From Luteibacter rhizovicinus (GTDB lineage: Bacteria > Pseudomonadota > Gammaproteobacteria > Xanthomonadales > Rhodanobacteraceae): a DNA stretch of 64,000 nucleotides. Location: contig NZ_SMCS01000001.1 in assembly GCF_004342265.1 (NCBI RefSeq), positions 868,001 through 932,000 of the forward strand, written 5' to 3'. A program made the translations under genes and the position numbers. Within the stretch, counting starts at the first letter, position 1; every line of letters begins with the position of its first letter. The notes beneath the pieces were generated by a model, which was not told the DNA's origin, did no database searches, and worked only from the letters and a program-made list of their open reading frames with translations. This document shows, piece after piece, positions 1 to 64,000 of this stretch.

Positions 1-86
1 TCGCTGCGTTGATCCTCGTCGATCCGGGTGTCCCTGCTACTGCGGGTACCGGTCGCGCCGTGCTGGGCAATAGGGGTGTTATCCAT
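1..86 (-). CDS. 5' end of an unidentified gene, cut by the left window edge
   Basis: A minus-strand reading frame opens with ATG at 86-84 and stays open for 28 codons to the window edge. It is preceded by GGAG with a 6-nt spacer (GGAGAACCTCATG). The protein starts MDNTPIAQHG and is polar, rich in Thr, Arg, Asp and Ser. It lies downstream of ku on the same strand. The clear ribosome-binding site is the main support; 28 residues are too few to assign a family. Confidence 0.55.
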   Translation of the reverse strand, partial: MDNTPIAQHGATGTRSSRDTRIDEDQRS

Positions 87-244
87 GAGGTTCTCCAACT
101 GCAGGCAAAAATTCGTTTAACTTATTGTTCTTCTGGCGTCGTCTTCGCCGCATAGACGTGCCGTTTCCAGTCGTCTCAACCCAGCGAAACCCGTGGCGGC
201 AAGCTGTCGCGATGGTGGCAGTGCAGCCCGTTCCATCGGCTGCT

Positions 245-1174
245 TCACCCTATTTTTCGAGTTCCTGTGCGCTTCACGGATTTCTTTGCGGGCGCCTTTT
301 TCTGTGCTGTACTGGTCTTCTTGGCGCCAGTACTGCGTACGTTCTTTAGTGTCGATTTTTTCGCTGGCGTTCGTTTCTTGCTGGTCAGGCTCTTCTTCAG
401 CAGTGCCATGAAATCCACCACGTTGGTCGCGGCATTCTCGGGCATCGCCGCCTCTTCATCGGTCGGCGGCGTGACGACGCCTTTGGATTTGAGCCGCTTC
501 TCGATGACCTTGCGTAAACGATCACGGAATACGTCTCGGTAATCGCCAGGCTTCCAGTCTCCGCTCATCGAAGCGATCAGTTGCTCGGCCATCTGCATTT
601 CTTTCGGTGAAATACGGTGCTTGGACGGCGCCCCCTCGGGGATCTTGTAGTCGCTCGTGTCGACCAGTTCCTGGGGGTAGCGCAGTAGCATGAGCATCAG
701 CGCGTCGCCCTTGGGCATGACCGCCGATAGATATTCGCGAGTGCGTATCACCACGCGCGCGATGCCGATCTTGCCGGTACGTTTGAGCGTCTCACGAAAA
801 AGCACATAGCCTTTCTCTGCCTTCTTGCCCGGCACGAGCACGTAGGGCTTCTCGAAATATTCGGGCCCAATCGCATGGGCATCGACGAATGCTTCGACCT
901 CGACCACTTCGCGTCCCTCCGAGGCGGCCGATTTGATGTCTTCCGGTTCCAGCACGACGTAACTACCCTTCTCGTATTCGAATGCCTTGACAATCTCCTT
1001 CCACGGCACCTCCTCACCGGTTTCGGCGTTGACCCGTTCATAGCGCACCGGCGTATTGCTACGGCTGTCTAGCATGCGGAAATGCAAGTCGACGCTGCGC
1101 TCGCCCGACATTAGCGAAACCGGTACGTTGAGTAGTCCGAATGAAAGTGTTCCATTCCAGATGGGACGTGCCAT
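245..1174 (-). CDS. ku: Non-homologous end joining protein Ku
   Basis: Bacterial Ku forms a homodimeric ring on double-strand DNA ends and recruits LigD. The 309-residue protein opens MARPIWNGTLSFGLLNVPVS, the standard start of the family, and the Ku core fills roughly residues 5-190. A helical segment follows near 195-235. The last ~60 residues are very rich in Lys, Thr, Ala and Ser (repeated KKS/AKK motifs). This extended basic tail is seen in some proteobacterial Ku proteins and is inferred to bind DNA. It runs divergently from ligD (2838) and directly behind the Lys-rich gene at 1205-1699, 30 bp upstream. No frameshift or missing region is visible. Confidence 0.95.
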   Translation of the reverse strand: MARPIWNGTLSFGLLNVPVSLMSGERSVDLHFRMLDSRSNTPVRYERVNAETGEEVPWKEIVKAFEYEKGSYVVLEPEDIKSAASEGREVVEVEAFVDAHAIGPEYFEKPYVLVPGKKAEKGYVLFRETLKRTGKIGIARVVIRTREYLSAVMPKGDALMLMLLRYPQELVDTSDYKIPEGAPSKHRISPKEMQMAEQLIASMSGDWKPGDYRDVFRDRLRKVIEKRLKSKGVVTPPTDEEAAMPENAATNVVDFMALLKKSLTSKKRTPAKKSTLKNVRSTGAKKTSTAQKKAPAKKSVKRTGTRKIG

Positions 1175-1204
1175 GGCCTGGAGCCTCCGGCAAAGGGAAT
1201 TGGA

Positions 1205-1699
1205 TCAGGACACTTTCCTGACATGCGTTTTTGCCGCTTTCTTGGCGGCTATTGAGCGGTTTTCGGCGCCCTGGGTATGCGCGGCTTTTTTTGCTGCCGC
1301 CGAACGCGAGCTTGCGCTGCGTCGGGAGGCACTCTGCTTGGCATGCGTCGACAATGCCGACTTCGAAGCCGCCATATAGTCTTCCTTCTTCAATGCCTTG
1401 GCGGGCGCCTTAGAACGCTTCGCCGAGGGTTTGCGCCGTTCATGCGAAGCGACCTCGTCCTGCGCAGCCTTCTTTTGGATTGATGTGCTGGCTGCCCTGC
1501 TCGGCTTGACCTTCACGCCGGCGCGCTTGGTCTGGGACCGGCCGAAGGCAATCGCCTGCTTGGTCGAACGCGCACTGCGTTTTCCCTTACTTACCTGCTC
1601 GATCTCCTCATGCGCGTATCCCCCGGCCTGAGGGCCGGAGGACTTTCCTTCTTTCGTATCCTTGGCAGCAACGCGGCGGCGTGCATGAGCGTCGGGCAT
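1205..1699 (-). CDS. Lys/Ala-rich basic protein, DUF6496-like N-terminal segment
   Basis: This is a 164-residue, strongly basic protein. I chose ATG 1699 because GGAG lies seven bases upstream (GGAGATCGCCATG); the frame itself opens further up at 1768 without a good site. The N-terminal half carries a segment (EEIEQVSKGKRSARSTKQAI, then AFGRSQTKRAGVK) like the short DUF6496-type motif of small proteobacterial DNA-associated proteins. The C-terminal half is low-complexity Ala/Lys/Ser with KKAA and KKA units resembling histone H1-like tails. It reads in the same direction as ku with 30 bp between them, so co-transcription is likely. A nucleoid or end-joining accessory role is inference only. 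Confidence 0.7.
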   Translation of the reverse strand: MPDAHARRRVAAKDTKEGKSSGPQAGGYAHEEIEQVSKGKRSARSTKQAIAFGRSQTKRAGVKVKPSRAASTSIQKKAAQDEVASHERRKPSAKRSKAPAKALKKEDYMAASKSALSTHAKQSASRRSASSRSAAAKKAAHTQGAENRSIAAKKAAKTHVRKVS

Positions 1700-1851
1700 G
1701 GCGATCTCCGGGAATGAAGAGGATGTCGTCTTTGGACTATTCCGATTCCCGTGTGGATGCATTGTCAAATACGCCGTAACTCGCGTTTCACTTGTGACGT
1801 ACGCCGCTTGCGCTAACGTTCCACGCGTTTCCGACGACAGAATACCGCGAT

Positions 1852-2835
1852 ATGACTTCCACCAAAGGCACCACCAAGACCACGGTCGAGCGCCAGCGAG
1901 CGATCCAGATGGCTACGGATCGCGATGAAAAGAGCAAAGCTGGCTCGAAAGTAGCGAAATCCAAAAAGCCGGCACCGGCGACGGATAAGCCCCTAAATCC
2001 ATTGCCTGCGCAGCATCAGAAAAAACCTGGCAACGAACAGGCGCTGGATCCACGGCCGCAATTCATGGCTCCAAGCTACGCCGGTAGCGGCAAACTGGCG
2101 GGCATGACCGCCTTGATCACCGGTGGCGATTCAGGCATCGGTCGGGCGGTGGCCGTATTGTTTGCTCGGGAAGGCGCGGACGTGGCCATTGTCTATTTAA
2201 GCGAAGATGCCGACGCGGAAGAAACGCGTGACTACGTCGAAGGCGAAGGTCAGCGCTGCCTGTTGATTCGAGGAGACGTCAGGGAACCGGCCTTCTGTCG
2301 CGATGCGGTGGCAAGAACCGTGAAAGCGTTCGGCAAGCTCTCTGTGCTGGTCAATAATGCCGCTTTTCAGGAGCACGCTGATTCGATCGAGGACATTACT
2401 GAAGAGCATTTCGACGAGACCCTGCGCACCAATCTTTATGGCTATTTCCATATGGTCAAGGCGGCCTCGCCGCATCTGGGAAGCGGTTGTTCAATCATCA
2501 ATACCGGTTCGGAGACGGGTCTGTTCGGCAACGACAGGCTGCTCGACTATTCGATGACCAAGGGCGGCATCCACGCATTCACCAAGGCGCTAGCCTCGAA
2601 TATGGTGTCGCGCGGCGTTCGCGTGAATGCCGTCGCACCGGGCCCGGTGTGGACGCCACTGAATCCGGCCGATAAGTCCGCCGAACAGGTGCGCGACTTC
2701 GGCAAGTCGAGCGCCATGGGCCGTCCCGCGCAGCCGGAAGAGCTGGCGCCGGCCTATGTTTTTCTGGCCGCGCCGTCCTGCGCCAGTTACATCAACGGTG
2801 CGGTGCTTCCGGTGATGGGCGGACCGACCAGCTGA
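1852..2835 (+). CDS. SDR-family oxidoreductase with extended basic N-terminus
   Basis: This is a 327-residue NAD(P)-dependent short-chain dehydrogenase of the general-stress/YghA-like type. The dinucleotide motif TGGDSGIG is at residues 90-97, NNA at 168-170, the catalytic Ser near 220, and YSMTK (Tyr233, Lys237) completes the active site. The roughly 80-residue N-terminal extension contains a Lys/Ala/Pro-rich stretch (30-60) and the conserved PRPQF linker typical of this subgroup. Its substrate cannot be read from sequence. It ends two bases before the ligD start, so the two are almost certainly co-transcribed. The start has no strong Shine-Dalgarno site; Met20 (1909) is an alternative. Confidence 0.9.
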   Translation: MTSTKGTTKTTVERQRAIQMATDRDEKSKAGSKVAKSKKPAPATDKPLNPLPAQHQKKPGNEQALDPRPQFMAPSYAGSGKLAGMTALITGGDSGIGRAVAVLFAREGADVAIVYLSEDADAEETRDYVEGEGQRCLLIRGDVREPAFCRDAVARTVKAFGKLSVLVNNAAFQEHADSIEDITEEHFDETLRTNLYGYFHMVKAASPHLGSGCSIINTGSETGLFGNDRLLDYSMTKGGIHAFTKALASNMVSRGVRVNAVAPGPVWTPLNPADKSAEQVRDFGKSSAMGRPAQPEELAPAYVFLAAPSCASYINGAVLPVMGGPTS

Positions 2836-2837
2836 CC

Positions 2838-5393
2838 ATGGGCAATCTGCGGGATTACCAGCGTAAGCGTGATTTTTCCAGGACACTCGAACCGGCCACC
2901 AATGAGATCGGCACGACGGACCGTCGGGCAATTTTCGTCGTACAGCTGCACCATGCCAGCCGGCGCCATTTCGACTTTCGCCTGCAGATCGGCGACGTGC
3001 TGAAAAGCTGGGCGGTGCCGAAAGGCCCGAGTTTTGATCCGCAGGTGAAGCGTCTGGCGGTCGAGGTCGAGGATCACCCCCTTGCGTATGCTGACTTCGA
3101 GGGCGACATCGAGCATGGCTACGGTAAGGGTCATGTCGATCAATTCGATCAGGGCGTGTGGACGACACCCGGCGACGCCGAGGCCCAGCTGCAGAAAGGT
3201 CACCTGCGCTTTGAACTGTTCGGCAAACGGCTTAAGGGCGGCTGGCATCTGGTGCGCAGTGGCCGCAAGGAGCGTCAGCCGGCATGGTTCCTGATCAAAG
3301 CCAAGGATGCGTTCGCCGGCGATGTCGAAGCCGACGACCTGCTCAATGCGAAAATGACACGCAGTACCCGCACGGCGGCGAAGACACCGGCGACGCGCGC
3401 GGCGGCGAAGAAATCGACCGCTCGGAAGAAATCGGTTCCCAGAACGAAAAAGCTACCCCGTGTGCGCTTGGCCAAGGCGGCTGCCGCCTTGACTGGAGCC
3501 CGGCCAGCCATGCCAAGCAACGATTTTTTTAAACCCGAACTGGCCCGTCTGCGCGCATCGCCACCGGAAGGAGCGCAATGGCTGCATGAAGTAAAATGGG
3601 ACGGCTATCGTATCCTCGCGGCGATCGCTGATGGCGAAGTAAAACTGTGGTCACGTAACGCGCTACCGTGGAACGATCGTCTGCCAGATATCGTGCAGTC
3701 CGTTGAATCGCTGGGGCTGCACGCCGCCCGTTTCGACGGCGAACTCATCGCGCTGGATGGCCGCGGGCATAGCGACTTCAACGGACTGCAGCAGACACTT
3801 TCGGGGGAAGCGCAGCTACCCCTAGTCTATATGCTATTTGACCTTCCGTCTCTCGAAGGCAGCGATTTGTCGCGGGTCGGCTTGCTGGAACGCAAACAAC
3901 TGCTGGAAAAACTATTGGCGCACGGGCCGAAACACCTCGCCTTCAGCACGCATGTGATCGGCGATGGCCAGGAAGTGTTCCGAATGGCATCCGATAAAGA
4001 ACTGGAAGGCATCCTCTCCAAACGCATCGACTCGCCCTACCGACCCGGACGCGGCGACGATTGGCTCAAGATCAAACGACGCGATAGCGATGAATTTGCC
4101 GTGGTGGGCTATACGCCGCCCAAGGGCAGTCGCAGCGGCTTCGGCTCACTGTTGCTGGCTAAGCCCGATCCTCAGCGGAGGTCGGGATGGATCTATGTCG
4201 GACGGGTAGGCACTGGCTTTTCGAACGCGCAGTTGCAAAAGCTGAGCAGGAGCATCGCCGATAAGGGCCGCGCCAAACCCACGGTAGAACTCGCCGCTAT
4301 CGATCCCCTGCTGCGCGATGCGCAATGGGTCAAGCCGGTGGCAGTCGCCGAGGTCTACTACCGCGGTATCGGCAACAAGAACTTGCTGCGCCAACCGAGT
4401 CTCAAGATCATGCGTACGGACAAGACGCCGGCAGATCTCGTCGACTCCGATCGTGCCAGCAGCAAGCCGGCGAAAAGAAAGGCAGGTGCGGAACGCCGCA
4501 AATCGGTGGAATCAAAACCGATCGACATCAAGATCACGCATCCCGATCGCGTGGTATATCCCGACGATAGCTATACCAAGCAGGACGTGGTCGATTATTA
4601 CACCAGTATCATGAAGTGGTTCCTGCCCGGGGTGGTGGATCGCCCCACGTCAGTCATCCGCTGCCCCGAAGGAACGGCCAAAGCGTGTTTCTTTCAGAAA
4701 CACCTGATCCCTGGCCTGAAACAGGTGGGCAGCGTGACAATGAAGGAAGAGTCCGGTGCGCGGGCTACTTACATCTATTCCAGGGATGCCGGTTCGGTAA
4801 TCGAACTGGTGCAGTTCGGTGTGCTGGAATTCCACCCGTGGGGCTCGACCATCGAGCAGCCCGATTTGGCCAATCAGCTGGTATTCGACTTGGACCCCGG
4901 CGATGACGTGGCGTGGCCGAGAGTCGTGGCCGCGGCGCGATTGATGCACAAACTACTCGCTCAGCTGGGTCTGGCATCCTTTCTGCGCACCACCGGCGGC
5001 AAAGGTCTCCATGTCGTCGTCCCATTGAATCCGGGCTGTGCATGGGCACAGGTGAAGGACTTTGCGCACGCGTTTGCCGCCACCGTGGTACAGGCGCATC
5101 CGCTGGAGTTTATCGCGACCGCGACCAAAGCGCAGCGCAGCGGCAAAATCTACATCGACTACCTGCGCAATAGCCGAGGTGCCACGAGTGTGGCGTCGTA
5201 TTCCCTGCGCGCGCGCAGCGGTGCGCCGGTTGCCGTGCCGCTGCGCTGGAGCGAATTGGGCAAGCTCAAGAGCGGGCACGATTTCGATATCCGTTCCACC
5301 CCCCGACGGCTGGCGCGGTTGCGCTCGGATCCATGGGCCGGCATCGACGATGTGCGGCAGGATCTGGGCGCCATCATCGGAAAGCTACGCTAA
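2838..5393 (+). CDS. ligD: Multifunctional DNA ligase D (phosphoesterase-ligase-polymerase)
   Basis: LigD repairs double-strand breaks with Ku by trimming, filling and sealing ends. The 851-residue protein shows the Pseudomonas-type order. A 3'-phosphoesterase domain at ~30-155 has the His/Asp cluster HHASRRHFDFRL at 38-49. A basic Lys/Arg/Ala linker spans ~160-215. The ATP-dependent ligase domain (~226-535) has the nucleotidyl lysine K253 in EVKWDGYR. The archaeo-eukaryotic primase-type polymerase domain (~550-850) has the metal-binding DLD at 684-686. All three catalytic centres look intact. It starts two bases after the SDR gene and is divergent from ku, so the window carries a complete two-component end-joining system. 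Confidence 0.97.
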   Translation: MGNLRDYQRKRDFSRTLEPATNEIGTTDRRAIFVVQLHHASRRHFDFRLQIGDVLKSWAVPKGPSFDPQVKRLAVEVEDHPLAYADFEGDIEHGYGKGHVDQFDQGVWTTPGDAEAQLQKGHLRFELFGKRLKGGWHLVRSGRKERQPAWFLIKAKDAFAGDVEADDLLNAKMTRSTRTAAKTPATRAAAKKSTARKKSVPRTKKLPRVRLAKAAAALTGARPAMPSNDFFKPELARLRASPPEGAQWLHEVKWDGYRILAAIADGEVKLWSRNALPWNDRLPDIVQSVESLGLHAARFDGELIALDGRGHSDFNGLQQTLSGEAQLPLVYMLFDLPSLEGSDLSRVGLLERKQLLEKLLAHGPKHLAFSTHVIGDGQEVFRMASDKELEGILSKRIDSPYRPGRGDDWLKIKRRDSDEFAVVGYTPPKGSRSGFGSLLLAKPDPQRRSGWIYVGRVGTGFSNAQLQKLSRSIADKGRAKPTVELAAIDPLLRDAQWVKPVAVAEVYYRGIGNKNLLRQPSLKIMRTDKTPADLVDSDRASSKPAKRKAGAERRKSVESKPIDIKITHPDRVVYPDDSYTKQDVVDYYTSIMKWFLPGVVDRPTSVIRCPEGTAKACFFQKHLIPGLKQVGSVTMKEESGARATYIYSRDAGSVIELVQFGVLEFHPWGSTIEQPDLANQLVFDLDPGDDVAWPRVVAAARLMHKLLAQLGLASFLRTTGGKGLHVVVPLNPGCAWAQVKDFAHAFAATVVQAHPLEFIATATKAQRSGKIYIDYLRNSRGATSVASYSLRARSGAPVAVPLRWSELGKLKSGHDFDIRSTPRRLARLRSDPWAGIDDVRQDLGAIIGKLR

Positions 5394-5630
5394 ACCGGAT
5401 TTTAGCCATTTGACGGGGAACCGTACTGACGCGGTGAAGCGCGGGCCCGATTTAGGTCAGATCAGTTCGGATCGGCCGGAGCTCCGGAAGCTGCGGCCTG
5501 TTGACGGTGCGTGCACCGTGAGACTGCGATGCTATATACGTCGCGTACCGGCGGCCGCCCGGCGCGAAGCCTGTCCCCCCCCCCCGCGAACTGGGCCGGC
5601 GACTTTTCGCAAACGACTAAGGACACAACC

Positions 5631-5789
5631 ATGTCGCTTTCGTTCTTGCTGATCATCGTGCTCGTCCTCCTACTGATCGGTGCCTCCCCCTCTTGGGGAT
5701 ACAGCCGCTCGTGGGGTTATCGTCCGGTCGGCGGCCTCGGCATCGTCCTTATCGTCGTCATCGTGCTGCTGTTGATGGGCGTGATCTGA
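5631..5789 (+). CDS. DUF3309-type small membrane protein
   Basis: A 52-residue protein starts at ATG 5631 behind AAGGACACAACC, a good ribosome-binding site. It has a first hydrophobic helix (residues 4-17), a short Tyr/Trp/Gly/Ser loop containing SWGYSRSWGYRP, and a second helix (36-51). This two-helix hairpin with a WGY(R/S) loop is the pattern of the DUF3309 family found widely in proteobacteria. Its function is unknown. It stands alone, about 240 bp after ligD. The frame is open upstream to 5511, but that part is not supported as coding. Confidence 0.8.
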   Translation: MSLSFLLIIVLVLLLIGASPSWGYSRSWGYRPVGGLGIVLIVVIVLLLMGVI

Positions 5790-6308
5790 GAGCGCCGACC
5801 CATCGAGTTACAGTGAGAGTCAATTCTTGCGTCCGCCGTCGTCTACGGTTGCCTGCGAATCCTTTGGCTGGAGCGTTTGGACGTGGATGTGGGCGTGCGC
5901 ATGGTGCGTCAGCCCGTGCATGATGTGGTCGGTCGCCTGGTCGACGAGCTTGTGCCCGGCGACGGGGTTGGGATCGAAACGTCACAGTCACGGACCGACC
6001 TGTGTAACGGCTTTTTTCTGCTCGATTTCCGTCCTGCCCACTGGCACCGTCTAAGGTCCAAGTAAGGCAGATGACGTTCTTCGCCTACCTGCCGACCCGG
6101 TCGCCGGCCTTGTTCCCTTCGCCGGCATACCTGTTCGTGCGCGGTGGGTTGTGACACCGAGGGACATGAGGGTCATGTCCCGGCGCGGGCGGTTTTCACA
6201 TGGGTGATGACGACGCCCTTCCGCAAACGGCGGGATGGAGCGATTGGCCGGGTGAATCGTTGACGGACTAGAAGGAAGGGCTATGCTGGTTCAAGGGTCG
6301 GATCGGTA
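5790..6308. other. Stretch without an intact gene
   Basis: No intact gene is supported here. On the minus strand, about 5827-5982 reads as a 51-codon tail rich in His, Asp and Thr that ends in a normal stop, but a TGA precedes it in frame and no start codon exists. It may be the 3' end of a lost gene or simply an open antisense frame in GC-rich DNA. Confidence 0.4.
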
Positions 6309-6437
6309 ATGGATATGCTTGGGAACAACCTCAGGGTCCTAATCGTTGAAAGCGAACCCCTTCTCGCCGAGGCACTGGCCATGGGGGTACCCTCGTCGGA
6401 ACCGCCGACAAGGGGCAACCTGCCCCGCGCTCTATGA
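6309..6437 (+). pseudogene. Response-regulator receiver stub
   Basis: ATG 6309 opens a 42-codon frame whose first 24 residues include RVLIVESEPLLAEAL. This matches the first strand and acidic pocket of a CheY-like receiver domain, although the usual second acidic residue pair (ED/DD) is changed to ES. After that the similarity stops abruptly and the frame ends at 6437. The remaining 80 or so residues of a receiver, with the phospho-acceptor Asp, are missing. It overlaps the end of the broken ClC gene on the other strand, which suggests a deletion joined the two fragments. Confidence 0.5.
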
Positions 6438-7336
6438 TGAGACGCGAGAGGGGCGACGTCGAAAACGAATATGGCGACTGGCCGACCGCATTTCATCGAG
6501 CCGCCGTCCGTGCGCGGCAAGAATATCGGCGCGGATCAGGATGCCTACCAGCTGACGCGGCTCGGTGCGCGAAAGTACGAGCAAGCGACCAACGTTCTCC
6601 GCGACCATGTGATCGGCAACCTCCCGTAGCGAATGGTCTTCGCGTACCACCAGTGGTGCCCGATCAATGAGGTCCGCCAGGGTTCCGTCGGGCAAAGCCT
6701 GAGGACCCAGAAGCATGCGTCGCGTCACCACGCCATGGATACCTCCGGCCGGATCGATCACGGGATAGCCCTGATGGTGACTGCGCGGGTCGTTCGAACT
6801 CAGCCACGCGCGGACCTCGTCCAGTCGTTGGTCGGTGCGCAAGCTCACCACCTCTCGGACGCAAACCTCGCCGACGGTGACTTGCTCAAGGTAGTCGGCG
6901 GCATATCCGTACGCCACGCCGCGCGATTTTTTTCGGTCATGATCGTGTGCCGCATGAACAATGCCGACAGCAAATAGGCGGCCGTACAACCGCCGAGCAA
7001 CGGCAGCAGGCCTGCCGGTTGCGCGATCGTTTCGAATGCAAATACGACCGCGGTCAGTAATGCACGGGACGCACCGGCGAACATGGCGGCCATGCCGACA
7101 AGGCCGGCAATGCGCGGATCGATACCCAAGCCCGGGGCGAACGCCACGGCGGTCATTCCCATGAGCGCGCCCCGCGGCCACCGGTGAGCCGAAAATGGCG
7201 GCCATACCCGCCGCCGCGCCGGCAGCCAGGAGAACCTTACGCTCGGCGCCCGTGACATGCAGCAGTTGGCCCAGGAGCGAGCCTATGAAAGGGAGTGACC
7301 GTGTTAGGAGAAGCAGAGAAGATCCATCCCGCGCGG
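6432..7336 (-). pseudogene. Frameshifted, 5'-truncated ClC chloride channel with CBS domains
   Basis: Pieces of one ClC-family channel or antiporter appear in successive minus-strand frames. These are a segment with LLHVTGAERKVLLAAG then MAAIFGSPVAAG, a segment with ALMGMTAVAFAPGLGIDPR through a membrane helix to FMRHTIMTEK, and a C-terminal pair of CBS domains (from YLEQVTVGEV to the stop at 6432). The first shift matches one extra C in the run 7170-7173. The second coincides with a run of seven T at 6927-6933, and another indel follows. The N-terminal half of a normal ClC protein is absent. The gene is clearly dead, yet all the family signatures are still readable, so decay is recent on an evolutionary scale, or else the assembly has indel errors. 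Confidence 0.75.
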
Positions 7337-7471
7337 TAATACACGCCAGGATCCTTGCGCTCCATCAGGGACTGAATGGGATGGATGGCGAGGTCAACCA
7401 ACGCACGACAGATCGGATCGACCTGAATGTGTCGAAGTACACCCATGCGTTAGCGTCACCGATCATTCGGA

Positions 7472-7914
7472 GTGAATCGACAGCGGACTGGGTGCTGGTG
7501 GCACCAAGTACTTTGCGCATGAACACCACACCAAGGCGCCGGAAGGTGCGACGACCGGGGGCGTCGCCGGCCTTGGTGTGGGCGCGACAGTAGGCTGGCT
7601 AGCGGGCATCGGTGCTCTCCCCTCTCAGGCCTCGCGGTCCCTTTATCGCTGCCGGCCCGATCATGGCGGCCCTGGGTGGAGCCGCTGTAGGCACGGCAGG
7701 CGGTATTGCCGGCGCTCTGGTTGGGATAGGTATCCCTGAATTTGAGGCCAAACGTTATGACGCCAAGGTCCGCGAAGGCGATGTACTGATTTCGGTGCAC
7801 AATGAAGATGGCAAGCAGCGTGAGCTCGCCAAGGAAATTTTCGAACGGCACAACGCCGACGGCATCGCCACCGGATCGGAAGCGCGCGCCGTAGGTCCGA
7901 TCCCCGCCGGAGTT
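7472..7914 (+). pseudogene. Frameshifted glycine-rich stress-type protein (general stress protein 17M-like)
   Basis: Two frames together give the recognisable body of a small proteobacterial stress-associated protein. Frame one carries KYFAHEHHTKAPEGATTGG and a glycine-zipper hydrophobic stretch ending in GWLAGIGAL. After an indel near 7615-7625, frame two resumes with GPFIAAGPIMAALGG and a C-terminal alpha/beta part (EFEAKRYDAKVREGDVLIS, then VH). The N-terminal ~35 residues are not found in frame, because a TGA interrupts them. The second frame has also lost its natural stop and runs on through a hairpin at 7919-7943 to 8004. Confidence 0.65.
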
Positions 7915-7918
7915 CGTG

Positions 7919-7943
7919 AAAAGGCCGCGCATCGCGGCCTTTT
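7919..7943 (+). terminator. Hairpin terminator-like site after the broken stress gene
   Basis: A perfect 11-bp inverted repeat (AAAAGGCCGCG / CGCGGCCTTTT) encloses a 3-nt loop and ends in four T. It lies at the expected 3' end of the broken glycine-rich protein gene and is the likely original terminator. The open frame through it is a sign of stop loss rather than of a longer protein. Confidence 0.6.
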
Positions 7944-8294
7944 CAGTAGGCGACAGGGCGGTCCACTATTCGCGGCCTTCCTCGAACATTCTAGACCCCA
8001 ATAACCTCGCCAGTAGGCGCGTGTTTCCTGGGCGCGGACAACCTTATATAGACTTGTGCGCGCATGAACGGTGCGGGTTTTCCGCCGTAACTAATAGAAG
8101 CAGCTAAGACATACAGAATCTTGCTTAGCATATTTCGCAGCGAGTCTTCATAGACTGCCCCGGGTGCTTAGCGTGCAATTTGACTTGTCGGGTCCCCCAT
8201 AAATTACATCTGGACAGATTATCGACGCGGCCCTTTCCCTTTCTTCACCCCATACGTGAAAAAGTCAGATCCCCGCTGCCGCCAGGAACGTCCG
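7944..8294. other. Intergenic stretch, no gene seen
   Basis: About 350 bp upstream of the hemerythrin gene. It is less GC-rich than its surroundings and has stops in all frames. I see no convincing gene, RNA structure or repeat. It presumably carries the hemerythrin promoter, but no clear -35/-10 pair stands out. Confidence 0.4.
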
Positions 8295-8753
8295 ATGGAT
8301 GCCATTCAACTTTTGAAAGCAGATCATAAAGTGGTCAAGAGTTTGTTGAGCGACCTAGAGGACTCGTCCCATCGTGCAGTGAAGAAACGCATGCAACTAC
8401 TTAACGATATTCAGAAGCAACTGAAAGCGCACACCACCATCGAAGAAGAGATCTTCTATCCAGCATTCAAAGCGGCCGGCACAAAGGATGAGATGAAAAT
8501 GTACTTCGAAGCGCTCGAAGAACACCGCGCTGCCGAGGCTTTGGTATTACCCGACCTGTTGGCCACCGACCCGGCGAGTGACCAATTCGCCGGTCGCGCA
8601 AAGGTGCTCAAAGAACTCATCGACCACCACATCGAAGAAGAAGAACAAGAAATGTTCAAAGATGCGAGGAAACTTCTTTCCGCCGCCGAACTCAAAACAT
8701 TAGGTGCCCAGATGGAATCTCGAAAAACGGAATTGCTCAACGGCATCCGCTGA
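8295..8753 (+). CDS. Hemerythrin HHE domain protein
   Basis: This is a 152-residue, all-helical protein with the iron ligands of bacterial hemerythrin-like (HHE) domains. The ligands are His11 in DHKVV, His46 and Glu50 in AHTTIEEEIFYP, His77, and the His111/His112 pair followed by an acidic run (HHIEEEEQEMF). The family binds a non-haem di-iron centre and is used in oxygen, nitric oxide or oxidative stress responses; which applies here cannot be read. Start 8295 is chosen because AGGAA lies seven bases upstream; the frame is open back to 8256. It is the only clearly intact gene in the decayed 5.8-10.2 kb stretch. Confidence 0.9.
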   Translation: MDAIQLLKADHKVVKSLLSDLEDSSHRAVKKRMQLLNDIQKQLKAHTTIEEEIFYPAFKAAGTKDEMKMYFEALEEHRAAEALVLPDLLATDPASDQFAGRAKVLKELIDHHIEEEEQEMFKDARKLLSAAELKTLGAQMESRKTELLNGIR

Positions 8754-8974
8754 TGCCTCGAATGCCCTAGTAGCTAGCCACAGTGTTCTTTGCGTGCTGT
8801 AGGCTGCCTTCAGGACAGAGCCAAAACGATTGCGATGGCGATCGGTTGGAATACCGATCGTCCGTTCTGGGGTGCCAAGGATTCGCGAGCGAGGCAGCGG
8901 CGGTGGCCTTGGAGATGCGCTCGAGGTTCGACGGGAGCCGAATGCCCCGGCCTCTCAGCACTCCAGACGATGAC

Positions 8975-9253
8975 TTATCTCCGAAGAAAATCCTCCATGG
9001 GATCGCGCCAGTTCCGCATGGCACGACCTCTATCACAATGGAAGTGGTCGGACTCGTCGGCAGCGACGTAGGCAAAGCCCTGCGCCGCAGCGCTGGGACG
9101 ATAGGCATTGAACCACCGGTCGAACGTCGCATCGAGGCTCTCCCAGTTCTCAATCGTGTCCCCGCGATGCCAGGACGTATGCAGAAAATCGAGCGTCTGC
9201 AGACCGTAATGGAAAGAACTCAGTAGGTCTGTCCGCAGTGTAGCCCGCGCCAT
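8975..9253 (-). CDS. Hypothetical protein, 92 residues
   Basis: ATG 9253 follows AAGAGG with a short spacer, and the frame runs 92 codons to 8975. The sequence has the mixed composition of a folded protein, with Trp, His, Tyr and Asp spread along its length (for example SFHYGLQTLDFLHTSWHRGD and ESLDATFDRWFNAYRP). I do not recognise the family. The frame is open further upstream (to 9388), where it runs into the remains of a glyoxalase-fold gene, so this may be the 3' part of a larger gene that lost its start rather than a complete small gene. Confidence 0.45.
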   Translation of the reverse strand: MARATLRTDLLSSFHYGLQTLDFLHTSWHRGDTIENWESLDATFDRWFNAYRPSAAAQGFAYVAADESDHFHCDRGRAMRNWRDPMEDFLRR

Positions 9254-9311
9254 GGGCACCTCTTGGGCGCGCATCAGCCTGAGGTGATCTTTCAACGTCC
9301 GTAAATATTCG

Positions 9312-9437
9312 TCGCATCGCCTTGCGGCCTTCGCCGAAGGTGACGACCTCGAAACCCAGGACGCGCGTGTAGAAGGCGACCGTCGCATCGATATCGGCGA
9401 CGGTGAGGACGAGATGGTCGAGGCGGTCGATATTCAT
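9312..9437 (-). pseudogene. N-terminal fragment of a VOC/glyoxalase-fold protein
   Basis: From ATG 9437 about 42 codons read as the start of a vicinal-oxygen-chelate domain: MNIDRLDHLVLTVADIDATV, then AFYTRVLGFEVV, with the first metal-ligand His in the DHLVLTV strand. The match ends after EGRKAMR, where intact proteins continue with FGRQKINLH. The rest of the ~125-residue domain is missing and the following sequence belongs to something else. A deletion fused this fragment to the upstream end of the 8975-9253 frame. Confidence 0.6.
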
Positions 9438-9706
9438 CCCCAAAACGATACCCGCCCCGTCAAGTAATTTCTTGCGGCGATCAGCCAAGTGCATCCCGAT
9501 GGCGGCCGATCATGACGCGATACTGTTCGCCTCTCCGCTCGACCTCGACATTAGTGGGCCAGAGGTACCCGGCGGGCAGCGCCTCACCTCCACCCTCGTC
9601 ATGACGAACGTCGTCCAAGATCGTCCTCTTTCGCTGGGTAGAGCTAAGACGGATCTCCGAACCATCAGTTCTCCATCTAACACTCGGCGAGAACTGTTCA
9701 CGGTTT

Positions 9707-9890
9707 TTAACGATCGAGATCGCTAGTCCGTCGAATCAACGACGTTGCGTCGGTGGCCAGATTCGCGTCTTGCTTATAGGCATAGGGGCCAAACGTCACT
9801 CCGATGAAACCGCCTGCGCTTGCCGTGCTCAGTAGACTGATCCTCAGCGCGATGCAGTGGCTAACTTGCTGATTTATCAAATGGGCCGTG
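9707..9890 (-). pseudogene. Possible 3' remnant of a glycoside-hydrolase-like gene
   Basis: A minus-strand frame without a start reads IALRISLLSTASAGGFIGVT, then FGPYAYKQD, and ends at a stop at 9707. The pattern of a strand, AGGF(I/T)G and G(P/M/L)YA resembles the last strands of the beta-sandwich of GH43-type proteins. The stretch is short and this is a weak resemblance by eye, so the assignment is tentative. Confidence 0.22.
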
Positions 9891-10241
9891 CGGAGCGACG
9901 TATTTAAGCGGTCACCGACACTTGCCGCGCGTTGGATCGCGGTGCTGTCGAAAGTGCATCAGCTGCGTAAAGCGGCCAACCCGTGCGAGCAGCCGGCGAT
10001 AAAACGCAACAAGCTGGGCCGACCGTCGGCTCGACGTCGGAGAAACCGATCCTCGGTGTCGCCGCTACGGCATTGACCGCGTGGCTGGCAGTCAGTGGGC
10101 TTATCGACGACCCGATCTTCCGGCCGCCCGGCTGCTGGACAAAACACCGGGCGAATCATTCCCCTGGCAAAGACGGCTCTATTCGATCTAAGTCGGGGAC
10201 GCCATACCGTCGCCGCATGAAGAAATGATATATAAGAATCA
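9891..10241. other. Intergenic stretch upstream of the TonB receptor operon
   Basis: Short open frames occur on both strands, but none has a ribosome-binding site or a recognisable domain. Codon usage and composition look like decayed coding DNA, continuing the debris field to the left. Confidence 0.35.
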
Positions 10242-10270
10242 TTGACATGATAATGTTACGATGATATCAA
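10242..10270 (+). promoter_or_regulatory. Probable promoter and operator region of the peptide-utilisation operon
   Basis: A consensus -35 TTGACA (10242-10247) is followed after 17 bp by TATCAA (10265-10270). This would start transcription near 10277 and favours the GTG start at 10313 for the receptor. The element ATGATA occurs three times (10225, 10247, 10261), and the 8-bp palindrome TGATATCA lies at 10262-10269, over the -10. These AT-rich repeats contrast with the GC-rich surroundings and are candidate binding sites for the RpiR regulator encoded at the operon's end; that link is inference. Confidence 0.5.
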
Positions 10271-10312
10271 ATGACCTCACGGGAGATACCCGTTTCACGT
10301 GGGGGACGTGTC

Positions 10313-12607
10313 GTGGTTAAGATCTGCTCGCCGTATGGTCGCCGTCGCATCTGTTTCGCCATCGCCCTTGGCTTGGCGATTCCGCCTGCCGTAAGGGCTT
10401 TTCCCCAAGACACCCATGGCGGGCAACCGTTGCCCCCTCCCGCCAGTAGTACTTCCGGCCAAGCAGGGGATCAGACGCCAACGAATTCCACGCAACTCGG
10501 CACCGTCATCGTGACGGCCAACAAGCGAGATGAGCGTCTGCAGGACGTTCCCATGCCAGTGTCGGTTCTGAGCGAAACGCAGCTCGACCGTCAAAATGCG
10601 ACGAGCTTCGCTGATTACGCCACGCAGGTGCCTGGCCTCAATACCATCTCGTCCGGACAGGGCTGGACTCAGCTGGTTCTGCGTGGCATTACGTCCGGCA
10701 GTCATCAGCCTAACGCGACTGTTGGTACTTATATCGACGATACGCCCTACGGCTCGAGCTCGATCTACGCGGCCGGCAGCATGCTGACGCCGGACATCGA
10801 CCCCAGTGATATCCAGCGGATTGAAGTGCTGCGCGGACCCCAAGGCACCCTGTATGGATCGAACACGCTGGGTGGCTTGATCAAGTTCGTGACGACGCCA
10901 CCCGATACCACGCAAGCCAGTGGCCGCATCGGCGTCGATGCCAACAGCGTGGCGGGTGGTGGCAACGGTTTTGGCACCCATGCCATGGTCAACATTCCGC
11001 TAGTAGCCAACACGTTAGGTCTGCGCGTCAACGCGTACGAGCGCACGGATCCCGGGTATATCGACAACGTCAATACGGGCAAGACCGATGTGAACGAGGC
11101 CAAGGTGCGCGGCGCGCGAACGCAACTGTTGTGGACGCCCAGCGACAAGGTATCGGTGCGCTTCTCGGCATTGGCGCAGAACCTGAGCAGCGATGGCCTC
11201 GCCAATGGCGGCATCGACCTCGATCCAACCACGCTTCAGCCCGTCTACGGTTGGGACAAGCAAAGCCGCGCGGCCAGCACTGGCATGTTCAAGGTGAAGT
11301 ATCGCCTCTACGACCTCTCCGTCAGCGCCGATATGGGCTGGGCCACGCTGATCTCGACCACGAGCTACGGCACGCTTCGGTTCAACGAGAATCAGGACAT
11401 CACCAACCTGTTCGGGCCGATACTCAACTCGATCTTCGATCTGCCCAACGGCGGCTATGCGGAAATTCAGCCCATATCTCTGAATAAGGTGACCCAGGAA
11501 CTTCGCCTGCAATCACCTGCGGACCAGACGTGGGAATGGCGCACGGGTCTCTTCTTCACGCGCGAACACACGGTCGACGGGCAGAACATCACCAGCTTCG
11601 ACGCCAGGACGGGCGACCCGATCGCACTGCCCACGCTCGGCAACGTGTCGGTCGGTCCCGCCATCTTCAAGGAATGGGCCGGCTATGGCGACCTGACCTG
11701 GCACGCCACGTCCCGTTTCAGCATCCTCGTGGGCGTGCGCTACAGCAGCGACCAGACCACGTACTCGCAGACGACGACAGGCTTGCTCACCGGCGATTCC
11801 CACTTCACCACGCGCAGCGGCGATCATCCCGTCACATACCTGTTCAACCCGAGCTACAAGTTCAGCGACGACATCATGGGCTACGTGCGTATCGCTTCCG
11901 GCTTCCGACCGGGCGGTGCCAACGTCGGCGTGCCGCCGGGTCTGGGTGCGCCGCTGACGTTTGATCCGGACAAGCTCACCAACTACGAAGTCGGCCTGAA
12001 AGTGTTGATGCTGGACAAGCACATGAGCGTCGATCTCAATGCGTTCTACATCGATTGGTCCAAGGTGCAGCTTACCTCCACCGCCGGTGGTTTCAGCTTT
12101 CTCGGCAATGGAGGCAAGGCCACGAGCGAAGGTGTTGAGGTGAGCTGGAGATACAACCCAGTGCGAGGCCTTACGTTGTGGTCCAACGCGACCTATACCG
12201 ACGCGAAGCTCGCGCAGGACAACCCGCCGGGCAGTGTCTTTGGTCTCAAGGGCAATCCCCTGCCCTACGTGCCGAAGTGGAATGCGAATCTTGGCGCCGA
12301 CTACAACTTCCCGATGGGCACATGGTCCGGCTTCCTGGGCGGGAACTTCAGCTACGTCGGTCGCCGCGCCGCCGAGTTCAATACCGTGCCTTCGCCGCGC
12401 TACTACCTGCCCAGTTACAACAACATCGACCTGTACGCCGGTGCCAATGTGGGCAATTGGACGTTCAAGGTCTATGCCAAGAACCTTGCGAACAAGCGCG
12501 GCATTACGTCGGTTTGGCCGGAGACGCAGAGTTCCATCGCCAGCCCCTTCAACGCCACTTTGCAGACACCGCGCACCGTTGGTGTTTCTGCAAGCGTTGA
12601 TTTCTGA
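10313..12607 (+). CDS. TonB-dependent outer-membrane receptor
   Basis: This receptor imports a specific ligand across the outer membrane with energy from TonB. I favour GTG 10313 because GGGGGA sits six bases upstream and the resulting N-terminus is a normal signal peptide (VVKICSPYGRRR, then a hydrophobic stretch to AVRA). The frame also has ATG 10271, but that coincides with the -10 element. The plug domain begins near LGTVIVTANKRDERLQDVPM, and GPQGTLYG-NTLGG and the GRIG strand mark the end of the plug. The C-terminal 22-strand barrel ends in ASVDF with terminal Phe, as expected for Bam-assembled barrels. It is the first gene of a five-gene operon whose other members suggest a peptide ligand. 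Confidence 0.93.
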   Translation: MVKICSPYGRRRICFAIALGLAIPPAVRAFPQDTHGGQPLPPPASSTSGQAGDQTPTNSTQLGTVIVTANKRDERLQDVPMPVSVLSETQLDRQNATSFADYATQVPGLNTISSGQGWTQLVLRGITSGSHQPNATVGTYIDDTPYGSSSIYAAGSMLTPDIDPSDIQRIEVLRGPQGTLYGSNTLGGLIKFVTTPPDTTQASGRIGVDANSVAGGGNGFGTHAMVNIPLVANTLGLRVNAYERTDPGYIDNVNTGKTDVNEAKVRGARTQLLWTPSDKVSVRFSALAQNLSSDGLANGGIDLDPTTLQPVYGWDKQSRAASTGMFKVKYRLYDLSVSADMGWATLISTTSYGTLRFNENQDITNLFGPILNSIFDLPNGGYAEIQPISLNKVTQELRLQSPADQTWEWRTGLFFTREHTVDGQNITSFDARTGDPIALPTLGNVSVGPAIFKEWAGYGDLTWHATSRFSILVGVRYSSDQTTYSQTTTGLLTGDSHFTTRSGDHPVTYLFNPSYKFSDDIMGYVRIASGFRPGGANVGVPPGLGAPLTFDPDKLTNYEVGLKVLMLDKHMSVDLNAFYIDWSKVQLTSTAGGFSFLGNGGKATSEGVEVSWRYNPVRGLTLWSNATYTDAKLAQDNPPGSVFGLKGNPLPYVPKWNANLGADYNFPMGTWSGFLGGNFSYVGRRAAEFNTVPSPRYYLPSYNNIDLYAGANVGNWTFKVYAKNLANKRGITSVWPETQSSIASPFNATLQTPRTVGVSASVDF

Positions 12608-12636
12608 ACCTTCCTTCGATCCACGAGAATCCCCGC

Positions 12637-14619
12637 ATGAATGGACCATCGAAGCGTGTCGCGACCATCGTCGCGTGCCTTGGCCTGAGCGTGGCGATGG
12701 CGCAGACGCCACCAGCCTCCGTTCCCGCCAGTGTTATCGGCGCGCCCGATACCACTGCACCGGCCATGACGGAGGCCGATGTCGGCGTGTTCTTTGATGC
12801 GCTGATGCCCTTTGCGCTTCGGCGTAGCGACATCGCAGGCGGTGTCGTCGTGGTGGTGAAAGGCAGGCAGGTACTGTTCGCCAAGGGCTATGGCTACGCC
12901 GACCTCGCCAAACGTACACCGGTGTCGCCGGACGACACGCTGTTCCGGCCGGGATCGACATCGAAGCTGTTCACATGGACGGCGGTGATGCAGCTGGTCG
13001 AACAGGGGAAGTTGCAACTGGACCGCGACATCAACGACTACCTTGACTTCAGGATCCCACCCCGCGATGGCCGCGTCATCACGTTGCAGGATCTTCTGAC
13101 GCATACGCCGGGCTTCGAGGATTCCGCGCGCGACTTGCTGCCTGCCTCGGTCGATGAGGTCAATCTCGAGCGCTACCTGAAAGACCACATCCCCGCACGC
13201 ATCTTCCCGGCTGGCGAGTTCGTGGCCTATTCCAACTATGGCTGCGGTTTGGCGGGTTACATCGTGCAGCGCATATCGGGAGAGCGCTACGAGGATTACA
13301 TTGCGCAGCACATCTTCCAGCCCTTGGGAATGAAGCACTCCACCTTCGCTCAGCCGCTGCCCGCATCGCTTGCACCCCTTATGTCCAAGGCCTACAAGAT
13401 GGCCTCGGACGGCAAACCGCAACCGTTCGAGGCGGTGGATCCGGCGCCGGCCGGTGCGATGAGTACGACGGCTCAGGACATGGCGCGCTTCATGATCGCC
13501 CAGCTGCAAAGCGGACGTTACGGCGACGCCAGTATTCTCAAGCCCGAGACGATCGCTGCCATGCACGAGCAGCACTATGCGCCGGGGCCCGGCATTGCAG
13601 GCTTCGGCCTGGGTTTTTATCGCGAGGACCGCAACGGCCTGCGCATCGCAGGCCATGGTGGCGATACCGTGCTGTTCCACAGCGACCTGCATCTGCTGCT
13701 GGACAAGGACGTGGGTATCTTCATGTCCTTTAACAGCGCCGGAAGCGCTGACGCGGGTGGGGTCCGGATGGTGCGGGCTGCGATCTTCCACGACTTCCTG
13801 GATCGCTATTTCCCTGCGTCGTTGCCCGACCAAGAGACATTGCCGAATTTTGCAGCCGATGCCTCCAGGGTGGTCGGTTGGTATGAGATGACCCGTCGCA
13901 ACGACAGTGCCTTGCGGCTGTTTTCGCTGCTTTCGCAATTCCACGTGGCCGCGGAACCCGACGGTACGTTGACCGTGTCGCCCATGATCGGCGACGACGC
14001 GGGCAAACCGTTGCACTGGCATGAAATCGCGCCTTTGCAGTATCGCGAAGTGAATGGTCGCGCCCGTCTCGACTTCGTTACCAATCCCGACGGCAGCATC
14101 CGCTACTGGACCACCGACTACATTCCCGCGATCACTGTCTTTCAGCGCGTGTCCGGCTCCCACAGCATGGGCAGCGTGGGGCCGCTCGCAGGCCTGTCGA
14201 TAGCGATCTTGCTGGTGACGCTACTCGTATGGATGGTCGGTCCGTGGGTGCGACGCCACTATCGCGCAATGCTTGATCCGGCACTGGCCGCGCGTCGTTA
14301 CCGCTTGCTATCGCGGTTGGGCACTCTTGCCCTGTTCGTCACTATCGCTGGCTGGTTTGTACTGGTAGCTGCCATCGGTGCCAATGAAAAACTATTGCTC
14401 CAGGGCCTGGCCGCACCGTGGATGATTCTCTTGTACGTGCTTGGCGCGGTAGCGCTTTTCGGCGTGGTTGCCATCGTCGCGCATGCGTTCCACATGGTGT
14501 CTCGGCCCATACACGGCCGCTGGGTGCGAATTGGCGAGACCATTCTCGCGTTCGCCGCGCTCTACCTTGGCTGGTTCATCCTGGCGTTCGGGCTGGTCAG
14601 CTTCAACACGCATTTCTGA
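12637..14619 (+). CDS. Membrane-tethered serine hydrolase (beta-lactamase/DD-peptidase fold)
   Basis: The 660-residue protein has a signal peptide (1-22) and a class C beta-lactamase-fold domain at ~45-385. It shows the three motifs S107-T-S-K110, Y198-S-N200 and H340-G-G. The middle region (390-510) is probably a beta domain. The C-terminal part carries about four membrane helices (from GLSIAILLVTLLVWMVGP near 520 to the end). Such enzymes are penicillin-binding-protein-like peptidases or esterases acting in the periplasm, often on D-amino-acid peptides. Its place between a TonB receptor and a dipeptide epimerase fits trimming an imported peptide before the inner-membrane transporter. The exact bond cleaved is unknown. 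Confidence 0.88.
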   Translation: MNGPSKRVATIVACLGLSVAMAQTPPASVPASVIGAPDTTAPAMTEADVGVFFDALMPFALRRSDIAGGVVVVVKGRQVLFAKGYGYADLAKRTPVSPDDTLFRPGSTSKLFTWTAVMQLVEQGKLQLDRDINDYLDFRIPPRDGRVITLQDLLTHTPGFEDSARDLLPASVDEVNLERYLKDHIPARIFPAGEFVAYSNYGCGLAGYIVQRISGERYEDYIAQHIFQPLGMKHSTFAQPLPASLAPLMSKAYKMASDGKPQPFEAVDPAPAGAMSTTAQDMARFMIAQLQSGRYGDASILKPETIAAMHEQHYAPGPGIAGFGLGFYREDRNGLRIAGHGGDTVLFHSDLHLLLDKDVGIFMSFNSAGSADAGGVRMVRAAIFHDFLDRYFPASLPDQETLPNFAADASRVVGWYEMTRRNDSALRLFSLLSQFHVAAEPDGTLTVSPMIGDDAGKPLHWHEIAPLQYREVNGRARLDFVTNPDGSIRYWTTDYIPAITVFQRVSGSHSMGSVGPLAGLSIAILLVTLLVWMVGPWVRRHYRAMLDPALAARRYRLLSRLGTLALFVTIAGWFVLVAAIGANEKLLLQGLAAPWMILLYVLGAVALFGVVAIVAHAFHMVSRPIHGRWVRIGETILAFAALYLGWFILAFGLVSFNTHF

Positions 14620-14632
14620 GGGGGAAGCGAAC

Positions 14633-15652
14633 ATGACCAGCCACCAATCGCCACTGGCTCTGAGCGCGCACATCGAAAACCTGCCGCTCAAACAGCCTTT
14701 TCATATCACCGGTTACACCTTCACCGAATGCGACGCGCTCATCGTGACGCTACACGACGGCGAGTTCACCGGACGCGGCGAAGGGCTGGGCGTTTACTAT
14801 CGGCACGACACGCCGATCTCGATGCTTCGGCAGATCGAAGCACTGCGAGACATCGTGGAAGGTGGCGTGACGCGTGAGCAGTTGCTGAGCCTTTTACCCG
14901 CCGGCGGCGCACGCAATGCCCTGGACTGTGCGCTCTGGGATCTCGAAGCCAGGCGCCGGAATACACCCGTCTGGAAACTGGCCGGAATGTCCGAACCACG
15001 ACCGCTCCTGACCACCTACACGCTGAGCGCCGATGATCCTGACGTGGTGGAATCCACGGCTCGTCAGCTTCATGGCGCGCGCGCCATCAAACTCAAACTT
15101 ACCAACGATCACCTCAACGCCGAACGGGTGAGAGCGGTTCGGGCTGCATGCCCTGATGCGTGGCTGATGGTGGATGCCAACCAGGGATTCACCCGCGAAA
15201 CATTGCGCAGCGTGTTGCCCGCGCTCGTGGAGGCTGGCGTATCGGTCATCGAACAGCCGTTCCCTTTCGGTTACGAAGCATGGCTCGATGGGTTCGATTG
15301 CCCCATCCCATTTGCAGCCGACGAGAGCGTGCAGGACCGCACCGATCTATCCAAGCTCGTGGGTCGCGTGGAGGTCATCAATATCAAGCTCGACAAATGT
15401 GGTGGCCTGACGGCGGGCCTTGCGCTCGCACGCGAGGCAAGCGAGCTTGGGTTTCAACTGATGGTTGGCAACATGGGCGGCTCATCGTGGTCGATGGGCC
15501 CTGCTTTCGTGCTGGGCTCGTTGTGCTCGGTGGTGGATCTGGATGGCCCCATGTTCATCAGCATTGACCGCGACCCGGGAGTCAGCTATCGCGACGGGCG
15601 CGTGTGGTGCCCCGATGAGGTTTGGGGCGGCCCGCATACCGTTACCGTATGA
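14633..15652 (+). CDS. Dipeptide epimerase (L-Ala-D/L-Glu epimerase-like, enolase superfamily)
   Basis: A 339-residue member of the muconate-lactonizing/mandelate-racemase group. The catalytic layout of dipeptide epimerases is complete: KLK at 153-155, metal ligands Asp181 (MVDANQG), Glu207 (EQP) and Asp230 (ADES), and the second base in INIKLDKCGG (Lys252/Lys255). The family flips the alpha carbon of the second residue of a dipeptide, classically L-Ala-D-Glu from murein. Start ATG 14633 follows GAGGGGGAAGCGAAC. The gene is 13 bp after the hydrolase gene and overlaps the upstream reading of the transporter, so it is a core member of the operon. Substrate specificity cannot be told from sequence. 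Confidence 0.9.
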   Translation: MTSHQSPLALSAHIENLPLKQPFHITGYTFTECDALIVTLHDGEFTGRGEGLGVYYRHDTPISMLRQIEALRDIVEGGVTREQLLSLLPAGGARNALDCALWDLEARRRNTPVWKLAGMSEPRPLLTTYTLSADDPDVVESTARQLHGARAIKLKLTNDHLNAERVRAVRAACPDAWLMVDANQGFTRETLRSVLPALVEAGVSVIEQPFPFGYEAWLDGFDCPIPFAADESVQDRTDLSKLVGRVEVINIKLDKCGGLTAGLALAREASELGFQLMVGNMGGSSWSMGPAFVLGSLCSVVDLDGPMFISIDRDPGVSYRDGRVWCPDEVWGGPHTVTV

Positions 15653-15675
15653 CACCCATTAAAAGGCGGTCCAAC

Positions 15676-17022
<1,347 letters not shown>

Positions 17023-17031
17023 GCTAACCCC

Positions 17032-17895
17032 ATGACCAAGGATCTCAAGCAGAAGCTCAAGGAAAGCTGGCAAGGCTTTACGGCCTCCGAGCGAAAGATC
17101 GCGACGTATCTGATGCACAACATCCGCGATTTGCCGTTCGAGACCGCCGCGTCAGTAAGCAAGCGCGTGGGCGTAAGCCCCATGACAGTGGGCCGCTTTC
17201 TACGCAACCTGGGCTACGAGGGTCTGGGCGACCTCAAGGAAGAATTCCGCGGCGACAACACGTGGAAGCCTTTCTACAAACCGCCCGAGCAACCCAAGGG
17301 ATCCGACGAGATCAGCGCACACTTGATGGCGGAAACGCGAGCCCTTGCCGGTGTGCACGAATTGGCGCGCACTAAGGAATGGAAGTCCGTCGTCAAGTTG
17401 CTGGCATCGGCGGACCAGGTCTCTGTAGCAAGTTTTCAGCACAGTACGTTCCTGGGACTGGGTCTTGCGAAACTGCTGCAGCAGGTCCGGCCACGCGTAG
17501 CGTTCAGCGATGGCACGGACGCGGCATATGTCGACCTGTTGCTGGACTCGACCAAGGACAGTTGCGTTGTGCTCATCGACATGCGGCGCTATTTCAAGCA
17601 ATTTCGCACCATTGCCGAAAAGGTGGCTGGACGCAAAATACCGTTGGTGTTGATCGCGGACACCGACTGTTACTGGGCACGCGAGCTCACGCCGCACGTG
17701 CTCATGATCCAGGCCAGCGAGGTATGGCACAGCTACAGCGCCGTCTCGAGCCTGTTCAGCTTGATCGTCGCTGACGTGAGCAAAGAGAACAACGCCGTCA
17801 TGGAACGGCTCAGTGAAATCAATGAGCTGAGACAGGAGCTGGTTGGATACATAGGGTTACCGCAAGCGAGAGCTCGCAAACCCCGGGGAAAATAA
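17032..17895 (+). CDS. MurR/RpiR-family transcriptional regulator
   Basis: A 287-residue regulator with an N-terminal RpiR-type helix-turn-helix (1-78; AASVSKRVGVSPMTVGRFLR is the recognition part). A SIS sugar-isomerase-like domain follows at about 120-250. RpiR regulators sense phosphosugars or related metabolites through SIS; MurR controls MurNAc-6-P use. It is the last gene of the operon, 9 bp after the transporter stop, and is the obvious candidate to regulate it. Its presence with an epimerase and peptide importer supports a link to cell-wall-derived molecules, but the effector is inferred, not seen. Confidence 0.9.
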   Translation: MTKDLKQKLKESWQGFTASERKIATYLMHNIRDLPFETAASVSKRVGVSPMTVGRFLRNLGYEGLGDLKEEFRGDNTWKPFYKPPEQPKGSDEISAHLMAETRALAGVHELARTKEWKSVVKLLASADQVSVASFQHSTFLGLGLAKLLQQVRPRVAFSDGTDAAYVDLLLDSTKDSCVVLIDMRRYFKQFRTIAEKVAGRKIPLVLIADTDCYWARELTPHVLMIQASEVWHSYSAVSSLFSLIVADVSKENNAVMERLSEINELRQELVGYIGLPQARARKPRGK

Positions 17896-17950
17896 TATTG
17901 AACCGGCGCTCCCCTGATCGGGAAGCCCATCGTATCGATTCACTTATCCG

Positions 17951-18685
17951 TTAATGCCGTACATACGTGCCTCCCTGCCCCATCTCTTCCGACGCGATGA
18001 CAAGGCGGTCGGCCCCGCTCGTTTTAAGCTCAAGACGCGGGAAAGCCTGAGGTGTGAGCGAACTCGTATCGACGCTAAACAAAAAAAGACGGCGCGAAGG
18101 CTCGTTGTTGTCGAACCAACGCAATGCCTCGCCTTTGAACGAGAGTTTGATGCCCACACGTTTGATGGCGGATGATTTCGCGTGGGTGAACACTACTTGA
18201 TCACCGGATTCGACGACTTTGGAAACGGAACTTCCATCGACAAAGTCCAGATGGATTTCAGTGCCCTTTATACGTCCCACTGCCACAGTGACCGAATCGT
18301 GCGGTGAGGGGCCACTGAAGTCGTCTACGAGAGGCACTGGAATCATACTTTCCGGCGAACCGGTGCCATCATTCGACATCGTCGTAACAGGGTGGATATC
18401 GATTGGACCGCCTTGCTTGGCGGATATCAGCGTTACACGCTCGCCCGTGCGGCTCCAGCAACCATGCGCAGCCAGATCCATCGCACCGGCAGAAAGCGCG
18501 TACTCAAAGTTTCCATCGGGCCGAAGCAATAGCTCGGAGCCTACTTCCATCACACCTTCAAGATAGTAATGTCCCACCATTTTCGTATCGGCAGGTGCAC
18601 ACGGCGCTGCGAAAGCAGTGTTGCCAAGGCTTGTCACAATGCACAGGCCGAATGCCGTAAGAAGTTTCAAAGATGGTTTTTGCAT
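17951..18685 (-). CDS. Secreted hypothetical protein
   Basis: A 244-residue protein with a clear Sec signal peptide (MQKPSLKLLTAFGLCIVTSL, cleavage after AFA near residue 26). The mature part is beta-rich with two conserved-looking Cys (APCAPADT and HGCW) and a YYLEGVMEVGSELLLRPDG segment, which looks like a small lipocalin- or META-like barrel that senses or binds. I do not recognise the family with certainty. It is transcribed towards the RpiR gene and away from the 18867 gene, so it is its own unit. Confidence 0.75.
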   Translation of the reverse strand: MQKPSLKLLTAFGLCIVTSLGNTAFAAPCAPADTKMVGHYYLEGVMEVGSELLLRPDGNFEYALSAGAMDLAAHGCWSRTGERVTLISAKQGGPIDIHPVTTMSNDGTGSPESMIPVPLVDDFSGPSPHDSVTVAVGRIKGTEIHLDFVDGSSVSKVVESGDQVVFTHAKSSAIKRVGIKLSFKGEALRWFDNNEPSRRLFLFSVDTSSLTPQAFPRLELKTSGADRLVIASEEMGQGGTYVRH

Positions 18686-18866
18686 CGTGATTCCGTGTTG
18701 TGCCTGTAGGGAAAAGACTACAGACGGTCGAGTTTTTCAATATTAGACTCGGTGCGATCTACTGGTTGCAATTGGCTATCAATTTCAATCCGGATCGCAG
18801 TTGCATCTGTACCGCCGACACAAGCTTTGAATAGCGGAAATTGTCCGCATTAGGGAGACGCACTTT

Positions 18867-19256
18867 ATGACGCACACGTTAGCGAAATTTGCTCTCATTA
18901 CACTGCCGTTCCTTTGTATAGCTGGTAATGCTCACGCTCTTGCGCAGAACTCTACGTCCAATAAGTACTTTGACGAGAATGGGACGCTGGTTGGCCAGCA
19001 AATCCGGCTTTGTAACGCCCTTTCCTATCACGCGGGGAATGTCCATTCGGCGTACATGATCACCGAAGAAGTACCTTGCGGAGCAAATCCTTCGCTGGAT
19101 TACATCGTTCCCGGGACGATCATCACCGCGTATACGCTGCCTGGGTCTCAAACCATTAGCAATGCCTGCGGGATCGCCGAGTGTTCGTCATCGGGTGTGG
19201 CGGAACCTACCCGGCTCATGAACAAGGGTTGGACTTGGCTGAACTTCTGGCAGTGA
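18867..19256 (+). CDS. Small secreted protein, DUF6289-like
   Basis: 129 residues. The signal peptide MTHTLAKFALITLPFLCIAG...AHA (1-25) is followed by a short Cys-containing domain: YFDENGTLVGQQIRLC, then VPCG, ACGIAEC. The motif in which a printed direction to the new state (NGTLVGQQI-LC) precedes paired Cys resembles the small DUF6289-type exported proteins of xanthomonads. GGGAGACGCACTTT precedes the start. Function unknown. It is followed directly by a hairpin terminator. Confidence 0.7.
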   Translation: MTHTLAKFALITLPFLCIAGNAHALAQNSTSNKYFDENGTLVGQQIRLCNALSYHAGNVHSAYMITEEVPCGANPSLDYIVPGTIITAYTLPGSQTISNACGIAECSSSGVAEPTRLMNKGWTWLNFWQ

Positions 19257-19264
19257 GATTTCAA

Positions 19265-19291
19265 ACTCGCCTATGCCTGGCATAGGCGAGT
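19265..19291 (+). terminator. Strong hairpin after the small secreted protein gene
   Basis: The inverted repeat ACTCGCCTATGCC / GGCATAGGCGAGT (13-bp arms around one T) lies 9 bp after the stop at 19256. Only a weak T-rich tail follows, so it may act as a bidirectional or weak intrinsic terminator. Confidence 0.6.
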
Positions 19292-19360
19292 CTTACTCCG
19301 TCGCTTGATCCCCAACCGGGTACGTGAAAGCATCCCTGCACTCTATGGGAGGACGGACGC

Positions 19361-20878
19361 ATGCTTTCCTTCAACAGGATGTTCTGCCTGCCTCTGGCTT
19401 TCGCATACTTTCTGCTCATTCCAGCCTTAGCATCCGCCGCCCACAAGGCTGGCGATATCGTCGTTGAGCAGCGTGTGGCGATTGACGATAAGGGGCAGTC
19501 CGTCGCCTACGAAATTGGCACGCTCTACGTTCCCGAGAACCGGTTGAACCCCCGTAGCCGTCTCATTGGCGTTGGCTTCGCGCGCATCCGGGCTTCAGCC
19601 TCGGTCAGCTCCGGCACTCCACCCGTGTTCTGGCTTCCCGGAGGACCTGGATTGACCGTGCTCGGCGCCTTCACCGACAGCGATGCGGCGTCGAAGTCGC
19701 GATTGACCTCCTGGCTCGCATTCCGCCAGGCCAGCGACCTGGTTGTCGTCGAGCAGCGCGGCTATACGCTGCGCGGCGACATGCTGACGATCCCGTTGCC
19801 AGCGTCTCCGGACGATCGGCCCGGATCGGTTCGCGCCGACGCGGCGGCGATGCGTGCTCAGGCCAGGGCGGCGGTTGCGGCCTATCCCGACAAAGATCTT
19901 TCCGGCTATGACATCGGCGAGTTCGCCAGCGATGTCGACGATCTGCGCCGGGCGCTCGGTTACGAGAAAATCAGCCTTTTCGGTGGCAGCTTCGGCTCCC
20001 AGTGGGCACTCGCCGTCATGCGGTTGCATCCGGGCATCGTCAGTCGGGCCGTCCTCGCCAGCGTCGAGCCGCTAGACAATGGCTACGACATGCCATCCCA
20101 TGTCTACGCCGCGCTGCAACGGATCGCCTACGATGCGGACCGCGATCCCCAGCTCGTACCCTACATGCCGCCGGGTGGCCTTATGGCCGCGGTGCGGATA
20201 ATCCATGAGAGGTTCGCCGCCGCGCCAGTGACCGTGGCAATAACCGAGGACAACGGAACGACACGCAACCTGGTGCTGGGCGCGGAGGACCTTCAGCTCG
20301 CCCTGCTGTCGCACACACAAGAAAGCGCCGAGTGGCCCGCGTTCATTCTGTCGATCTACCACAGGCACTACGAGGCATGGGCGCGCGACGTTGCAAAGGA
20401 TCGGCAGGCGGGCACAACGATCTTGATAGGCCCCCTTTCGGACAGTAGCCTCGGTGTCAGTCCCGAACGCGAGCATCTCCTACGCACGGATCCTGCGCTT
20501 GATCTGCTGGGTGAATGGAATTTCGAAGGGAACATTGCTTCGGCCCCCGACTGGCCGACCCGAGACATGGGCGACGCCGTGCGATTACCTAAGACAGTGG
20601 ACATTCCCGTGATCTTTATCCACGGCGACTGGGATACCTCGACCCCGATCGAAAACACGCTTGGCTTGCTCCCCTACTTTCCAAATGGCCACGCCATCCT
20701 GGTCCACCGGGGATCGCATGATGGCGCGTTCTATCAATTGAGAAACGAGCCGGCTGCGAAGCAGGCGGTTTACGGCTTTCTGCGCTCGGGCGACACGAAG
20801 GGGTTGCCAGTGCAGATCGTCCTTCCCATTCCCCGATTCGATGTCCCTGCGTTCGCTCCCCCGCCGAAGACCACGTGA
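19361..20878 (+). CDS. Exported alpha/beta hydrolase (S33 peptidase-like)
   Basis: A 505-residue protein with an N-terminal signal peptide (hydrophobic 12-27, ending ASA). The hydrolase fold has the oxyanion segment WLPGGPG near residue 93, nucleophile Ser210 in GGSFGSQ, Asp425 in HGDWDTSTP and His453 in HRGSHDG. This is the triad spacing of prolyl-iminopeptidase/tripeptidyl-aminopeptidase-like (TAP-like) enzymes. It is therefore probably a secreted peptidase or esterase. It stands alone, with GGGAGGACGGACGC upstream of the start. It may cooperate functionally with the peptide operon at 10-18 kb, but nothing in the sequence proves this. Confidence 0.85.
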   Translation: MLSFNRMFCLPLAFAYFLLIPALASAAHKAGDIVVEQRVAIDDKGQSVAYEIGTLYVPENRLNPRSRLIGVGFARIRASASVSSGTPPVFWLPGGPGLTVLGAFTDSDAASKSRLTSWLAFRQASDLVVVEQRGYTLRGDMLTIPLPASPDDRPGSVRADAAAMRAQARAAVAAYPDKDLSGYDIGEFASDVDDLRRALGYEKISLFGGSFGSQWALAVMRLHPGIVSRAVLASVEPLDNGYDMPSHVYAALQRIAYDADRDPQLVPYMPPGGLMAAVRIIHERFAAAPVTVAITEDNGTTRNLVLGAEDLQLALLSHTQESAEWPAFILSIYHRHYEAWARDVAKDRQAGTTILIGPLSDSSLGVSPEREHLLRTDPALDLLGEWNFEGNIASAPDWPTRDMGDAVRLPKTVDIPVIFIHGDWDTSTPIENTLGLLPYFPNGHAILVHRGSHDGAFYQLRNEPAAKQAVYGFLRSGDTKGLPVQIVLPIPRFDVPAFAPPPKTT

Positions 20879-20941
20879 CAGGGTCGGCGCCGTCCATGGC
20901 GCCTTGTTCGATGGTCATCGAAATGGCTGCGGTTTCGCTTC

Positions 20942-21790
20942 TCAGTTTCCGCTATCGATCTTCACTTCCACACGCCGGTTCGGCGCCAGGCACGCGATGA
21001 GCTGCGTGTGCGGACCATCCGGGCAATCCTTCACCGGGTCGAGAGCGCCATGGCCCTCGGCACGGATGCGTCCTGCGGGCACGCCTTGCGCCACCAGATA
21101 GTTCATCACCGCATCGGCGCGACGCTGCGATAACTTCTGGTTGTACGCTTCGCTACCCAGACGGTCGGTGTAGCCAACGATGCGCACGGCTCGCCATTTG
21201 TTGCCCTGGTCGCGCAGTTCTGTTGCCAGCTCATCCAAAGACCGGCGTCCTGCCGGCGTCAGGGACGACTTGTCGAAGGCGAACAAAGCATCGGCGGAAA
21301 GCACGATCGACCTGGTCGGCGCGGGTACCGCCGCAGCGGATTCGACTGGCGCCGGCTCCGCGAGCAGCGCCGCGCACGACTCCGGTTTCCAGTAGAAGCT
21401 GCGCGCCAGCTTGTCGTCGTCGAACAGCACCTTGTACTGGCACACCGTCACCTCGTCGCTACCGGGCTTGCGGAAATTGAACACGTAGTTCCATTCGCGC
21501 ACGCCCCATACGCCTTCACTGAAGTGCGGATAGCCGATCAGGTCGGACAGTTGTCGTTTGTCGAGCCCTGCCCTCACCTGCCGCAGGTTGGCCAGATTGG
21601 GGAAGGTGCCACCCTTGTGCATGGGTGTGGTGTCGTTGGTCGCCGGCCACACCAGTTCGCCGCTCGAGCGCCCGTCCTTCGCCACGTCACGGCTGATGTT
21701 GCCGCAGGCGGCCAGTGCCAGTGCGAGTGAAACCAGGCTGATACCTTTCAACGATAGACGCATGTTGTTGATTCCTTGAATAGCGTTCAT
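20942..21790 (-). CDS. SmpA-OmpA lipoprotein, likely partner of the trimeric autotransporter
   Basis: A 282-residue lipoprotein (lipobox LALAAC) with two domains. An N-terminal SmpA/OmlA-like domain (about 45-125; LDKRQLSDLIGYPHFSEGVW) is followed by a C-terminal OmpA-like peptidoglycan-binding domain (about 155-280; SSLTPAGRRSLDELA, NQKLSQRRADAVMNYL, PNRRVEVKI). The start at 21790 follows a perfect AGGAGG placed immediately behind the autotransporter stop, so translation is probably coupled. ATG 21763 with AAGGAA is an alternative that gives a cleaner signal peptide. The same domain pair, encoded behind a trimeric autotransporter, is known from TpgA of Acinetobacter, which anchors the fibre to peptidoglycan. 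Confidence 0.9.
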   Translation of the reverse strand: MNAIQGINNMRLSLKGISLVSLALALAACGNISRDVAKDGRSSGELVWPATNDTTPMHKGGTFPNLANLRQVRAGLDKRQLSDLIGYPHFSEGVWGVREWNYVFNFRKPGSDEVTVCQYKVLFDDDKLARSFYWKPESCAALLAEPAPVESAAAVPAPTRSIVLSADALFAFDKSSLTPAGRRSLDELATELRDQGNKWRAVRIVGYTDRLGSEAYNQKLSQRRADAVMNYLVAQGVPAGRIRAEGHGALDPVKDCPDGPHTQLIACLAPNRRVEVKIDSGN

Positions 21791-21804
21791 GGGTTCGCTC
21801 CTCC

Positions 21805-24800
21805 TCACCAGACCACGGCCGCGCCGACACCCGCACCGGCATCGCCGCGCGAGTTGGTCGTGGCGTTGAGCTTCAACACATAGCGTCCGCTCTCGGTGAT
21901 GGTCGACATGCCGACGGCGATGCCGGTCTCGCCGTGGAAATTGCCCAGTGCCACGGCCGCCGCATTCTGGTTCGGCTGGTAGGCCTGCGGCAGGCTCGCC
22001 ATGGCCATCGCCGAGGCGATGCCCGCGTTGGCGCGGTTGCCGATGCGGTTGAGGTCGCGGTCTACGCTCTGGAAACGCTGGTCGACGTAGTTCTTGGACC
22101 AGTTCTCCGCACTCTGGATGGCCTCGTTCAACTGGCCCACGTTCGCTGCATCGGTAGTGTTCACACCGGGTGCAACGTTGGTGATGGTTCGCTCGTTGCC
22201 GACCGATCCTACCGATACGGAATTGGTTTGAGAGGCCACCGAACCCGCGCCGATCGCTACGCTGTTGTTGCCGCTGGCAGTCGAACCGGCGCCGACCGCG
22301 GTGCTGTTGTTACCCGATGCGGTAGATCCGGCACCGGCCGCGGTCGAGTTGCTACCCGAGGACGACGCTTGCGTGGTGTTGTCGGTACTGGTCTGGAACG
22401 TGTTATTCACCGTGGTGGTACCACCCTTCGGCAAATTGTTGACTGTGGTGGTGAGATTGTTGAACTGCGAGTACAACGCCGCCAGCGTCTGGTTAGTGGC
22501 GTACAGCTGCGAGCCGTTGATCGCGTCCGTGCTGATTCCGCTGATACGGCCTGCCGCCACATTGGTTAGGGTACGTTCCGCACCCACGTTACCCACGCTC
22601 ACCGTCGACCCCGGCGTCGTACCGGCGAAGTTGAACGTAACGCCGTTGAGGGTGGCGCCGGCCGTGCCCACTGCCGCATCCGTCTTTGACCCCGCACCCA
22701 AAGCGACACTGCCCGCGAAGGCCGCCTCCGTTCCCGCACCCAATGCCATCGCCTGGATGCCGTTGGAAACAGCGTTGGTGCCCAGCGCCACGCCGTCGGC
22801 GAGATTCACCGTGGCGTTCTGACCGATCGCCGTGCCGCCCGGCGCGGTCTGTTGCACGATCGCTCCGTTGCCCATGCCGATGCCGTTGTCGCCGTTCACC
22901 GTGGTCTTCGGGCCGATCGCCACCGACTCCGCACCGGCCGCCAGCGAATCGGTGGCGGTGGAGTTGGCGTGGAAGTACTTGGTGGGAGTCACGGAGAACG
23001 AACTCATCGCACCCTTCAGCTGACGCAGGGTCACTGCGTCCTGATCCAGCGTGCCGTCGGCCACGTTGGTGATCTGGCGGAAGTCGGTAGCATTGCCTAC
23101 CGAAACTGCGCCGAGCAGCGTGCGATCCGTGGTGTTGTAGGGGATCACATTGGTACCGACGAGGATCGAACCGGAACTCGGTGCGATCGCACGGTCGGAC
23201 ACCGCCCCCGATCCCAACGCCACACCGCCCAGCACGGAAACGCCCGTGCCCTGGCCCAGCGCGGTGGCATTGTCGGCCGCTGCGCTGGCACCCACTCCGG
23301 CCGCCAGTGCGTTCAGGCCGGTGGCGCCGTTATTGGCGTAGTTGCCACCTGCCGTGCCGCCATCGTTGACGCTGTAGTAGTGCGTTGCGCCGGCGACTAC
23401 GTTGTTGTTCAACGTCTCCAGTGCCTGGTTGGTGGCGAACAACTGCGAGCCGTTGATCGCATCCGTGCTAGCCCCATTCACCTGGCCCGCGGCCACGTTG
23501 GTGACGGTGCGCTCCGCGCCCGTACTACCTACGCTGACGGTGCTGGTCGGCGTGGTACCGGCATAGGCGTAGTTGTTGCCATTGATGGTGCCACTCGCGG
23601 TAGCGACAACCGCACCGGTGGCGCTACCCGCGCCCAGTGCCACGTCGCCGACGTTAGTGCCGGCGGTGGCGCCGTTGCCGATCGATACCGCGTTCGTCGT
23701 ACTGGCCGTGGAAACCGGGCCGATCGCCACGCTATCCGTGCCGGTCGCATTGGAATCGGCCAGGGTGGAGTTGGCGTGGAAATACTTGATGCCACCACCG
23801 GTCACCGCGCCATTGATCTGGTTGAACACCTGCTGCAGCGAGTTGTAGGTGTTGCCGCCGTAGGTGACGTTGGTGGTGAGGTTGCCGGTGCTCGGATTGT
23901 AGGTAGTGCCGCCGCCGATGCTGGTGGCGATGGTATTGCCGAGGTTGGTCACCGTGGTGCCCACGGTGCCCACCGCCTGGTTGGTGGCGAACAGCTGCGA
24001 ACCGTTGATCGCGTCGGTGCTGGCCCCGCTGATGCGGCCGGCGGCCACGTTGGTGACGGTACGCTCGGCACCCCCCGCGCCCACGCTTACCGTACTGGTC
24101 GGTGTGGTGCCGACGAAGTTATACGTCGTGCCATTGATGACGGTGTTGGCCGTACCTACCGCGACGGCCGTGGTCGAACCCGAACCCAGTGCAACGTCGC
24201 CCGCGTTGTTTGCCGTCGCCGTGTCGCCGAAGGCCAGCGAGCCGGCGGCCAGCGCGCGGGTGCTGTTGCCGATCGCGACCGAGCCCTGCCCTTGCGCATT
24301 GTTGAGGTTGCCCAACGCCACCGCGCCATCGCCGTTGGAGACATTGTTCGAGCCCATCGCGATGGCACCGTTGCCGGTCGCACTGTTGGGGTCGCCGATG
24401 GCCACCGCGCCGTTGCCGTTGGCGGTCTGACCTTCGCCCAGCGCAATGGCACCCAAACCGCCAAGCACCTGCGAATTATGGCCACCGGCCATCGAGCCGG
24501 TGCCGGCCGCGGCAGCGACGGTATTGCTGTCGCCGATGGCAATGGTCGAGGCGGCGAGTGCCTTCGAACTTTTGCCCATGGCGACGCTCGCCGTCGACGA
24601 CGCCACCGATTGACCGCCGATGGCAATGGCATTGACGCCGGACGCCACAGCGCCCGAAGTGGCATTGCCGCCGAGCGCGAGCGAGCCGGCACCCGACGCT
24701 GTCACCGCCGTGGCGACGACACTGCCACCCACACCCAGTGCCGTGGCATACGTACCCGTGGCCTGCGCGAGCTGGCCGATGGCGGTGGATTCCTCTCCCG

Positions 24801-25656
24801 ATGCTTTGGCGATGGAGCCGACGGCCGTGCTCCATGTTCCGGTGGCGCTGGTCAAGTTACCGATCGCCACGCTTTGCATGCCCGTGGCATTCGCCTTATT
24901 GCCTAGTGCAAGTGCTTCGAATGTCGTGGTTGTGTTGCCATCGGGAAGCACGATGCCCGAGCTTCCGCTCGCGTTGGAGTTCGCGCCAATGGCAATGGGG
25001 GAACCACCGTTGGTGGCAACTGCCTTGGCTCCTGCGCCCATAGCCACGGCCAAACCGCCGGCCGTGCCGCCGGATGCGTCCGCGTTGGTGCCTATGGCTA
25101 CGGCGGATACGGACGACGCATGGGAACTTGAACCCATCGAAATGGCATTTGCGGCGGAAGAGGTTACGTCGGTGCCTATAGCGATGGCGTTATCCGCGGT
25201 CGCGCCCGTACCCGCAGCGGAACGCGCTCCCAGATAAACGGAATTGGTACCTGTCGTATAGGCTTGAAAGCCAACCGCGACATTGTTTTGCCCCGTAGCA
25301 AACGAAGCGTATCCAACCGCAACGCCACCCAGCAGCTGGGCATTCGCATTCGCACCGAGCGCAGTGGCACCGATGCCGGAGGCTTTGGCGCCATAGCCCA
25401 TGCATGAGGCGGTGCTGTTATAGGCGTTGTAAGGAGGCCCTGCGGTGCAATCCACCGACTGTGCCTGCGCCGACGAAGCCCACCCTATCCAACCCGATGC
25501 CAACAGCACGGTGAAAATCGCGGGGCTCAGGCTTCGCAACGAGAGACGTCGCCCACCTTGGCCCTGTCTGCCACCGCCATGGCGCGTGGCTATCTCCGAA
25601 GTGACCACGAGCTGGTTCAGCGCGCGGCTCCAGACTTTGCTGTGGATCTTGTTCAT
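21805..25656 (-). CDS. Trimeric autotransporter adhesin (YadA/Hia type)
   Basis: A 1,283-residue surface fibre protein. Start 25656 follows AAGGAG and gives the extended signal peptide region typical of type Vc secretion (MNKIHSKVWSRALNQLVVTS, then the hydrophobic core ending AQAQ). The head consists of many 14-residue left-handed beta-roll repeats with the SVAIG/AIAIG/ALG pattern. Three neck-connector modules (VSVG-AERTVTNVAAG-SGASTDAINGSQL) alternate with short coiled-coil stalks. The C-terminal ~75 residues form the four-strand YadA anchor (from NRIGNRANAGIASAMAMASL to the terminal VVW). The protein mediates adhesion or biofilm; its receptor is unknown. A downstream SmpA-OmpA lipoprotein gene is coupled to it. 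Confidence 0.95.
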   Translation of the reverse strand: MNKIHSKVWSRALNQLVVTSEIATRHGGGRQGQGGRRLSLRSLSPAIFTVLLASGWIGWASSAQAQSVDCTAGPPYNAYNSTASCMGYGAKASGIGATALGANANAQLLGGVAVGYASFATGQNNVAVGFQAYTTGTNSVYLGARSAAGTGATADNAIAIGTDVTSSAANAISMGSSSHASSVSAVAIGTNADASGGTAGGLAVAMGAGAKAVATNGGSPIAIGANSNASGSSGIVLPDGNTTTTFEALALGNKANATGMQSVAIGNLTSATGTWSTAVGSIAKASGEESTAIGQLAQATGTYATALGVGGSVVATAVTASGAGSLALGGNATSGAVASGVNAIAIGGQSVASSTASVAMGKSSKALAASTIAIGDSNTVAAAAGTGSMAGGHNSQVLGGLGAIALGEGQTANGNGAVAIGDPNSATGNGAIAMGSNNVSNGDGAVALGNLNNAQGQGSVAIGNSTRALAAGSLAFGDTATANNAGDVALGSGSTTAVAVGTANTVINGTTYNFVGTTPTSTVSVGAGGAERTVTNVAAGRISGASTDAINGSQLFATNQAVGTVGTTVTNLGNTIATSIGGGTTYNPSTGNLTTNVTYGGNTYNSLQQVFNQINGAVTGGGIKYFHANSTLADSNATGTDSVAIGPVSTASTTNAVSIGNGATAGTNVGDVALGAGSATGAVVATASGTINGNNYAYAGTTPTSTVSVGSTGAERTVTNVAAGQVNGASTDAINGSQLFATNQALETLNNNVVAGATHYYSVNDGGTAGGNYANNGATGLNALAAGVGASAAADNATALGQGTGVSVLGGVALGSGAVSDRAIAPSSGSILVGTNVIPYNTTDRTLLGAVSVGNATDFRQITNVADGTLDQDAVTLRQLKGAMSSFSVTPTKYFHANSTATDSLAAGAESVAIGPKTTVNGDNGIGMGNGAIVQQTAPGGTAIGQNATVNLADGVALGTNAVSNGIQAMALGAGTEAAFAGSVALGAGSKTDAAVGTAGATLNGVTFNFAGTTPGSTVSVGNVGAERTLTNVAAGRISGISTDAINGSQLYATNQTLAALYSQFNNLTTTVNNLPKGGTTTVNNTFQTSTDNTTQASSSGSNSTAAGAGSTASGNNSTAVGAGSTASGNNSVAIGAGSVASQTNSVSVGSVGNERTITNVAPGVNTTDAANVGQLNEAIQSAENWSKNYVDQRFQSVDRDLNRIGNRANAGIASAMAMASLPQAYQPNQNAAAVALGNFHGETGIAVGMSTITESGRYVLKLNATTNSRGDAGAGVGAAVVW
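22489..24118 (-). repeat. Three ~145-bp direct repeats inside the adhesin gene
   Basis: Near-identical copies begin at about 22489, 23425 and 23977 and encode the neck modules (ATNQ, INGSQL, TNVAAG, TVSVG). The two right-hand copies are closest to each other. They offer sites for recombination that could delete or duplicate head and stalk segments. Confidence 0.8.
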
Positions 25657-26712
25657 ACCTACTCCTTGTGTGGGGGACAGGAGCCGGAAGACAGGGGTTA
25701 CGAATCGCGGGCGCACGAACGGCCTGGGCGCGGAACCGCTGTGGGTTCCGCGCCTGCATTCGACGCGAACGACGCGTGTTTCCCTGGTTTTCCCGTGCCC
25801 CTGCGTTGCTTGCTTACGCGCGCGATCGCCGACCGCGCGCGATGGTCATGACGGGACAGCGTCCCGGATCAATCGCTCAGGCGAACTGTGGGGAAATCGG
25901 TCAGACCTGCCGGGGCGCGGGTGGCGCATGCAGGAGTGGTGCGTGGCGAAGAAAGCGTTCGAACCAGGGGGCGTGAACGTACTGCGATGCAATCAGCGGC
26001 ATGGGGTACTCCCAATTGTCTTGTCCATTTCGATGGATACGTGTCCCTTGCGTATGCCACTTCCCATCCCGGGAAGCTGCCCCTCCCCCATCTTTTGTCG
26101 CGGCACCCAGCCTGTTCGCAGGACCGGCATGCGCCATCCGCCGCACCGGTCGGCGCGGCGGATGTCTGTAGTGGTTGGAAACCAGGTGGTCGTGTCGGCT
26201 CGCGCGAGGCAAACACCGTCTCGCGGCGACCGGGCGTGCAGCCCCGTGCCGGATACGTAAGTGTTCGACCCGCGATTCGCGGGAGTCCGCATCCCGATGC
26301 CCCCCTGTGAGCACCTGTGGGTGAAACCATGCCTCCCTGGTCTTCCCGAAAATACCTCGCGTCGTCGCTGTGGACGACATCCGGGCACTCGGGATTTGTA
26401 TCGATCTTATGCAAGTCCGGTGCAAGCTTGAAAGCGGCATCGCAAAAAAATGTGACGGAAATCACTGAAATTTCAGGCATGCGTTATGACCCATGCGCTG
26501 TAGCCGATGGGGGCATCGGCGCCACGTATCTTCAATCGAAGCGAAGTTACGATTTCGACCGGGCGCGTTTGTTTTTTTTAAGAAGTGGCCGTGACGACCT
26601 GGGATGAAATGGACGTCTATCAGCGCGAGCGGCAGGTCGATGACCTATGCGTCTTTAACGTCCGCGCAGCGACAGGCGACAGGTGTCGTCGTGCACCCGG
26701 GACTTACCTCGC
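25657..26712. other. 1-kb gap upstream of the adhesin gene, no gene supported
   Basis: Several open frames exist on both strands (for example minus 25869-26480), but they lack ribosome-binding sites, show no domains and have random-looking composition. The region falls in GC content from left to right and contains a perfect 12-bp palindrome at 26465-26476. It is an unusually long leader or control region for the adhesin; an untranslated RNA cannot be excluded by eye. Confidence 0.45.
26465..26476. promoter_or_regulatory. Perfect palindrome CTGAAATTTCAG
   Basis: A 12-bp perfect palindrome lies in a locally AT-rich patch, about 800 bp upstream of the adhesin start and 240 bp beyond the tetR end. 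It could be a regulator site for adhesin expression. Only the symmetry is observed; no binding family is implied. Confidence 0.25.
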
Positions 26713-27342
26713 CTACTCCGCAATCAACCGCGGCATCACCTCGGCCAGGGAGGTCCGCAGCAACTCCAGATCCATCTTCGGATCACGTGCCGCGCGCACG
26801 GCCAGGCCTTCCATCAGGCAGAGGAAAACCAGCGAGCGCCGGTAACTGAGTTCGGGTGCCATGCCCATGCCGCCTTGTTCGGGCGGGCGTTCCAGCCATG
26901 CACAGAATTCCGCACAGCCGACATCGTCCGCCTGCTGGATGGCTTCGGCCACCTGCGCGTCGCGTGTCGCTTCCGCGCTGGTCTCCAGGAACAGCGCGGC
27001 ATTCATCATGCGCATGTCCGGCTTGGGATGGCTCCAGTGGGCGAAGGCTTCCACCAGGGCTTCGGTCAGATCGGTGGACTCGCCGAGTGCACGGATATCT
27101 TCCAGTTCGATTTCCGTCTGCTGTTCGATGATGGCGAGGACGATCGCGCTCTTGTTGGGAAAGTAGCGATAGATCAGTCCCGCGCTCATATCGGCCGCTT
27201 CGGCGATGTTCGCTATGCTGGCCGCGTGAAACCCATATCTGACGAAGCATTGCTGCGCGGCGGCCAGAATGCGCTCGCGTTGCGCCTTGACGCGCTGGCT
27301 CAGCGGCGCTTCGGGGATGATGGGTTTCTCGTGTTTGCTCAT
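26713..27342 (-). CDS. TetR/AcrR-family regulator of the efflux operon
   Basis: A 209-residue regulator. The N-terminal TetR helix-turn-helix spans ~17-65 (RERILAAAQQCFVRYGFHAA, then SIANIAEAADMSAGLIYRYF). The ligand-binding C-terminal half is helical. The ATG overlaps the stop of the outer-membrane factor gene (ATGA), so it is the last gene of the RND pump operon and is translated by coupling. It is expected to repress the pump in an autoregulatory loop, and a palindrome overlaps the operon's -35 element (33147-33165). The ligand is unknown. Confidence 0.9.
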   Translation of the reverse strand: MSKHEKPIIPEAPLSQRVKAQRERILAAAQQCFVRYGFHAASIANIAEAADMSAGLIYRYFPNKSAIVLAIIEQQTEIELEDIRALGESTDLTEALVEAFAHWSHPKPDMRMMNAALFLETSAEATRDAQVAEAIQQADDVGCAEFCAWLERPPEQGGMGMAPELSYRRSLVFLCLMEGLAVRAARDPKMDLELLRTSLAEVMPRLIAE

Positions 27343-28736
27343 GGGGTACGTTCGTTCCAGCCGCCTCCCAGCACTTTATATAAAGTCACGCGATTGGTCT
27401 GCTCCGCCAGGCGCGTGGCGATCAGTTGCTGCCTGGCGCTATAGAGCGCCCGCTGCGAGTCCAGGGATACGAGGTAGCTGTCGCGGCCAGCCTTATAGCG
27501 TGCACGCGATAGCTCGTCCGCCCTGCCCGCCGCACGTACCAGTGCCTGTTGGGCCACTTGCTGCTCGTCCAGCGTACGCGTCAGCGCCAGTGCGTCGGCT
27601 ACCTCGCGGAAGCCGGACTGGATGGCTTTCTCGTACTGCGCCAGGGCGATCTGCTGGTCGGCTTTGGCGCCGGCAAGCTGCGCGGTAAGACGGCCACCCT
27701 GGAAGATCGGCAACGTGATTTGTGGCATGAAGGTCCACGTGCCGCTGCCGCCTTTGAACAGCCCGGATAGCTCGTTGCTCGCGCTGCCGACGCTGCCGGT
27801 GAGGCTGATGGTCGGGAAAAATGCCGCCCGTGCCGCGCCGATGTCGGCGTTCGCGGCAAGCAACAGATGTTCCGCTTGCAGGATGTCGGGGCGACGCAGC
27901 AGCACATCGGACGGCAGGTCCGCCGGCAAGGCACCGATCATGGTGACGTCGTCGCTCATCCCTTTCGGCAACAACGCGTCGTTCGCCTGCCCGCCCGTCA
28001 ACAGGCTGAGCGCGTTGGTGTCCAGCGCGACCAGACCGGTGTAGCGCGCCACATCGGCGCGAGCGGTTTCCACGGTGGTCTGCGCCTGACTTTCGTCCAG
28101 GCTGGAGGCAGCGCCCAGTTCATGCCGCTGCCGGGTCAGATTGAACGAAGCCTCCTGGTTGTCGCGCGTGGCTTTCGCCACCTGCAACGATTCCTGATCG
28201 GCGGCAAGCGTGAGATAAGCATTCGCCACTTCGGCAATCAGGCTCAGCTGAGCGCTGCGCTGCGCCTCACCCTGCGCGAGGTATCGCTCCAGCGCGGATG
28301 TACTTAGAGAATTCACGCGGCCGAACAGATCCAGCTCGAAGTCCGTGGTGCCCAGGTCGGCCCGATACTGCTGGCTGACCGGCGACCCGCTCACGCCAGT
28401 GCGTGTGAGCGATCCGGTGGCGTTGATCGAAGGCATGCGGTCCGCGCGCTGGATGCGGTATTGCGCGCGGGCTTTCTCCACGTTCAACACGGCAACCCGA
28501 AGATCCCGATTGTTCCGCAGTGCCTGTTCGATCAGTTGTACCAGCCGAGGATCGGCGAAGAACTGGCGCCAACCGATGTCGGCCACCCTGCCCTGTACCG
28601 CACCGGTGGTTTCCGGCAACGGCCACGAGGCCGGGATACCGGGCTGCGCATCGGGCACTTTCGGTGCCAGGCTGACGCAGCCACCCAAAGCCAGCGCGAT
28701 CGCCACGACGCATGCGGTGAGGATGGGCTTACTCAT
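27339..28736 (-). CDS. RND efflux outer-membrane factor (NodT/OprM family)
   Basis: A 465-residue TolC-type channel lipoprotein. Start 28736 gives the signal [20 protein letters not shown] with lipobox LGGC. The two internal repeats each carry the long helical hairpins of the family (for example [20 protein letters not shown], then [26 protein letters not shown] in the second half). It spans the outer membrane and docks to the adaptor-pump complex encoded upstream. The ATG overlaps the pump stop by eight bases and its own stop overlaps tetR by four. Intact and of normal length. Confidence 0.95.
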
Positions 28737-31700
28737 GGGACTGATCTCCCGTTGGCGTCGCGACATCGGTCGAGGCGGTCTTCTTTTTTACAAACAAGCG
28801 CTGCACCGTCACGAAGAACAGCGGTACGAAGAAGATGCCCAGCGCCGTACCCGCGATCATGCCGCCGAGCACGCCGGTGCCGATGGCGCGCTGCGCGCCC
28901 GACCCGGCGCCGGTCGCCACGGCCAGCGGCAATACGCCGAGGCCAAAGGCCAGCGAGGTCATCAGAATCGGGCGCAGGCGCGTACGCACTGCAAGCATGG
29001 TTGCGGCGACCAGTTCCATGCCTTTCTCGATGTTCTCCTTGGCGAACTCTACGATCAGGATGGCGTTCTTGCTGGACAGGCCTACCGTCGTGAGCATCGC
29101 CACCTGGAAGTACACGTCGCGTTCCAGTCCGCGGAAGAACGCCGCCATCACGGTGCCGAGAATGCCCAGCGGCACCACCAGCAACACGGCGGTGGGAATC
29201 GACCAGCTCTCGTACAATGCAGCGAGACACAGGAACACCACCAGCACCGACAAGACGTACAGCAGCGGAGCTTGCGCGCCGGCCTCGCGCTCCTGATACG
29301 ACTGGCCCGTCCATTCCAGGCCGATGCCCTGCGGCAGCTTGGCTACCAGTTTCTCCACTTCGTTCATGGCATCGCCCGAACTGACTCCGGGTGCGGCCTC
29401 GCCATTGATCTGCATGGCGGACACACCGTTGTAGCGCTCCAGTCGCGGCGAACCGTAGTCCCAATGCGAGCTGGCGAAGGCGCGGAACGGCACCATCGCA
29501 CCGCTGGCGTTGCGCACTGACCACTTGTCGAAATCCTCCGGCGCCATGCGGAACGGCGCGTCGGCCTGCACGAAGACGCGTTTCACACGGCCGCGGTCCA
29601 TGAAGTCGTCCACATACTGCCCGCCCCAGGTCATCGACATGGTGTCGTTGACGTCGGCGATGGAAAGCCCTTGCGCCGCCGCTTTCTTGTAGTCCACGTC
29701 GATGCGGAACTGCGGTGTGTCTTCCATGCCGTTGGCGCGGACATTCGCGAGCAGCTTGCTTTTGCCCGCCGCCTCCAGGAACTGATTGCGCGCCTTCACC
29801 AGCGCTTCGTGGCCCAGGCCGATGTTGTCCTTCAGATAGAAATCGAAGCCCGCCGAATTGCCGAGCTCCGGCACGGCAGGCGGTGCGAAGGCGAACACCA
29901 GTGCATCCTTGAACTGACTGAAGGTGCCCATCGCGCGGCCGGTAACCGCTTCCAGACTCAAATCGGTACTGTGCCGCAACTTCCAGTCCTTCAATTGAAC
30001 GAAGGCCATGGCCGCGCTCTGGCCGCCACCGGCGAAGCTGAAGCCCTGCACGGTGAACAGCGACTGCACCGCGGGGTCGCCCATGAACTGCTTTTGCACC
30101 TTGTCGACCACGTGGCCGGTTCGCTCGGTGGTGGCGCCCACCGGCGCCTGCACCATGGCGAAGACAAAGCCCTGATCTTCAAGCGGCAGGAACGATGTCG
30201 GCAGGCGCAGGAACACCGCGACCATCGCCGCGCTCAACGCTACGAACACCAACAGGAAGCGCTTGCTGCGCCCAAGGATGGCGCGCACGCTACCCTGGTA
30301 TTTCTGCGACGCCTGGTCGAAGCGGCGATTGAACCAGCCGAAGAAGCCACGCTCGGACGCGTGATGCCCCTTGGCGATCGGTTTGAGCATGGTCGCGCAC
30401 AAGGCCGGCGTAAGCACGATCGCGACCAGTACCGACAACGCCATCGACGACACGATGGTCACCGAGAACTGACGATAGATCACGCCTGTCGATCCGCTCA
30501 GGAAAGCCATCGGCACGAACACCGCCGACAGCACCATGGCGATACCCACCAGTGCGCCGGTGATCTGCGTCATCGACTTGCGGGTGGCCTCCAGCGGCGA
30601 CAGGCCCTCCTCGCTCATGATGCGTTCGACGTTCTCCACTACCACGATGGCATCGTCCACCAGCAGGCCGATGGCCAGCACCATGGCGAACATGGTGAGC
30701 ATGTTGATGGAGTAACCCATGGCGGCGAGCACGCCGAAGGTGCCAAGCAACACCACCGGCACCGCGATGGTGGGAATCAGCGTGGCGCGGAAGTTCTGCA
30801 GGAACAGATACATCACCAGGAACACCAGCACGATCGCCTCGAGCAAGGTCTGGATCACGCCCTGGATCGACACCTTCACGAACGGCGTCGTGTCGAAGGC
30901 GATCTCCGACTTCACGCCACGCGGGAACGACGGTGCGAGTTCCTTCAGCGCGTCCTGCACGCGCCCGGCCGTCGCCAGTGCGTTGGCACCGGAGGTCAGC
31001 GAGATGGCGATACCGGTGGCCGATTTGCCGTTGTACTTGCTGGTGAAGCCGTAGTCCTGCAAGCCCAGCTCGACCCGGGCGACATCGCCCAGGGTCAGCA
31101 CCGAACCGTCGGTGCCGCTGCGGATTACGATGTTGCGGAACTGCTCGGGCGTCTGCAGGCGTTGCTGTGCGATCACCGTGGCGTTGATCTGCTGTCCCTT
31201 CACCGACGGATTGCCGCCGATCTGCCCCACCACCACCTGCTGATTCTGCGCGCGCAGCGATGCCACCACTTCGGTGGGCGTGAGTTTGTAGGTATCGAGC
31301 TTGTTCGGGTCGAACCAGATACGCATGGCGTACTTCGAGCCGAACACTTCGATATTGCCCACGCCGGCCACGCGGCTGAGCGGATCGACCACGTGCGCGG
31401 TGACGAAGTCGGAAATGTCGTCGCCGTCCAGACGTCCATCCTCCGACACGAAGGCCACCACCATCAGAAAACCCGAGCTGGACTTGACGACGTTGAGACC
31501 CTGCTGTTGCACGATCTGCGGCAACAGCGGCGTGGCGAGCTGCAGCTTGTTCTGTACCTGCACCTGCGCGATATCCGGATTGGTGCCGTTCTCGAAGCTG
31601 AGCGTGACCTGCACGTTGCCGTCCGAGTCGCTGGTGGCGGACATGTAGATCAGGCCGTCGAGGCCTTTCATGTTCTGCTCGATGATCTGCGTCACCGAGT

Positions 31701-31875
31701 CCTCGACGGTCTGCGCCGAGGCACCGGGATAGCTGGCGTTGATCGACACCTGTGGAGGCGCGATCGCCGGATACTGCGATACCGGCAGGCGCAATAGCGA
31801 CAGCACGCCAGCCAGCATGATGATGACGGCGATCACCCACGCGAAGATCGGGCGATCGATAAAGAACCTTGCCAT
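28729..31875 (-). CDS. RND multidrug efflux pump (HAE1 family, MexB/AcrB-like)
   Basis: A 1,048-residue proton-driven inner-membrane pump. It starts [20 protein letters not shown] as in AcrB/MexB and has 12 membrane helices. Helix 4 contains the proton-relay pair DD in [19 protein letters not shown]. Two large periplasmic loops and the inter-repeat helix are present, and the second half has the matching [16 protein letters not shown] motif. It exports diverse hydrophobic compounds as a trimer with the adaptor at 31885-33066 and the channel at 27339-28736. Nothing is truncated. Substrates cannot be predicted from sequence alone. Confidence 0.97.
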
Positions 31876-31884
31876 GTCCGTTCC

Positions 31885-33066
31885 TTAGTGGGGGGCTTTG
31901 GCTGTCTGTGCAGCCGCTACAGGCGCGGTACCCGCCTCGGTGGCGTGTACCGCCGCGCCGGGCTGGACCATCTGCAACCCTTCCACGATGACTTTGTCGC
32001 CGGCCGACAGGCCGCTCTCCACCAGCCACTGGTCGCCTATGGTGCGGGTGGCCTGCACGTCGCGCAGCGCGGCCTTGCCATCCTTGTCCACCACGAACGC
32101 GGTAGCGCCGCCCTTGGGATCGCGCAAGATACCGGCCTGCGGCACCAGCAAAGCCTGCGCGTTGGTGCCCTTGTCGAGTACGGCGCGCACATACATGCCG
32201 GGCAGCAACGCATGCTCGGGATTGGGCACGATGACGCGCAGCGCGAAGCTGCCGGTGGTGGGATCTACGCTGACGTCGGCGAACTCCAGCTTGCCGTCGA
32301 GCGGATAGCGGCTGCCATCCTCAAGCAGGATCTTCACCGGCGTGCCATTGCTTTCCTTCAGCGTGCCGGCGGCCAGTTGCTTGCGCAGCTGCAGCAGCTC
32401 GCCGCTGGACTGCGTGACATCGACGAAGATCGGATCGAGCTGCTGCACCCGCGCCATCGGATCGGCCTGATTGGCCGTGACCAACGCGCCCTGCGTCACG
32501 CTGGATTTGCCGATGCGGCCGCTGATCGGCGACACGATGCGTGCGAAGGCGAGCGTCACGCCGGTACTTTCGACCGTCGCCTGGGCCGCGGCCACATCGG
32601 CCTCGGCCTGACGCCAGGTGGCGGTGGCGCTCTCGTCGTCCTGCTTGCTCACCGCGTCGATGCGGGCCAGTTCGGTGGTGCGCCTGGCGTTGAGCTGCGC
32701 CGAATACAGCGTGGCCTTTGCCTTGGCCAGACTGGCCCTGGCGTTGTTGTTATCCGCACGATAGACCGCGTCGTCCAGCTGATATAGCGGCTGTCCCGCC
32801 TTCACCATGGCTCCTTCGGTAAACAGGCGCTGCTTGATAACGCCATTCACCTGCGGCCGCACTTCGGCGATGAGATAAGCGCTGGTGCGCCCCGGCAATT
32901 CGCGGGTCACCGTAACGGGTTGCGGCTTGAGCGTGACCACGGTGACCTGCACCGGACCGCCCTGCTGCTGTTCGGTATGGCCGCCTTTGCAGCTAGCCAG
33001 GGCCAGTGCGACAGCCGTCAGGACGCACACCGGAATCAGGCGCGTCGGAATATTTCGGGGAGACAT
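31885..33066 (-). CDS. RND efflux periplasmic adaptor (MexA/AcrA-like)
   Basis: A 393-residue membrane-fusion lipoprotein. The signal peptide ends in lipobox LASC (Cys26). A lipoyl/hairpin/barrel layout is visible: the lipoyl half-motif VRPQVNGVIKQRLFTEGAMV near 70, the alpha-hairpin ~100-175, the second lipoyl half (ARIVSPISGRIGKSSVTQGA) and the beta-barrel thereafter. It bridges pump and outer-membrane channel. GAGGTTCCCC precedes the ATG. It is the first gene of the four-gene operon. Confidence 0.95.
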   Translation of the reverse strand: MSPRNIPTRLIPVCVLTAVALALASCKGGHTEQQQGGPVQVTVVTLKPQPVTVTRELPGRTSAYLIAEVRPQVNGVIKQRLFTEGAMVKAGQPLYQLDDAVYRADNNNARASLAKAKATLYSAQLNARRTTELARIDAVSKQDDESATATWRQAEADVAAAQATVESTGVTLAFARIVSPISGRIGKSSVTQGALVTANQADPMARVQQLDPIFVDVTQSSGELLQLRKQLAAGTLKESNGTPVKILLEDGSRYPLDGKLEFADVSVDPTTGSFALRVIVPNPEHALLPGMYVRAVLDKGTNAQALLVPQAGILRDPKGGATAFVVDKDGKAALRDVQATRTIGDQWLVESGLSAGDKVIVEGLQMVQPGAAVHATEAGTAPVAAAQTAKAPH

Positions 33067-33125
33067 GGGGAACCTCGACCAGACCGCCTGGGGTGTGCGA
33101 CATGGAAAAATGAATGACCGTTCTC

Positions 33126-33165
33126 ATTATTGAACCGTAATCCCGTATTAGTCAACTAAACTAAT
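33126..33165 (-). promoter_or_regulatory. Efflux operon promoter with overlapping palindromic operator
   Basis: Reading the minus strand, TTGACT (33155-33150) and AATAAT (33131-33126) form a -35/-10 pair with an 18-bp spacer, about 60 bp before the adaptor ATG. The 19-bp imperfect palindrome ATTAGT-N7-ACTAAT (33147-33165) covers the -35. This is the position and size expected for the operator of the TetR repressor encoded at the end of the operon. Confidence 0.6.
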
Positions 33166-33493
33166 GGCACGGGTAGAGAAAGGTCAGAACAACAGAGGGT
33201 TAGGGATATCGAGATCGTGCGCCGAAGCCGCAGGCAGCGCCCCTGCCGTTCGTCATTCCGGCTGTTGGGGAGGCTCCGCGAGGAAAGGTTGCTAGCCTCA
33301 AACGTAGCGCCGCTCACCGAAGCGGGCCACGCTGTAGGTTCCCCAGCCCTGGCCGGACAGGGCGCCCAACGGCACCCTGTCCAGACTTGTAGGTACTTTC
33401 CTACAAAGCGCGTTGGCTTGTCCTGACAATGGATGCTTGAGAAATTTCTTACGATGGCGGCAGAAAAGTGCCCCGTCACAAGGAACTTCAGGG

Positions 33494-36400
33494 ATGTCTA
33501 CGCTAACCGGTCGCGTGAAGGGCTTCGGTCATCGCTTCAGCAGGTTTCGATGGGGGCTGTGTCTGGTGCTGATACTGGGCTTGGTGCCACACGCGTTTGC
33601 CGGTTCGCAATACAGCGGTCCGTACACCTACCAGACGTATGACGACCCGACGGGCAAGTGGACCGACCATTCGGCGACATCAGCCTCCGAAGCGGTTGAG
33701 CAGGCGAAGGCGTACCTGCAGGAGCACAGCAAGCCCGCAGGGCCGTGGACCTGTCAGGTCATCGTCTACAGCTTTCCCGACGACAACAGCTTTACCCTGG
33801 TCAGTCACCGCGACGGCCAATCCAATTGGAATGCGGATTGCAACAGCAACTTTTTCAACGACGAGATCCATATCAGCGCCACATATCGCGGCTATGACGT
33901 GGGGAGGAACCGGGGCGCTTGCGATTGCAGCGGCGGCAACGGCAGCGATAGCGGTCCCGCGCCGGGATCGCCGTTGAAGAACGACCCGGTCAACGTGGGC
34001 ACGGGCAACAAGTACGAGCAGGACACCGACTACACGGCGCCCGATGGCTATCTCACGTTTCGCCGGTTCTATAACAGCGTCGGCGGCGAAGGGTTGTTCG
34101 CCCGGCCACTGGGACTGGCTTGGCGCCATTCGTTTCAACGCGAACTCTATCCGGCCAATACCAATGGCGGCCGGGCCACGATCATTGTGGCCTACCGGCC
34201 CGATGGCAGTTCCGCACAATTCCGGCGGCCCTCGACCGGCACGACCTGGTTCAATGACTATGACACCCAGAATCTCTTCAGCGAGACCGACGACGCGGCC
34301 GGCAACGCGATCGCCTATACCCTGACCCTGGCCGACATTCAGCAGACTGAAACCTATTTTGCCGATGGCCGACTGAACCAGGTCACGGACGCGCGTACGG
34401 GCCAGGTACTCTATGCGACCATCTACAGCGACGCCTCGACACCGATCACCGTCGCTCCCAAGCCCAACCTGTTGATTGCTGTGACGGACGTCAATGGGCG
34501 CTCGCTGCACTTCACCTACGACGCGCAAGGCCGGCTACAGACCCTGACCACTCCGGATGGGGCGGGGGTGACCTATGGTTTTGATAGCAGTGGTGCCGTG
34601 TTGTCCTCGGTCACCTATGCCGATGGGGCGGTGAAGCGCTACCTCTACAACGAGGCGGACAAGACCGGTAACCACAACTGGCCCTTGGCCATGACCGGGT
34701 CGATCGATGAGCGCGGCGTTCGTCTGGAGACCACCACGTACGATGCGCAAGGTCGTGTGACCACGTCAGCGAAGGCCGGCGGAGCCGATGGTCTGACGCT
34801 GTCCTACCTTTATGAGGCGGGCATCAACGGCACCACCATGACAGGAACCCTGGGAGCGGTGACCGTGCTGAGCTTCAGCCTGCCGTTAGGGCGTGGGCAA
34901 ATCCGGGACAGCAGCCAACCCTGCGGACCGTCGTGCGCACAGCCCTGGAAGTTGGTGAGCTACGACTATGCCGGTCATCCCACGCAGTACAACGATTTCA
35001 ACAACAACGTCATCTACACGACCTATGGCCAGACCGATGGTCTGCCGACCAAGCAGGTCGAGGCCTCCGATACACCCGCACAGCGCACCACCGAGACGAC
35101 TTGGGACGTGCCGGCCCGCGTACCGCTGACCCGGACCGTCAAAGCCAAGGACGGCACGCTCGTTCGCTCCCAGGCGTGGGACTACAACGACCGCCATCAG
35201 GTGACGGCCGAGTGCGACTTCGATGCGTCCGTCGCCACGAGCTACGCCTGCGGGGCGCAGGCGAATGCCCCGGCGGGTGTCAGTCAGACCCGCTACACCT
35301 ACTGCGACGCAATCGACACGACGCGGTGCCCGCGCGCCAACCTGCTGCTGTCGGTGGATGGCCCTCGGACCGACATTGCCGATGTCACGATGAACCGCTA
35401 TTACCTGACCGATGATGAGAGCGGATGCGGCACGGCGGGCGGGGCCTGCCACCGCGCAGGCGACCTCTATACGATCGCCGACGCTCTGGGGCATACCGCG
35501 ACGATCCTGACCTATGACAAGGCCGGTCGCGTGGTCCGACGCCGGGACGCCAACGGGGTGTTGAACGACATCACCTACAACGTGCGCGGGTGGCCGACGC
35601 GCCTCACGGTTCGCGCACAAGCCGACGGCAGCACCTCTGCGGACGACGCCACGACGCAACTGGATTACGAAGTCACCGGATTGCTACACAAGGTGACGGA
35701 CCCGGACGGCGTGTTTGTCACCTACAGCTACGATGACGCCCATCGTCTGATCGATGTCGCCGACGCTGCCGGCAGCCACCTGCATTACACCCTCGACGCC
35801 GCCGGTAATCGCACCAAGGAACAACTCCTCGACACCCAGGGCACGGTGACCTGGTCGGTCTCACGGACGTACAACACGCTGGGCCAACTCATGCGCACCA
35901 TGGATGGCAAGGGCCAGGTCGTATTCGACGCCTCGGCAGCGAATGCGTATGACGGCAACGGCAACCTGATGAACTACACGGGAGCCAATGGGGCGCAGCA
36001 GTCCGATACCTACGATGCCCTGAACCGTCTGGCCAGCCGCGTCGCCGATGTGAACGGCACAAATGCGGGCACGGCGAAGGCGACCAGTCGTTTTACCCTC
36101 GACGTACTGGATCGGCTCACCCAGGTCACCGATCCGGACAACCTCGCGACGACCTATGGGTTCGATGGACTGAGTCACCCTACCTCGCAGAAGAGTCCGG
36201 ATACAGGCACCCGAACGGCGACGTACGACGTGGCCGGTAACGCCCTCACCCAGGTGGATGCGAAAGGGGTGACGGTGACTCATGCCTACGATGCCTTGGG
36301 TCGGACGACGGTAGATAGCTACGACGATACCCGGCTCAACGTGGCCTACCATTTCGACGAGGCCGACGGCGTCACGGGGTGCAGCGGCTCGTATGCAGTG

Positions 36401-38095
36401 GGGCGATTGACCCGCATCGTCGAGTCGGCGGTGACCACGACTTACTGTTATGACGCTCAGGGACGGGTGACCGAGCGGCGGCAGACGCAAGGGACGGTGA
36501 CCGACACCACCAGCACGGTCTATACCCGCGCCGGGCGGGTGACGGCCGTCGCCACTCCGGGCGACACGGTGACCGAATACGGCCGCAACGCCCTGGGACA
36601 GATCACCTCGGTAAAAGTGACGCCGGCCAACGGAACAGCCACTCCGGTGGTGACCGCCGCGACGTATCTACCGTTTGGCCCCCTGGCCTCCTATACGCTG
36701 GGCAACGGGCAGGTCGTCGCTCGCACGTACGACGCGAATTACCAGGTGACGGACGTCACCAGTCCGGCCTTGAACCTGCATTTCGTCCGGGATGCGGCGG
36801 GCAACATCACGGCCTTGGGCGACACGGCCGGCGCGAACCCCTCGACCGAGACCTACGGATATGACGCGCTGTACCGTTTGACTGCCATCAACGATGCCGC
36901 CGGCAACGCCATTGAGGCCTACACGTACAACAAGACGGGTGATCGCCTGAGCAAGAGCGCGCCGGGACTGGCCACCGGGACCTATGGTTATCAAAGTGGC
37001 ACCCATTGGCTGACGGCGATCGGCACAGCTTCGCGAACCTACGATGCCAACGGCTCGACCACAGGCAGCGTGGTCGCAGGCGTCGCATGGGGCTATGGCT
37101 ACGATGGCCGGGGGCGGCTGACGGTGGCTCAGCAGGGCGGCGCGACGGTGGGTACGTATACCTACAACGCCTTGGGGCAGCGCGTCGCCAAAACGGTCGG
37201 AACGACCCCGCTTCGCTTCGCGTACGGCGATGTCGGCCAGTTGCTCGGCGAATACGGAACGGCGCCTCGTGATTACGTCTGGATGGATAGCGTGCTGGTC
37301 GGCGTGGTCGATAGTGCCTCCGTCACGTTCATCCATGCCGATGCGTTGAACACGCCGCGCGCTGTAACCGACAGCGGTGGTGCCACGCTGTGGAGTTGGG
37401 CGCTGAAGAGCAATCCATTTGGCGAGGTATCGCCAACGTCGAACGGTGGTTATACGTTGAATTTGCGCTTCCCAGGGCAATACTTCGATGCCGAGTCCGG
37501 ACTCAACTACAACGTCCGCCGTGACTATGAGCCGGCAACGGGTCGCTACATTCAAAGCGATGCCCTTGGGCTCGCGGGGGGAACAGATACCTATGCTTAT
37601 GCAGCGAGTTCGCCGCTTCGATATTTTGACTTGCTAGGGAACAAGCCAGGCGACCCCTTTCCCACTCCGGGGGCGGCCGCACTCGACGCCCTGTCCTATA
37701 TCAACGCATTGTCGATAAGCTCAAATCGCGAATACGGCGGGCTGACATATAAGAAGGACGGCTGCTTCTATGCCACCGAACCAGCTCCGGGCATAGGAGA
37801 CCATGTAAAAGCCTTCGCCGAAGGTCTAAAGCGAATGCCCGAGGATGGGGTTGAGGACGGTGACTACCATACGCATGGATCGTATGCGAAGCATGGACCA
37901 GACGGAAAACCCGTTCCTGTCAGCTCTGCCGCTGACGACGAGTACAATTCTGACAACTTTTCAAAGACGGATATGGATAACAGCAAAGTTGCCAATGGCC
38001 TCTTTCCTGGGTGGAAATCTTATCTTTCCACTCCAGGTGGAACCTATCAGCAGTACGACCCGGCAACGGGAAAAACCAGTGCAATGAAAAGGTAG
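33494..38095 (+). CDS. RHS-repeat protein with DUF4329-like C-terminal tip (putative polymorphic toxin)
   Basis: A 1,533-residue protein. Start 33494 is behind AGGAA; a signal-like hydrophobic segment (WGLCLVLILGLVPHAFA) follows. A DUF6531-type region (NVGTGNKYEQDTDY, FRRFYNS near 170-200) leads into more than 20 YD/RHS repeats (YDAQGR, TYDALNRL, YGYDAL). The core motif near 1340-1375 reads GLNYNVRRDYEPATGRYIQS...DPLG-like (here DALGLAGG). The variable tip of about 155 residues contains DYHTHGSY, SAADDEYNSDNFSKTDMD and YLSTPGG and resembles DUF4329 (JAB-like His/Ser/Asp pattern). RHS shells encapsulate and deliver C-terminal toxins. A small secreted protein follows as possible immunity. Confidence 0.88.
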   Translation: MSTLTGRVKGFGHRFSRFRWGLCLVLILGLVPHAFAGSQYSGPYTYQTYDDPTGKWTDHSATSASEAVEQAKAYLQEHSKPAGPWTCQVIVYSFPDDNSFTLVSHRDGQSNWNADCNSNFFNDEIHISATYRGYDVGRNRGACDCSGGNGSDSGPAPGSPLKNDPVNVGTGNKYEQDTDYTAPDGYLTFRRFYNSVGGEGLFARPLGLAWRHSFQRELYPANTNGGRATIIVAYRPDGSSAQFRRPSTGTTWFNDYDTQNLFSETDDAAGNAIAYTLTLADIQQTETYFADGRLNQVTDARTGQVLYATIYSDASTPITVAPKPNLLIAVTDVNGRSLHFTYDAQGRLQTLTTPDGAGVTYGFDSSGAVLSSVTYADGAVKRYLYNEADKTGNHNWPLAMTGSIDERGVRLETTTYDAQGRVTTSAKAGGADGLTLSYLYEAGINGTTMTGTLGAVTVLSFSLPLGRGQIRDSSQPCGPSCAQPWKLVSYDYAGHPTQYNDFNNNVIYTTYGQTDGLPTKQVEASDTPAQRTTETTWDVPARVPLTRTVKAKDGTLVRSQAWDYNDRHQVTAECDFDASVATSYACGAQANAPAGVSQTRYTYCDAIDTTRCPRANLLLSVDGPRTDIADVTMNRYYLTDDESGCGTAGGACHRAGDLYTIADALGHTATILTYDKAGRVVRRRDANGVLNDITYNVRGWPTRLTVRAQADGSTSADDATTQLDYEVTGLLHKVTDPDGVFVTYSYDDAHRLIDVADAAGSHLHYTLDAAGNRTKEQLLDTQGTVTWSVSRTYNTLGQLMRTMDGKGQVVFDASAANAYDGNGNLMNYTGANGAQQSDTYDALNRLASRVADVNGTNAGTAKATSRFTLDVLDRLTQVTDPDNLATTYGFDGLSHPTSQKSPDTGTRTATYDVAGNALTQVDAKGVTVTHAYDALGRTTVDSYDDTRLNVAYHFDEADGVTGCSGSYAVGRLTRIVESAVTTTYCYDAQGRVTERRQTQGTVTDTTSTVYTRAGRVTAVATPGDTVTEYGRNALGQITSVKVTPANGTATPVVTAATYLPFGPLASYTLGNGQVVARTYDANYQVTDVTSPALNLHFVRDAAGNITALGDTAGANPSTETYGYDALYRLTAINDAAGNAIEAYTYNKTGDRLSKSAPGLATGTYGYQSGTHWLTAIGTASRTYDANGSTTGSVVAGVAWGYGYDGRGRLTVAQQGGATVGTYTYNALGQRVAKTVGTTPLRFAYGDVGQLLGEYGTAPRDYVWMDSVLVGVVDSASVTFIHADALNTPRAVTDSGGATLWSWALKSNPFGEVSPTSNGGYTLNLRFPGQYFDAESGLNYNVRRDYEPATGRYIQSDALGLAGGTDTYAYAASSPLRYFDLLGNKPGDPFPTPGAAALDALSYINALSISSNREYGGLTYKKDGCFYATEPAPGIGDHVKAFAEGLKRMPEDGVEDGDYHTHGSYAKHGPDGKPVPVSSAADDEYNSDNFSKTDMDNSKVANGLFPGWKSYLSTPGGTYQQYDPATGKTSAMKR

Positions 38096-38105
38096 GAGGC
38101 AGATT

Positions 38106-38435
38106 ATGGACACGAACTTCCGAGTATTTGCGTTGCTGATATTGGTCGGCACCGCCTCATCACCTGTCCGTGCAATGGGCGAGGATTATGAGTTGGACTA
38201 TCAATCCTCTCAAGCTGTCTTCCGTGCTATCGAGGCCTGCAAATCCGACGGATGTGATCTCAATGCCTACCGCTTTTCGGTCAAGCGGGGCACGTCGGGA
38301 ACCGAAGTAACGTTAGTCGGAAGGCAGTTATCCGCCAACGAACTCTTCACGGGCGATGAAGAGCATGTTACCGAGCGACACTATCTCATCGACCTCCCTG
38401 GCCGGAAACTGATACGGAAGTGGTACGGCAAGTGA
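38106..38435 (+). CDS. Small exported protein, candidate immunity partner of the RHS protein
   Basis: A 109-residue protein with a Sec signal peptide (MDTNFRVFALLILVGTASSP, cleavage after VRA near 23) and a compact mature domain with one Cys pair (EACKSDGCD). The start is 10 bp after the RHS stop with AGGAGG in the gap, so the pair is co-translated. That arrangement is typical of an RHS toxin and its immunity gene, and the periplasmic location would suggest a toxin acting there. No family is recognised, so the role is inferred from position only. Confidence 0.65.
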   Translation: MDTNFRVFALLILVGTASSPVRAMGEDYELDYQSSQAVFRAIEACKSDGCDLNAYRFSVKRGTSGTEVTLVGRQLSANELFTGDEEHVTERHYLIDLPGRKLIRKWYGK

Positions 38436-38450
38436 TCGTCGTTTCGACAT

Positions 38451-38687
38451 TCAGATGGTGATGGACAGCCACTCCAAGAACGTTAACTGGATCATGGAAG
38501 TCCTCTCGAAGAAGCCCCTATGCAGGCGTAGGAGGCGTTGGAGCGCTTCCAAGTGAATTCCTGTTTCGTAAGCGGCAATCGCAGTCTTGATCAGATGATC
38601 CTTAACGGACGCCGGTCCGATCTCGTGGCATAAGCGGGCGATCGGGCACGGCCTCGCCGCAAACGCGCAAGCATGGAAAATCATCAT
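38451..38687 (-). CDS. Doubtful small ORF
   Basis: A 78-codon minus-strand frame contains a protein-like stretch (ASVKDHLIKTAIAAYETGIH, then LEALQRLL) but overlaps the start of the glycosyltransferase gene on the other strand and lacks a clear ribosome-binding site. It could be a remnant of a displaced gene between the RHS module and the glycosyltransferase. I list it only because the surrounding 250 bp holds nothing else. Confidence 0.2.
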   Translation of the reverse strand: MMIFHACAFAARPCPIARLCHEIGPASVKDHLIKTAIAAYETGIHLEALQRLLRLHRGFFERTSMIQLTFLEWLSITI

Positions 38688-39906
38688 GAAACTGGCTGTC
38701 GTGACTTATGGAACGGAGGGCGATACACGCCCACTCGCGGCACTGTGCCGGGCGCTGATGGATGCCGGGCACGAAGCGCGATTGCTTGCCGACGCCGCTA
38801 CGTTAGGCAGCGCAAACGCGCTTGGCGTGCCGACGACGGCGATGGCCGGGGACATCAAGGGCGCCCTGCAACCTGTCGTCGAGCAAGGTGGCCGGTTCAC
38901 CGGCACAGCGAGCGCCCTCGCGCGCATTGCCAACGTCAATGCCGAGGCGTGGCTCAGGCAGATCGTAGCGACCGCACAGGATTGCGATGCCATTATTGTC
39001 GCCGGTCTGGCGGCGTTCGTGGGTTTGTCGGCCGCCGAATACCTTGGCGTGAAAGCCATCGGTGCCGGCATGATTCCCATCACTCCGACGGCGGCATTTC
39101 CATCCCCCTTCCTGCCGCCCCGAATGGTTCCGCGTCTGCTCAATCGCGCAAGCCACCAGTTCGTGAATGGCCTCCTCTGGCGTGCCTTTCGCAAGACAAC
39201 GAACGAGGCCCGGTCGGTTGTGTGCAACTTGCCTGCCCGGAAAAATCTTTGGACTGAGCACCCCATGCTCTACGGTGTGTCGCCCAGCCTATTGCCCACC
39301 CCTCACGACTGGCCCGTGAATGCACGCCTGTGCGGCCAATGGTCCCTGCCCTCGCAGGCATGGTCGCCATCGCAATCGCTCGGCGATTTCCTCGCGTCGG
39401 GCGAGCCGCCGATCTATATCGGGTTCGGAAGCATGGCGGGTTTCGACCGCCCACGAATGCTGAAAGAAATCGTGAATGCCATCGCCGGCCGCCGGGCATT
39501 ATTCCAGCCTGGCTGGAGCGGCGTGAACACGGCGGAGTTACCTGAAAACATTTTCGAGATCGGCGAAACACCTCATGACTGGTTATTTCCCAGAACATCG
39601 ATGGTTATTCACCACGGTGGTTCCGGTACCGCCCATTCCGCGACACGAGCCGGCGTTCCTTCGGTCGTCGTGCCATTCGCCGGCGATCAGTTCTTCTGGG
39701 CCGACCGGTTGCGGCAAGCCGGCGTGACGGCGGCTGCCGTTAGTGGAAAGCATCCGGATGCCGTGAAAATCGCCGACGCCATCGCGTTTGCGAAGACCGA
39801 GACCGTCCGTTTACGGGCACGCGCGCTGGGTGAAAAGATGCATGCCGAGGACGGCCTGGTCGATGCAGTCTCGGCCATAGAGCGAATTATGTCTGTCGAG
39901 AAATAG
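38686..39906 (+). CDS. GT1-like glycosyltransferase (MGT/sterol glucosyltransferase type)
   Basis: A 406-residue GT-B protein. The N-terminal domain opens MKLAVVTYGTEGDTRPLAAL, the acceptor-side glycine loop of this family. The C-terminal donor domain has IYIGFGSMAG near 245 and the nucleotide-sugar signature MVIHHGGSGTAHSATRAGVP, then FAGDQFFWADRL. These features match UGT-like enzymes that glycosylate small lipophilic molecules (sterols, macrolides, rhamnolipid-type). The acceptor is unknown. It is a single gene with no cluster partners of biosynthetic type beside it, so a detoxifying or tailoring role is plausible. Confidence 0.85.
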   Translation: MKLAVVTYGTEGDTRPLAALCRALMDAGHEARLLADAATLGSANALGVPTTAMAGDIKGALQPVVEQGGRFTGTASALARIANVNAEAWLRQIVATAQDCDAIIVAGLAAFVGLSAAEYLGVKAIGAGMIPITPTAAFPSPFLPPRMVPRLLNRASHQFVNGLLWRAFRKTTNEARSVVCNLPARKNLWTEHPMLYGVSPSLLPTPHDWPVNARLCGQWSLPSQAWSPSQSLGDFLASGEPPIYIGFGSMAGFDRPRMLKEIVNAIAGRRALFQPGWSGVNTAELPENIFEIGETPHDWLFPRTSMVIHHGGSGTAHSATRAGVPSVVVPFAGDQFFWADRLRQAGVTAAAVSGKHPDAVKIADAIAFAKTETVRLRARALGEKMHAEDGLVDAVSAIERIMSVEK

Positions 39907-40135
39907 ATGCTGCAGTGCAAAAGATGGCGACTTTTAAATCCCCGGTCCGGACCATGACTTCGATAGGAATTGTCTGAATGAGCTTTTGACGCGCGCGGCC
40001 TAAACTGGTGACGCCCGGCGTTGCGCTATCGTGACCGTAGCCCGTGCATACTTCCGCATACATACCCGTCGTCCATTCAATGATTTTCGGCCGACGGCCG
40101 TTTCGCCCACCGGTACCTTCACGGAGTCTCTGGCA

Positions 40136-40390
40136 ATGGCAGCACACGGCATCATTGTATGGTTGATCATCGGCGCATTGGCCGGCTGGCTGGCTGGACT
40201 GTTGGTCAAAGGGGGCGGCTTCGGCCTGATCGTCGATATTATCGTCGGCATTGTCGGCGCATTTATCGGCGGCTGGCTGGCCGGTGTCTTAGGCATCACC
40301 CTTGGTGGTGGCCTGATCAGCTCGATCATTACCGCGACGGTTGGTGCGGTGGTGCTGCTGTTTGTCTTACGCCTGTTCAAACGGGCCTGA
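40136..40390 (+). CDS. GlsB/YeaQ/YmgE-type membrane protein (transglycosylase-associated)
   Basis: An 84-residue, glycine-rich protein with three membrane helices: GIIVWLIIGALAGWLAGLLV, GLIVDIIVGIVGAFIGGWLA, and IITATVGAVVLLFVLRLF. This is the standard pattern of the family, which is stress-induced in many bacteria but of unknown mechanism. Start 40136 is preferred because ACGGAG precedes it; the frame is open upstream. A hairpin terminator follows at 40410. Confidence 0.9.
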   Translation: MAAHGIIVWLIIGALAGWLAGLLVKGGGFGLIVDIIVGIVGAFIGGWLAGVLGITLGGGLISSIITATVGAVVLLFVLRLFKRA

Positions 40391-40409
40391 GTCGATAGCG
40401 GCGTTACGG

Positions 40410-40436
40410 AAGCGCTGGCATCTTGCCGGCGCTTTT
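40410..40436 (+). terminator. Hairpin terminator after the GlsB-type gene
   Basis: The inverted repeat AAGCGCTGGCA / TGCCGGCGCTT (11 bp with one G-U pair, 3-nt loop) is followed by TT and lies 20 bp after the stop. Confidence 0.6.
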
Positions 40437-40470
40437 CCGCATGCCACCGATCGGATCGACAGCATGACAC

Positions 40471-40926
40471 TCAGGAATGATGCAGAGGGATATGCAAGAG
40501 GCAGTCGCGCAACCGGACCATGGCGGATGTCGTCTGTGCCGATAACGTTCGCCGGATCAGCGGCGCCATCAGCCTGGCGAGGAATCCCTTGGGCAGGATG
40601 TCGACGTTATGGGTGAGATATGTGCCCGGACCACGCGGCCGCATACGAAAGGCAATGCTCACCGTCATCTTCCGGTCGGCGTACTGGCAACTCAGATGCT
40701 CCGCGCGACAGCGCGCCGTGATGATTCCTTCCATCACGCCAAGGCGCAATCCATCCAGATACACATAACGCACCGCGTCGCCGACCTCGTTCGGGCCTGG
40801 CTGGTGTTTCTGAAAGCGGATGCACCGGTCCAGCCACTTCGGCGTGACCGAAAAATCGTCGAGCATGTCGAAAACCTGCTCCGGCGACCGGGGCACGAAC
40901 ATGCTCTTCTCGAAGGAAATACTCAT
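40471..40926 (-). CDS. SRPBCC-superfamily protein
   Basis: A 151-residue START/Bet v1-like domain. ATG 40926 gives MSISFEKSMFVPRSPEQVFD, the classic first strand and helix of polyketide-cyclase/dehydrase-type SRPBCC proteins. Later landmarks are the DRCIRFQKHQPGPNEVGDAV region, the strands with MTVSIAFRMRPRGPGTYLTH and the long C-terminal helix. Such proteins bind hydrophobic ligands in a cavity. It is probably co-transcribed with the hypothetical gene upstream (40947-41396), 20 bp away. The frame is open further 5' but that part overlaps the neighbour. Confidence 0.8.
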   Translation of the reverse strand: MSISFEKSMFVPRSPEQVFDMLDDFSVTPKWLDRCIRFQKHQPGPNEVGDAVRYVYLDGLRLGVMEGIITARCRAEHLSCQYADRKMTVSIAFRMRPRGPGTYLTHNVDILPKGFLARLMAPLIRRTLSAQTTSAMVRLRDCLLHIPLHHS

Positions 40927-40946
40927 ACGAAATACCGACGGAGCGC

Positions 40947-41396
40947 TCAAGTCGAATGTTTCAGCGCTACCACGGCCCGACGCAGCAGATCGCGCATTCT
41001 CGGATCCATCGCAACCAGGCGGTCCACCGAACGCAGCATGACGAGCGAGGCATAATCGCCCAGGGCCGCCTCGCCCCACTCCGCCAGCAGAATCCGACGC
41101 AACACAGGTAAGCGGACTTCGGCCAACGAAACGGCGTCTTCCGGGTCGACGGCGGTCACCAGGTCGTGGAGGTCGCGCCTCATAACCATTTCCCGGGCAT
41201 CCAGCGCAGGCGAAGGACTGAGACTGAGATGGCTTTCGATGCGACGCAGCACATCGAGCAATGAACTGCGATGCAGGGGCAATCCCGTACGTACGGGGAG
41301 AGGCATAGGTGGCCTCGCCGGCTGGGCCGGATCAGTATGACTGGACTCCGCGATGGCATCAGCCGTGCGCAAGAAGTGTTGTTGTGACGTCCTCAT
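40947..41396 (-). CDS. Hypothetical protein
   Basis: Up to 149 residues from ATG 41396. ATG 41306 has the better ribosome-binding site (GAGGCCACCT), which would give 119 residues. The C-terminal half is helical and Leu/Arg-rich (EVRLPVLRRILLAEWGEAAL, then GDYASLVMLRSVDRLVAMDP). No family is recognised. Gene order suggests an operon with the SRPBCC gene. Confidence 0.55.
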   Translation of the reverse strand: MRTSQQHFLRTADAIAESSHTDPAQPARPPMPLPVRTGLPLHRSSLLDVLRRIESHLSLSPSPALDAREMVMRRDLHDLVTAVDPEDAVSLAEVRLPVLRRILLAEWGEAALGDYASLVMLRSVDRLVAMDPRMRDLLRRAVVALKHST

Positions 41397-41761
41397 CTCG
41401 TATGCCCAGCCCCCTTCAGTAACAACTAGATCCCGACAGCCAAGCCCTATGGGGGCAAACACGGGCTTGACTGCCGCCGACGTAATCGCCGACACATACA
41501 CGTCCCTGGTACGCGGAAACCTGCTGTGTGACGTGCCTGGAATCCTGGTCCGGCCAGGGAGCGCAATGCCGTCACATCTCGTGGTCGTAATTTGGGCGAC
41601 TGGCATCGCGTTTTGAATCAGAAAAGTCCTAGACAATCTAAATAGTGACTTTTCACTCGCCCGACTTTCCGGAACGACCGGCAAAGCCGCACGGCAAAGC
41701 CGTCCCGGCAGCCATGTGGGAACGGCTGTGGATTCTCGCGTGGAGCCGTCTGGATTGGTTT
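41397..41761. other. Intergenic stretch, no gene seen
   Basis: About 365 bp between the hypothetical gene and the end of the response-regulator gene. Both neighbours are on the minus strand. There is a possible hairpin around ACGGCAAAGCCGT, but nothing else to support a gene or RNA. Confidence 0.4.
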
Positions 41762-42394
41762 CTAGAGCAGGCCGTTGGAGCGGGCGTAGTCGTATAACTG
41801 CTTGTCGCCGTCCAGACCGAGCTTGCGCATGGCGTCGCGCTTCTGCTGGCTGACGGTTTTCACGCTACGCCCGGTGCGGCGGGCGATTTCGGAGACAGTC
41901 AGGCCCTGGGCCAGGAATCGCACCACTTCGGCCTCGCGTGGCGACATCGAGCCCGGCTCGTCGCTGACCATCACGGCTTCTTCGATCTGTTTGCGCGTGC
42001 GTTCGCTGAGATAGATGCGTCCCGCGCAGATGACGTCGATCGCAAGCATCAACTCCCTGGTCATCGCCATTTTGTCGACGACGCCACTCACCCCGACCGC
42101 AAGCATGCCTTGCACCAGGGCCGGATTGCTGAGCATGGTGAGTACGAGGATGGAAAGCTGCGGATGGCTTTTGCGTAGCCCGGCCAACATGGACAGGCCG
42201 TCCTCGGAGAGCTGATCGTCCGGCATGGAGAAATCGGTGATGAGCAGGTCGCAGGGCTCGCGTGACAGCAAGCTGACCAGCTCCTGGCCGTTGCGCGCTT
42301 CGCCGACGATGCGGAACTTGTCCCCGTAACTTTGCAGCGCTGCTTTCAGCCCCATCAGGACAACGGGATGATCGTCGGAAATAATGACCCGCAC
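41762..42394 (-). CDS. RcsB-like response regulator (NarL/LuxR type)
   Basis: A 210-residue regulator. I favour GTG 42394, which has GAGG six bases upstream and starts VRVIISDDHPVVLMG; ATG 42406 adds four residues. The receiver domain (1-125) has the acidic pair DD at 7-8, the phospho-acceptor Asp in LLITDFSMP and the LTML switch region. The LuxR-type helix-turn-helix (145-205) reads MSPREAEVVRFLAQGLTVSE, then SVKTVSQQKRDAMRKLG, closely following RcsB. It is divergent from a hybrid kinase gene (42526), its likely partner. Confidence 0.9.
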   Translation of the reverse strand: MRVIISDDHPVVLMGLKAALQSYGDKFRIVGEARNGQELVSLLSREPCDLLITDFSMPDDQLSEDGLSMLAGLRKSHPQLSILVLTMLSNPALVQGMLAVGVSGVVDKMAMTRELMLAIDVICAGRIYLSERTRKQIEEAVMVSDEPGSMSPREAEVVRFLAQGLTVSEIARRTGRSVKTVSQQKRDAMRKLGLDGDKQLYDYARSNGLL

Positions 42395-42525
42395 TGCGCA
42401 CCTCATCGTGCGGCTTACGTTAGCCCGCAACTCAACCGCCCATGGCCGCGTATACATTCGCGCACACGGCATGGTTTGTGCTCGAACGGCGGCAACAGTA
42501 ACATGAACGCGTAGCAAGGCCTGCC

Positions 42526-45420
42526 ATGAACTCAGTCAGCACCGCGGCGCCGAGGAGCGATATGCCGACCACGCTACCCCATCCGTTGCCCGGGATCGCT
42601 GCCTTCGAAGCTTTGTACGGAGCCGCCTGGGTCGACAACCAGGCGACCCCCATCTCCGCCACTACGCTCGTGCTGGCGGCGCTACTGATCCTGGTGGCGG
42701 TCGTGGCGTTGGGTCTTGCCTGGCTGCTGCAAGCCCAGGTAAGCAAGGTCAAGCGCCTGCATGCGGAACTCCTCACCCAACGTTCGTTTTCCGAAGGCGC
42801 CCTGGACGCATTGCCAGCGTCCGTGGTCATCCATGGCCTGAATGGGCACATCGTCGGCACGAATGCGTACTACCGGCAGCACCCTGCCGCCGCCGAGGCG
42901 ATGACGGCAGCCATTCTGGCCGAAGGCTTCGGCGAGACAGCAAATGGACACGAACCTCGCGAGATCGACTACACAGCCGATGACGGCATATCGCGTCAGG
43001 CCCTGATATGGAATCGTCCGATCCTCGCGGAGAGCGGCGGCCCCGTCGGTTCGATCAGTATCCTTATCGATATTACGGAATTTCGCGACGCGGAACGCGC
43101 GGCCCGGATCACCGACCGGGGCCTGCGCGACATCGTCCAGCGAATCCCCGTGGTGGTCTTCACCATCCTCAAGGACACTCAGGGGGTGCGTCACCTCACG
43201 TTTGCCGCAGGCGACGTGCGTGCCTTGTTCGGGCTGGAACTGGCGGATCTCCTGGGAATGGGCGACGTGCTACAGGAACGTCCGTTGCAGGGCCGTATTC
43301 ATCCCGACGATATTGCCGCTTTCGGTCGCCTGATCTCTCCCGCCACCGCCGGACTGCAGCAACGCTCGCTCGATTTCCGTGCTTTCGGCCGCGACGGCCT
43401 GCGCTGGATCCACGCCACGCTTGCACCGCAGCCGTTGCCAGACGGAAGCGTACGGCTGATCGGCTACTTCATCGACACCACCGAACTCAACGCGCGCAAC
43501 GAAGCCCTGCGCATTGCGCGCGATGTCGCCGAGCGCGCCTCGAAGGCGAAAGCGGATTTCCTGGCCACGATGAGCCATGAAATCCGTACGCCGATGAATG
43601 GCGTGATCGGGATGCTGGAATTGCTCGGACGCACGCCGATCGATGCCGAGCAGCGTGAACTGTTACGTGCCGTGGAGGATTCGGCGGACGTATTGCTGCA
43701 GGTACTGAACGACATTCTGGATTTTTCCAAACTCGAAGCGGGCGATCTCCGGCTGGATGAAACGCTATTCGATCCGCGCGTACTGGTCGACAACGTCATC
43801 AGTGTGATGGCGGCGCGCGCGCAGACGAAAGGCCTTGGCGTCCATATAGCGATCGATGCCACCGTCGCCGGCACGTTGCGCGGCGACAGCGTCCGTCTGC
43901 GCCAGATTCTGTTGAACCTGCTGAGCAATGCCATCAAATTCACGGAACGAGGCAGTATTGCGGTGCGCATGGTCGTGCTTGGCGACGACAACGAGCACCA
44001 GCACCTGCGCATCAGCGTCACGGATACCGGCATCGGTATTCCAGAAGAGAAGCAGGCCACGCTGTTCAATCCGTTCACTCAAGCCGAGGCCTCGACCAGC
44101 CGGCGTTATGGCGGCACCGGGCTGGGCCTTGCCATCTGCCGCCATCTGGCCGAGCTCATGGACGGTTCGGTCGAGCTGAGCAGCGAACCCGGAGTGGGAA
44201 CGACGGTGGGGTTCGAAGTCCGCCTGCCCGTGGTACGGCGAGAAGTCATCGCACCCGCCGGACTGCACGGGCGCCATGCGGTCGTGCGGATCGGCTCGGC
44301 CGAAACGGCCGCGGCATTGAGCGAGCACCTGAAGTCTCTGGGCATGACGGTGGAACAATCCATGCCATCGCAATCGCTGCGCGAAGGCATGGCAGCGAGC
44401 TTGCTGTTTGTCGACCCCGCCGACAAGGACAGCGAGACCCGGATCAGTGCCCATGTCATTGCCGTCACCGGCGATGCAGGTCCTTCGACGGTGAGAGACG
44501 AACGGTTGTTCCTCAGTGCGAACCCGCTGAAGTGGCAGTCGCTGGTGCGCGCCTGCCTTGTCGTACTCGAACTGCGCGACGACACGTCGCCGGAAAACGA
44601 TGCGCGCTTCTCTTCCGGTGGGATAGCGGACGCCGATCCGCTGCTCTTGTCCCTGACCGGTGTGCCGGCCGATCGCGGGCACATCCTGGTCGCCGAAGAC
44701 CATCCGGTGAGCCAGAAGCTGATCCTTCGCCAGCTGGCGATCCTCGGCTTGAGTTGCGAAGTGGTGGACAACGGTCGCGACGCTTTCGAAGCCCTCAGCG
44801 GAAACGAATACGCGATGCTGCTCACCGACTGCAACATGCCCTTGATGAGCGGATACGAACTCGCCACGGCATGGCGCCAGCACGAAGCGGAGATCGGTAG
44901 CCAACGACGCCTTCCCATCATCGCCATGACCGCCAATGCGCTGGCCGGGGAAGCCGTGCGCGTCCGCAACGCCGGCATGGACGATGTCCTGAGCAAGCCG
45001 CTGCAACTGCTTCCGCTCAGCCAGAAAATCAGCCAATGGCTGCCGGAACAGCCGGCATCCTCACGTTCCCACGTATCCAACGCTTATGACGCCACACAGC
45101 TGGCCAGCCTGACGGGTGGCAACGGGGAGTCTGGCCTGCACGCCGAAATGCTGCAGGCCTTTTCCAGTGCCAGTCGCGACGACCTGCTTGAACTCCGCCG
45201 TTGCGTCGAAATGGACGATACGGCGGCGGCGTCCTTGAGCCTGCATCGTCTGCTCGGCGCCCTGCAACTGTTTAACGATGGCGCATTGCTGAGCCAGGGC
45301 AAACAGTTGCTTGAGTCCCTGCATACGGAACGGGCGAACGAAGCTCTCTCGCGCTTGCCCGGTTTTGCCCTGGAAGTGGAAGCCCTGCTCTCAAGTCTGA
45401 ATAGCCAACTAGCTGAATAG
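42526..45420 (+). CDS. Hybrid sensor histidine kinase with receiver and Hpt domains
   Basis: A 964-residue phosphorelay kinase. One membrane helix (46-68) is followed by a coiled coil and two PAS-type domains (~80-330, the second ending in the PAC-like GYFIDTTELNARNEAL). Next come HisKA with His351 in MSHEIRTPMNGVIGMLELLG, HATPase (DTGIGI, GGTGLGLAICRHL), a degenerate receiver-like insert and a true receiver with Asp768 in LLTDCNMPLMSGYE. The Hpt-like C-terminus has His907 (LHRLLGAL). All phospho-transfer residues look intact, so a full His-Asp-His relay ends at this protein and an Asp on the RcsB-like regulator. There is no large periplasmic sensor loop; the signal is probably read by the PAS domains. 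Confidence 0.93.
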   Translation: MNSVSTAAPRSDMPTTLPHPLPGIAAFEALYGAAWVDNQATPISATTLVLAALLILVAVVALGLAWLLQAQVSKVKRLHAELLTQRSFSEGALDALPASVVIHGLNGHIVGTNAYYRQHPAAAEAMTAAILAEGFGETANGHEPREIDYTADDGISRQALIWNRPILAESGGPVGSISILIDITEFRDAERAARITDRGLRDIVQRIPVVVFTILKDTQGVRHLTFAAGDVRALFGLELADLLGMGDVLQERPLQGRIHPDDIAAFGRLISPATAGLQQRSLDFRAFGRDGLRWIHATLAPQPLPDGSVRLIGYFIDTTELNARNEALRIARDVAERASKAKADFLATMSHEIRTPMNGVIGMLELLGRTPIDAEQRELLRAVEDSADVLLQVLNDILDFSKLEAGDLRLDETLFDPRVLVDNVISVMAARAQTKGLGVHIAIDATVAGTLRGDSVRLRQILLNLLSNAIKFTERGSIAVRMVVLGDDNEHQHLRISVTDTGIGIPEEKQATLFNPFTQAEASTSRRYGGTGLGLAICRHLAELMDGSVELSSEPGVGTTVGFEVRLPVVRREVIAPAGLHGRHAVVRIGSAETAAALSEHLKSLGMTVEQSMPSQSLREGMAASLLFVDPADKDSETRISAHVIAVTGDAGPSTVRDERLFLSANPLKWQSLVRACLVVLELRDDTSPENDARFSSGGIADADPLLLSLTGVPADRGHILVAEDHPVSQKLILRQLAILGLSCEVVDNGRDAFEALSGNEYAMLLTDCNMPLMSGYELATAWRQHEAEIGSQRRLPIIAMTANALAGEAVRVRNAGMDDVLSKPLQLLPLSQKISQWLPEQPASSRSHVSNAYDATQLASLTGGNGESGLHAEMLQAFSSASRDDLLELRRCVEMDDTAAASLSLHRLLGALQLFNDGALLSQGKQLLESLHTERANEALSRLPGFALEVEALLSSLNSQLAE

Positions 45421-45562
45421 ACAAGTCAATTAGCTATTTCCTTGAGACTCCACGACAATGGCAAAATATTTACGCCGCATCAGGCTTGTCGAATCCGGAT
45501 GGTTCGGCGCGTCTGCAGGGATCGAGCGGACGAGCGTCTGGGGGCGCAACAGGAATGAGGTT

Positions 45563-47233
45563 ATGACACACAGGGTTTGGGGGCGGTCCCAGCTTGGCCG
45601 CTGGTTGTTTGCTGCATTGCTTGCTATCGCTTTCGCTCCGGCATTTGCCGCGCCGGTTGCCGACTGGAACTACCGGGTACGTCCCAACGACACGATCTGG
45701 GATCTGGCCGGGCATTATCTGAAACCGGATATCCCCTGGCAGAAACTCCAGGACTACAACAAAGTCGCCGATCCGCTTCATCTGCCGCCCGGTATGACTC
45801 TGCATATTCCGGTGGCGTGGCTGCGACTGGAACCCGCCAGGGCCAAGGTGATCGCCGTCATTGGCAATGCCACCGCCACCCTGCCCGGCACCGCGCAAGC
45901 CGTGCCCGTGACGCAGGCCATGTCGTTCGGTTATGGCGCTACCCTGGTGACCCAGGGCGATACCAGCCTCACCCTGGAGTTCGCGGACGGTTCGCGCATT
46001 CTCGTGCAGAGCAATAGCGAACTCGCGCTCGATCGGCTTAGCGCCTACGGAAACACCGGCATGGTCGACACGCGCGTGCGTCTGCAGCGTGGGCGCATCA
46101 ACAGCGACGTTATTCCCATGAGCGGGAACGCCGCGCGATTCAGTGTGTCGACCCCGGGCACGATTTCCAGCGTGCGCGGCACCCACTTTCGCGTGATCGC
46201 CGATCCGGAGACCGACGCGGCACGGACCGAGGTGACCTCCGGCAAGGTCGACGTCGGCAACGACAGACGGCATGTGCTGGTGAAGACGGGGCTCGGCGTA
46301 GCCACCGCCGGGGGCGCATCTCCGGGACAACCGCAATCGCTGCTTCCCACGCCGGCACTGTCCTGTCCGACAGCACCCATCAATCAATTTCCCTACGAGT
46401 TTCAGTGGCAGCCATTGGATGGCGCGCAGCATTACCGCGTGCAGGTAGCGTCCAGTGCGAAATTCGAGGCCCTGCTGATGGACCGCGTTGTCGACGACGC
46501 TCATGCGGTCATTCCCGACCTGAGCGATGGCATCTACGCGATTCGTGTGCGCGGTGTCGGTACAGGCCAGCTCGAAGGCCTCGACGCCACCTGCTCCGCT
46601 GTCACCATCGACAGCCATCCGCAGCCGCCGCTGATCGTGTCGCCACAACCCGATACCCGGGTGCGCGATACCCGACCGCAATTCCGTTGGACGGAAAGCC
46701 AGCAGGCAGCGTCCTACACCTGGCAGCTGGCCAGCGACTCCGCGTTCGAACATCTGCTGGCCGAACAGCCTCAGGTGACGGGCAGCGACGTTCGTCCGCC
46801 GCATTCGCTGCCTCTTGGACGCTACTACTGGCGCATCGCCAGCCGCGACGACACCGGCAAAGTGGGCCCTTACACCCACGCACTTCCCTTCGACCTGGTA
46901 TCCGAGCCGCCCGCTCCCGTGCCCGGCGAACCTAAACACTCGCATGGCGATCTGGTGCTGAGCTGGCCCGCGGGCAACCCGGATCAGCGCTATAACGTGC
47001 AACTGGCGCGTCAGCCGGAGTTCGCCCAGCCGGAAGTGGATACCACGCTCGACAAACCGGAAATCGACCTCAAGAACCTGTCGTCGGGCAAATGGTATGT
47101 ACGGGTGCGAACCATCGACACCGACGGCTATGCCGGACCCTGGGGCTCGGTGCAGAAGACGCGCATTCCATGCATGGCGTGCCGCTGGGCCGCGGCAGGC
47201 GGCGGGGCATCGTTGTTGTGGTTGATACTTTGA
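45563..47233 (+). CDS. LysM-FecR domain surface protein
   Basis: A 556-residue exported protein. Start 45563 follows a purine-rich GAGG; the signal peptide ends AFAA near 30. The LysM domain (about 35-85; YRVRPNDTIWDLAGHYL) should bind peptidoglycan, and the FecR-type domain (about 110-215; GTISSVRGTHFRV) is a beta-helix/sandwich. Three or so Ig/FN3-like repeats follow to ~530 (FQWQPLDGAQHYRVQVASSA, FRWTESQQAASYTWQLASDS). The C-terminus is short, Gly-rich and hydrophobic (AAAGGGASLLWLIL). In proteobacteria this architecture is usually paired with a CHASE2 protein, as here (47278). Confidence 0.88.
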   Translation: MTHRVWGRSQLGRWLFAALLAIAFAPAFAAPVADWNYRVRPNDTIWDLAGHYLKPDIPWQKLQDYNKVADPLHLPPGMTLHIPVAWLRLEPARAKVIAVIGNATATLPGTAQAVPVTQAMSFGYGATLVTQGDTSLTLEFADGSRILVQSNSELALDRLSAYGNTGMVDTRVRLQRGRINSDVIPMSGNAARFSVSTPGTISSVRGTHFRVIADPETDAARTEVTSGKVDVGNDRRHVLVKTGLGVATAGGASPGQPQSLLPTPALSCPTAPINQFPYEFQWQPLDGAQHYRVQVASSAKFEALLMDRVVDDAHAVIPDLSDGIYAIRVRGVGTGQLEGLDATCSAVTIDSHPQPPLIVSPQPDTRVRDTRPQFRWTESQQAASYTWQLASDSAFEHLLAEQPQVTGSDVRPPHSLPLGRYYWRIASRDDTGKVGPYTHALPFDLVSEPPAPVPGEPKHSHGDLVLSWPAGNPDQRYNVQLARQPEFAQPEVDTTLDKPEIDLKNLSSGKWYVRVRTIDTDGYAGPWGSVQKTRIPCMACRWAAAGGGASLLWLIL

Positions 47234-47277
47234 CGCCATGAACCGCGGTAGCCGAACTGACGAATGGAACCCCGCCG

Positions 47278-48468
47278 ATGCCGCGGCAGTCGACGATGCG
47301 TTCTGATCAGCCCGTCGTAGATTCGCTCGCCGTACTCGGGCGTGTGCTGATCTGGATGATCGGTGTCGCCTCGCTCACCCTGATAATGGCGAGCGGCGCG
47401 GCCACCCGACTCGACAACACGTTCTACGATCTGCATATGCATCATTGGTCGTATCGGACCGGCGACGCCGTGGTGATTGTGGCGATCGATGCGAAGAGTC
47501 TGTCCAGGCTCGGCAATTGGCCGTGGCCGCGCGCAGTGCATGCCCGGTTGCTCGATCGCCTCACCGATGCAGGCGTTCGCGGTGTCGGTATCGACATCAC
47601 CATGGCCGAGCCCGACATCAATCACCCGGAAAACGATCGCGCGCTCGCGCAGGCCATTCGTCGAAACGGGCACGTTGCCATGCCAGTGTTCGCCGAAGCC
47701 GCCGAACTTGGTGGAACGCTGGAAGAGATGCTGCCCACGCAGGAGATCGCCAGCGAGGCATCTGCCTTCGGTCACGTCGATGCCGCCAAGGACGACGACG
47801 GTGTCATTCGTGGCGCCTACCTGAAAGCTGGTCTGGGGCGCCCGTACTGGCCGGCCCTCGCCCTCGTCGTCTATGACATGGACCGGGAAACGCAAAAGCC
47901 AGTACTACCCAGCCTGCACAGGCCGGATACGGATACAGAGTCGCCTTACCAATGGATGCGCGACGACTATGTCCTGCTGCATTTCGCCGGACCGGCCGGT
48001 AGCTTCGACCAGGTCTCCTACGTCGACGTGCTGGAGGGCCATGTCTCGCCCGAGCTACTCAAGGGACGCTGGGTATTCGTCGGCGCCACGGCCTCGGGAC
48101 TTGGCGACCTGCTGGACACCTCGGCCTCGGGTGGCGACGAGCGCATGCCCGGCGTGGAGTATCAGGCCAACCTTCTCGAATCCGTCGAGAACGCCAGCAC
48201 GCTGACGCCATTGAATTTCACGAGCCAGTTCGTCGTCGGTGCGGCATTGCTGACGTTGCCACTATTGCTCTACGGTCTGCCCGGATTTCGTCAGATGTGG
48301 ACGATTGCCCTGGTCGCCCTGCTCGCATGTTTCGGAACGAGCGTTGCACTCTTGCGGATGGTGGGATGGTGGTGGCCTCCCTTGAGCTGCGTGATCGTCA
48401 TGGCTGTCGGTTTGGGTGTCTTCTCGGCGCTGCGAAAGTTCAGGGATCGTCACAACGCTTCGAGATGA
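47278..48468 (+). CDS. CHASE2-domain membrane protein without an output domain
   Basis: A 396-residue protein. One N-terminal membrane helix is followed by an extracytoplasmic CHASE2 sensor (about 45-300; VAIDAKSLSRLGNWPWPRAV, VGIDITMAEPD, FVGATASGLGDLLDT). Three C-terminal helices (from VVGAALLTLPLLLYGL) and a short basic tail (RKFRDRHNASR) complete it. CHASE2 normally feeds a cyclase, kinase or GGDEF domain after the third helix; here the protein simply stops, and the last 19 bp overlap the LysR gene end. It either signals through a separate partner (the LysM-FecR protein or the kinase at 42526) or has lost its catalytic part. Confidence 0.88.
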   Translation: MPRQSTMRSDQPVVDSLAVLGRVLIWMIGVASLTLIMASGAATRLDNTFYDLHMHHWSYRTGDAVVIVAIDAKSLSRLGNWPWPRAVHARLLDRLTDAGVRGVGIDITMAEPDINHPENDRALAQAIRRNGHVAMPVFAEAAELGGTLEEMLPTQEIASEASAFGHVDAAKDDDGVIRGAYLKAGLGRPYWPALALVVYDMDRETQKPVLPSLHRPDTDTESPYQWMRDDYVLLHFAGPAGSFDQVSYVDVLEGHVSPELLKGRWVFVGATASGLGDLLDTSASGGDERMPGVEYQANLLESVENASTLTPLNFTSQFVVGAALLTLPLLLYGLPGFRQMWTIALVALLACFGTSVALLRMVGWWWPPLSCVIVMAVGLGVFSALRKFRDRHNASR

Positions 48469-49358
48469 GGTTGTATCAAGGCCTCGAACCACTCGATGAA
48501 TGCATTGAGCCGACGCGAACGCTGGCGACGATGGGGATAAATGAGCGACACCGGCATGGAGGCCGCGCGAAACTCCGGCATGATTTCGACAAGCTCTCCC
48601 CTTTCCAGGAGATGCTGCACATCGAAGCGCGGGATCTGGATCAATCCAAGGCCCGCTACGCAGCAGGCAATGTAGCTCTCCGCATTGTTGACAATCACGC
48701 GACTGGGCGCTGGCAGTTGCTGCTCCCGTCCCGAGACCAGGAATTCCCAGGGCAGTTCCCGCCCGGTGGTCGGCGAAGCGTATCCGACCGACCAATGTTT
48801 CTTGGCCAGGTCGCCGGGATCCGCCGGTACGCCATGCTCGCGCAGATACTCCGGGCTCGCGCAGTTGATGAGAGCGATCTGTCCTAGCGGGCGAGCCACC
48901 AGACTGCTGTCTTGCAGCACGCCGAAACGCACAGCGCAATCCACGCCTTCGTGCACCAGGTCGATGACGCGGTCGGTCGAACCCAAAGCAAGCTGCAGGC
49001 GTGGATACCGGCGCAGCAAGCCCGGCAACGCCGGGGCAACCAGGCGACGGGCGATACGACTGGGCATGTCCACGCTCAGGCGACCCGAGACTTTGCGCTG
49101 GCTCGCATGGAACAACTGATCGATCTCTTCCGCATCGGTCAGGAACCGGCGCACATGCTCCAGCAGCTGCATCCCATCGGTGGTCAACCGCACCTGTCGC
49201 GTCGTTCGATGCAACAGGCGCGCGCCCATGGTCGTTTCCAGCTGCTGGATGGCGGCGGAGATCGAAGCGCGCGGTATATCCAGCACATGGGCCGCCTTGA
49301 TGAAACTGCCCATCTCGGCAACCTGGATGAAGACGCGGTACTGATCAAGTCTGTCCAT
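48450..49358 (-). CDS. LysR-family transcriptional regulator
   Basis: A 302-residue LTTR. Start 49358 follows AAAGGA and gives MDRLDQYRVFIQVAEMGSFI, the standard N-terminus. The HTH occupies 1-60 (KAAHVLDIPRASISAAIQQL) and the substrate-binding fold the rest. It is transcribed in the same direction as, and downstream of, the SDR gene (49480-50253), so they may form an operon; the divergent arrangement common for LTTR targets is absent. Its end overlaps the CHASE2 end by 19 bp. Confidence 0.9.
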   Translation of the reverse strand: MDRLDQYRVFIQVAEMGSFIKAAHVLDIPRASISAAIQQLETTMGARLLHRTTRQVRLTTDGMQLLEHVRRFLTDAEEIDQLFHASQRKVSGRLSVDMPSRIARRLVAPALPGLLRRYPRLQLALGSTDRVIDLVHEGVDCAVRFGVLQDSSLVARPLGQIALINCASPEYLREHGVPADPGDLAKKHWSVGYASPTTGRELPWEFLVSGREQQLPAPSRVIVNNAESYIACCVAGLGLIQIPRFDVQHLLERGELVEIMPEFRAASMPVSLIYPHRRQRSRRLNAFIEWFEALIQPHLEAL

Positions 49359-49479
49359 GGGGTCCTTTGACACAGATCTTTTGGGCTGAGGCACCGATGC
49401 CGGAGCGATCAACCGGCAAATAATGCTCCGATGCCTCCCCGCATGCGACAGCGTCCCTGGAGCCTGTGGCCGAGATGGC

Positions 49480-50253
49480 TTACTTGGTCGTGTATCCGCC
49501 GTTGATGAGGATGGTCTGGCCAGTGATCCACCAACCGTCGCTGACGAGATGGCGAATGAACGGCACCACGTCTTCGATGCTCGTCAGGCCCGTCTTGCTG
49601 AACGGCGAGAGCGCCGCGGCCGTCTTGTGGTACGCCACCGCATCGGCGCCTTCGGCGGGATAAAAGAACGGCGTGTCCATCGGGCCCGGCCCGACCGCGG
49701 TCACCGAGATGCCGCGTGCGCCGAATTCCTTGGAGGCCGCGCGGGTGTAGTGCTCGACCGGCGCCTTGGTGCCTGCATAGGCGGCATAGAACGGCGTGTA
49801 TGCGCCCAGCAGTGAAGTCACCACGGTGACGATCTTGCCGTTGTCGTTGAGGTTCTTGCCGGCTTCCTTGAGGAAGAAGAAGGCGGTCTTGGAATTGACC
49901 GCTGTCATATCGTCGTATTCGGTCTCGCTGATTTCCGTGATTGGCTTCTTCAGCACCTTGCCGACGGTGTTGATGGCGATGTCCAGCTTACCCACCGCCG
50001 CGATGGCGTCGGCAAACAGCTTTTCTACGGCACCGGCCGTCGTCAGATCGGCCTGGATAGCCACCGCTTGCGCGCCAGCAGCCTGGAGAGCCGCCACGGT
50101 CACGTCGGCGTCAGCCTTGCTGGCGGCGCTGTTGTAGTGGATGGCCACGGCTTTCGCGCCCTGTCCTGCCAGGTCGCGAGCGATCAGTCCGCCGAGGTTC
50201 TTGGCACCGCCTGCGATAAGAACGGTTTTGCCTTTGATGGAATGGTCTGCCAT
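49480..50253 (-). CDS. SDR-family oxidoreductase
   Basis: A 257-residue classical-type SDR. The nucleotide motif is GGAKNLGG (residues 15-22, a variant of TGxxxGIG), with a conserved NTVGK in place of NNAG. The active-site Ser is in VVTSLLGAY and the active-site YAAYAGTK carries Tyr and Lys. The cofactor is probably NADP(H). The start has GGAGATTTAC upstream. Substrate unknown; it probably shares transcription with the LysR gene behind it. Confidence 0.88.
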   Translation of the reverse strand: MADHSIKGKTVLIAGGAKNLGGLIARDLAGQGAKAVAIHYNSAASKADADVTVAALQAAGAQAVAIQADLTTAGAVEKLFADAIAAVGKLDIAINTVGKVLKKPITEISETEYDDMTAVNSKTAFFFLKEAGKNLNDNGKIVTVVTSLLGAYTPFYAAYAGTKAPVEHYTRAASKEFGARGISVTAVGPGPMDTPFFYPAEGADAVAYHKTAAALSPFSKTGLTSIEDVVPFIRHLVSDGWWITGQTILINGGYTTK

Positions 50254-50415
50254 GTAAATCTCCAGTGCGTGAGCGGAGATCCGAGTCTAGGTGGCAATGT
50301 CCGGAGGATCAGCTATCCCGATCGGGATGGATTATCCAGAAAACAGATCCAATCGCAGAGGGGAAATCAAAGGCGTGCCATAGCCGCCATGCGCGAAGAA
50401 ACGATAGCGAATACG

Positions 50416-52158
50416 TTATCGCCGCGCTTCGACGACCTGTCTTCCACTCGTGGTCCTGGTAACGACCGTCGTGGCGGGCTCGCCGCCGATGGTTAGTACC
50501 TGGTCCGCGATCGTTGTCACGTCGACCCGGTGCGAGACGACGATCAGGATCGTGCGTGGCATGCGACGTTTCATCGTGGCCAGCACGGCTCTCTCCGACG
50601 CCGCATCGAGTGCGCTGGTGGCCTCGTCCAGTACGGCGATGAACGGCTGCCGCAGCATGACCTGGGCCAGCATCAGACGTTGCAACTCGCCACCCGATAG
50701 CCGGCTCGAGGCACGGTCCAGCGACGTGTCGAGACCATGCTCCGAACGAGCAAGCCGGGCATCGAGACCGACGTCCAGCAACGCGTTTCGCAACATTGCG
50801 TCGCTGGCCTCGGGCGCTGCCCATAGCAGGCTTTCGCGGACGGAAGACTGCCATGGCCTGACGTTCTGGCTGACGTAGGCACCGTTCCTCACCAACTGCC
50901 GATAGCCGTCGAAATCGAGGGGCCGGCCGTCGACGCATGCCTCGAACCGCTCGGGCGGGGCCATGCCCGCCAGCACGTCGACCAGACTGCTCTTGCCGAT
51001 GCCGGAGTCGCCGTATATCAGGGTCATCTCGCCCGGTACCAGCATCAGGTCGACGACATCCAGTCCGGCGAGCGGCGGCAGCACCCGTAAGCGGTCTATC
51101 CGTAGCGTGCCGACCACGGTCGTCTCGGGCGGTGACGCGGCAGACGCATGCGCCGTGCCCAGGCGCATATATCGCTGCCATAGTTCGAACGCTGGCGCCG
51201 CCGAGCGCAGTTGCTGGAAACTCTGCCGGGTCGAGACAAGGTAAGGCAGCAGGCGCCCGAGCAGCAGGCACACCGCGATCAGCGACGCCGAATCGATGCC
51301 GTGCCAGCGCTGCGCGAGGACGAAGACGCCGGCGATACCCGCCGCCGCCAGCAGTTCCAGCAGCAAGCGTCCGGAAGCCACCAGTTCCAGCTGTCGCGCG
51401 TAGCCATCGCAAAGCCCGGCGGAGATCGCGCCATAACTCGCTTTCTCCGCACTCTCGCGTTCGAACGAACGGACGTGGCGCAAGCGCCGTGGGAAATCCT
51501 CGCTGTGCCAGAACAGCCGGGTCATATCCGCGACGTACTGCCGGCTTACCCGCGATTGCTCGCGACCGAAGACACGCGAAGCAAGCAGACCGACGACCAT
51601 CAGCACGGGTGCCGCCAGCATCAATGGCGGCGATACCCAGAACGCGAACGCCAGACTGACGGCAGCGGTGATCCCGGCTACCAATAGCTGCTGCAAGGCA
51701 CTGTAACCCTGCACGACGATCTCGACGTTGTAGGTGAGGACATTGGCGATCTCCGCGGACGTCGCATCCGCCAGCGACGCCAGCGGTGCATCGATCAGGC
51801 GGGCATGAACGCTGCGCCGCAGATTCATGCCGTAGCGTCCGACCAGACGCGCACCGAGTCGCGCCGTCTGCCAGCGTAGCAATGCGAACGCCACGGTTGC
51901 GATAACGAAGACCATGACCTGCGTGCCGGCCCGTCCGTGCAGATCGAACAGTCCACCGCCGAACGGCAGCGGTTGCCCCGGTTGGACCAGCGGCACCAGC
52001 AGCACTGCGGCGAGGCTGCCGGCCAGTGCCGAGCCCAGGGACAGCGCGACATAGATCGCTGTCTCGATCAGGTCGTCGCCTGCGAGCGAGCGCACGAGGG
52101 ATCGCAACGGCCCTTGCCCGGTGTCCTTCGCGGTCGACGTATCGACCGTCGCCATCAC
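50416..52158 (-). CDS. ABC transporter, fused permease-ATPase (exporter type)
   Basis: A 580-residue half-transporter. The N-terminal exporter permease has about six helices (~25-310). The C-terminal ATPase carries Walker A GDSGIGKSS, the signature LSGGELQ and Walker B FIAVLDEATSAL. The start overlaps the stop of the HprK-like gene (ATGA), so the pair is co-translated. As a homodimer it would export a hydrophobic or peptidic product, or flip a lipid-linked intermediate. No peptidase domain of the bacteriocin-exporter kind is present. Confidence 0.92.
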   Translation of the reverse strand: MMATVDTSTAKDTGQGPLRSLVRSLAGDDLIETAIYVALSLGSALAGSLAAVLLVPLVQPGQPLPFGGGLFDLHGRAGTQVMVFVIATVAFALLRWQTARLGARLVGRYGMNLRRSVHARLIDAPLASLADATSAEIANVLTYNVEIVVQGYSALQQLLVAGITAAVSLAFAFWVSPPLMLAAPVLMVVGLLASRVFGREQSRVSRQYVADMTRLFWHSEDFPRRLRHVRSFERESAEKASYGAISAGLCDGYARQLELVASGRLLLELLAAAGIAGVFVLAQRWHGIDSASLIAVCLLLGRLLPYLVSTRQSFQQLRSAAPAFELWQRYMRLGTAHASAASPPETTVVGTLRIDRLRVLPPLAGLDVVDLMLVPGEMTLIYGDSGIGKSSLVDVLAGMAPPERFEACVDGRPLDFDGYRQLVRNGAYVSQNVRPWQSSVRESLLWAAPEASDAMLRNALLDVGLDARLARSEHGLDTSLDRASSRLSGGELQRLMLAQVMLRQPFIAVLDEATSALDAASERAVLATMKRRMPRTILIVVSHRVDVTTIADQVLTIGGEPATTVVTRTTSGRQVVEARR

Positions 52159-53198
52159 GCGCTCGCCACGCGGCGCGGCGACAGCAGCGTCAGCAACGCA
52201 TCGGCGGAATCGCGCGGATGCCGTCCACGAAGCAGTCGATGCATACCCATGCGCATCATCTCCTGTTCGAAGCGACGCCAGCCCGGTTGCGCGGCCGCAT
52301 ACGGCTGATCGGCGGACAGCCGTCCGGCGATCTCGTGCCGGGGTATCGGGCTCAGTAACGCATCGGGATCGTCCGCTATCCGGTTCGACACCAAAACGGC
52401 GCCGATCAGTGTCATGGGAGTGGCGACGGACCGGCCCCGACCGAGGCGCAGGTCAGCCTCGAACTTCTCGACGCCGCTACGACGACGGATCACCGGCGAT
52501 TCGCCGATCCAGCGACGGGTTTCCTTGTCGTCGACGAAACGCAGTGCGTCGTCGCGGACATGAAGATAATTGGCGACACCGGTGGCGAGCATATTGTCCG
52601 GCTGCACGAAGACGGCATCCTCGGCGAGAAAATCCATCCCTTGCAGCAGACTGTGCAGTGCCAGCGTCGACTTGCCCGCACCACTGGCGCCGAGCAGCAG
52701 GATGCCCCGCCCTTCCCTGCCCACGCAGGCGCCATGCAGCGGCACCAGATCCATCCCGCGCGCCGCCAGCAGGAACACCGCGAATTCGATGAGTTCGTAA
52801 CGCACATGGTAGGGATGGCTCAACATGTCCTCGGACACCACCACGAGCGCGCGGCGTTGTCCGGGCGAGACCAGCACATAGTTCGACGCATCCATGACGC
52901 CACACAGCAAGCCCGCACCGGATTGCGTGCGCACCGGCGGCGGTTCGTCGACGGAGCGATCCGTCTGTCGCGGCACGAGACGCAGCTCGACATGAAACAT
53001 CGGCGGCGCCGCATAGCGCCGTTGCGGCGGCAGCCCGCCATAAGCCGCCTCGACCAGTCGCAGCAATGCTTCGCTCGCGCTTTCGAAATGGAAATGGCCG
53101 CCGAGTATGTCCTTGCGGACAGTGAGCGGCGGAGCGGATCGTTCATGAAACGGATCGGCACCGGCGTCGCCGATGTCGTGTTGCGTAGTCGGGGCCAT
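52155..53198 (-). CDS. HprK-like kinase
   Basis: A 347-residue P-loop protein of the HPr kinase/phosphorylase-like group found in natural-product and surface-polysaccharide loci rather than with the PTS. The P-loop is GASGAGKST at 170-178, preceded by LHGACVG (His155). FLAEDAVFV is the following acidic motif. The N-terminal ~120 residues are a separate domain. HprK-like kinases occur beside lasso-peptide genes and in loci with NTP_transf_5 nucleotidyltransferases, as here; their substrates are mostly unproven. Divergent from the radical SAM gene at 53455. Confidence 0.85.
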   Translation of the reverse strand: MAPTTQHDIGDAGADPFHERSAPPLTVRKDILGGHFHFESASEALLRLVEAAYGGLPPQRRYAAPPMFHVELRLVPRQTDRSVDEPPPVRTQSGAGLLCGVMDASNYVLVSPGQRRALVVVSEDMLSHPYHVRYELIEFAVFLLAARGMDLVPLHGACVGREGRGILLLGASGAGKSTLALHSLLQGMDFLAEDAVFVQPDNMLATGVANYLHVRDDALRFVDDKETRRWIGESPVIRRRSGVEKFEADLRLGRGRSVATPMTLIGAVLVSNRIADDPDALLSPIPRHEIAGRLSADQPYAAAQPGWRRFEQEMMRMGMHRLLRGRHPRDSADALLTLLSPRRVASA

Positions 53199-53454
53199 CG
53201 TCGTCGATCGAAGGGTGAGCCGATCCGGCGGCGCGACGCGAAGTCACGAATCCTCCGGACATGTAGCCAGTAAGTGCCCGCACACACGGGAAAGGTTGCG
53301 CTTGGCTATGCCCCATCGCACATCCGCGACGAGCCATCTTTTTTCCATGCGAGGCAACCGATCGTCCCTACCCCGGCACTCACGGGCAATCAGCGAAAGA
53401 CATCGGGATCGATGCCGTCGCGTTCCCCATGATGACGATCGAGGCTCCTTCGAG

Positions 53455-54945
53455 ATGCTAAAGATTCAGGTCGGCCACTCCTACTTCCTTCGCTACGACC
53501 GGAAGCAGTGGGAACGCGGCAAGCCGTATCCCCCGCTCGCGACGATTCAGGTCGCGGCCCTGCTCAGGGAAATGGGGCACGAGGTGTCGTTGTTCGACGC
53601 GATGCTCGCCGACGGCGTGGAAGATCACGAAGGCGCCCTGCACGCCGCGCGTCCGGAACTGGTCGTGATCTACGAGGACAACTTCAACTTCCTCACCAAA
53701 ATGTGCCTCGGCCGCATGCGTGAGGCGGCTTGCCGGATGATCGGCGAAGCGCGCGCTTATGGCGCTCGCGTGATCGTCGCAGGTTCCGATGCATCCGATC
53801 ATCCGGAGGCTTTCCTCGCCGCGGGCGCGGACGCCGTACTGGTCGGCGAAGGCATCGCCGCGCTGGTCGAACTGAGCGGCCGGCTCGAACGCGATCCCGG
53901 CCTCGACACGCCCGAGTGGGTCGCTGGCGTTCCCGGCGTTGCCACGCGCGTGCAGGGACAGATACAACTGACCCGCGTCGGCGTGATCCCGCCCGATGCA
54001 CGACTGGTCGGCCGTCCTGCCTGGGACCTGGTCGACATGGACCGCTACCGCACGTTCTGGCACGAACGGCATGGCTACTTCAGCCTCAACATGGCCGCTT
54101 CGCGCGGCTGTCCGTTCCGTTGCAACTGGTGCGCCAAGCCGATCTGGGGCAATCACTATAAACAGCGCCCCGCCGAAGACGTGGCCGCCGAGATGACCTA
54201 CCTCAAGCACACGTTCGCGCCCGATCACATCTGGATGGCCGACGACATCTTCGGCTTTCATGTCGACTGGGTCACCGAGTTCGCCGCGCATCTGCGCGCG
54301 TCCGATGGTTCCGTTCCCTTCATGATCCAGACCCGTGCCGACCTCGCCAGCGAACGCATGGTCGCCGCGCTGGCGCTGGCCGGTTGCGCCGAAGCCTGGA
54401 TTGGTGCGGAGAGCGGCAGCCAGCGCGTACTGGACCGCATGACCAAGGGCACCAAGGTGCCCGATCTGATCGCGGCCCGGGAACGGCTCGGCGAGCATGG
54501 CATCCGCGTGGGCTTCTTCATCCAGCTCGGCTACCTGGGCGAGGAACTCGACGACCTGCTGGCAACGCGCGCGCTGGTGGCGCAAGCCGCGCCGGACGAT
54601 GTCGGCGTCAGCGTCTCTTATCCGCTGCCGGGCACGAAGTTCTACGACGAGGTGAAGGCGCAGTTGGGCAAGAAAACGAACTGGCGCGACAGCGCCGACC
54701 TGTCCATGATGTTCCGCGGCGCCTACGACTCGGATTTCTACCGCCGCGTGCGCGACCTGTTGCACGAACAGGTCAATCTGCAACAGGCGAAAACCGGCGA
54801 ATCGGCCGAACGTCGTCGGCAGGAGCTTACCGCGCTCGATGCGCGCTGGGATGCGCTGATCGCCTGCGAGCACGCGCATCGCAGCGAAGAGCCCACGATG
54901 TCTCCTCCGATGGCAAGGCAGAGCATCGCCTTGACGCTGCTCTAG
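53455..54945 (+). CDS. B12-binding radical SAM enzyme (first copy)
   Basis: A 496-residue protein. The cobalamin-binding Rossmann domain (about 1-165; VVIYEDNFNF, VIVAGSDASDHPEAFLAAGA) is followed by a radical SAM domain with the 4Fe-4S motif C219-x3-C223-x2-C226 (CPFRCNWC). A GAESGS motif lies near 330, as in the family. ATG 53455 lies behind GAGG; the frame is open upstream to 53173 but that part crosses the HprK promoter. Enzymes of this class methylate or rearrange unactivated carbons. The operon partner is a nucleotidyltransferase. Confidence 0.92.
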   Translation: MLKIQVGHSYFLRYDRKQWERGKPYPPLATIQVAALLREMGHEVSLFDAMLADGVEDHEGALHAARPELVVIYEDNFNFLTKMCLGRMREAACRMIGEARAYGARVIVAGSDASDHPEAFLAAGADAVLVGEGIAALVELSGRLERDPGLDTPEWVAGVPGVATRVQGQIQLTRVGVIPPDARLVGRPAWDLVDMDRYRTFWHERHGYFSLNMAASRGCPFRCNWCAKPIWGNHYKQRPAEDVAAEMTYLKHTFAPDHIWMADDIFGFHVDWVTEFAAHLRASDGSVPFMIQTRADLASERMVAALALAGCAEAWIGAESGSQRVLDRMTKGTKVPDLIAARERLGEHGIRVGFFIQLGYLGEELDDLLATRALVAQAAPDDVGVSVSYPLPGTKFYDEVKAQLGKKTNWRDSADLSMMFRGAYDSDFYRRVRDLLHEQVNLQQAKTGESAERRRQELTALDARWDALIACEHAHRSEEPTMSPPMARQSIALTLL

Positions 54946-54951
54946 ACCGCC

Positions 54952-56166
54952 ATGCTGCCGCCACTGGGTCTGGTCAGGAAAGGGTTGCATCGCACCACCG
55001 AGGCGCTTGCCGAGGAACTGGCGTTCGCACGACCGGGCGCCGCCACGCCCGACTGGAACGAACTGGAGTGGCAGCTCGCATCAGCGGCCGCCGCCGCGCA
55101 CGGTATCTCGCCGCTTCTGTCGCAATGCTCTACCTGGCGGCATCCCGCGTGGACACGGTTCCTTGTCGCCCAGCGCGAGCATGTCGAGCATCGTCATCGA
55201 CACATCGCGTCGCTGCTGGAACGTATCGACGCCAGCGCGCGTGTTGCCGGACTGCCCATCGTTCCCCTGAAGGGCTCCGCCTTGCATGCCATCGGCCTCT
55301 ACGCAGCGGGCGACCGGCCCATGGCCGATATCGACCTGCTGGTCCGCGATGCGGATGTCGACGCGGCTATCGTGTTGCTGACCGATCTTGGCTACGTCGA
55401 GTCGTTCGTGCAGTGGAAGCATCGCGTCTTCAAGCCGGCGATGGGCGAACCGATCCTTGGGCTCGGCGAGCACCGCGACACACCGGTCAACATCGAACTG
55501 CATACGCGCATCCAGGAGCGTTTGCCGATCAGCACCGTGGACATCACCGAACGCATATATCCGGCCGATCCCCGTCCCGGCCTGAATCCGTATCCTTCGA
55601 ACGGCGCATTGATGAGTCACCTGCTGCTCCATGCGGCCGGCAATCTCTGCGGACGCAGCGTGCGTCTTATCCATCTGAACGATATTTCCCTGCTGGCGAC
55701 GCGAATGGTCGCGCGCGACTGGGAAGTGCTTTGGGCTGGCGGTTCGCCATGGTGGGCCCTGCCGCCGCTACGTCTGGTTTCGCGCTACTACCGGTGCGCC
55801 GTCCCCTTGTTCGTGCTGGCCCGGCTGCAACGCGACTGCCCTCTCCTGTTACGGATGATCTCGCGCGGTCGCACACTCACCCAGGCATCGTGTTCGGCGC
55901 TATGGCTGCACGCATTGCCGGGCATCGAATGGGCACAGTCGCTGCGCGAAGCCGGCCGCTGCCTGCACAACCGTTTCCGGCCATCGGAGGAAAACATCAA
56001 GGAGCGTGCCGACATGGTCCGCACGCAGCTGTGGCTCAAGGGACAGAGCTGGGTCACGCTGAGCCATGGCCGGCGCATCCTGACGCGGCTCACGCGTCCG
56101 GTGCCGCGGATGGATACGCTCTACGTGGTACGCGCCGCGCTTGAATACGGCGCATCGTCGACGTAG
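54952..56166 (+). CDS. Nucleotidyltransferase-family protein (NTP_transf_5 type)
   Basis: A 404-residue protein. The central motif region LPIVPLKGSALHAIGLYAAG, then RPMADIDLLVRD (near 100-130) matches the NTP_transf_5 nucleotidyltransferases, with the two metal-ligand Asp in DIDLLV. Such proteins stand next to HprK-like kinases, asparagine synthetases and PqqD proteins in lasso-peptide and polysaccharide loci. Here only the kinase and the radical SAM enzyme are nearby. The gene is 6 bp after the radical SAM stop and converges with the glycosyltransferase at 56170 with only three bases between stops. Confidence 0.88.
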   Translation: MLPPLGLVRKGLHRTTEALAEELAFARPGAATPDWNELEWQLASAAAAAHGISPLLSQCSTWRHPAWTRFLVAQREHVEHRHRHIASLLERIDASARVAGLPIVPLKGSALHAIGLYAAGDRPMADIDLLVRDADVDAAIVLLTDLGYVESFVQWKHRVFKPAMGEPILGLGEHRDTPVNIELHTRIQERLPISTVDITERIYPADPRPGLNPYPSNGALMSHLLLHAAGNLCGRSVRLIHLNDISLLATRMVARDWEVLWAGGSPWWALPPLRLVSRYYRCAVPLFVLARLQRDCPLLLRMISRGRTLTQASCSALWLHALPGIEWAQSLREAGRCLHNRFRPSEENIKERADMVRTQLWLKGQSWVTLSHGRRILTRLTRPVPRMDTLYVVRAALEYGASST

Positions 56167-56169
56167 ACG

Positions 56170-57273
56170 TTAGCGCCCGGCGAGAAGCATCGCGTACAAC
56201 GTCTCGAACGATCCGGCGGTATGATCGGCGTCCTCGGCGATCGCCCGGCGCTGCGCTTCATCGGCAAGGCGCAGCCGCAGTCCTTCATCGTCGAGCACGC
56301 GCTGTATCGCCACCGCGAGTGCGGCCCAGTCGCCGACGGGCACGGCCAGCGCCGCCGCCGGCGACCATTCGACCAGATGTCCCACGGCCGTACCCACGGT
56401 CGGTACGCCCGCCACCGCCGCCTCCAGAAGGACGAGCGGTCCGGCTTCGTGCAACGACGACATCACCAGCAGATCGGCCGCGACCATGAGCGGACGCAGT
56501 TCCCGTTGCGTGCGGAAGCCCACGAAACGGACGTGCCGTTCCAGTCCGAGCCGATGAACCAGACCATCCATCTCTCCCTGCAACGTGTCCACACCGACGA
56601 TGTCGATGGTGAAAGACAGTCCCGCGTTGGCTACGGCCGCCAGGGCACGCAACAGGGTCGTCTGGTCCTTGACCCGGTTGATGCTGGCGACATGGATCAG
56701 TCTCGCCGGTCCGGCATCGCGTCGGCGTGGCGCGAGCGGTGTCCACGCGCGTAGATCGACGCCAAGCGGCACGCGCCGCGCTTCGAGACCGAGCGCACGC
56801 AGCGAATCGACAATCGGCGAGCTGGCCGCCGTGATCGCGTTCGTAGCGCGCAACACGACGGCCTCGCGCAGCCGGCCTTTCCACTTCCGCCGTCCGCCGT
56901 AGCCGATGGCGTCGAGCGCGACCAGTTCGCCACCGGCGATGTGGACGAGACTGGGTCGCCGCAGCCATCTCGCCGCAACGACGGCGATCAGGCTGCAGTC
57001 GCCCGAAAAAATGGCGTGGATAAGATCGAACGGTGCGTGGCGATGCTCGGCCCGGATCGCCGCGATCGCACGCAGGCGAGGCCATCCCTCGCCGATGTTG
57101 TGGATCTGTGCGCCAAGCAGGTCCCAGCGCGCCGCCACGGCTTCCTGATGCAGGACGAAGACATGGACGTCATGCGCGCGCGCGAGTCGTTCGATCAGCG
57201 CCAGCAAGACCGGGATCACGCGGAATTCGCCCGTACGGTCGACACCGCCAGGCATCACCAGTGCGATCTTCAT
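56170..57273 (-). CDS. GT4-family glycosyltransferase
   Basis: A 367-residue GT-B retaining enzyme. ATG 57273 gives MKIALVMPGGVDRTGEFRVI, a normal GT4 start, and overlaps the upstream gene's stop (ATGA). The C-terminal donor domain has IHVASINRVKDQTTLLRAL, FVGFRTQRELRPLMVAADLL and the EAGPLVLLEAAVAG(V)P signature with the catalytic Glu pair. Last gene of the operon. Sugar and acceptor unknown. Confidence 0.9.
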   Translation of the reverse strand: MKIALVMPGGVDRTGEFRVIPVLLALIERLARAHDVHVFVLHQEAVAARWDLLGAQIHNIGEGWPRLRAIAAIRAEHRHAPFDLIHAIFSGDCSLIAVVAARWLRRPSLVHIAGGELVALDAIGYGGRRKWKGRLREAVVLRATNAITAASSPIVDSLRALGLEARRVPLGVDLRAWTPLAPRRRDAGPARLIHVASINRVKDQTTLLRALAAVANAGLSFTIDIVGVDTLQGEMDGLVHRLGLERHVRFVGFRTQRELRPLMVAADLLVMSSLHEAGPLVLLEAAVAGVPTVGTAVGHLVEWSPAAALAVPVGDWAALAVAIQRVLDDEGLRLRLADEAQRRAIAEDADHTAGSFETLYAMLLAGR

Positions 57274-58394
57274 GTCGCGTTCCGCCGCCGGTCGTCGAGC
57301 AGTTGTGCGTATGCGTCCGCCCATTGGCGACCCACCGCCGCGAACGACAACGTGGCGTCGAAGTGGGTTCGCACGCGTGCTGGCGACGGCCGATCAATCG
57401 CCATGCGGACCAGTATTTCGGCCAGTTCCGCCGCATCGCCACGCGTCCAGTGCTCGCCGATGGCGTCGCCGGTCAGCGCGCGGAACGCGGGAATGTCCGT
57501 CACGACGGGTGCCACACCGCAGGCAAGCGCTTCCAGCAATGCGTAGCCGCAGCTTTCGGCGAGGCTTCCGGAGACGAACAGGTCCGCGGCCTGCATGCAG
57601 GTTTCGATACGTGCATGTGTCAGCGTGCCGAGGAGATGTACGCGCCCGGCGAGTCGCGGATCCTGCGCGACCCGTCGCTGCACTTCGTCCAGCAGCGGCG
57701 CATTGCCGAAGGCGAACCACAGTTGCACGTCAGGCAGGCTTGCCGCCGCCAGGGCGACGCCCTCGATCACGGTGAGCGGGTCTTTGCCGTCGCTCAGATG
57801 CCCGACCGAAAGAATGCAGGGATCGCCACGGAGACCCGTCGCGGCGCGCGCGCTGGCCCGGTTGCCAGGCACGAAACGGCTACTGGATTCCGGTATCGCG
57901 AACAGCCGGGTCCGCGTCCCGAACAGGCTGGCGGCGACGAATGGTTGCGCCAGCGCGGGTGCGGTGAAAGCGATACCCGATGCGGCGGCGTACCAGGGCC
58001 GCCACCGCGAGCGTCGCCACCACGGCGGCGGCCGGTCGGCGTGGTCCTGGATCAGGATCGGCACATCGGGCAGGCATCGCGCCAGTTCGAACGCGTCGCG
58101 AGCGAAGCCCAGACTGTGCAAATGCAGGACGTCCGGTGCGATGTCGCGCAGAAGATCAGCGAAATGGCGGGCACGCCTGACTGCGGAAGTCATGCCGCGG
58201 GTATCGGTGAAGCGATAGTCGACGCCGCGACGCGTCAGCCGCGCATCGCATGCCGCGGCCTGGATCACGGAGATCCGGGTACCGGCGCCCGCGGCCGCCT
58301 CGGGAATGTCCGCCAGCGACGGCCAGCGTTCGAACAGGTCCGCGGGCGAGCAATCCGCTGGCGCGGGCAACACATTGATCTGCGCGACATGCAC
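57270..58394 (-). CDS. GT4-family glycosyltransferase
   Basis: A 374-residue GT-B enzyme. The N-terminal domain starts MHVAQINVLPAPADCSPADL. The C-terminal domain shows ILSVGHLSDGKDPLTVIEGV, HLLGTLTHARIETCMQAADL and ESCGYALLEALACGVAPVVT, where ExxxxxxLE is the GT4 donor-site signature. It starts two bases after the radical SAM stop and overlaps the next glycosyltransferase by four bases. Together the two enzymes would add at least two sugars to a common acceptor. Confidence 0.9.
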   Translation of the reverse strand: MHVAQINVLPAPADCSPADLFERWPSLADIPEAAAGAGTRISVIQAAACDARLTRRGVDYRFTDTRGMTSAVRRARHFADLLRDIAPDVLHLHSLGFARDAFELARCLPDVPILIQDHADRPPPWWRRSRWRPWYAAASGIAFTAPALAQPFVAASLFGTRTRLFAIPESSSRFVPGNRASARAATGLRGDPCILSVGHLSDGKDPLTVIEGVALAAASLPDVQLWFAFGNAPLLDEVQRRVAQDPRLAGRVHLLGTLTHARIETCMQAADLFVSGSLAESCGYALLEALACGVAPVVTDIPAFRALTGDAIGEHWTRGDAAELAEILVRMAIDRPSPARVRTHFDATLSFAAVGRQWADAYAQLLDDRRRNAT

Positions 58395-58396
58395 GC

Positions 58397-59938
58397 CTAA
58401 AGACCCGACACCTGCGGCATCCGCAAGCGAACCAACCGGTTCGCGAGATTAAGCTCCCACGGGCGGTCGTACTTGCGCTGACGGTAGCGCCACGCGGCCA
58501 TCGCACTCAGGCTGCGCTTGGCCCAGGTGGGTGAGCGCAGGTCCTGCACGGTGGGGAAACGGCAGCGCAGCACGGTCACGAAATCGTGGATGTGCCGGCG
58601 AAGCTCGTCGGTCAGCCACGGCGCATCGGCGTGGCAGGCGTAATCGACCCAGCGTTTTTCCATCCATTCTTCCGGCGTTTTCGGAAAGATCACGGGCTCG
58701 CCGTTGAGGTCGAGCAGTGCCATGCCGGGATGCTTGCCGCGGTCCTTTTCGTGCTTGCTGCTTTCCGGCAGCGGCGTGTAGATGTAAACGATGATCTCGG
58801 AAGCCGGATTGATCCGCTTCAGTTCGCGGATGAACTCGAAGGTGTGCTGGGTTTCCTCCTCCGTGTTCTCCGGCGGCGCGACCATGAACGACAGCTCGGG
58901 AATCACGCCGTGCCGCCGGCATAGCTCCGCGACTTCCAGCGTCTGGTCGGGCCGTGTGCCTTTGCGGATTTCCTTGAGCATCTGCCCGCTGGGCGATTCG
59001 GCACCGATGTACGCCATGCGCAGGCGGCTCTTGCGCACCAGTTTCCACGAGCTTTCCGACAGGTTGAGCAGCGCATCGGAGCGGGCGTAGCACCACCACG
59101 GCATCTCGAGTTTCGCCATCACTTCGAGCAGCGGGATCATGTCTTCTTCGCGGTCGAAGAAGTTGTGGTCGAAGAACTGGATCGAATCCGCGCCAAGCTC
59201 GTACTTGAGATAGCTCAGGTCGCGTTCCAGCCGCGCCGCGGCCGGCAATGCCGTCGTGCCACCGAACATCGCCGCCACACCGCAGAACGTGCAACGGAAG
59301 CGGCAGCCGATCGACGCCTGGTGCGCGGCCGTACGCCGGCCGAGAAAGGTGCGGGCCAGATAGCGTCGCGGATCGCCGAGCTTGTCGTAAGGCAGGACGA
59401 TGCCGCTGTCGCCAAGCGAGAAGCGTCGGTTCGGGTTGTGCACCACCGCGCCATCGTGTTTCCACGACAGGCTGCCGATCTTCGCGAAGTCCGGCTCTGC
59501 CCTGCCCAGAGCGGCTATCAGTTCGGGCAGGCTTTCTTCGCCCTGCCCGCGGATCGCGTAGTCGACATAGGGCGCGGCCAGCGCGGTATCCGCATAGAGC
59601 GTCGGGAAATAGCCGCCCCAGATGATCGGGGTTTGCGGAAAACGCTCGCGGATCGCTTTCGAGACGGCGATGGACGGCTCGATCTGCGGACCGCCCATGA
59701 CGCTGATGCCGACGGCATCGAAGTGCGTGCGCTCCATGGCGCGAAGTGTTTCGCCCACCACGTCGCGATCGACGTTGCCATCGATGATGTGGCTCTCGCC
59801 CGTCCGGTCGAGGGCCGCCGCCAGGTGCAGCAACGATAGAGGGAACCGTGCGCTGGACGGTGACGTAATGGTTGGATTGACCAGCAGCGTCCGCGGGGAG
59901 TGAGGCATGGGTCGGAATGGCATGTCGTGGAAACTCAT
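58397..59938 (-). CDS. B12-binding radical SAM enzyme (second copy)
   Basis: A 513-residue protein of the same overall type as the 53455 enzyme but in a different operon. The cobalamin-binding domain occupies ~15-150 (HIIDGNVDRD, VGISVMGGPQIEPSIAVSKA, IIWGGYFPTLYADTAL). The radical SAM motif is C212-x3-C216-x2-C219 (CRFRCTFC), with YIGAESPSGQMLKEIRKGT later. A C-terminal tail after ~430 is helical. Its ATG overlaps the stop of the methyltransferase gene upstream (ATGA). Two such enzymes in one locus point to two distinct carbon-centred modifications. Confidence 0.92.
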   Translation of the reverse strand: MSFHDMPFRPMPHSPRTLLVNPTITSPSSARFPLSLLHLAAALDRTGESHIIDGNVDRDVVGETLRAMERTHFDAVGISVMGGPQIEPSIAVSKAIRERFPQTPIIWGGYFPTLYADTALAAPYVDYAIRGQGEESLPELIAALGRAEPDFAKIGSLSWKHDGAVVHNPNRRFSLGDSGIVLPYDKLGDPRRYLARTFLGRRTAAHQASIGCRFRCTFCGVAAMFGGTTALPAAARLERDLSYLKYELGADSIQFFDHNFFDREEDMIPLLEVMAKLEMPWWCYARSDALLNLSESSWKLVRKSRLRMAYIGAESPSGQMLKEIRKGTRPDQTLEVAELCRRHGVIPELSFMVAPPENTEEETQHTFEFIRELKRINPASEIIVYIYTPLPESSKHEKDRGKHPGMALLDLNGEPVIFPKTPEEWMEKRWVDYACHADAPWLTDELRRHIHDFVTVLRCRFPTVQDLRSPTWAKRSLSAMAAWRYRQRKYDRPWELNLANRLVRLRMPQVSGL

Positions 59939-60633
59939 GGGAGGCGCCTGAGCTGGAATACCAGCGCGACGGGAACCTCGAGCGCCGCACTATCGAAATG
60001 CGCGGCCGGCGGAATATCGGCCGGATTGAGCATCGGTTCCACGATGCGTTCGATCGCGAGCCTCAGCGCGGCACATGCCTCATGCCAGTGGCTGTAGAGA
60101 TGCTGCGTATGCCGCACCGCGTAGCGTTGCCCGCCATGCCTGAAATCCCGCTGCCAGCCGAGCGCATGGCCGATGGGATGGACATCGCTGCATAACAGAC
60201 GGCCACCGGGACGCGTGACGCGGCGCAGTTCGCCCAATGCCTGTTGCAGATGGTCGAGATGGCCAACGACCAGACCGCATACCGTGAGGTCCGCGAAGCC
60301 GTCCGGTATCGGTAACGAGGTAAGGCTGCCCTGCCGCAGCGCGACGTTGGCGACAGCGGAACGTGCGGCCAGCGCCTTGCGCGCTCGTTCGAGCATCGGC
60401 GGCGACAGATCCACGCCCGTCACGTGCGTCGCACCGCGATCCAGCGCGTGCAGCACGTAGCGTCCGCTGCCGCAGCCGGCATCGAGCACGCTACGGCCGT
60501 GCAGTTGTCTGGGCATCAGGCTGAGCATCGCGCGTTCCTCGGCGAGCATGACAGGGTTGTGCGCGTGCGGCGGGTAACTGTCCGCCCAGAGGGCATAGGC
60601 ATCGACGGGTTCGAGCATCGGGACACTCAGCAT
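59935..60633 (-). CDS. Class I SAM-dependent methyltransferase
   Basis: A 232-residue enzyme. The SAM-binding motif is LDAGCGSG near residue 50, VTGVDLSPPMLERARK is the ribose-binding acidic strand, and LRRVTRPGGRLLCSD is motif III. It overlaps the amidohydrolase stop upstream and the radical SAM start downstream, so all three are translationally coupled. Substrate unknown; the operon context suggests a sugar or lipid-linked intermediate, or the product of the radical SAM step. Confidence 0.9.
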   Translation of the reverse strand: MLSVPMLEPVDAYALWADSYPPHAHNPVMLAEERAMLSLMPRQLHGRSVLDAGCGSGRYVLHALDRGATHVTGVDLSPPMLERARKALAARSAVANVALRQGSLTSLPIPDGFADLTVCGLVVGHLDHLQQALGELRRVTRPGGRLLCSDVHPIGHALGWQRDFRHGGQRYAVRHTQHLYSHWHEACAALRLAIERIVEPMLNPADIPPAAHFDSAALEVPVALVFQLRRLP

Positions 60634-61850
60634 GGGATACGCCTCGCTGCGGTCGTGGCATCGGTGACGAACGCCAGCCCCGGTTCGAGGGCGAGCAACG
60701 CGGGATCGGCCAGGGAACGGGCCAGCAGTTTCGGCTTGCCGTCGAGCATCACCGCCACGGCATCGACGCCGGTGGCCGCAAACCAGTCGGCGAAGTCGGG
60801 ATCGGCGATGCGCGGCAGGCCGTCGCGCACGACGGCGCGAAGCTGGCTGCGTCGCAGCCCGACGAGACTGTCTGCCGGATCGCCGCCACGATCCTCCACG
60901 ATCGCCATGTCCGCCGGGGCACCGACAGCCAGGCTGCCGTATCCGGCAAGACGCAGGATGCGCGCCGCTCGCGTGGTGACCAACGCCAGCAACGACGTCG
61001 CATCCAGCTCATCGCGAGCGGCGGCCATGCTCAGCTCGTCGAGCAGGTCGCGGGCACCGCTCAGACGCGAGTCGCTACCCATCGTCAGCCGGCCGGCTTC
61101 GCACAGACGGCGCGGATCGAGCGTTCGTCCGAGCAGTGCGCGATTGCTTTGCGGACACCAGACGACAGCCGCGCCGCAGGCGATCACGCGATCGATATCC
61201 GTTTCGCGCAAGCCGACGCCGTGGATGAGTACGGTGTTCGCGGCCAGACAACCCAGCGCGTCCAGTTGCGCGAGTTCCGCCTGCGCCGTTTCGTCGGTGC
61301 CTTCGGCGAGATGGATCAGCCAGGGTCGGCCGGCGGGCGTGGCGGCGAAACTCTGGCGTACCGGCGGACCGTAGTCGGGACCGGCCAGCGTGTAGCTCCA
61401 GCCATAGTCGCGCAGCAAGGCGACGGGAAAGTCGGCGTCGTCGAGTGCCGGGTGCCAGGGATCGTGATGCGCGACGCAGGTCGTGCCGGCGAGCAGGTTC
61501 TTCAGCGCGCCGTGGCGAAGGCGAAGGCTTTTCGGTACGTCCAGTGCGGCGACGACGATGGGATCCTGAAAGTGCGACTGGAAAGCCGAGATCCAGGCGT
61601 AGCTGTTCGGAAAAGGCGTGGCGTGACGTAGTGGCGGCACGCCGTTGACGTGCAGGTGGTCGTGCGCGTTGATCAGGCCCGGGAAGATCAGGTGATCCCG
61701 CAGATCGACCGGGTACGCATGTGCGCCCGGCGACGCATCGATGCGGCCGGCACGAACCGGAAGCGGCGCATGCGACACGCCATCGGGCACGAGGGAAACC
61801 GCGCCGACAAGATCGGTATCCGACGAAAAATGGTGTCGAAAGATTTCCAT
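60627..61850 (-). CDS. Amidohydrolase (chlorohydrolase/deaminase-like)
   Basis: A 407-residue metal-dependent hydrolase. ATG 61850 is five bases after the upstream methyltransferase stop; the longer frame (to 62741) is only an overlap with that gene. The metal site is HDH at 63-65 (LINAHDHLHVNG), followed by His in HLAEGTDE, His in LIHGVGL and the catalytic Asp in MGSDSRLSG. These are the ligands of ATZ/TRZ-type and adenosine-deaminase-like amidohydrolases, which remove amino or halo groups from nitrogen compounds. An amidohydrolase within a polysaccharide-type operon is unusual; its substrate is unknown. Confidence 0.88.
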   Translation of the reverse strand: MEIFRHHFSSDTDLVGAVSLVPDGVSHAPLPVRAGRIDASPGAHAYPVDLRDHLIFPGLINAHDHLHVNGVPPLRHATPFPNSYAWISAFQSHFQDPIVVAALDVPKSLRLRHGALKNLLAGTTCVAHHDPWHPALDDADFPVALLRDYGWSYTLAGPDYGPPVRQSFAATPAGRPWLIHLAEGTDETAQAELAQLDALGCLAANTVLIHGVGLRETDIDRVIACGAAVVWCPQSNRALLGRTLDPRRLCEAGRLTMGSDSRLSGARDLLDELSMAAARDELDATSLLALVTTRAARILRLAGYGSLAVGAPADMAIVEDRGGDPADSLVGLRRSQLRAVVRDGLPRIADPDFADWFAATGVDAVAVMLDGKPKLLARSLADPALLALEPGLAFVTDATTAARRIPC

Positions 61851-61855
61851 CCGAC

Positions 61856-62677
61856 TCAACGCCGGTGCATCACGATTAGGAAATGGTCGCCCATGTCGCG
61901 CAGCAACGGCGCGGCACCGAGGCGATCGTCCAGGCGACCGAGCCGTTCGTACCAGTCCGGACGGCGGCGGTAGCGGTCGACCATGTACGGTGGCGGCATG
62001 AACAGGCTCAGCGCGCGATAGCCGCCCAGAGAGAACGTTCCGGCGAAGGCACGATAGAACTCGCGCGGCAGGTAGTAATACGTCCAGATCGTGTGCCGGT
62101 TCATGCCGACCGCCGTCGCACCGCGCGCGGCGCGCACGGCTGCACGACGGAAACGTCCACGCAATGCGTAGTGCCCTACTTCCCACGGACAGATCCGGCC
62201 CATCACCGAAAACACCAGCGTGCCGCCCGGCTTGAGCAGGCGCGCGCATTCGCTCGCGACGGCATGCAGGTCCGGCGCGCAGTTCAACGGACCGAAGTTC
62301 GAATAGATCGCGTCGAATTCGCCGTCGAGCCGGTCCATCCGCTGGATGCCCAGATGCGTGGTCGTCACCCGCGATTCGAGCGCCGCGGCGTCGGCGCGTT
62401 CGCGCGTTCGTTCGACCATCTGCGGCGACCAGTCGGTGGCAACGACGCGGAAACCACGCCGCGCGAACTCGATCGCGTCGATGCCCGTACCACAGCCGAG
62501 GTCGAGCAGACAGCCGCCCGCCGCGACCTTGGCGTGCACGGTGTCCCACAGGGTGACCCGCATGCGCTGGATCAGTTCGTTGTTGCCGCGGGGGCCGTCG
62601 TAATCCGCCGCGACACTGTCGAAGGCGTGCTGGGTCTCCAGCAGCTGCGCTTCGTCTAGCGTGTGTTGCCCACTCAT
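61856..62677 (-). CDS. Class I SAM-dependent methyltransferase
   Basis: A 273-residue enzyme. Start 62677 follows GGAG with six bases (GGAGATCGACATG). The SAM motif is LDLGCGTG near 63, and VATDWSPQMVERTRERADAA is the acidic strand. The C-terminal half carries an aromatic-rich insert (WTYYYLPREFYRAFAGTFSL) that likely forms the substrate lid. The stop is five bases before the amidohydrolase start. Confidence 0.9.
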   Translation of the reverse strand: MSGQHTLDEAQLLETQHAFDSVAADYDGPRGNNELIQRMRVTLWDTVHAKVAAGGCLLDLGCGTGIDAIEFARRGFRVVATDWSPQMVERTRERADAAALESRVTTTHLGIQRMDRLDGEFDAIYSNFGPLNCAPDLHAVASECARLLKPGGTLVFSVMGRICPWEVGHYALRGRFRRAAVRAARGATAVGMNRHTIWTYYYLPREFYRAFAGTFSLGGYRALSLFMPPPYMVDRYRRRPDWYERLGRLDDRLGAAPLLRDMGDHFLIVMHRR

Positions 62678-62765
62678 GTCGATCTCCGTACCCAGACCGG
62701 TGAGTGCCTCGGGACACGCCTTTGGTTGAATCGGATCGCAAACGATCGGATGGTGAACGGAGGTG

Positions 62766-63566
62766 TCACCGGCGAGTCCGTCGCATGGCATCCCTTCCCA
62801 CCGCCGCCAAACCGCCGAGGAACAGTCCGGTGAGGAGGCCGATGCCCCAGATCAGCACGGGATTGGGAAACGCTTTCCGCTCCGGCACATAGATCGGCCA
62901 GGGCATCGATGTTTCGAAGGTGTAGTTGGGAACGAGCCGGGCGACCAGTTCGCTACGCGCCTGCTGCAAGGCGCGGATGTCCTCGTTCTTCGATGCGAGC
63001 AGCACGCTTGCGAGACCCGTGCCTGTGCCGGCATCGCGCGACAGGCGGTCGCGATCGGCCTGCGCGGTCCGCAGGTCGGCCTCGATCTCGTCGAGACGCT
63101 GGTTCGCCAGCCGGAGCGGCACCTCGCCGATTTGCCGATGAATGGCTTCGAGCCGCGTGACCGTCGCGGTGACCAGGTCGGCTGCCTGCCGTGGCGAGTA
63201 CGCCCGAACGCGCATCTTGATGAGGTTGGCATAAGGCTCGGGATCCAGCTTCATGCTCTTCCGGTACAAAGAAGCCTCGCGCGACTCGACGGTGAGTCCG
63301 ATGCTCCTCACCACCTCGTCCTGAAACGCCACGGTCTCCAGGCGTTCGATCACCCGCAGCAACGACTCGACCTTTGGGTCCTGTCCGGCAGGTGCCGGCG
63401 CGATCTGCCCTATCTGTATCCACGCCGTCGCTTCCCACTGGTCGCGCGCGACGCGTGTATAGGCGAAGGTAAGCGCCAGAACAACGATCAGCACGGCCAC
63501 GAACCAACGCCACTGGCGCAGCAGAACCCGCCACATGTCGATCAAGTAGATGTCATCCTGTTCCAT
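62766..63566 (-). CDS. Wzz-family chain-length determinant-like protein
   Basis: A 266-residue inner-membrane protein of the polysaccharide co-polymerase type. There are two membrane helices (~18-38, FVAVLIVVLALTFAYTRVAR; ~235-253, LIWGIGLLTGLFLGGLAAVG) with a periplasmic part rich in coiled coil between them. The conserved Pro-rich stretch before the second helix (PVLIWG preceded by P-Y/VPERKAFPN) is present. No kinase domain is attached. It regulates the length of a surface polysaccharide and overlaps the polymerase gene by 14 bp. Confidence 0.88.
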   Translation of the reverse strand: MEQDDIYLIDMWRVLLRQWRWFVAVLIVVLALTFAYTRVARDQWEATAWIQIGQIAPAPAGQDPKVESLLRVIERLETVAFQDEVVRSIGLTVESREASLYRKSMKLDPEPYANLIKMRVRAYSPRQAADLVTATVTRLEAIHRQIGEVPLRLANQRLDEIEADLRTAQADRDRLSRDAGTGTGLASVLLASKNEDIRALQQARSELVARLVPNYTFETSMPWPIYVPERKAFPNPVLIWGIGLLTGLFLGGLAAVGRDAMRRTRR

Positions 63567-64000
63567 GGTTGCTCACTGCTGAAGTGGAGGAAAAGTCGTG
63601 GGAACGGCGATCGGGCAACCACGCCGCGATCACCTGCATGACCAGGCACAGGCCGATGAATCCCGCGTTGGTCAATGTGTATGCCTGCGGTGCGAACGGC
63701 GACATCACGCAGACGTAGGCCACGCGTAGGAAGATCAGCAACGGGAAAAGGGACGCCGCCGGGCGGAGCCGTCGGGCACTCCACAGCAGCAACGCATACA
63801 GCACGCCGATCGCGAGTACGGCACCTGCAGGCCCCATCGCCATCGCAAACGGAAAGAACTCCGTGCCCACGTTGATGTTCGGCGCATCCAGCGGAATATC
63901 CGTTCCCGCGGTGGCCACCGATCCGCTCAGGGGAACCAGCTGGTTGATGAGGAAGTCGGCATTGGCGTAATGCTTGGCCACGATGGCGCCGAAGTTGTAC
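63553..64000 (-). CDS. O-antigen ligase/polymerase-like membrane protein, cut by the right edge
   Basis: The C-terminal 148 or so residues of a polytopic membrane protein. The frame is open to the window edge. Hydrophobic helices near FPFAMAMGPAGAVLAIGVLY, LFPLLIFLRVAYVCVM and GLCLVMQVIAAWL are consistent with a Wzy/WaaL-type polymerase or ligase. The position directly ahead of the Wzz-like gene with a 14-bp overlap supports that role. The signature loop of the family would lie outside the window. Confidence 0.6.
   Translation of the reverse strand, partial: YNFGAIVAKHYANADFLINQLVPLSGSVATAGTDIPLDAPNINVGTEFFPFAMAMGPAGAVLAIGVLYALLLWSARRLRPAASLFPLLIFLRVAYVCVMSPFAPQAYTLTNAGFIGLCLVMQVIAAWLPDRRSHDFSSTSAVSNHGTG

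Follow-up and report, generated by a model that had tools for sequence, protein, structure and literature searches.

What would a kinase and a nucleotidyltransferase of the kind found in lasso-peptide clusters be doing beside genes for the assembly of a glycan, and do such neighbours belong to one system at all? The question is raised by a locus of Luteibacter rhizovicinus at the right-hand end of the window, by which we mean the whole stretch of 64,000 nucleotides analysed here (C1:868001-932000 of a 4.47-Mb genome, with the sequence past the right edge readable). The original prediction described positions 50,416-64,000 as a hybrid of polysaccharide assembly genes and enzymes typical of peptide natural products, and every gene that it named is present there. 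The features within the window are as follows, with domain matches in brackets:

50416..52158, minus strand: ABC exporter, fused transmembrane and ATPase domains, peptidase domain absent (Pfam ABC_tran 5.6e-21, ABC_membrane 2.8e-10)
52155..53198, minus strand: HprK-like kinase (P0002), P-loop GASGAGKS (Hpr_kinase_C 5.1e-7)
53270..53299, minus strand: motif GCAACC-N15-GGCACTTAC facing the HprK-like gene, 0 mismatches
53354..53383, plus strand: motif GCAACC-N15-GGCACTCAC facing radical SAM A, 0 mismatches
53455..54945, plus strand: B12-binding radical SAM enzyme A (Radical_SAM 8.1e-14, B12-binding 5.2e-8)
54952..56166, plus strand: NTP_transf_5 nucleotidyltransferase (Pfam 7e-27)
56170..57324, minus strand: GT4 glycosyltransferase a, with its likely start near 57273 (Glycos_transf_1 2e-22)
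57270..58394, minus strand: GT4 glycosyltransferase b (Glycos_transf_1 2.6e-17)
58397..59938, minus strand: B12-binding radical SAM enzyme B (B12-binding 2.4e-15, Radical_SAM 9.2e-15)
59935..60633, minus strand: class I methyltransferase b (Methyltransf_11 2.2e-24)
60627..61850, minus strand: amidohydrolase of a deaminase-like branch (Amidohydro_1 2.6e-16)
61856..62677, minus strand: class I methyltransferase a (Methyltransf_25 9.2e-21)
62700..62729, minus strand: motif just upstream of methyltransferase a, 1 mismatch
62766..63566, minus strand: Wzz-like chain-length protein (Pfam Wzz 2e-9, 38.1 bits, cut-off 25.5)
63553..64000, minus strand: C-terminal portion of the Wzy candidate, a TM-rich protein (full gene at L003:1553-2710, reaching to the equivalent of window position 64710)

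To the right of the window were found:

Wzx flippase (Polysacc_synt_3 5.5e-13, 49.2 bits, cut-off 23)
GT2 glycosyltransferase (Pfam 1e-22)
amino-sugar genes (FdtA 4.2e-46, DegT 4.4e-112)
hexapeptide protein (3.3e-16) and GNAT_6 protein (5.6e-6)

The locus exceeds the span first described and, as had been expected of its right end, continues beyond the window, to ~77 kb; the resulting block of ~26 genes stays together in relatives of Xanthomonas that live in soil or with plants. Besides Wzx and the amino-sugar genes, the part right of the window holds cytochromes and a pair comprising an ECF sigma factor (Pfam Sigma70_r2 and Sigma70_r4) and a neighbouring anti-sigma factor (zf-HC2); one of the cytochromes is a Cyc2-type porin-cytochrome, and a subtilase is a further member. 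The supposed polymerase end belongs to a TM-rich protein of 386 residues, of which it is the C-terminus; this protein is our Wzy candidate, for which a multi-helix model was obtained (pLDDT 80.8). Translation probably starts at MLKIQVGHSYF in radical SAM A and at MSGQHTLDEAQ in methyltransferase a, the longest ORF of which reaches 62791. A search of the open-licence literature found no published description of this locus, and an Rfam scan of L002 returned no match.

Our answer is that the block probably constitutes an envelope-glycan regulon controlled by a dedicated ECF sigma factor, in which the kinase/NTP_transf_5 pair modifies a sugar and not a peptide. The block is united by its gene content, by synteny and co-occurrence, and by one promoter-like motif shared by unit heads, that of the sigma gene included. 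Kinase/ABC, radical-SAM/NTP_transf_5 and glycan genes follow one order across Rhodanobacteraceae and Xanthomonadaceae, and in 12/12 extended relatives from 8 genera those genes that are present keep it (the Wzy and GT2 values of these rows, taken from wrong reading frames, are not usable). The hybrid character of the locus is thereby borne out: an ordinary exopolysaccharide operon, with radical SAM and HprK-like genes that are not conserved neighbours, is the opposite of what was seen. ABC exporter, HprK-like kinase, radical SAM A and NTP_transf_5 genes occurred together in 75 of 80 relatives retrieved with radical SAM A, the misses being L111 (which begins at a contig end), L121, L177, L178 and L180. 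Amongst 40 family loci chosen from the 91 with HprK, the genes for HprK, radical SAM A and NTP_transf_5 were present in 40/40 and the ABC gene in 39/40, although the two sets are not independent, since at least 10 of the 40 repeat DNA already present among the 80. Across 233 family genomes, with lists compared by eye, the amidohydrolase was found in 93, the ECF gene in the same 93 and HprK in 91 of those; the two genomes missing HprK (G012 and G014) consist of about 440-450 contigs each. HprK and ECF genes lay on one contig, 19.5-35.3 kb apart, in 78 of the 91. An NTP_transf_5 query across the wider class matched 20 of 369 genomes: our own and 19 others, all of them weak and none scoring above 55.3 bits.

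The motif that ties these parts together, GCAACC-N15-GGCACTYAC, stands upstream of the heads of transcription units and almost never before internal genes. Counted at ≤250 bases upstream with ≤2 mismatches (the units being loci, so that some genomes are counted twice), it preceded FdtA in 11/11 related loci, radical SAM A in 115/122, HprK in 83/108, the ECF gene in 11/12, cytochrome b561 in 8/11, methyltransferase a in 45/67 and the ABC gene in 37/109. No site preceded any of 16 internal genes; GT2 had one in 1/33 loci, radical SAM B in 4/71 and the Cyc2-type gene in 2/10, and shuffles gave 0. Genome-wide counts use ≤1 mismatch only, because at ≤2 the motif is no commoner in our genome than its reversed control (20 vs 25). 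On the stricter setting our genome has 7 sites, 6 of them in the locus; 12 relatives with the locus have 67, of which 51 lie within it (reversed-pattern control 11), and 12 relatives without it have 6 vs 9 in the control. Genomes without the ECF gene showed no excess of the motif, which the ECF sigma factor presumably reads. Unlinked sites with ≤1 mismatch were inspected in 6 of the 12 relatives (8 loci), and only one made sense: a perfect site in G101 (L260) preceding a methyltransferase 81% identical to one that is inserted within the locus of a Rhodanobacter. The same genome has a second perfect unlinked site (L248). A sigma-54 promoter was also considered for the gap between HprK and radical SAM A and was rejected, with matches in 3/116 intergenic regions vs 3.45 expected from shuffles.

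Read from gene content, the substrates, the product and the order of steps would be as follows. A lipid-linked oligosaccharide with a 3-amino-deoxy sugar of the FdtA/DegT type would be built, and its sugars may be modified by the methyltransferases, by the amidohydrolase, whose nearest NCBIfam models are deaminases (under their cut-offs), and by the two B12 radical SAM enzymes, both of which keep their cysteine triad (CPFRCNWC and CRFRCTFC). Radical SAM A is well conserved (mean column identity 80% over 17 rows), and radical SAM B was present in 3/28 Xanthomonas loci and not found in 25/28 (L170 being cut before this gene). By analogy with lasso peptides, the HprK-like kinase and NTP_transf_5 might first place a phosphate on a sugar or lipid intermediate and next attach a group to it through a phosphodiester; this intermediate the ABC exporter, best matched in NCBIfam by CydD/MsbA-like models far under their cut-offs, could then move. 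In the same scheme, Wzx would flip the oligosaccharide, and the Wzy candidate, with Wzz, would probably polymerise it. The link of these enzymes to a glycan substrate is indirect throughout. The kinase matches HprK chains of the PDB in a profile search (2.9e-5) and shares a distant HprK-like relationship with HPr-rel-A/B systems (TIGR04352, TIGR04355), at ~40 bits (40.2 for TIGR04352) against NCBIfam cut-offs of 200. In NTP_transf_5, LKG.ALH and MAD.DLL are invariant across 20 aligned sequences; its AlphaFold2 model (pLDDT 83.8) gave no fold match at E ≤ 0.001, the weak ones including ANT(2'')-Ia (E 4.5e-3, probability 1.00) and FKRP (E 0.09, probability 0.80), and by sequence it had no match in the PDB.

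Several observations count against this regulon. Pfam scans of the locus genes revealed no initiating phosphoglycosyl transferase and no Wza, and the Wzy candidate had neither a Pfam match nor a PDB fold match at E ≤ 0.001. The HprK-like protein falls just under the Pfam cut-off (Hpr_kinase_C, 29.8 bits against 33.3), and the motif is present at only 83/108 HprK and 45/67 methyltransferase a genes. HprK and ECF genes are on different contigs in 13/91 genomes, most of them fragmented, although G078, with ~10 contigs and HprK and amidohydrolase in mid-contig, may have a sigma part that is genuinely detached. Not every genome carries the Cyc2-type gene, the close form of which was counted in 61/93, and G798 lacks the stretch from FdtA to Wzy.

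Whether the product might instead be a glycosylated or phosphoglycosylated RiPP, with kinase, NTP_transf_5, radical SAM enzymes and exporter acting on a ribosomal, lasso-like peptide that the GT4 enzymes decorate, has to be weighed on several grounds. B12 radical SAM enzymes do modify RiPPs. The paeninodin and pseudomycoidin lasso clusters share with our locus an HprK-type kinase, a nucleotidyltransferase and a transporter, and for pseudomycoidin the kinase and nucleotidyltransferase are reported to add a hexose through phosphate (PMC8498205). Our locus differs in its tie to Wzx/Wzz and amino-sugar genes (FdtA lies within the block in 11/12 extended relatives): the search past 64,000 that had been proposed found Wzx, whereas Transglut_core3 (lasso B), asparagine synthetase (lasso C) and PqqD were, like Wza, not found by Pfam among the locus genes scanned. 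Transglut_core3 matches above cut-off do occur somewhere in 9/13 genomes tested, including one of 28.9 bits (cut-off 26) in a 511-residue open frame on contig C12 of our own, yet none is in or near its locus and the only two strong ones (G743, G148) are far off. Nor was a precursor found in the one gap compared for small ORFs, where HprK and radical SAM A diverge: it holds no clear conserved small ORF, and the ORF families there track the conserved motif in the DNA, with their frames mixed. Each of the six in-locus motif sites of our genome faces an annotated gene, and the seventh (C2:381880), which was set aside, lies inside an ORF. A peptide product is therefore improbable, and of the product classes originally proposed the modified glycan or glycolipid remains the best, the glycosylated peptide being unlikely because the locus yielded neither a lasso B nor a lasso C gene. 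Slightly more improbable still is a chance meeting of two unrelated neighbours, an exopolysaccharide operon and a small kinase/ABC/radical SAM/NTP_transf_5 unit. The left-hand genes do form separate divergent units, and some genomes carry insertions of several kb before the glycan operon (~15 kb by distance in G006), but the near-perfect co-occurrence, the same motif at both parts and the same order in two families speak against it. Four loci that appeared to hold the left unit alone were rechecked with others: 9/9 genomes with HprK had the amidohydrolase, 8 of them on the same contig, and of three without HprK, two lacked it and one had a weak match.

It is unlikely that this is an O-antigen or capsule locus of the usual variable kind to which odd tailoring genes have been added, despite the presence of Wzx, Wzz, glycosyltransferase and DegT/FdtA genes, which are standard in such loci. 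Serotype loci are variable, whereas here the Wzy candidate shows 56-78% identity across 54 related loci that were kept after filtering the 74 matched, and the motif is common to the sigma gene and the cytochromes. The likeness to Wzx/Wzy-dependent glycan loci extends to a GT2 enzyme (a 735-residue frame matched the PDB by sequence in its GT2 domain only), GT4 enzymes and a TM-rich Wzy candidate; ours differs in being conserved and in adding B12 radical SAM enzymes, kinase, NTP_transf_5 and a dedicated sigma gene. Somewhat less likely than a serotype locus is a regulon devoted mainly to redox stress or extracellular electron transfer, with the glycan as a secondary protective layer. Cytochrome b561, the porin-cytochrome with the Cyc2 motif and a cytochrome c follow the same motif, L101 has a peroxiredoxin gene between its ABC and HprK genes (L053 and L061 carry similar-looking ones), and in Burkholderia cenocepacia H2O2 is reported to induce a cytochrome b561 gene (PMC2830190); ~32/93 genomes, however, keep the sigma and amidohydrolase genes without a close Cyc2-type gene. 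We also regard as doubtful, much as we do a serotype locus, the bolder proposal that one ECF sigma factor switches on both a phosphodiester-bearing, radical-SAM-modified glycan and a Cyc2-type outer-membrane electron chain, the glycan serving as redox matrix or shield. For the envelope-glycan regulon that we favour, redox stress is a guess at the inducer, prompted by the cytochromes and by the zinc finger of the anti-sigma factor.

The locus offers a testable place for a lasso-type kinase/nucleotidyltransferase pair outside peptides and links conserved glycan genes with two B12 radical SAM enzymes. It also puts a defined promoter motif next to Cyc2-type cytochromes, whose function is uncertain, in relatives from Luteibacter, Dyella, Rhodanobacter and Xanthomonas. 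Cyc2 fused cytochrome-porins are described as proteins of about 450 residues with an AXPXFAR[Q/K]T motif, CXXCH and PXL (PMC8406198), and the locus protein shares these features save for one residue of the first motif in our own copy, although it sits in a glycan regulon, the spacing of its motif is slightly different and its porin and iron-oxidation roles are putative. Allowing T or Y at the last position, the motif before CXXCH is exact in 6/10 relatives (L185, L187, L189, L192, L193, L198), and the remaining four (L190, L191, L195, L199) have Y for F, as does our own copy.

Across 233 genomes of the family, the HprK-like kinase (HprK) is present in 91 and the amidohydrolase and the locus sigma gene (ECF) in 93 each; the latter two genome sets agree and include all 91 HprK genomes, the lists having been matched by eye. 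HprK and ECF share a contig in 78 of the 91, 19.5-35.3 kb apart, and lie on different contigs in the other 13, among which G078 (~10 contigs) may truly keep the two apart. For the Cyc2-type gene, a hand count of listed rows gives 61 genomes with the close form (E <= 3e-144), every one among the 93; weaker homologues are present in many genomes besides.

A promoter-like motif, GCAACC-N15-GGCACTYAC, first spotted in the gap between HprK and the B12-binding radical SAM enzyme A, ties these genes together as a candidate ECF-controlled envelope-glycan regulon. Allowing <=1 mismatch, its nine-base half was present in 83 of 116 such gap regions on one strand and in 39 on the other, against 6.25 in shuffles. 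Separate counts of the motif at gene heads are of loci, with some genomes counted twice. Genomes with the locus hold 67 motif sites against 11 for the control (51 of the 67 inside the locus), and those without it 6 against 9. In its own genome (4.47 Mb, 22 contigs), 6 of the 7 sites with <=1 mismatch fall inside the locus. A LanM-type lanthipeptide synthetase by domains (DUF4135 and LANC_like; L231:1222-4095, on C2 of this genome) lies near a motif match located inside an ORF. G101 carries a perfect unlinked site upstream of a methyltransferase that shares 81% identity with one found as an insertion in a Rhodanobacter locus, and a second (L248:1501-1530; G101:C1:2282343), for which no gene accounts.

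The window spans C1:868001-932000, its coordinates being those of stretch L003 plus 62,000. All genes listed in the original prediction of a hybrid glycan and peptide-type locus are present, Wzz included.

Gene order, leftwards from FdtA
FdtA, hexapeptide protein, GH32-like protein (weak), GNAT_6, DegT, Wzx, GT2
then Wzy candidate, Wzz, methyltransferase a, amidohydrolase, methyltransferase b
then radical SAM B, GT4b, GT4a
then convergent NTP_transf_5 nucleotidyltransferase (NTP5) and radical SAM A, then divergent HprK and fused ABC exporter

Right of FdtA, opposite strand
cytochrome b561 (2.4e-24)
449-residue Cyc2-type protein carrying AIPAYARQTGSACADCH
cytochrome c (5.8e-9)
TorF-like porin (43.6 bits, below the cut-off of 47.15)
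ECF sigma factor and zf-HC2 anti-sigma factor
subtilase and TPR protein

The HprK domain match is weak but consistent (29.8 bits, cut-off 33.3), and a 22-sequence profile matched PDB chains of HprK (2.9e-5). Among the locus genes, the search turned up neither a phosphoglycosyl transferase nor Wza; small ORFs were compared in one gap, HprK/radical SAM A. A CHASE2-domain protein (window 47278-48468) lies left of the locus. To the right of the locus comes an NRPS gene encoding 6,340 residues or more (L003:16627-19984 and L004:975-19997), accompanied by P450, MatE and thioesterase genes; the scanned part of the NRPS, 1,666 residues, has condensation, AMP-binding and thioesterase domains.

Matches to sigma, anti-sigma and subtilase genes adjoin the locus in all 12 extended relatives; among these, no cytochromes were found beside it in G046, while G192 and G148 had just some of them there. 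Keffer et al. (PMC8406198) term AXPXFAR[Q/K][T/Y] unique to Cyc2, and list Xanthomonas as one of the highly sampled genera whose sequences were thinned out. The motif is exact in 6/10 relatives, with Y for F in the other four and in our copy.

Radical SAM A and NTP5 occur in 40/40 family loci, chosen by us from the 91 with HprK, and ABC in 39/40, more distant genes being undercounted because the stretches span only 20 kb. In the best 80 of 391 confirmed loci from a radical SAM A scan, HprK and NTP5 each occur in 79 and ABC in 75, the two sets overlapping (10 or more of the 40 duplicate DNA already among the 80). The scan set includes Dyella, Rhodanobacter, Frateuria, Pinirhizobacter, Xanthomonas, Luteibacter, Lysobacter enzymogenes, Pseudoxanthomonas, Luteimonas and a Hydrocarboniphaga MAG, among others. 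Xanthomonas loci have the amidohydrolase and Wzy candidate in 27/28 cases and radical SAM B in just 3/28, so that, on gene content, radical SAM B looks accessory. When HprK was sought in 398 genomes of the order, the listed matches with E < 1e-100 came only from family f1 and two genera (g326, g335) of f2, the remaining ones listed being weak. Relatives have an insertion hotspot between NTP5 and GT4a (e.g. L053:9496-10455, L101:12757-16441, L170:13082-19420), with methyltransferases, GT2 and others as cargo; in one Rhodanobacter, an AhpC/TSA peroxiredoxin gene sits between ABC and HprK (L101:7760-8371).

Locus composition, order, co-occurrence and motif are the observed part of our model. FdtA and DegT, which we take to be makers of a 3-amino-3,6-dideoxy sugar, would supply that sugar for elongation by the GT enzymes and flipping by Wzx, judging from known families. 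For pseudomycoidin, a phosphoglycosylated lasso peptide, the published account (PMC8498205) reports phosphorylation by a kinase and addition of a group through the phosphate. By analogy, HprK might put on a phosphate, through which NTP5 might then attach a group. As inducer of the system, redox stress would be a guess. Fold comparison of the predicted NTP5 model gives weak matches with ANT(2'')-Ia and with FKRP, which is a phosphoryl-sugar transferase.
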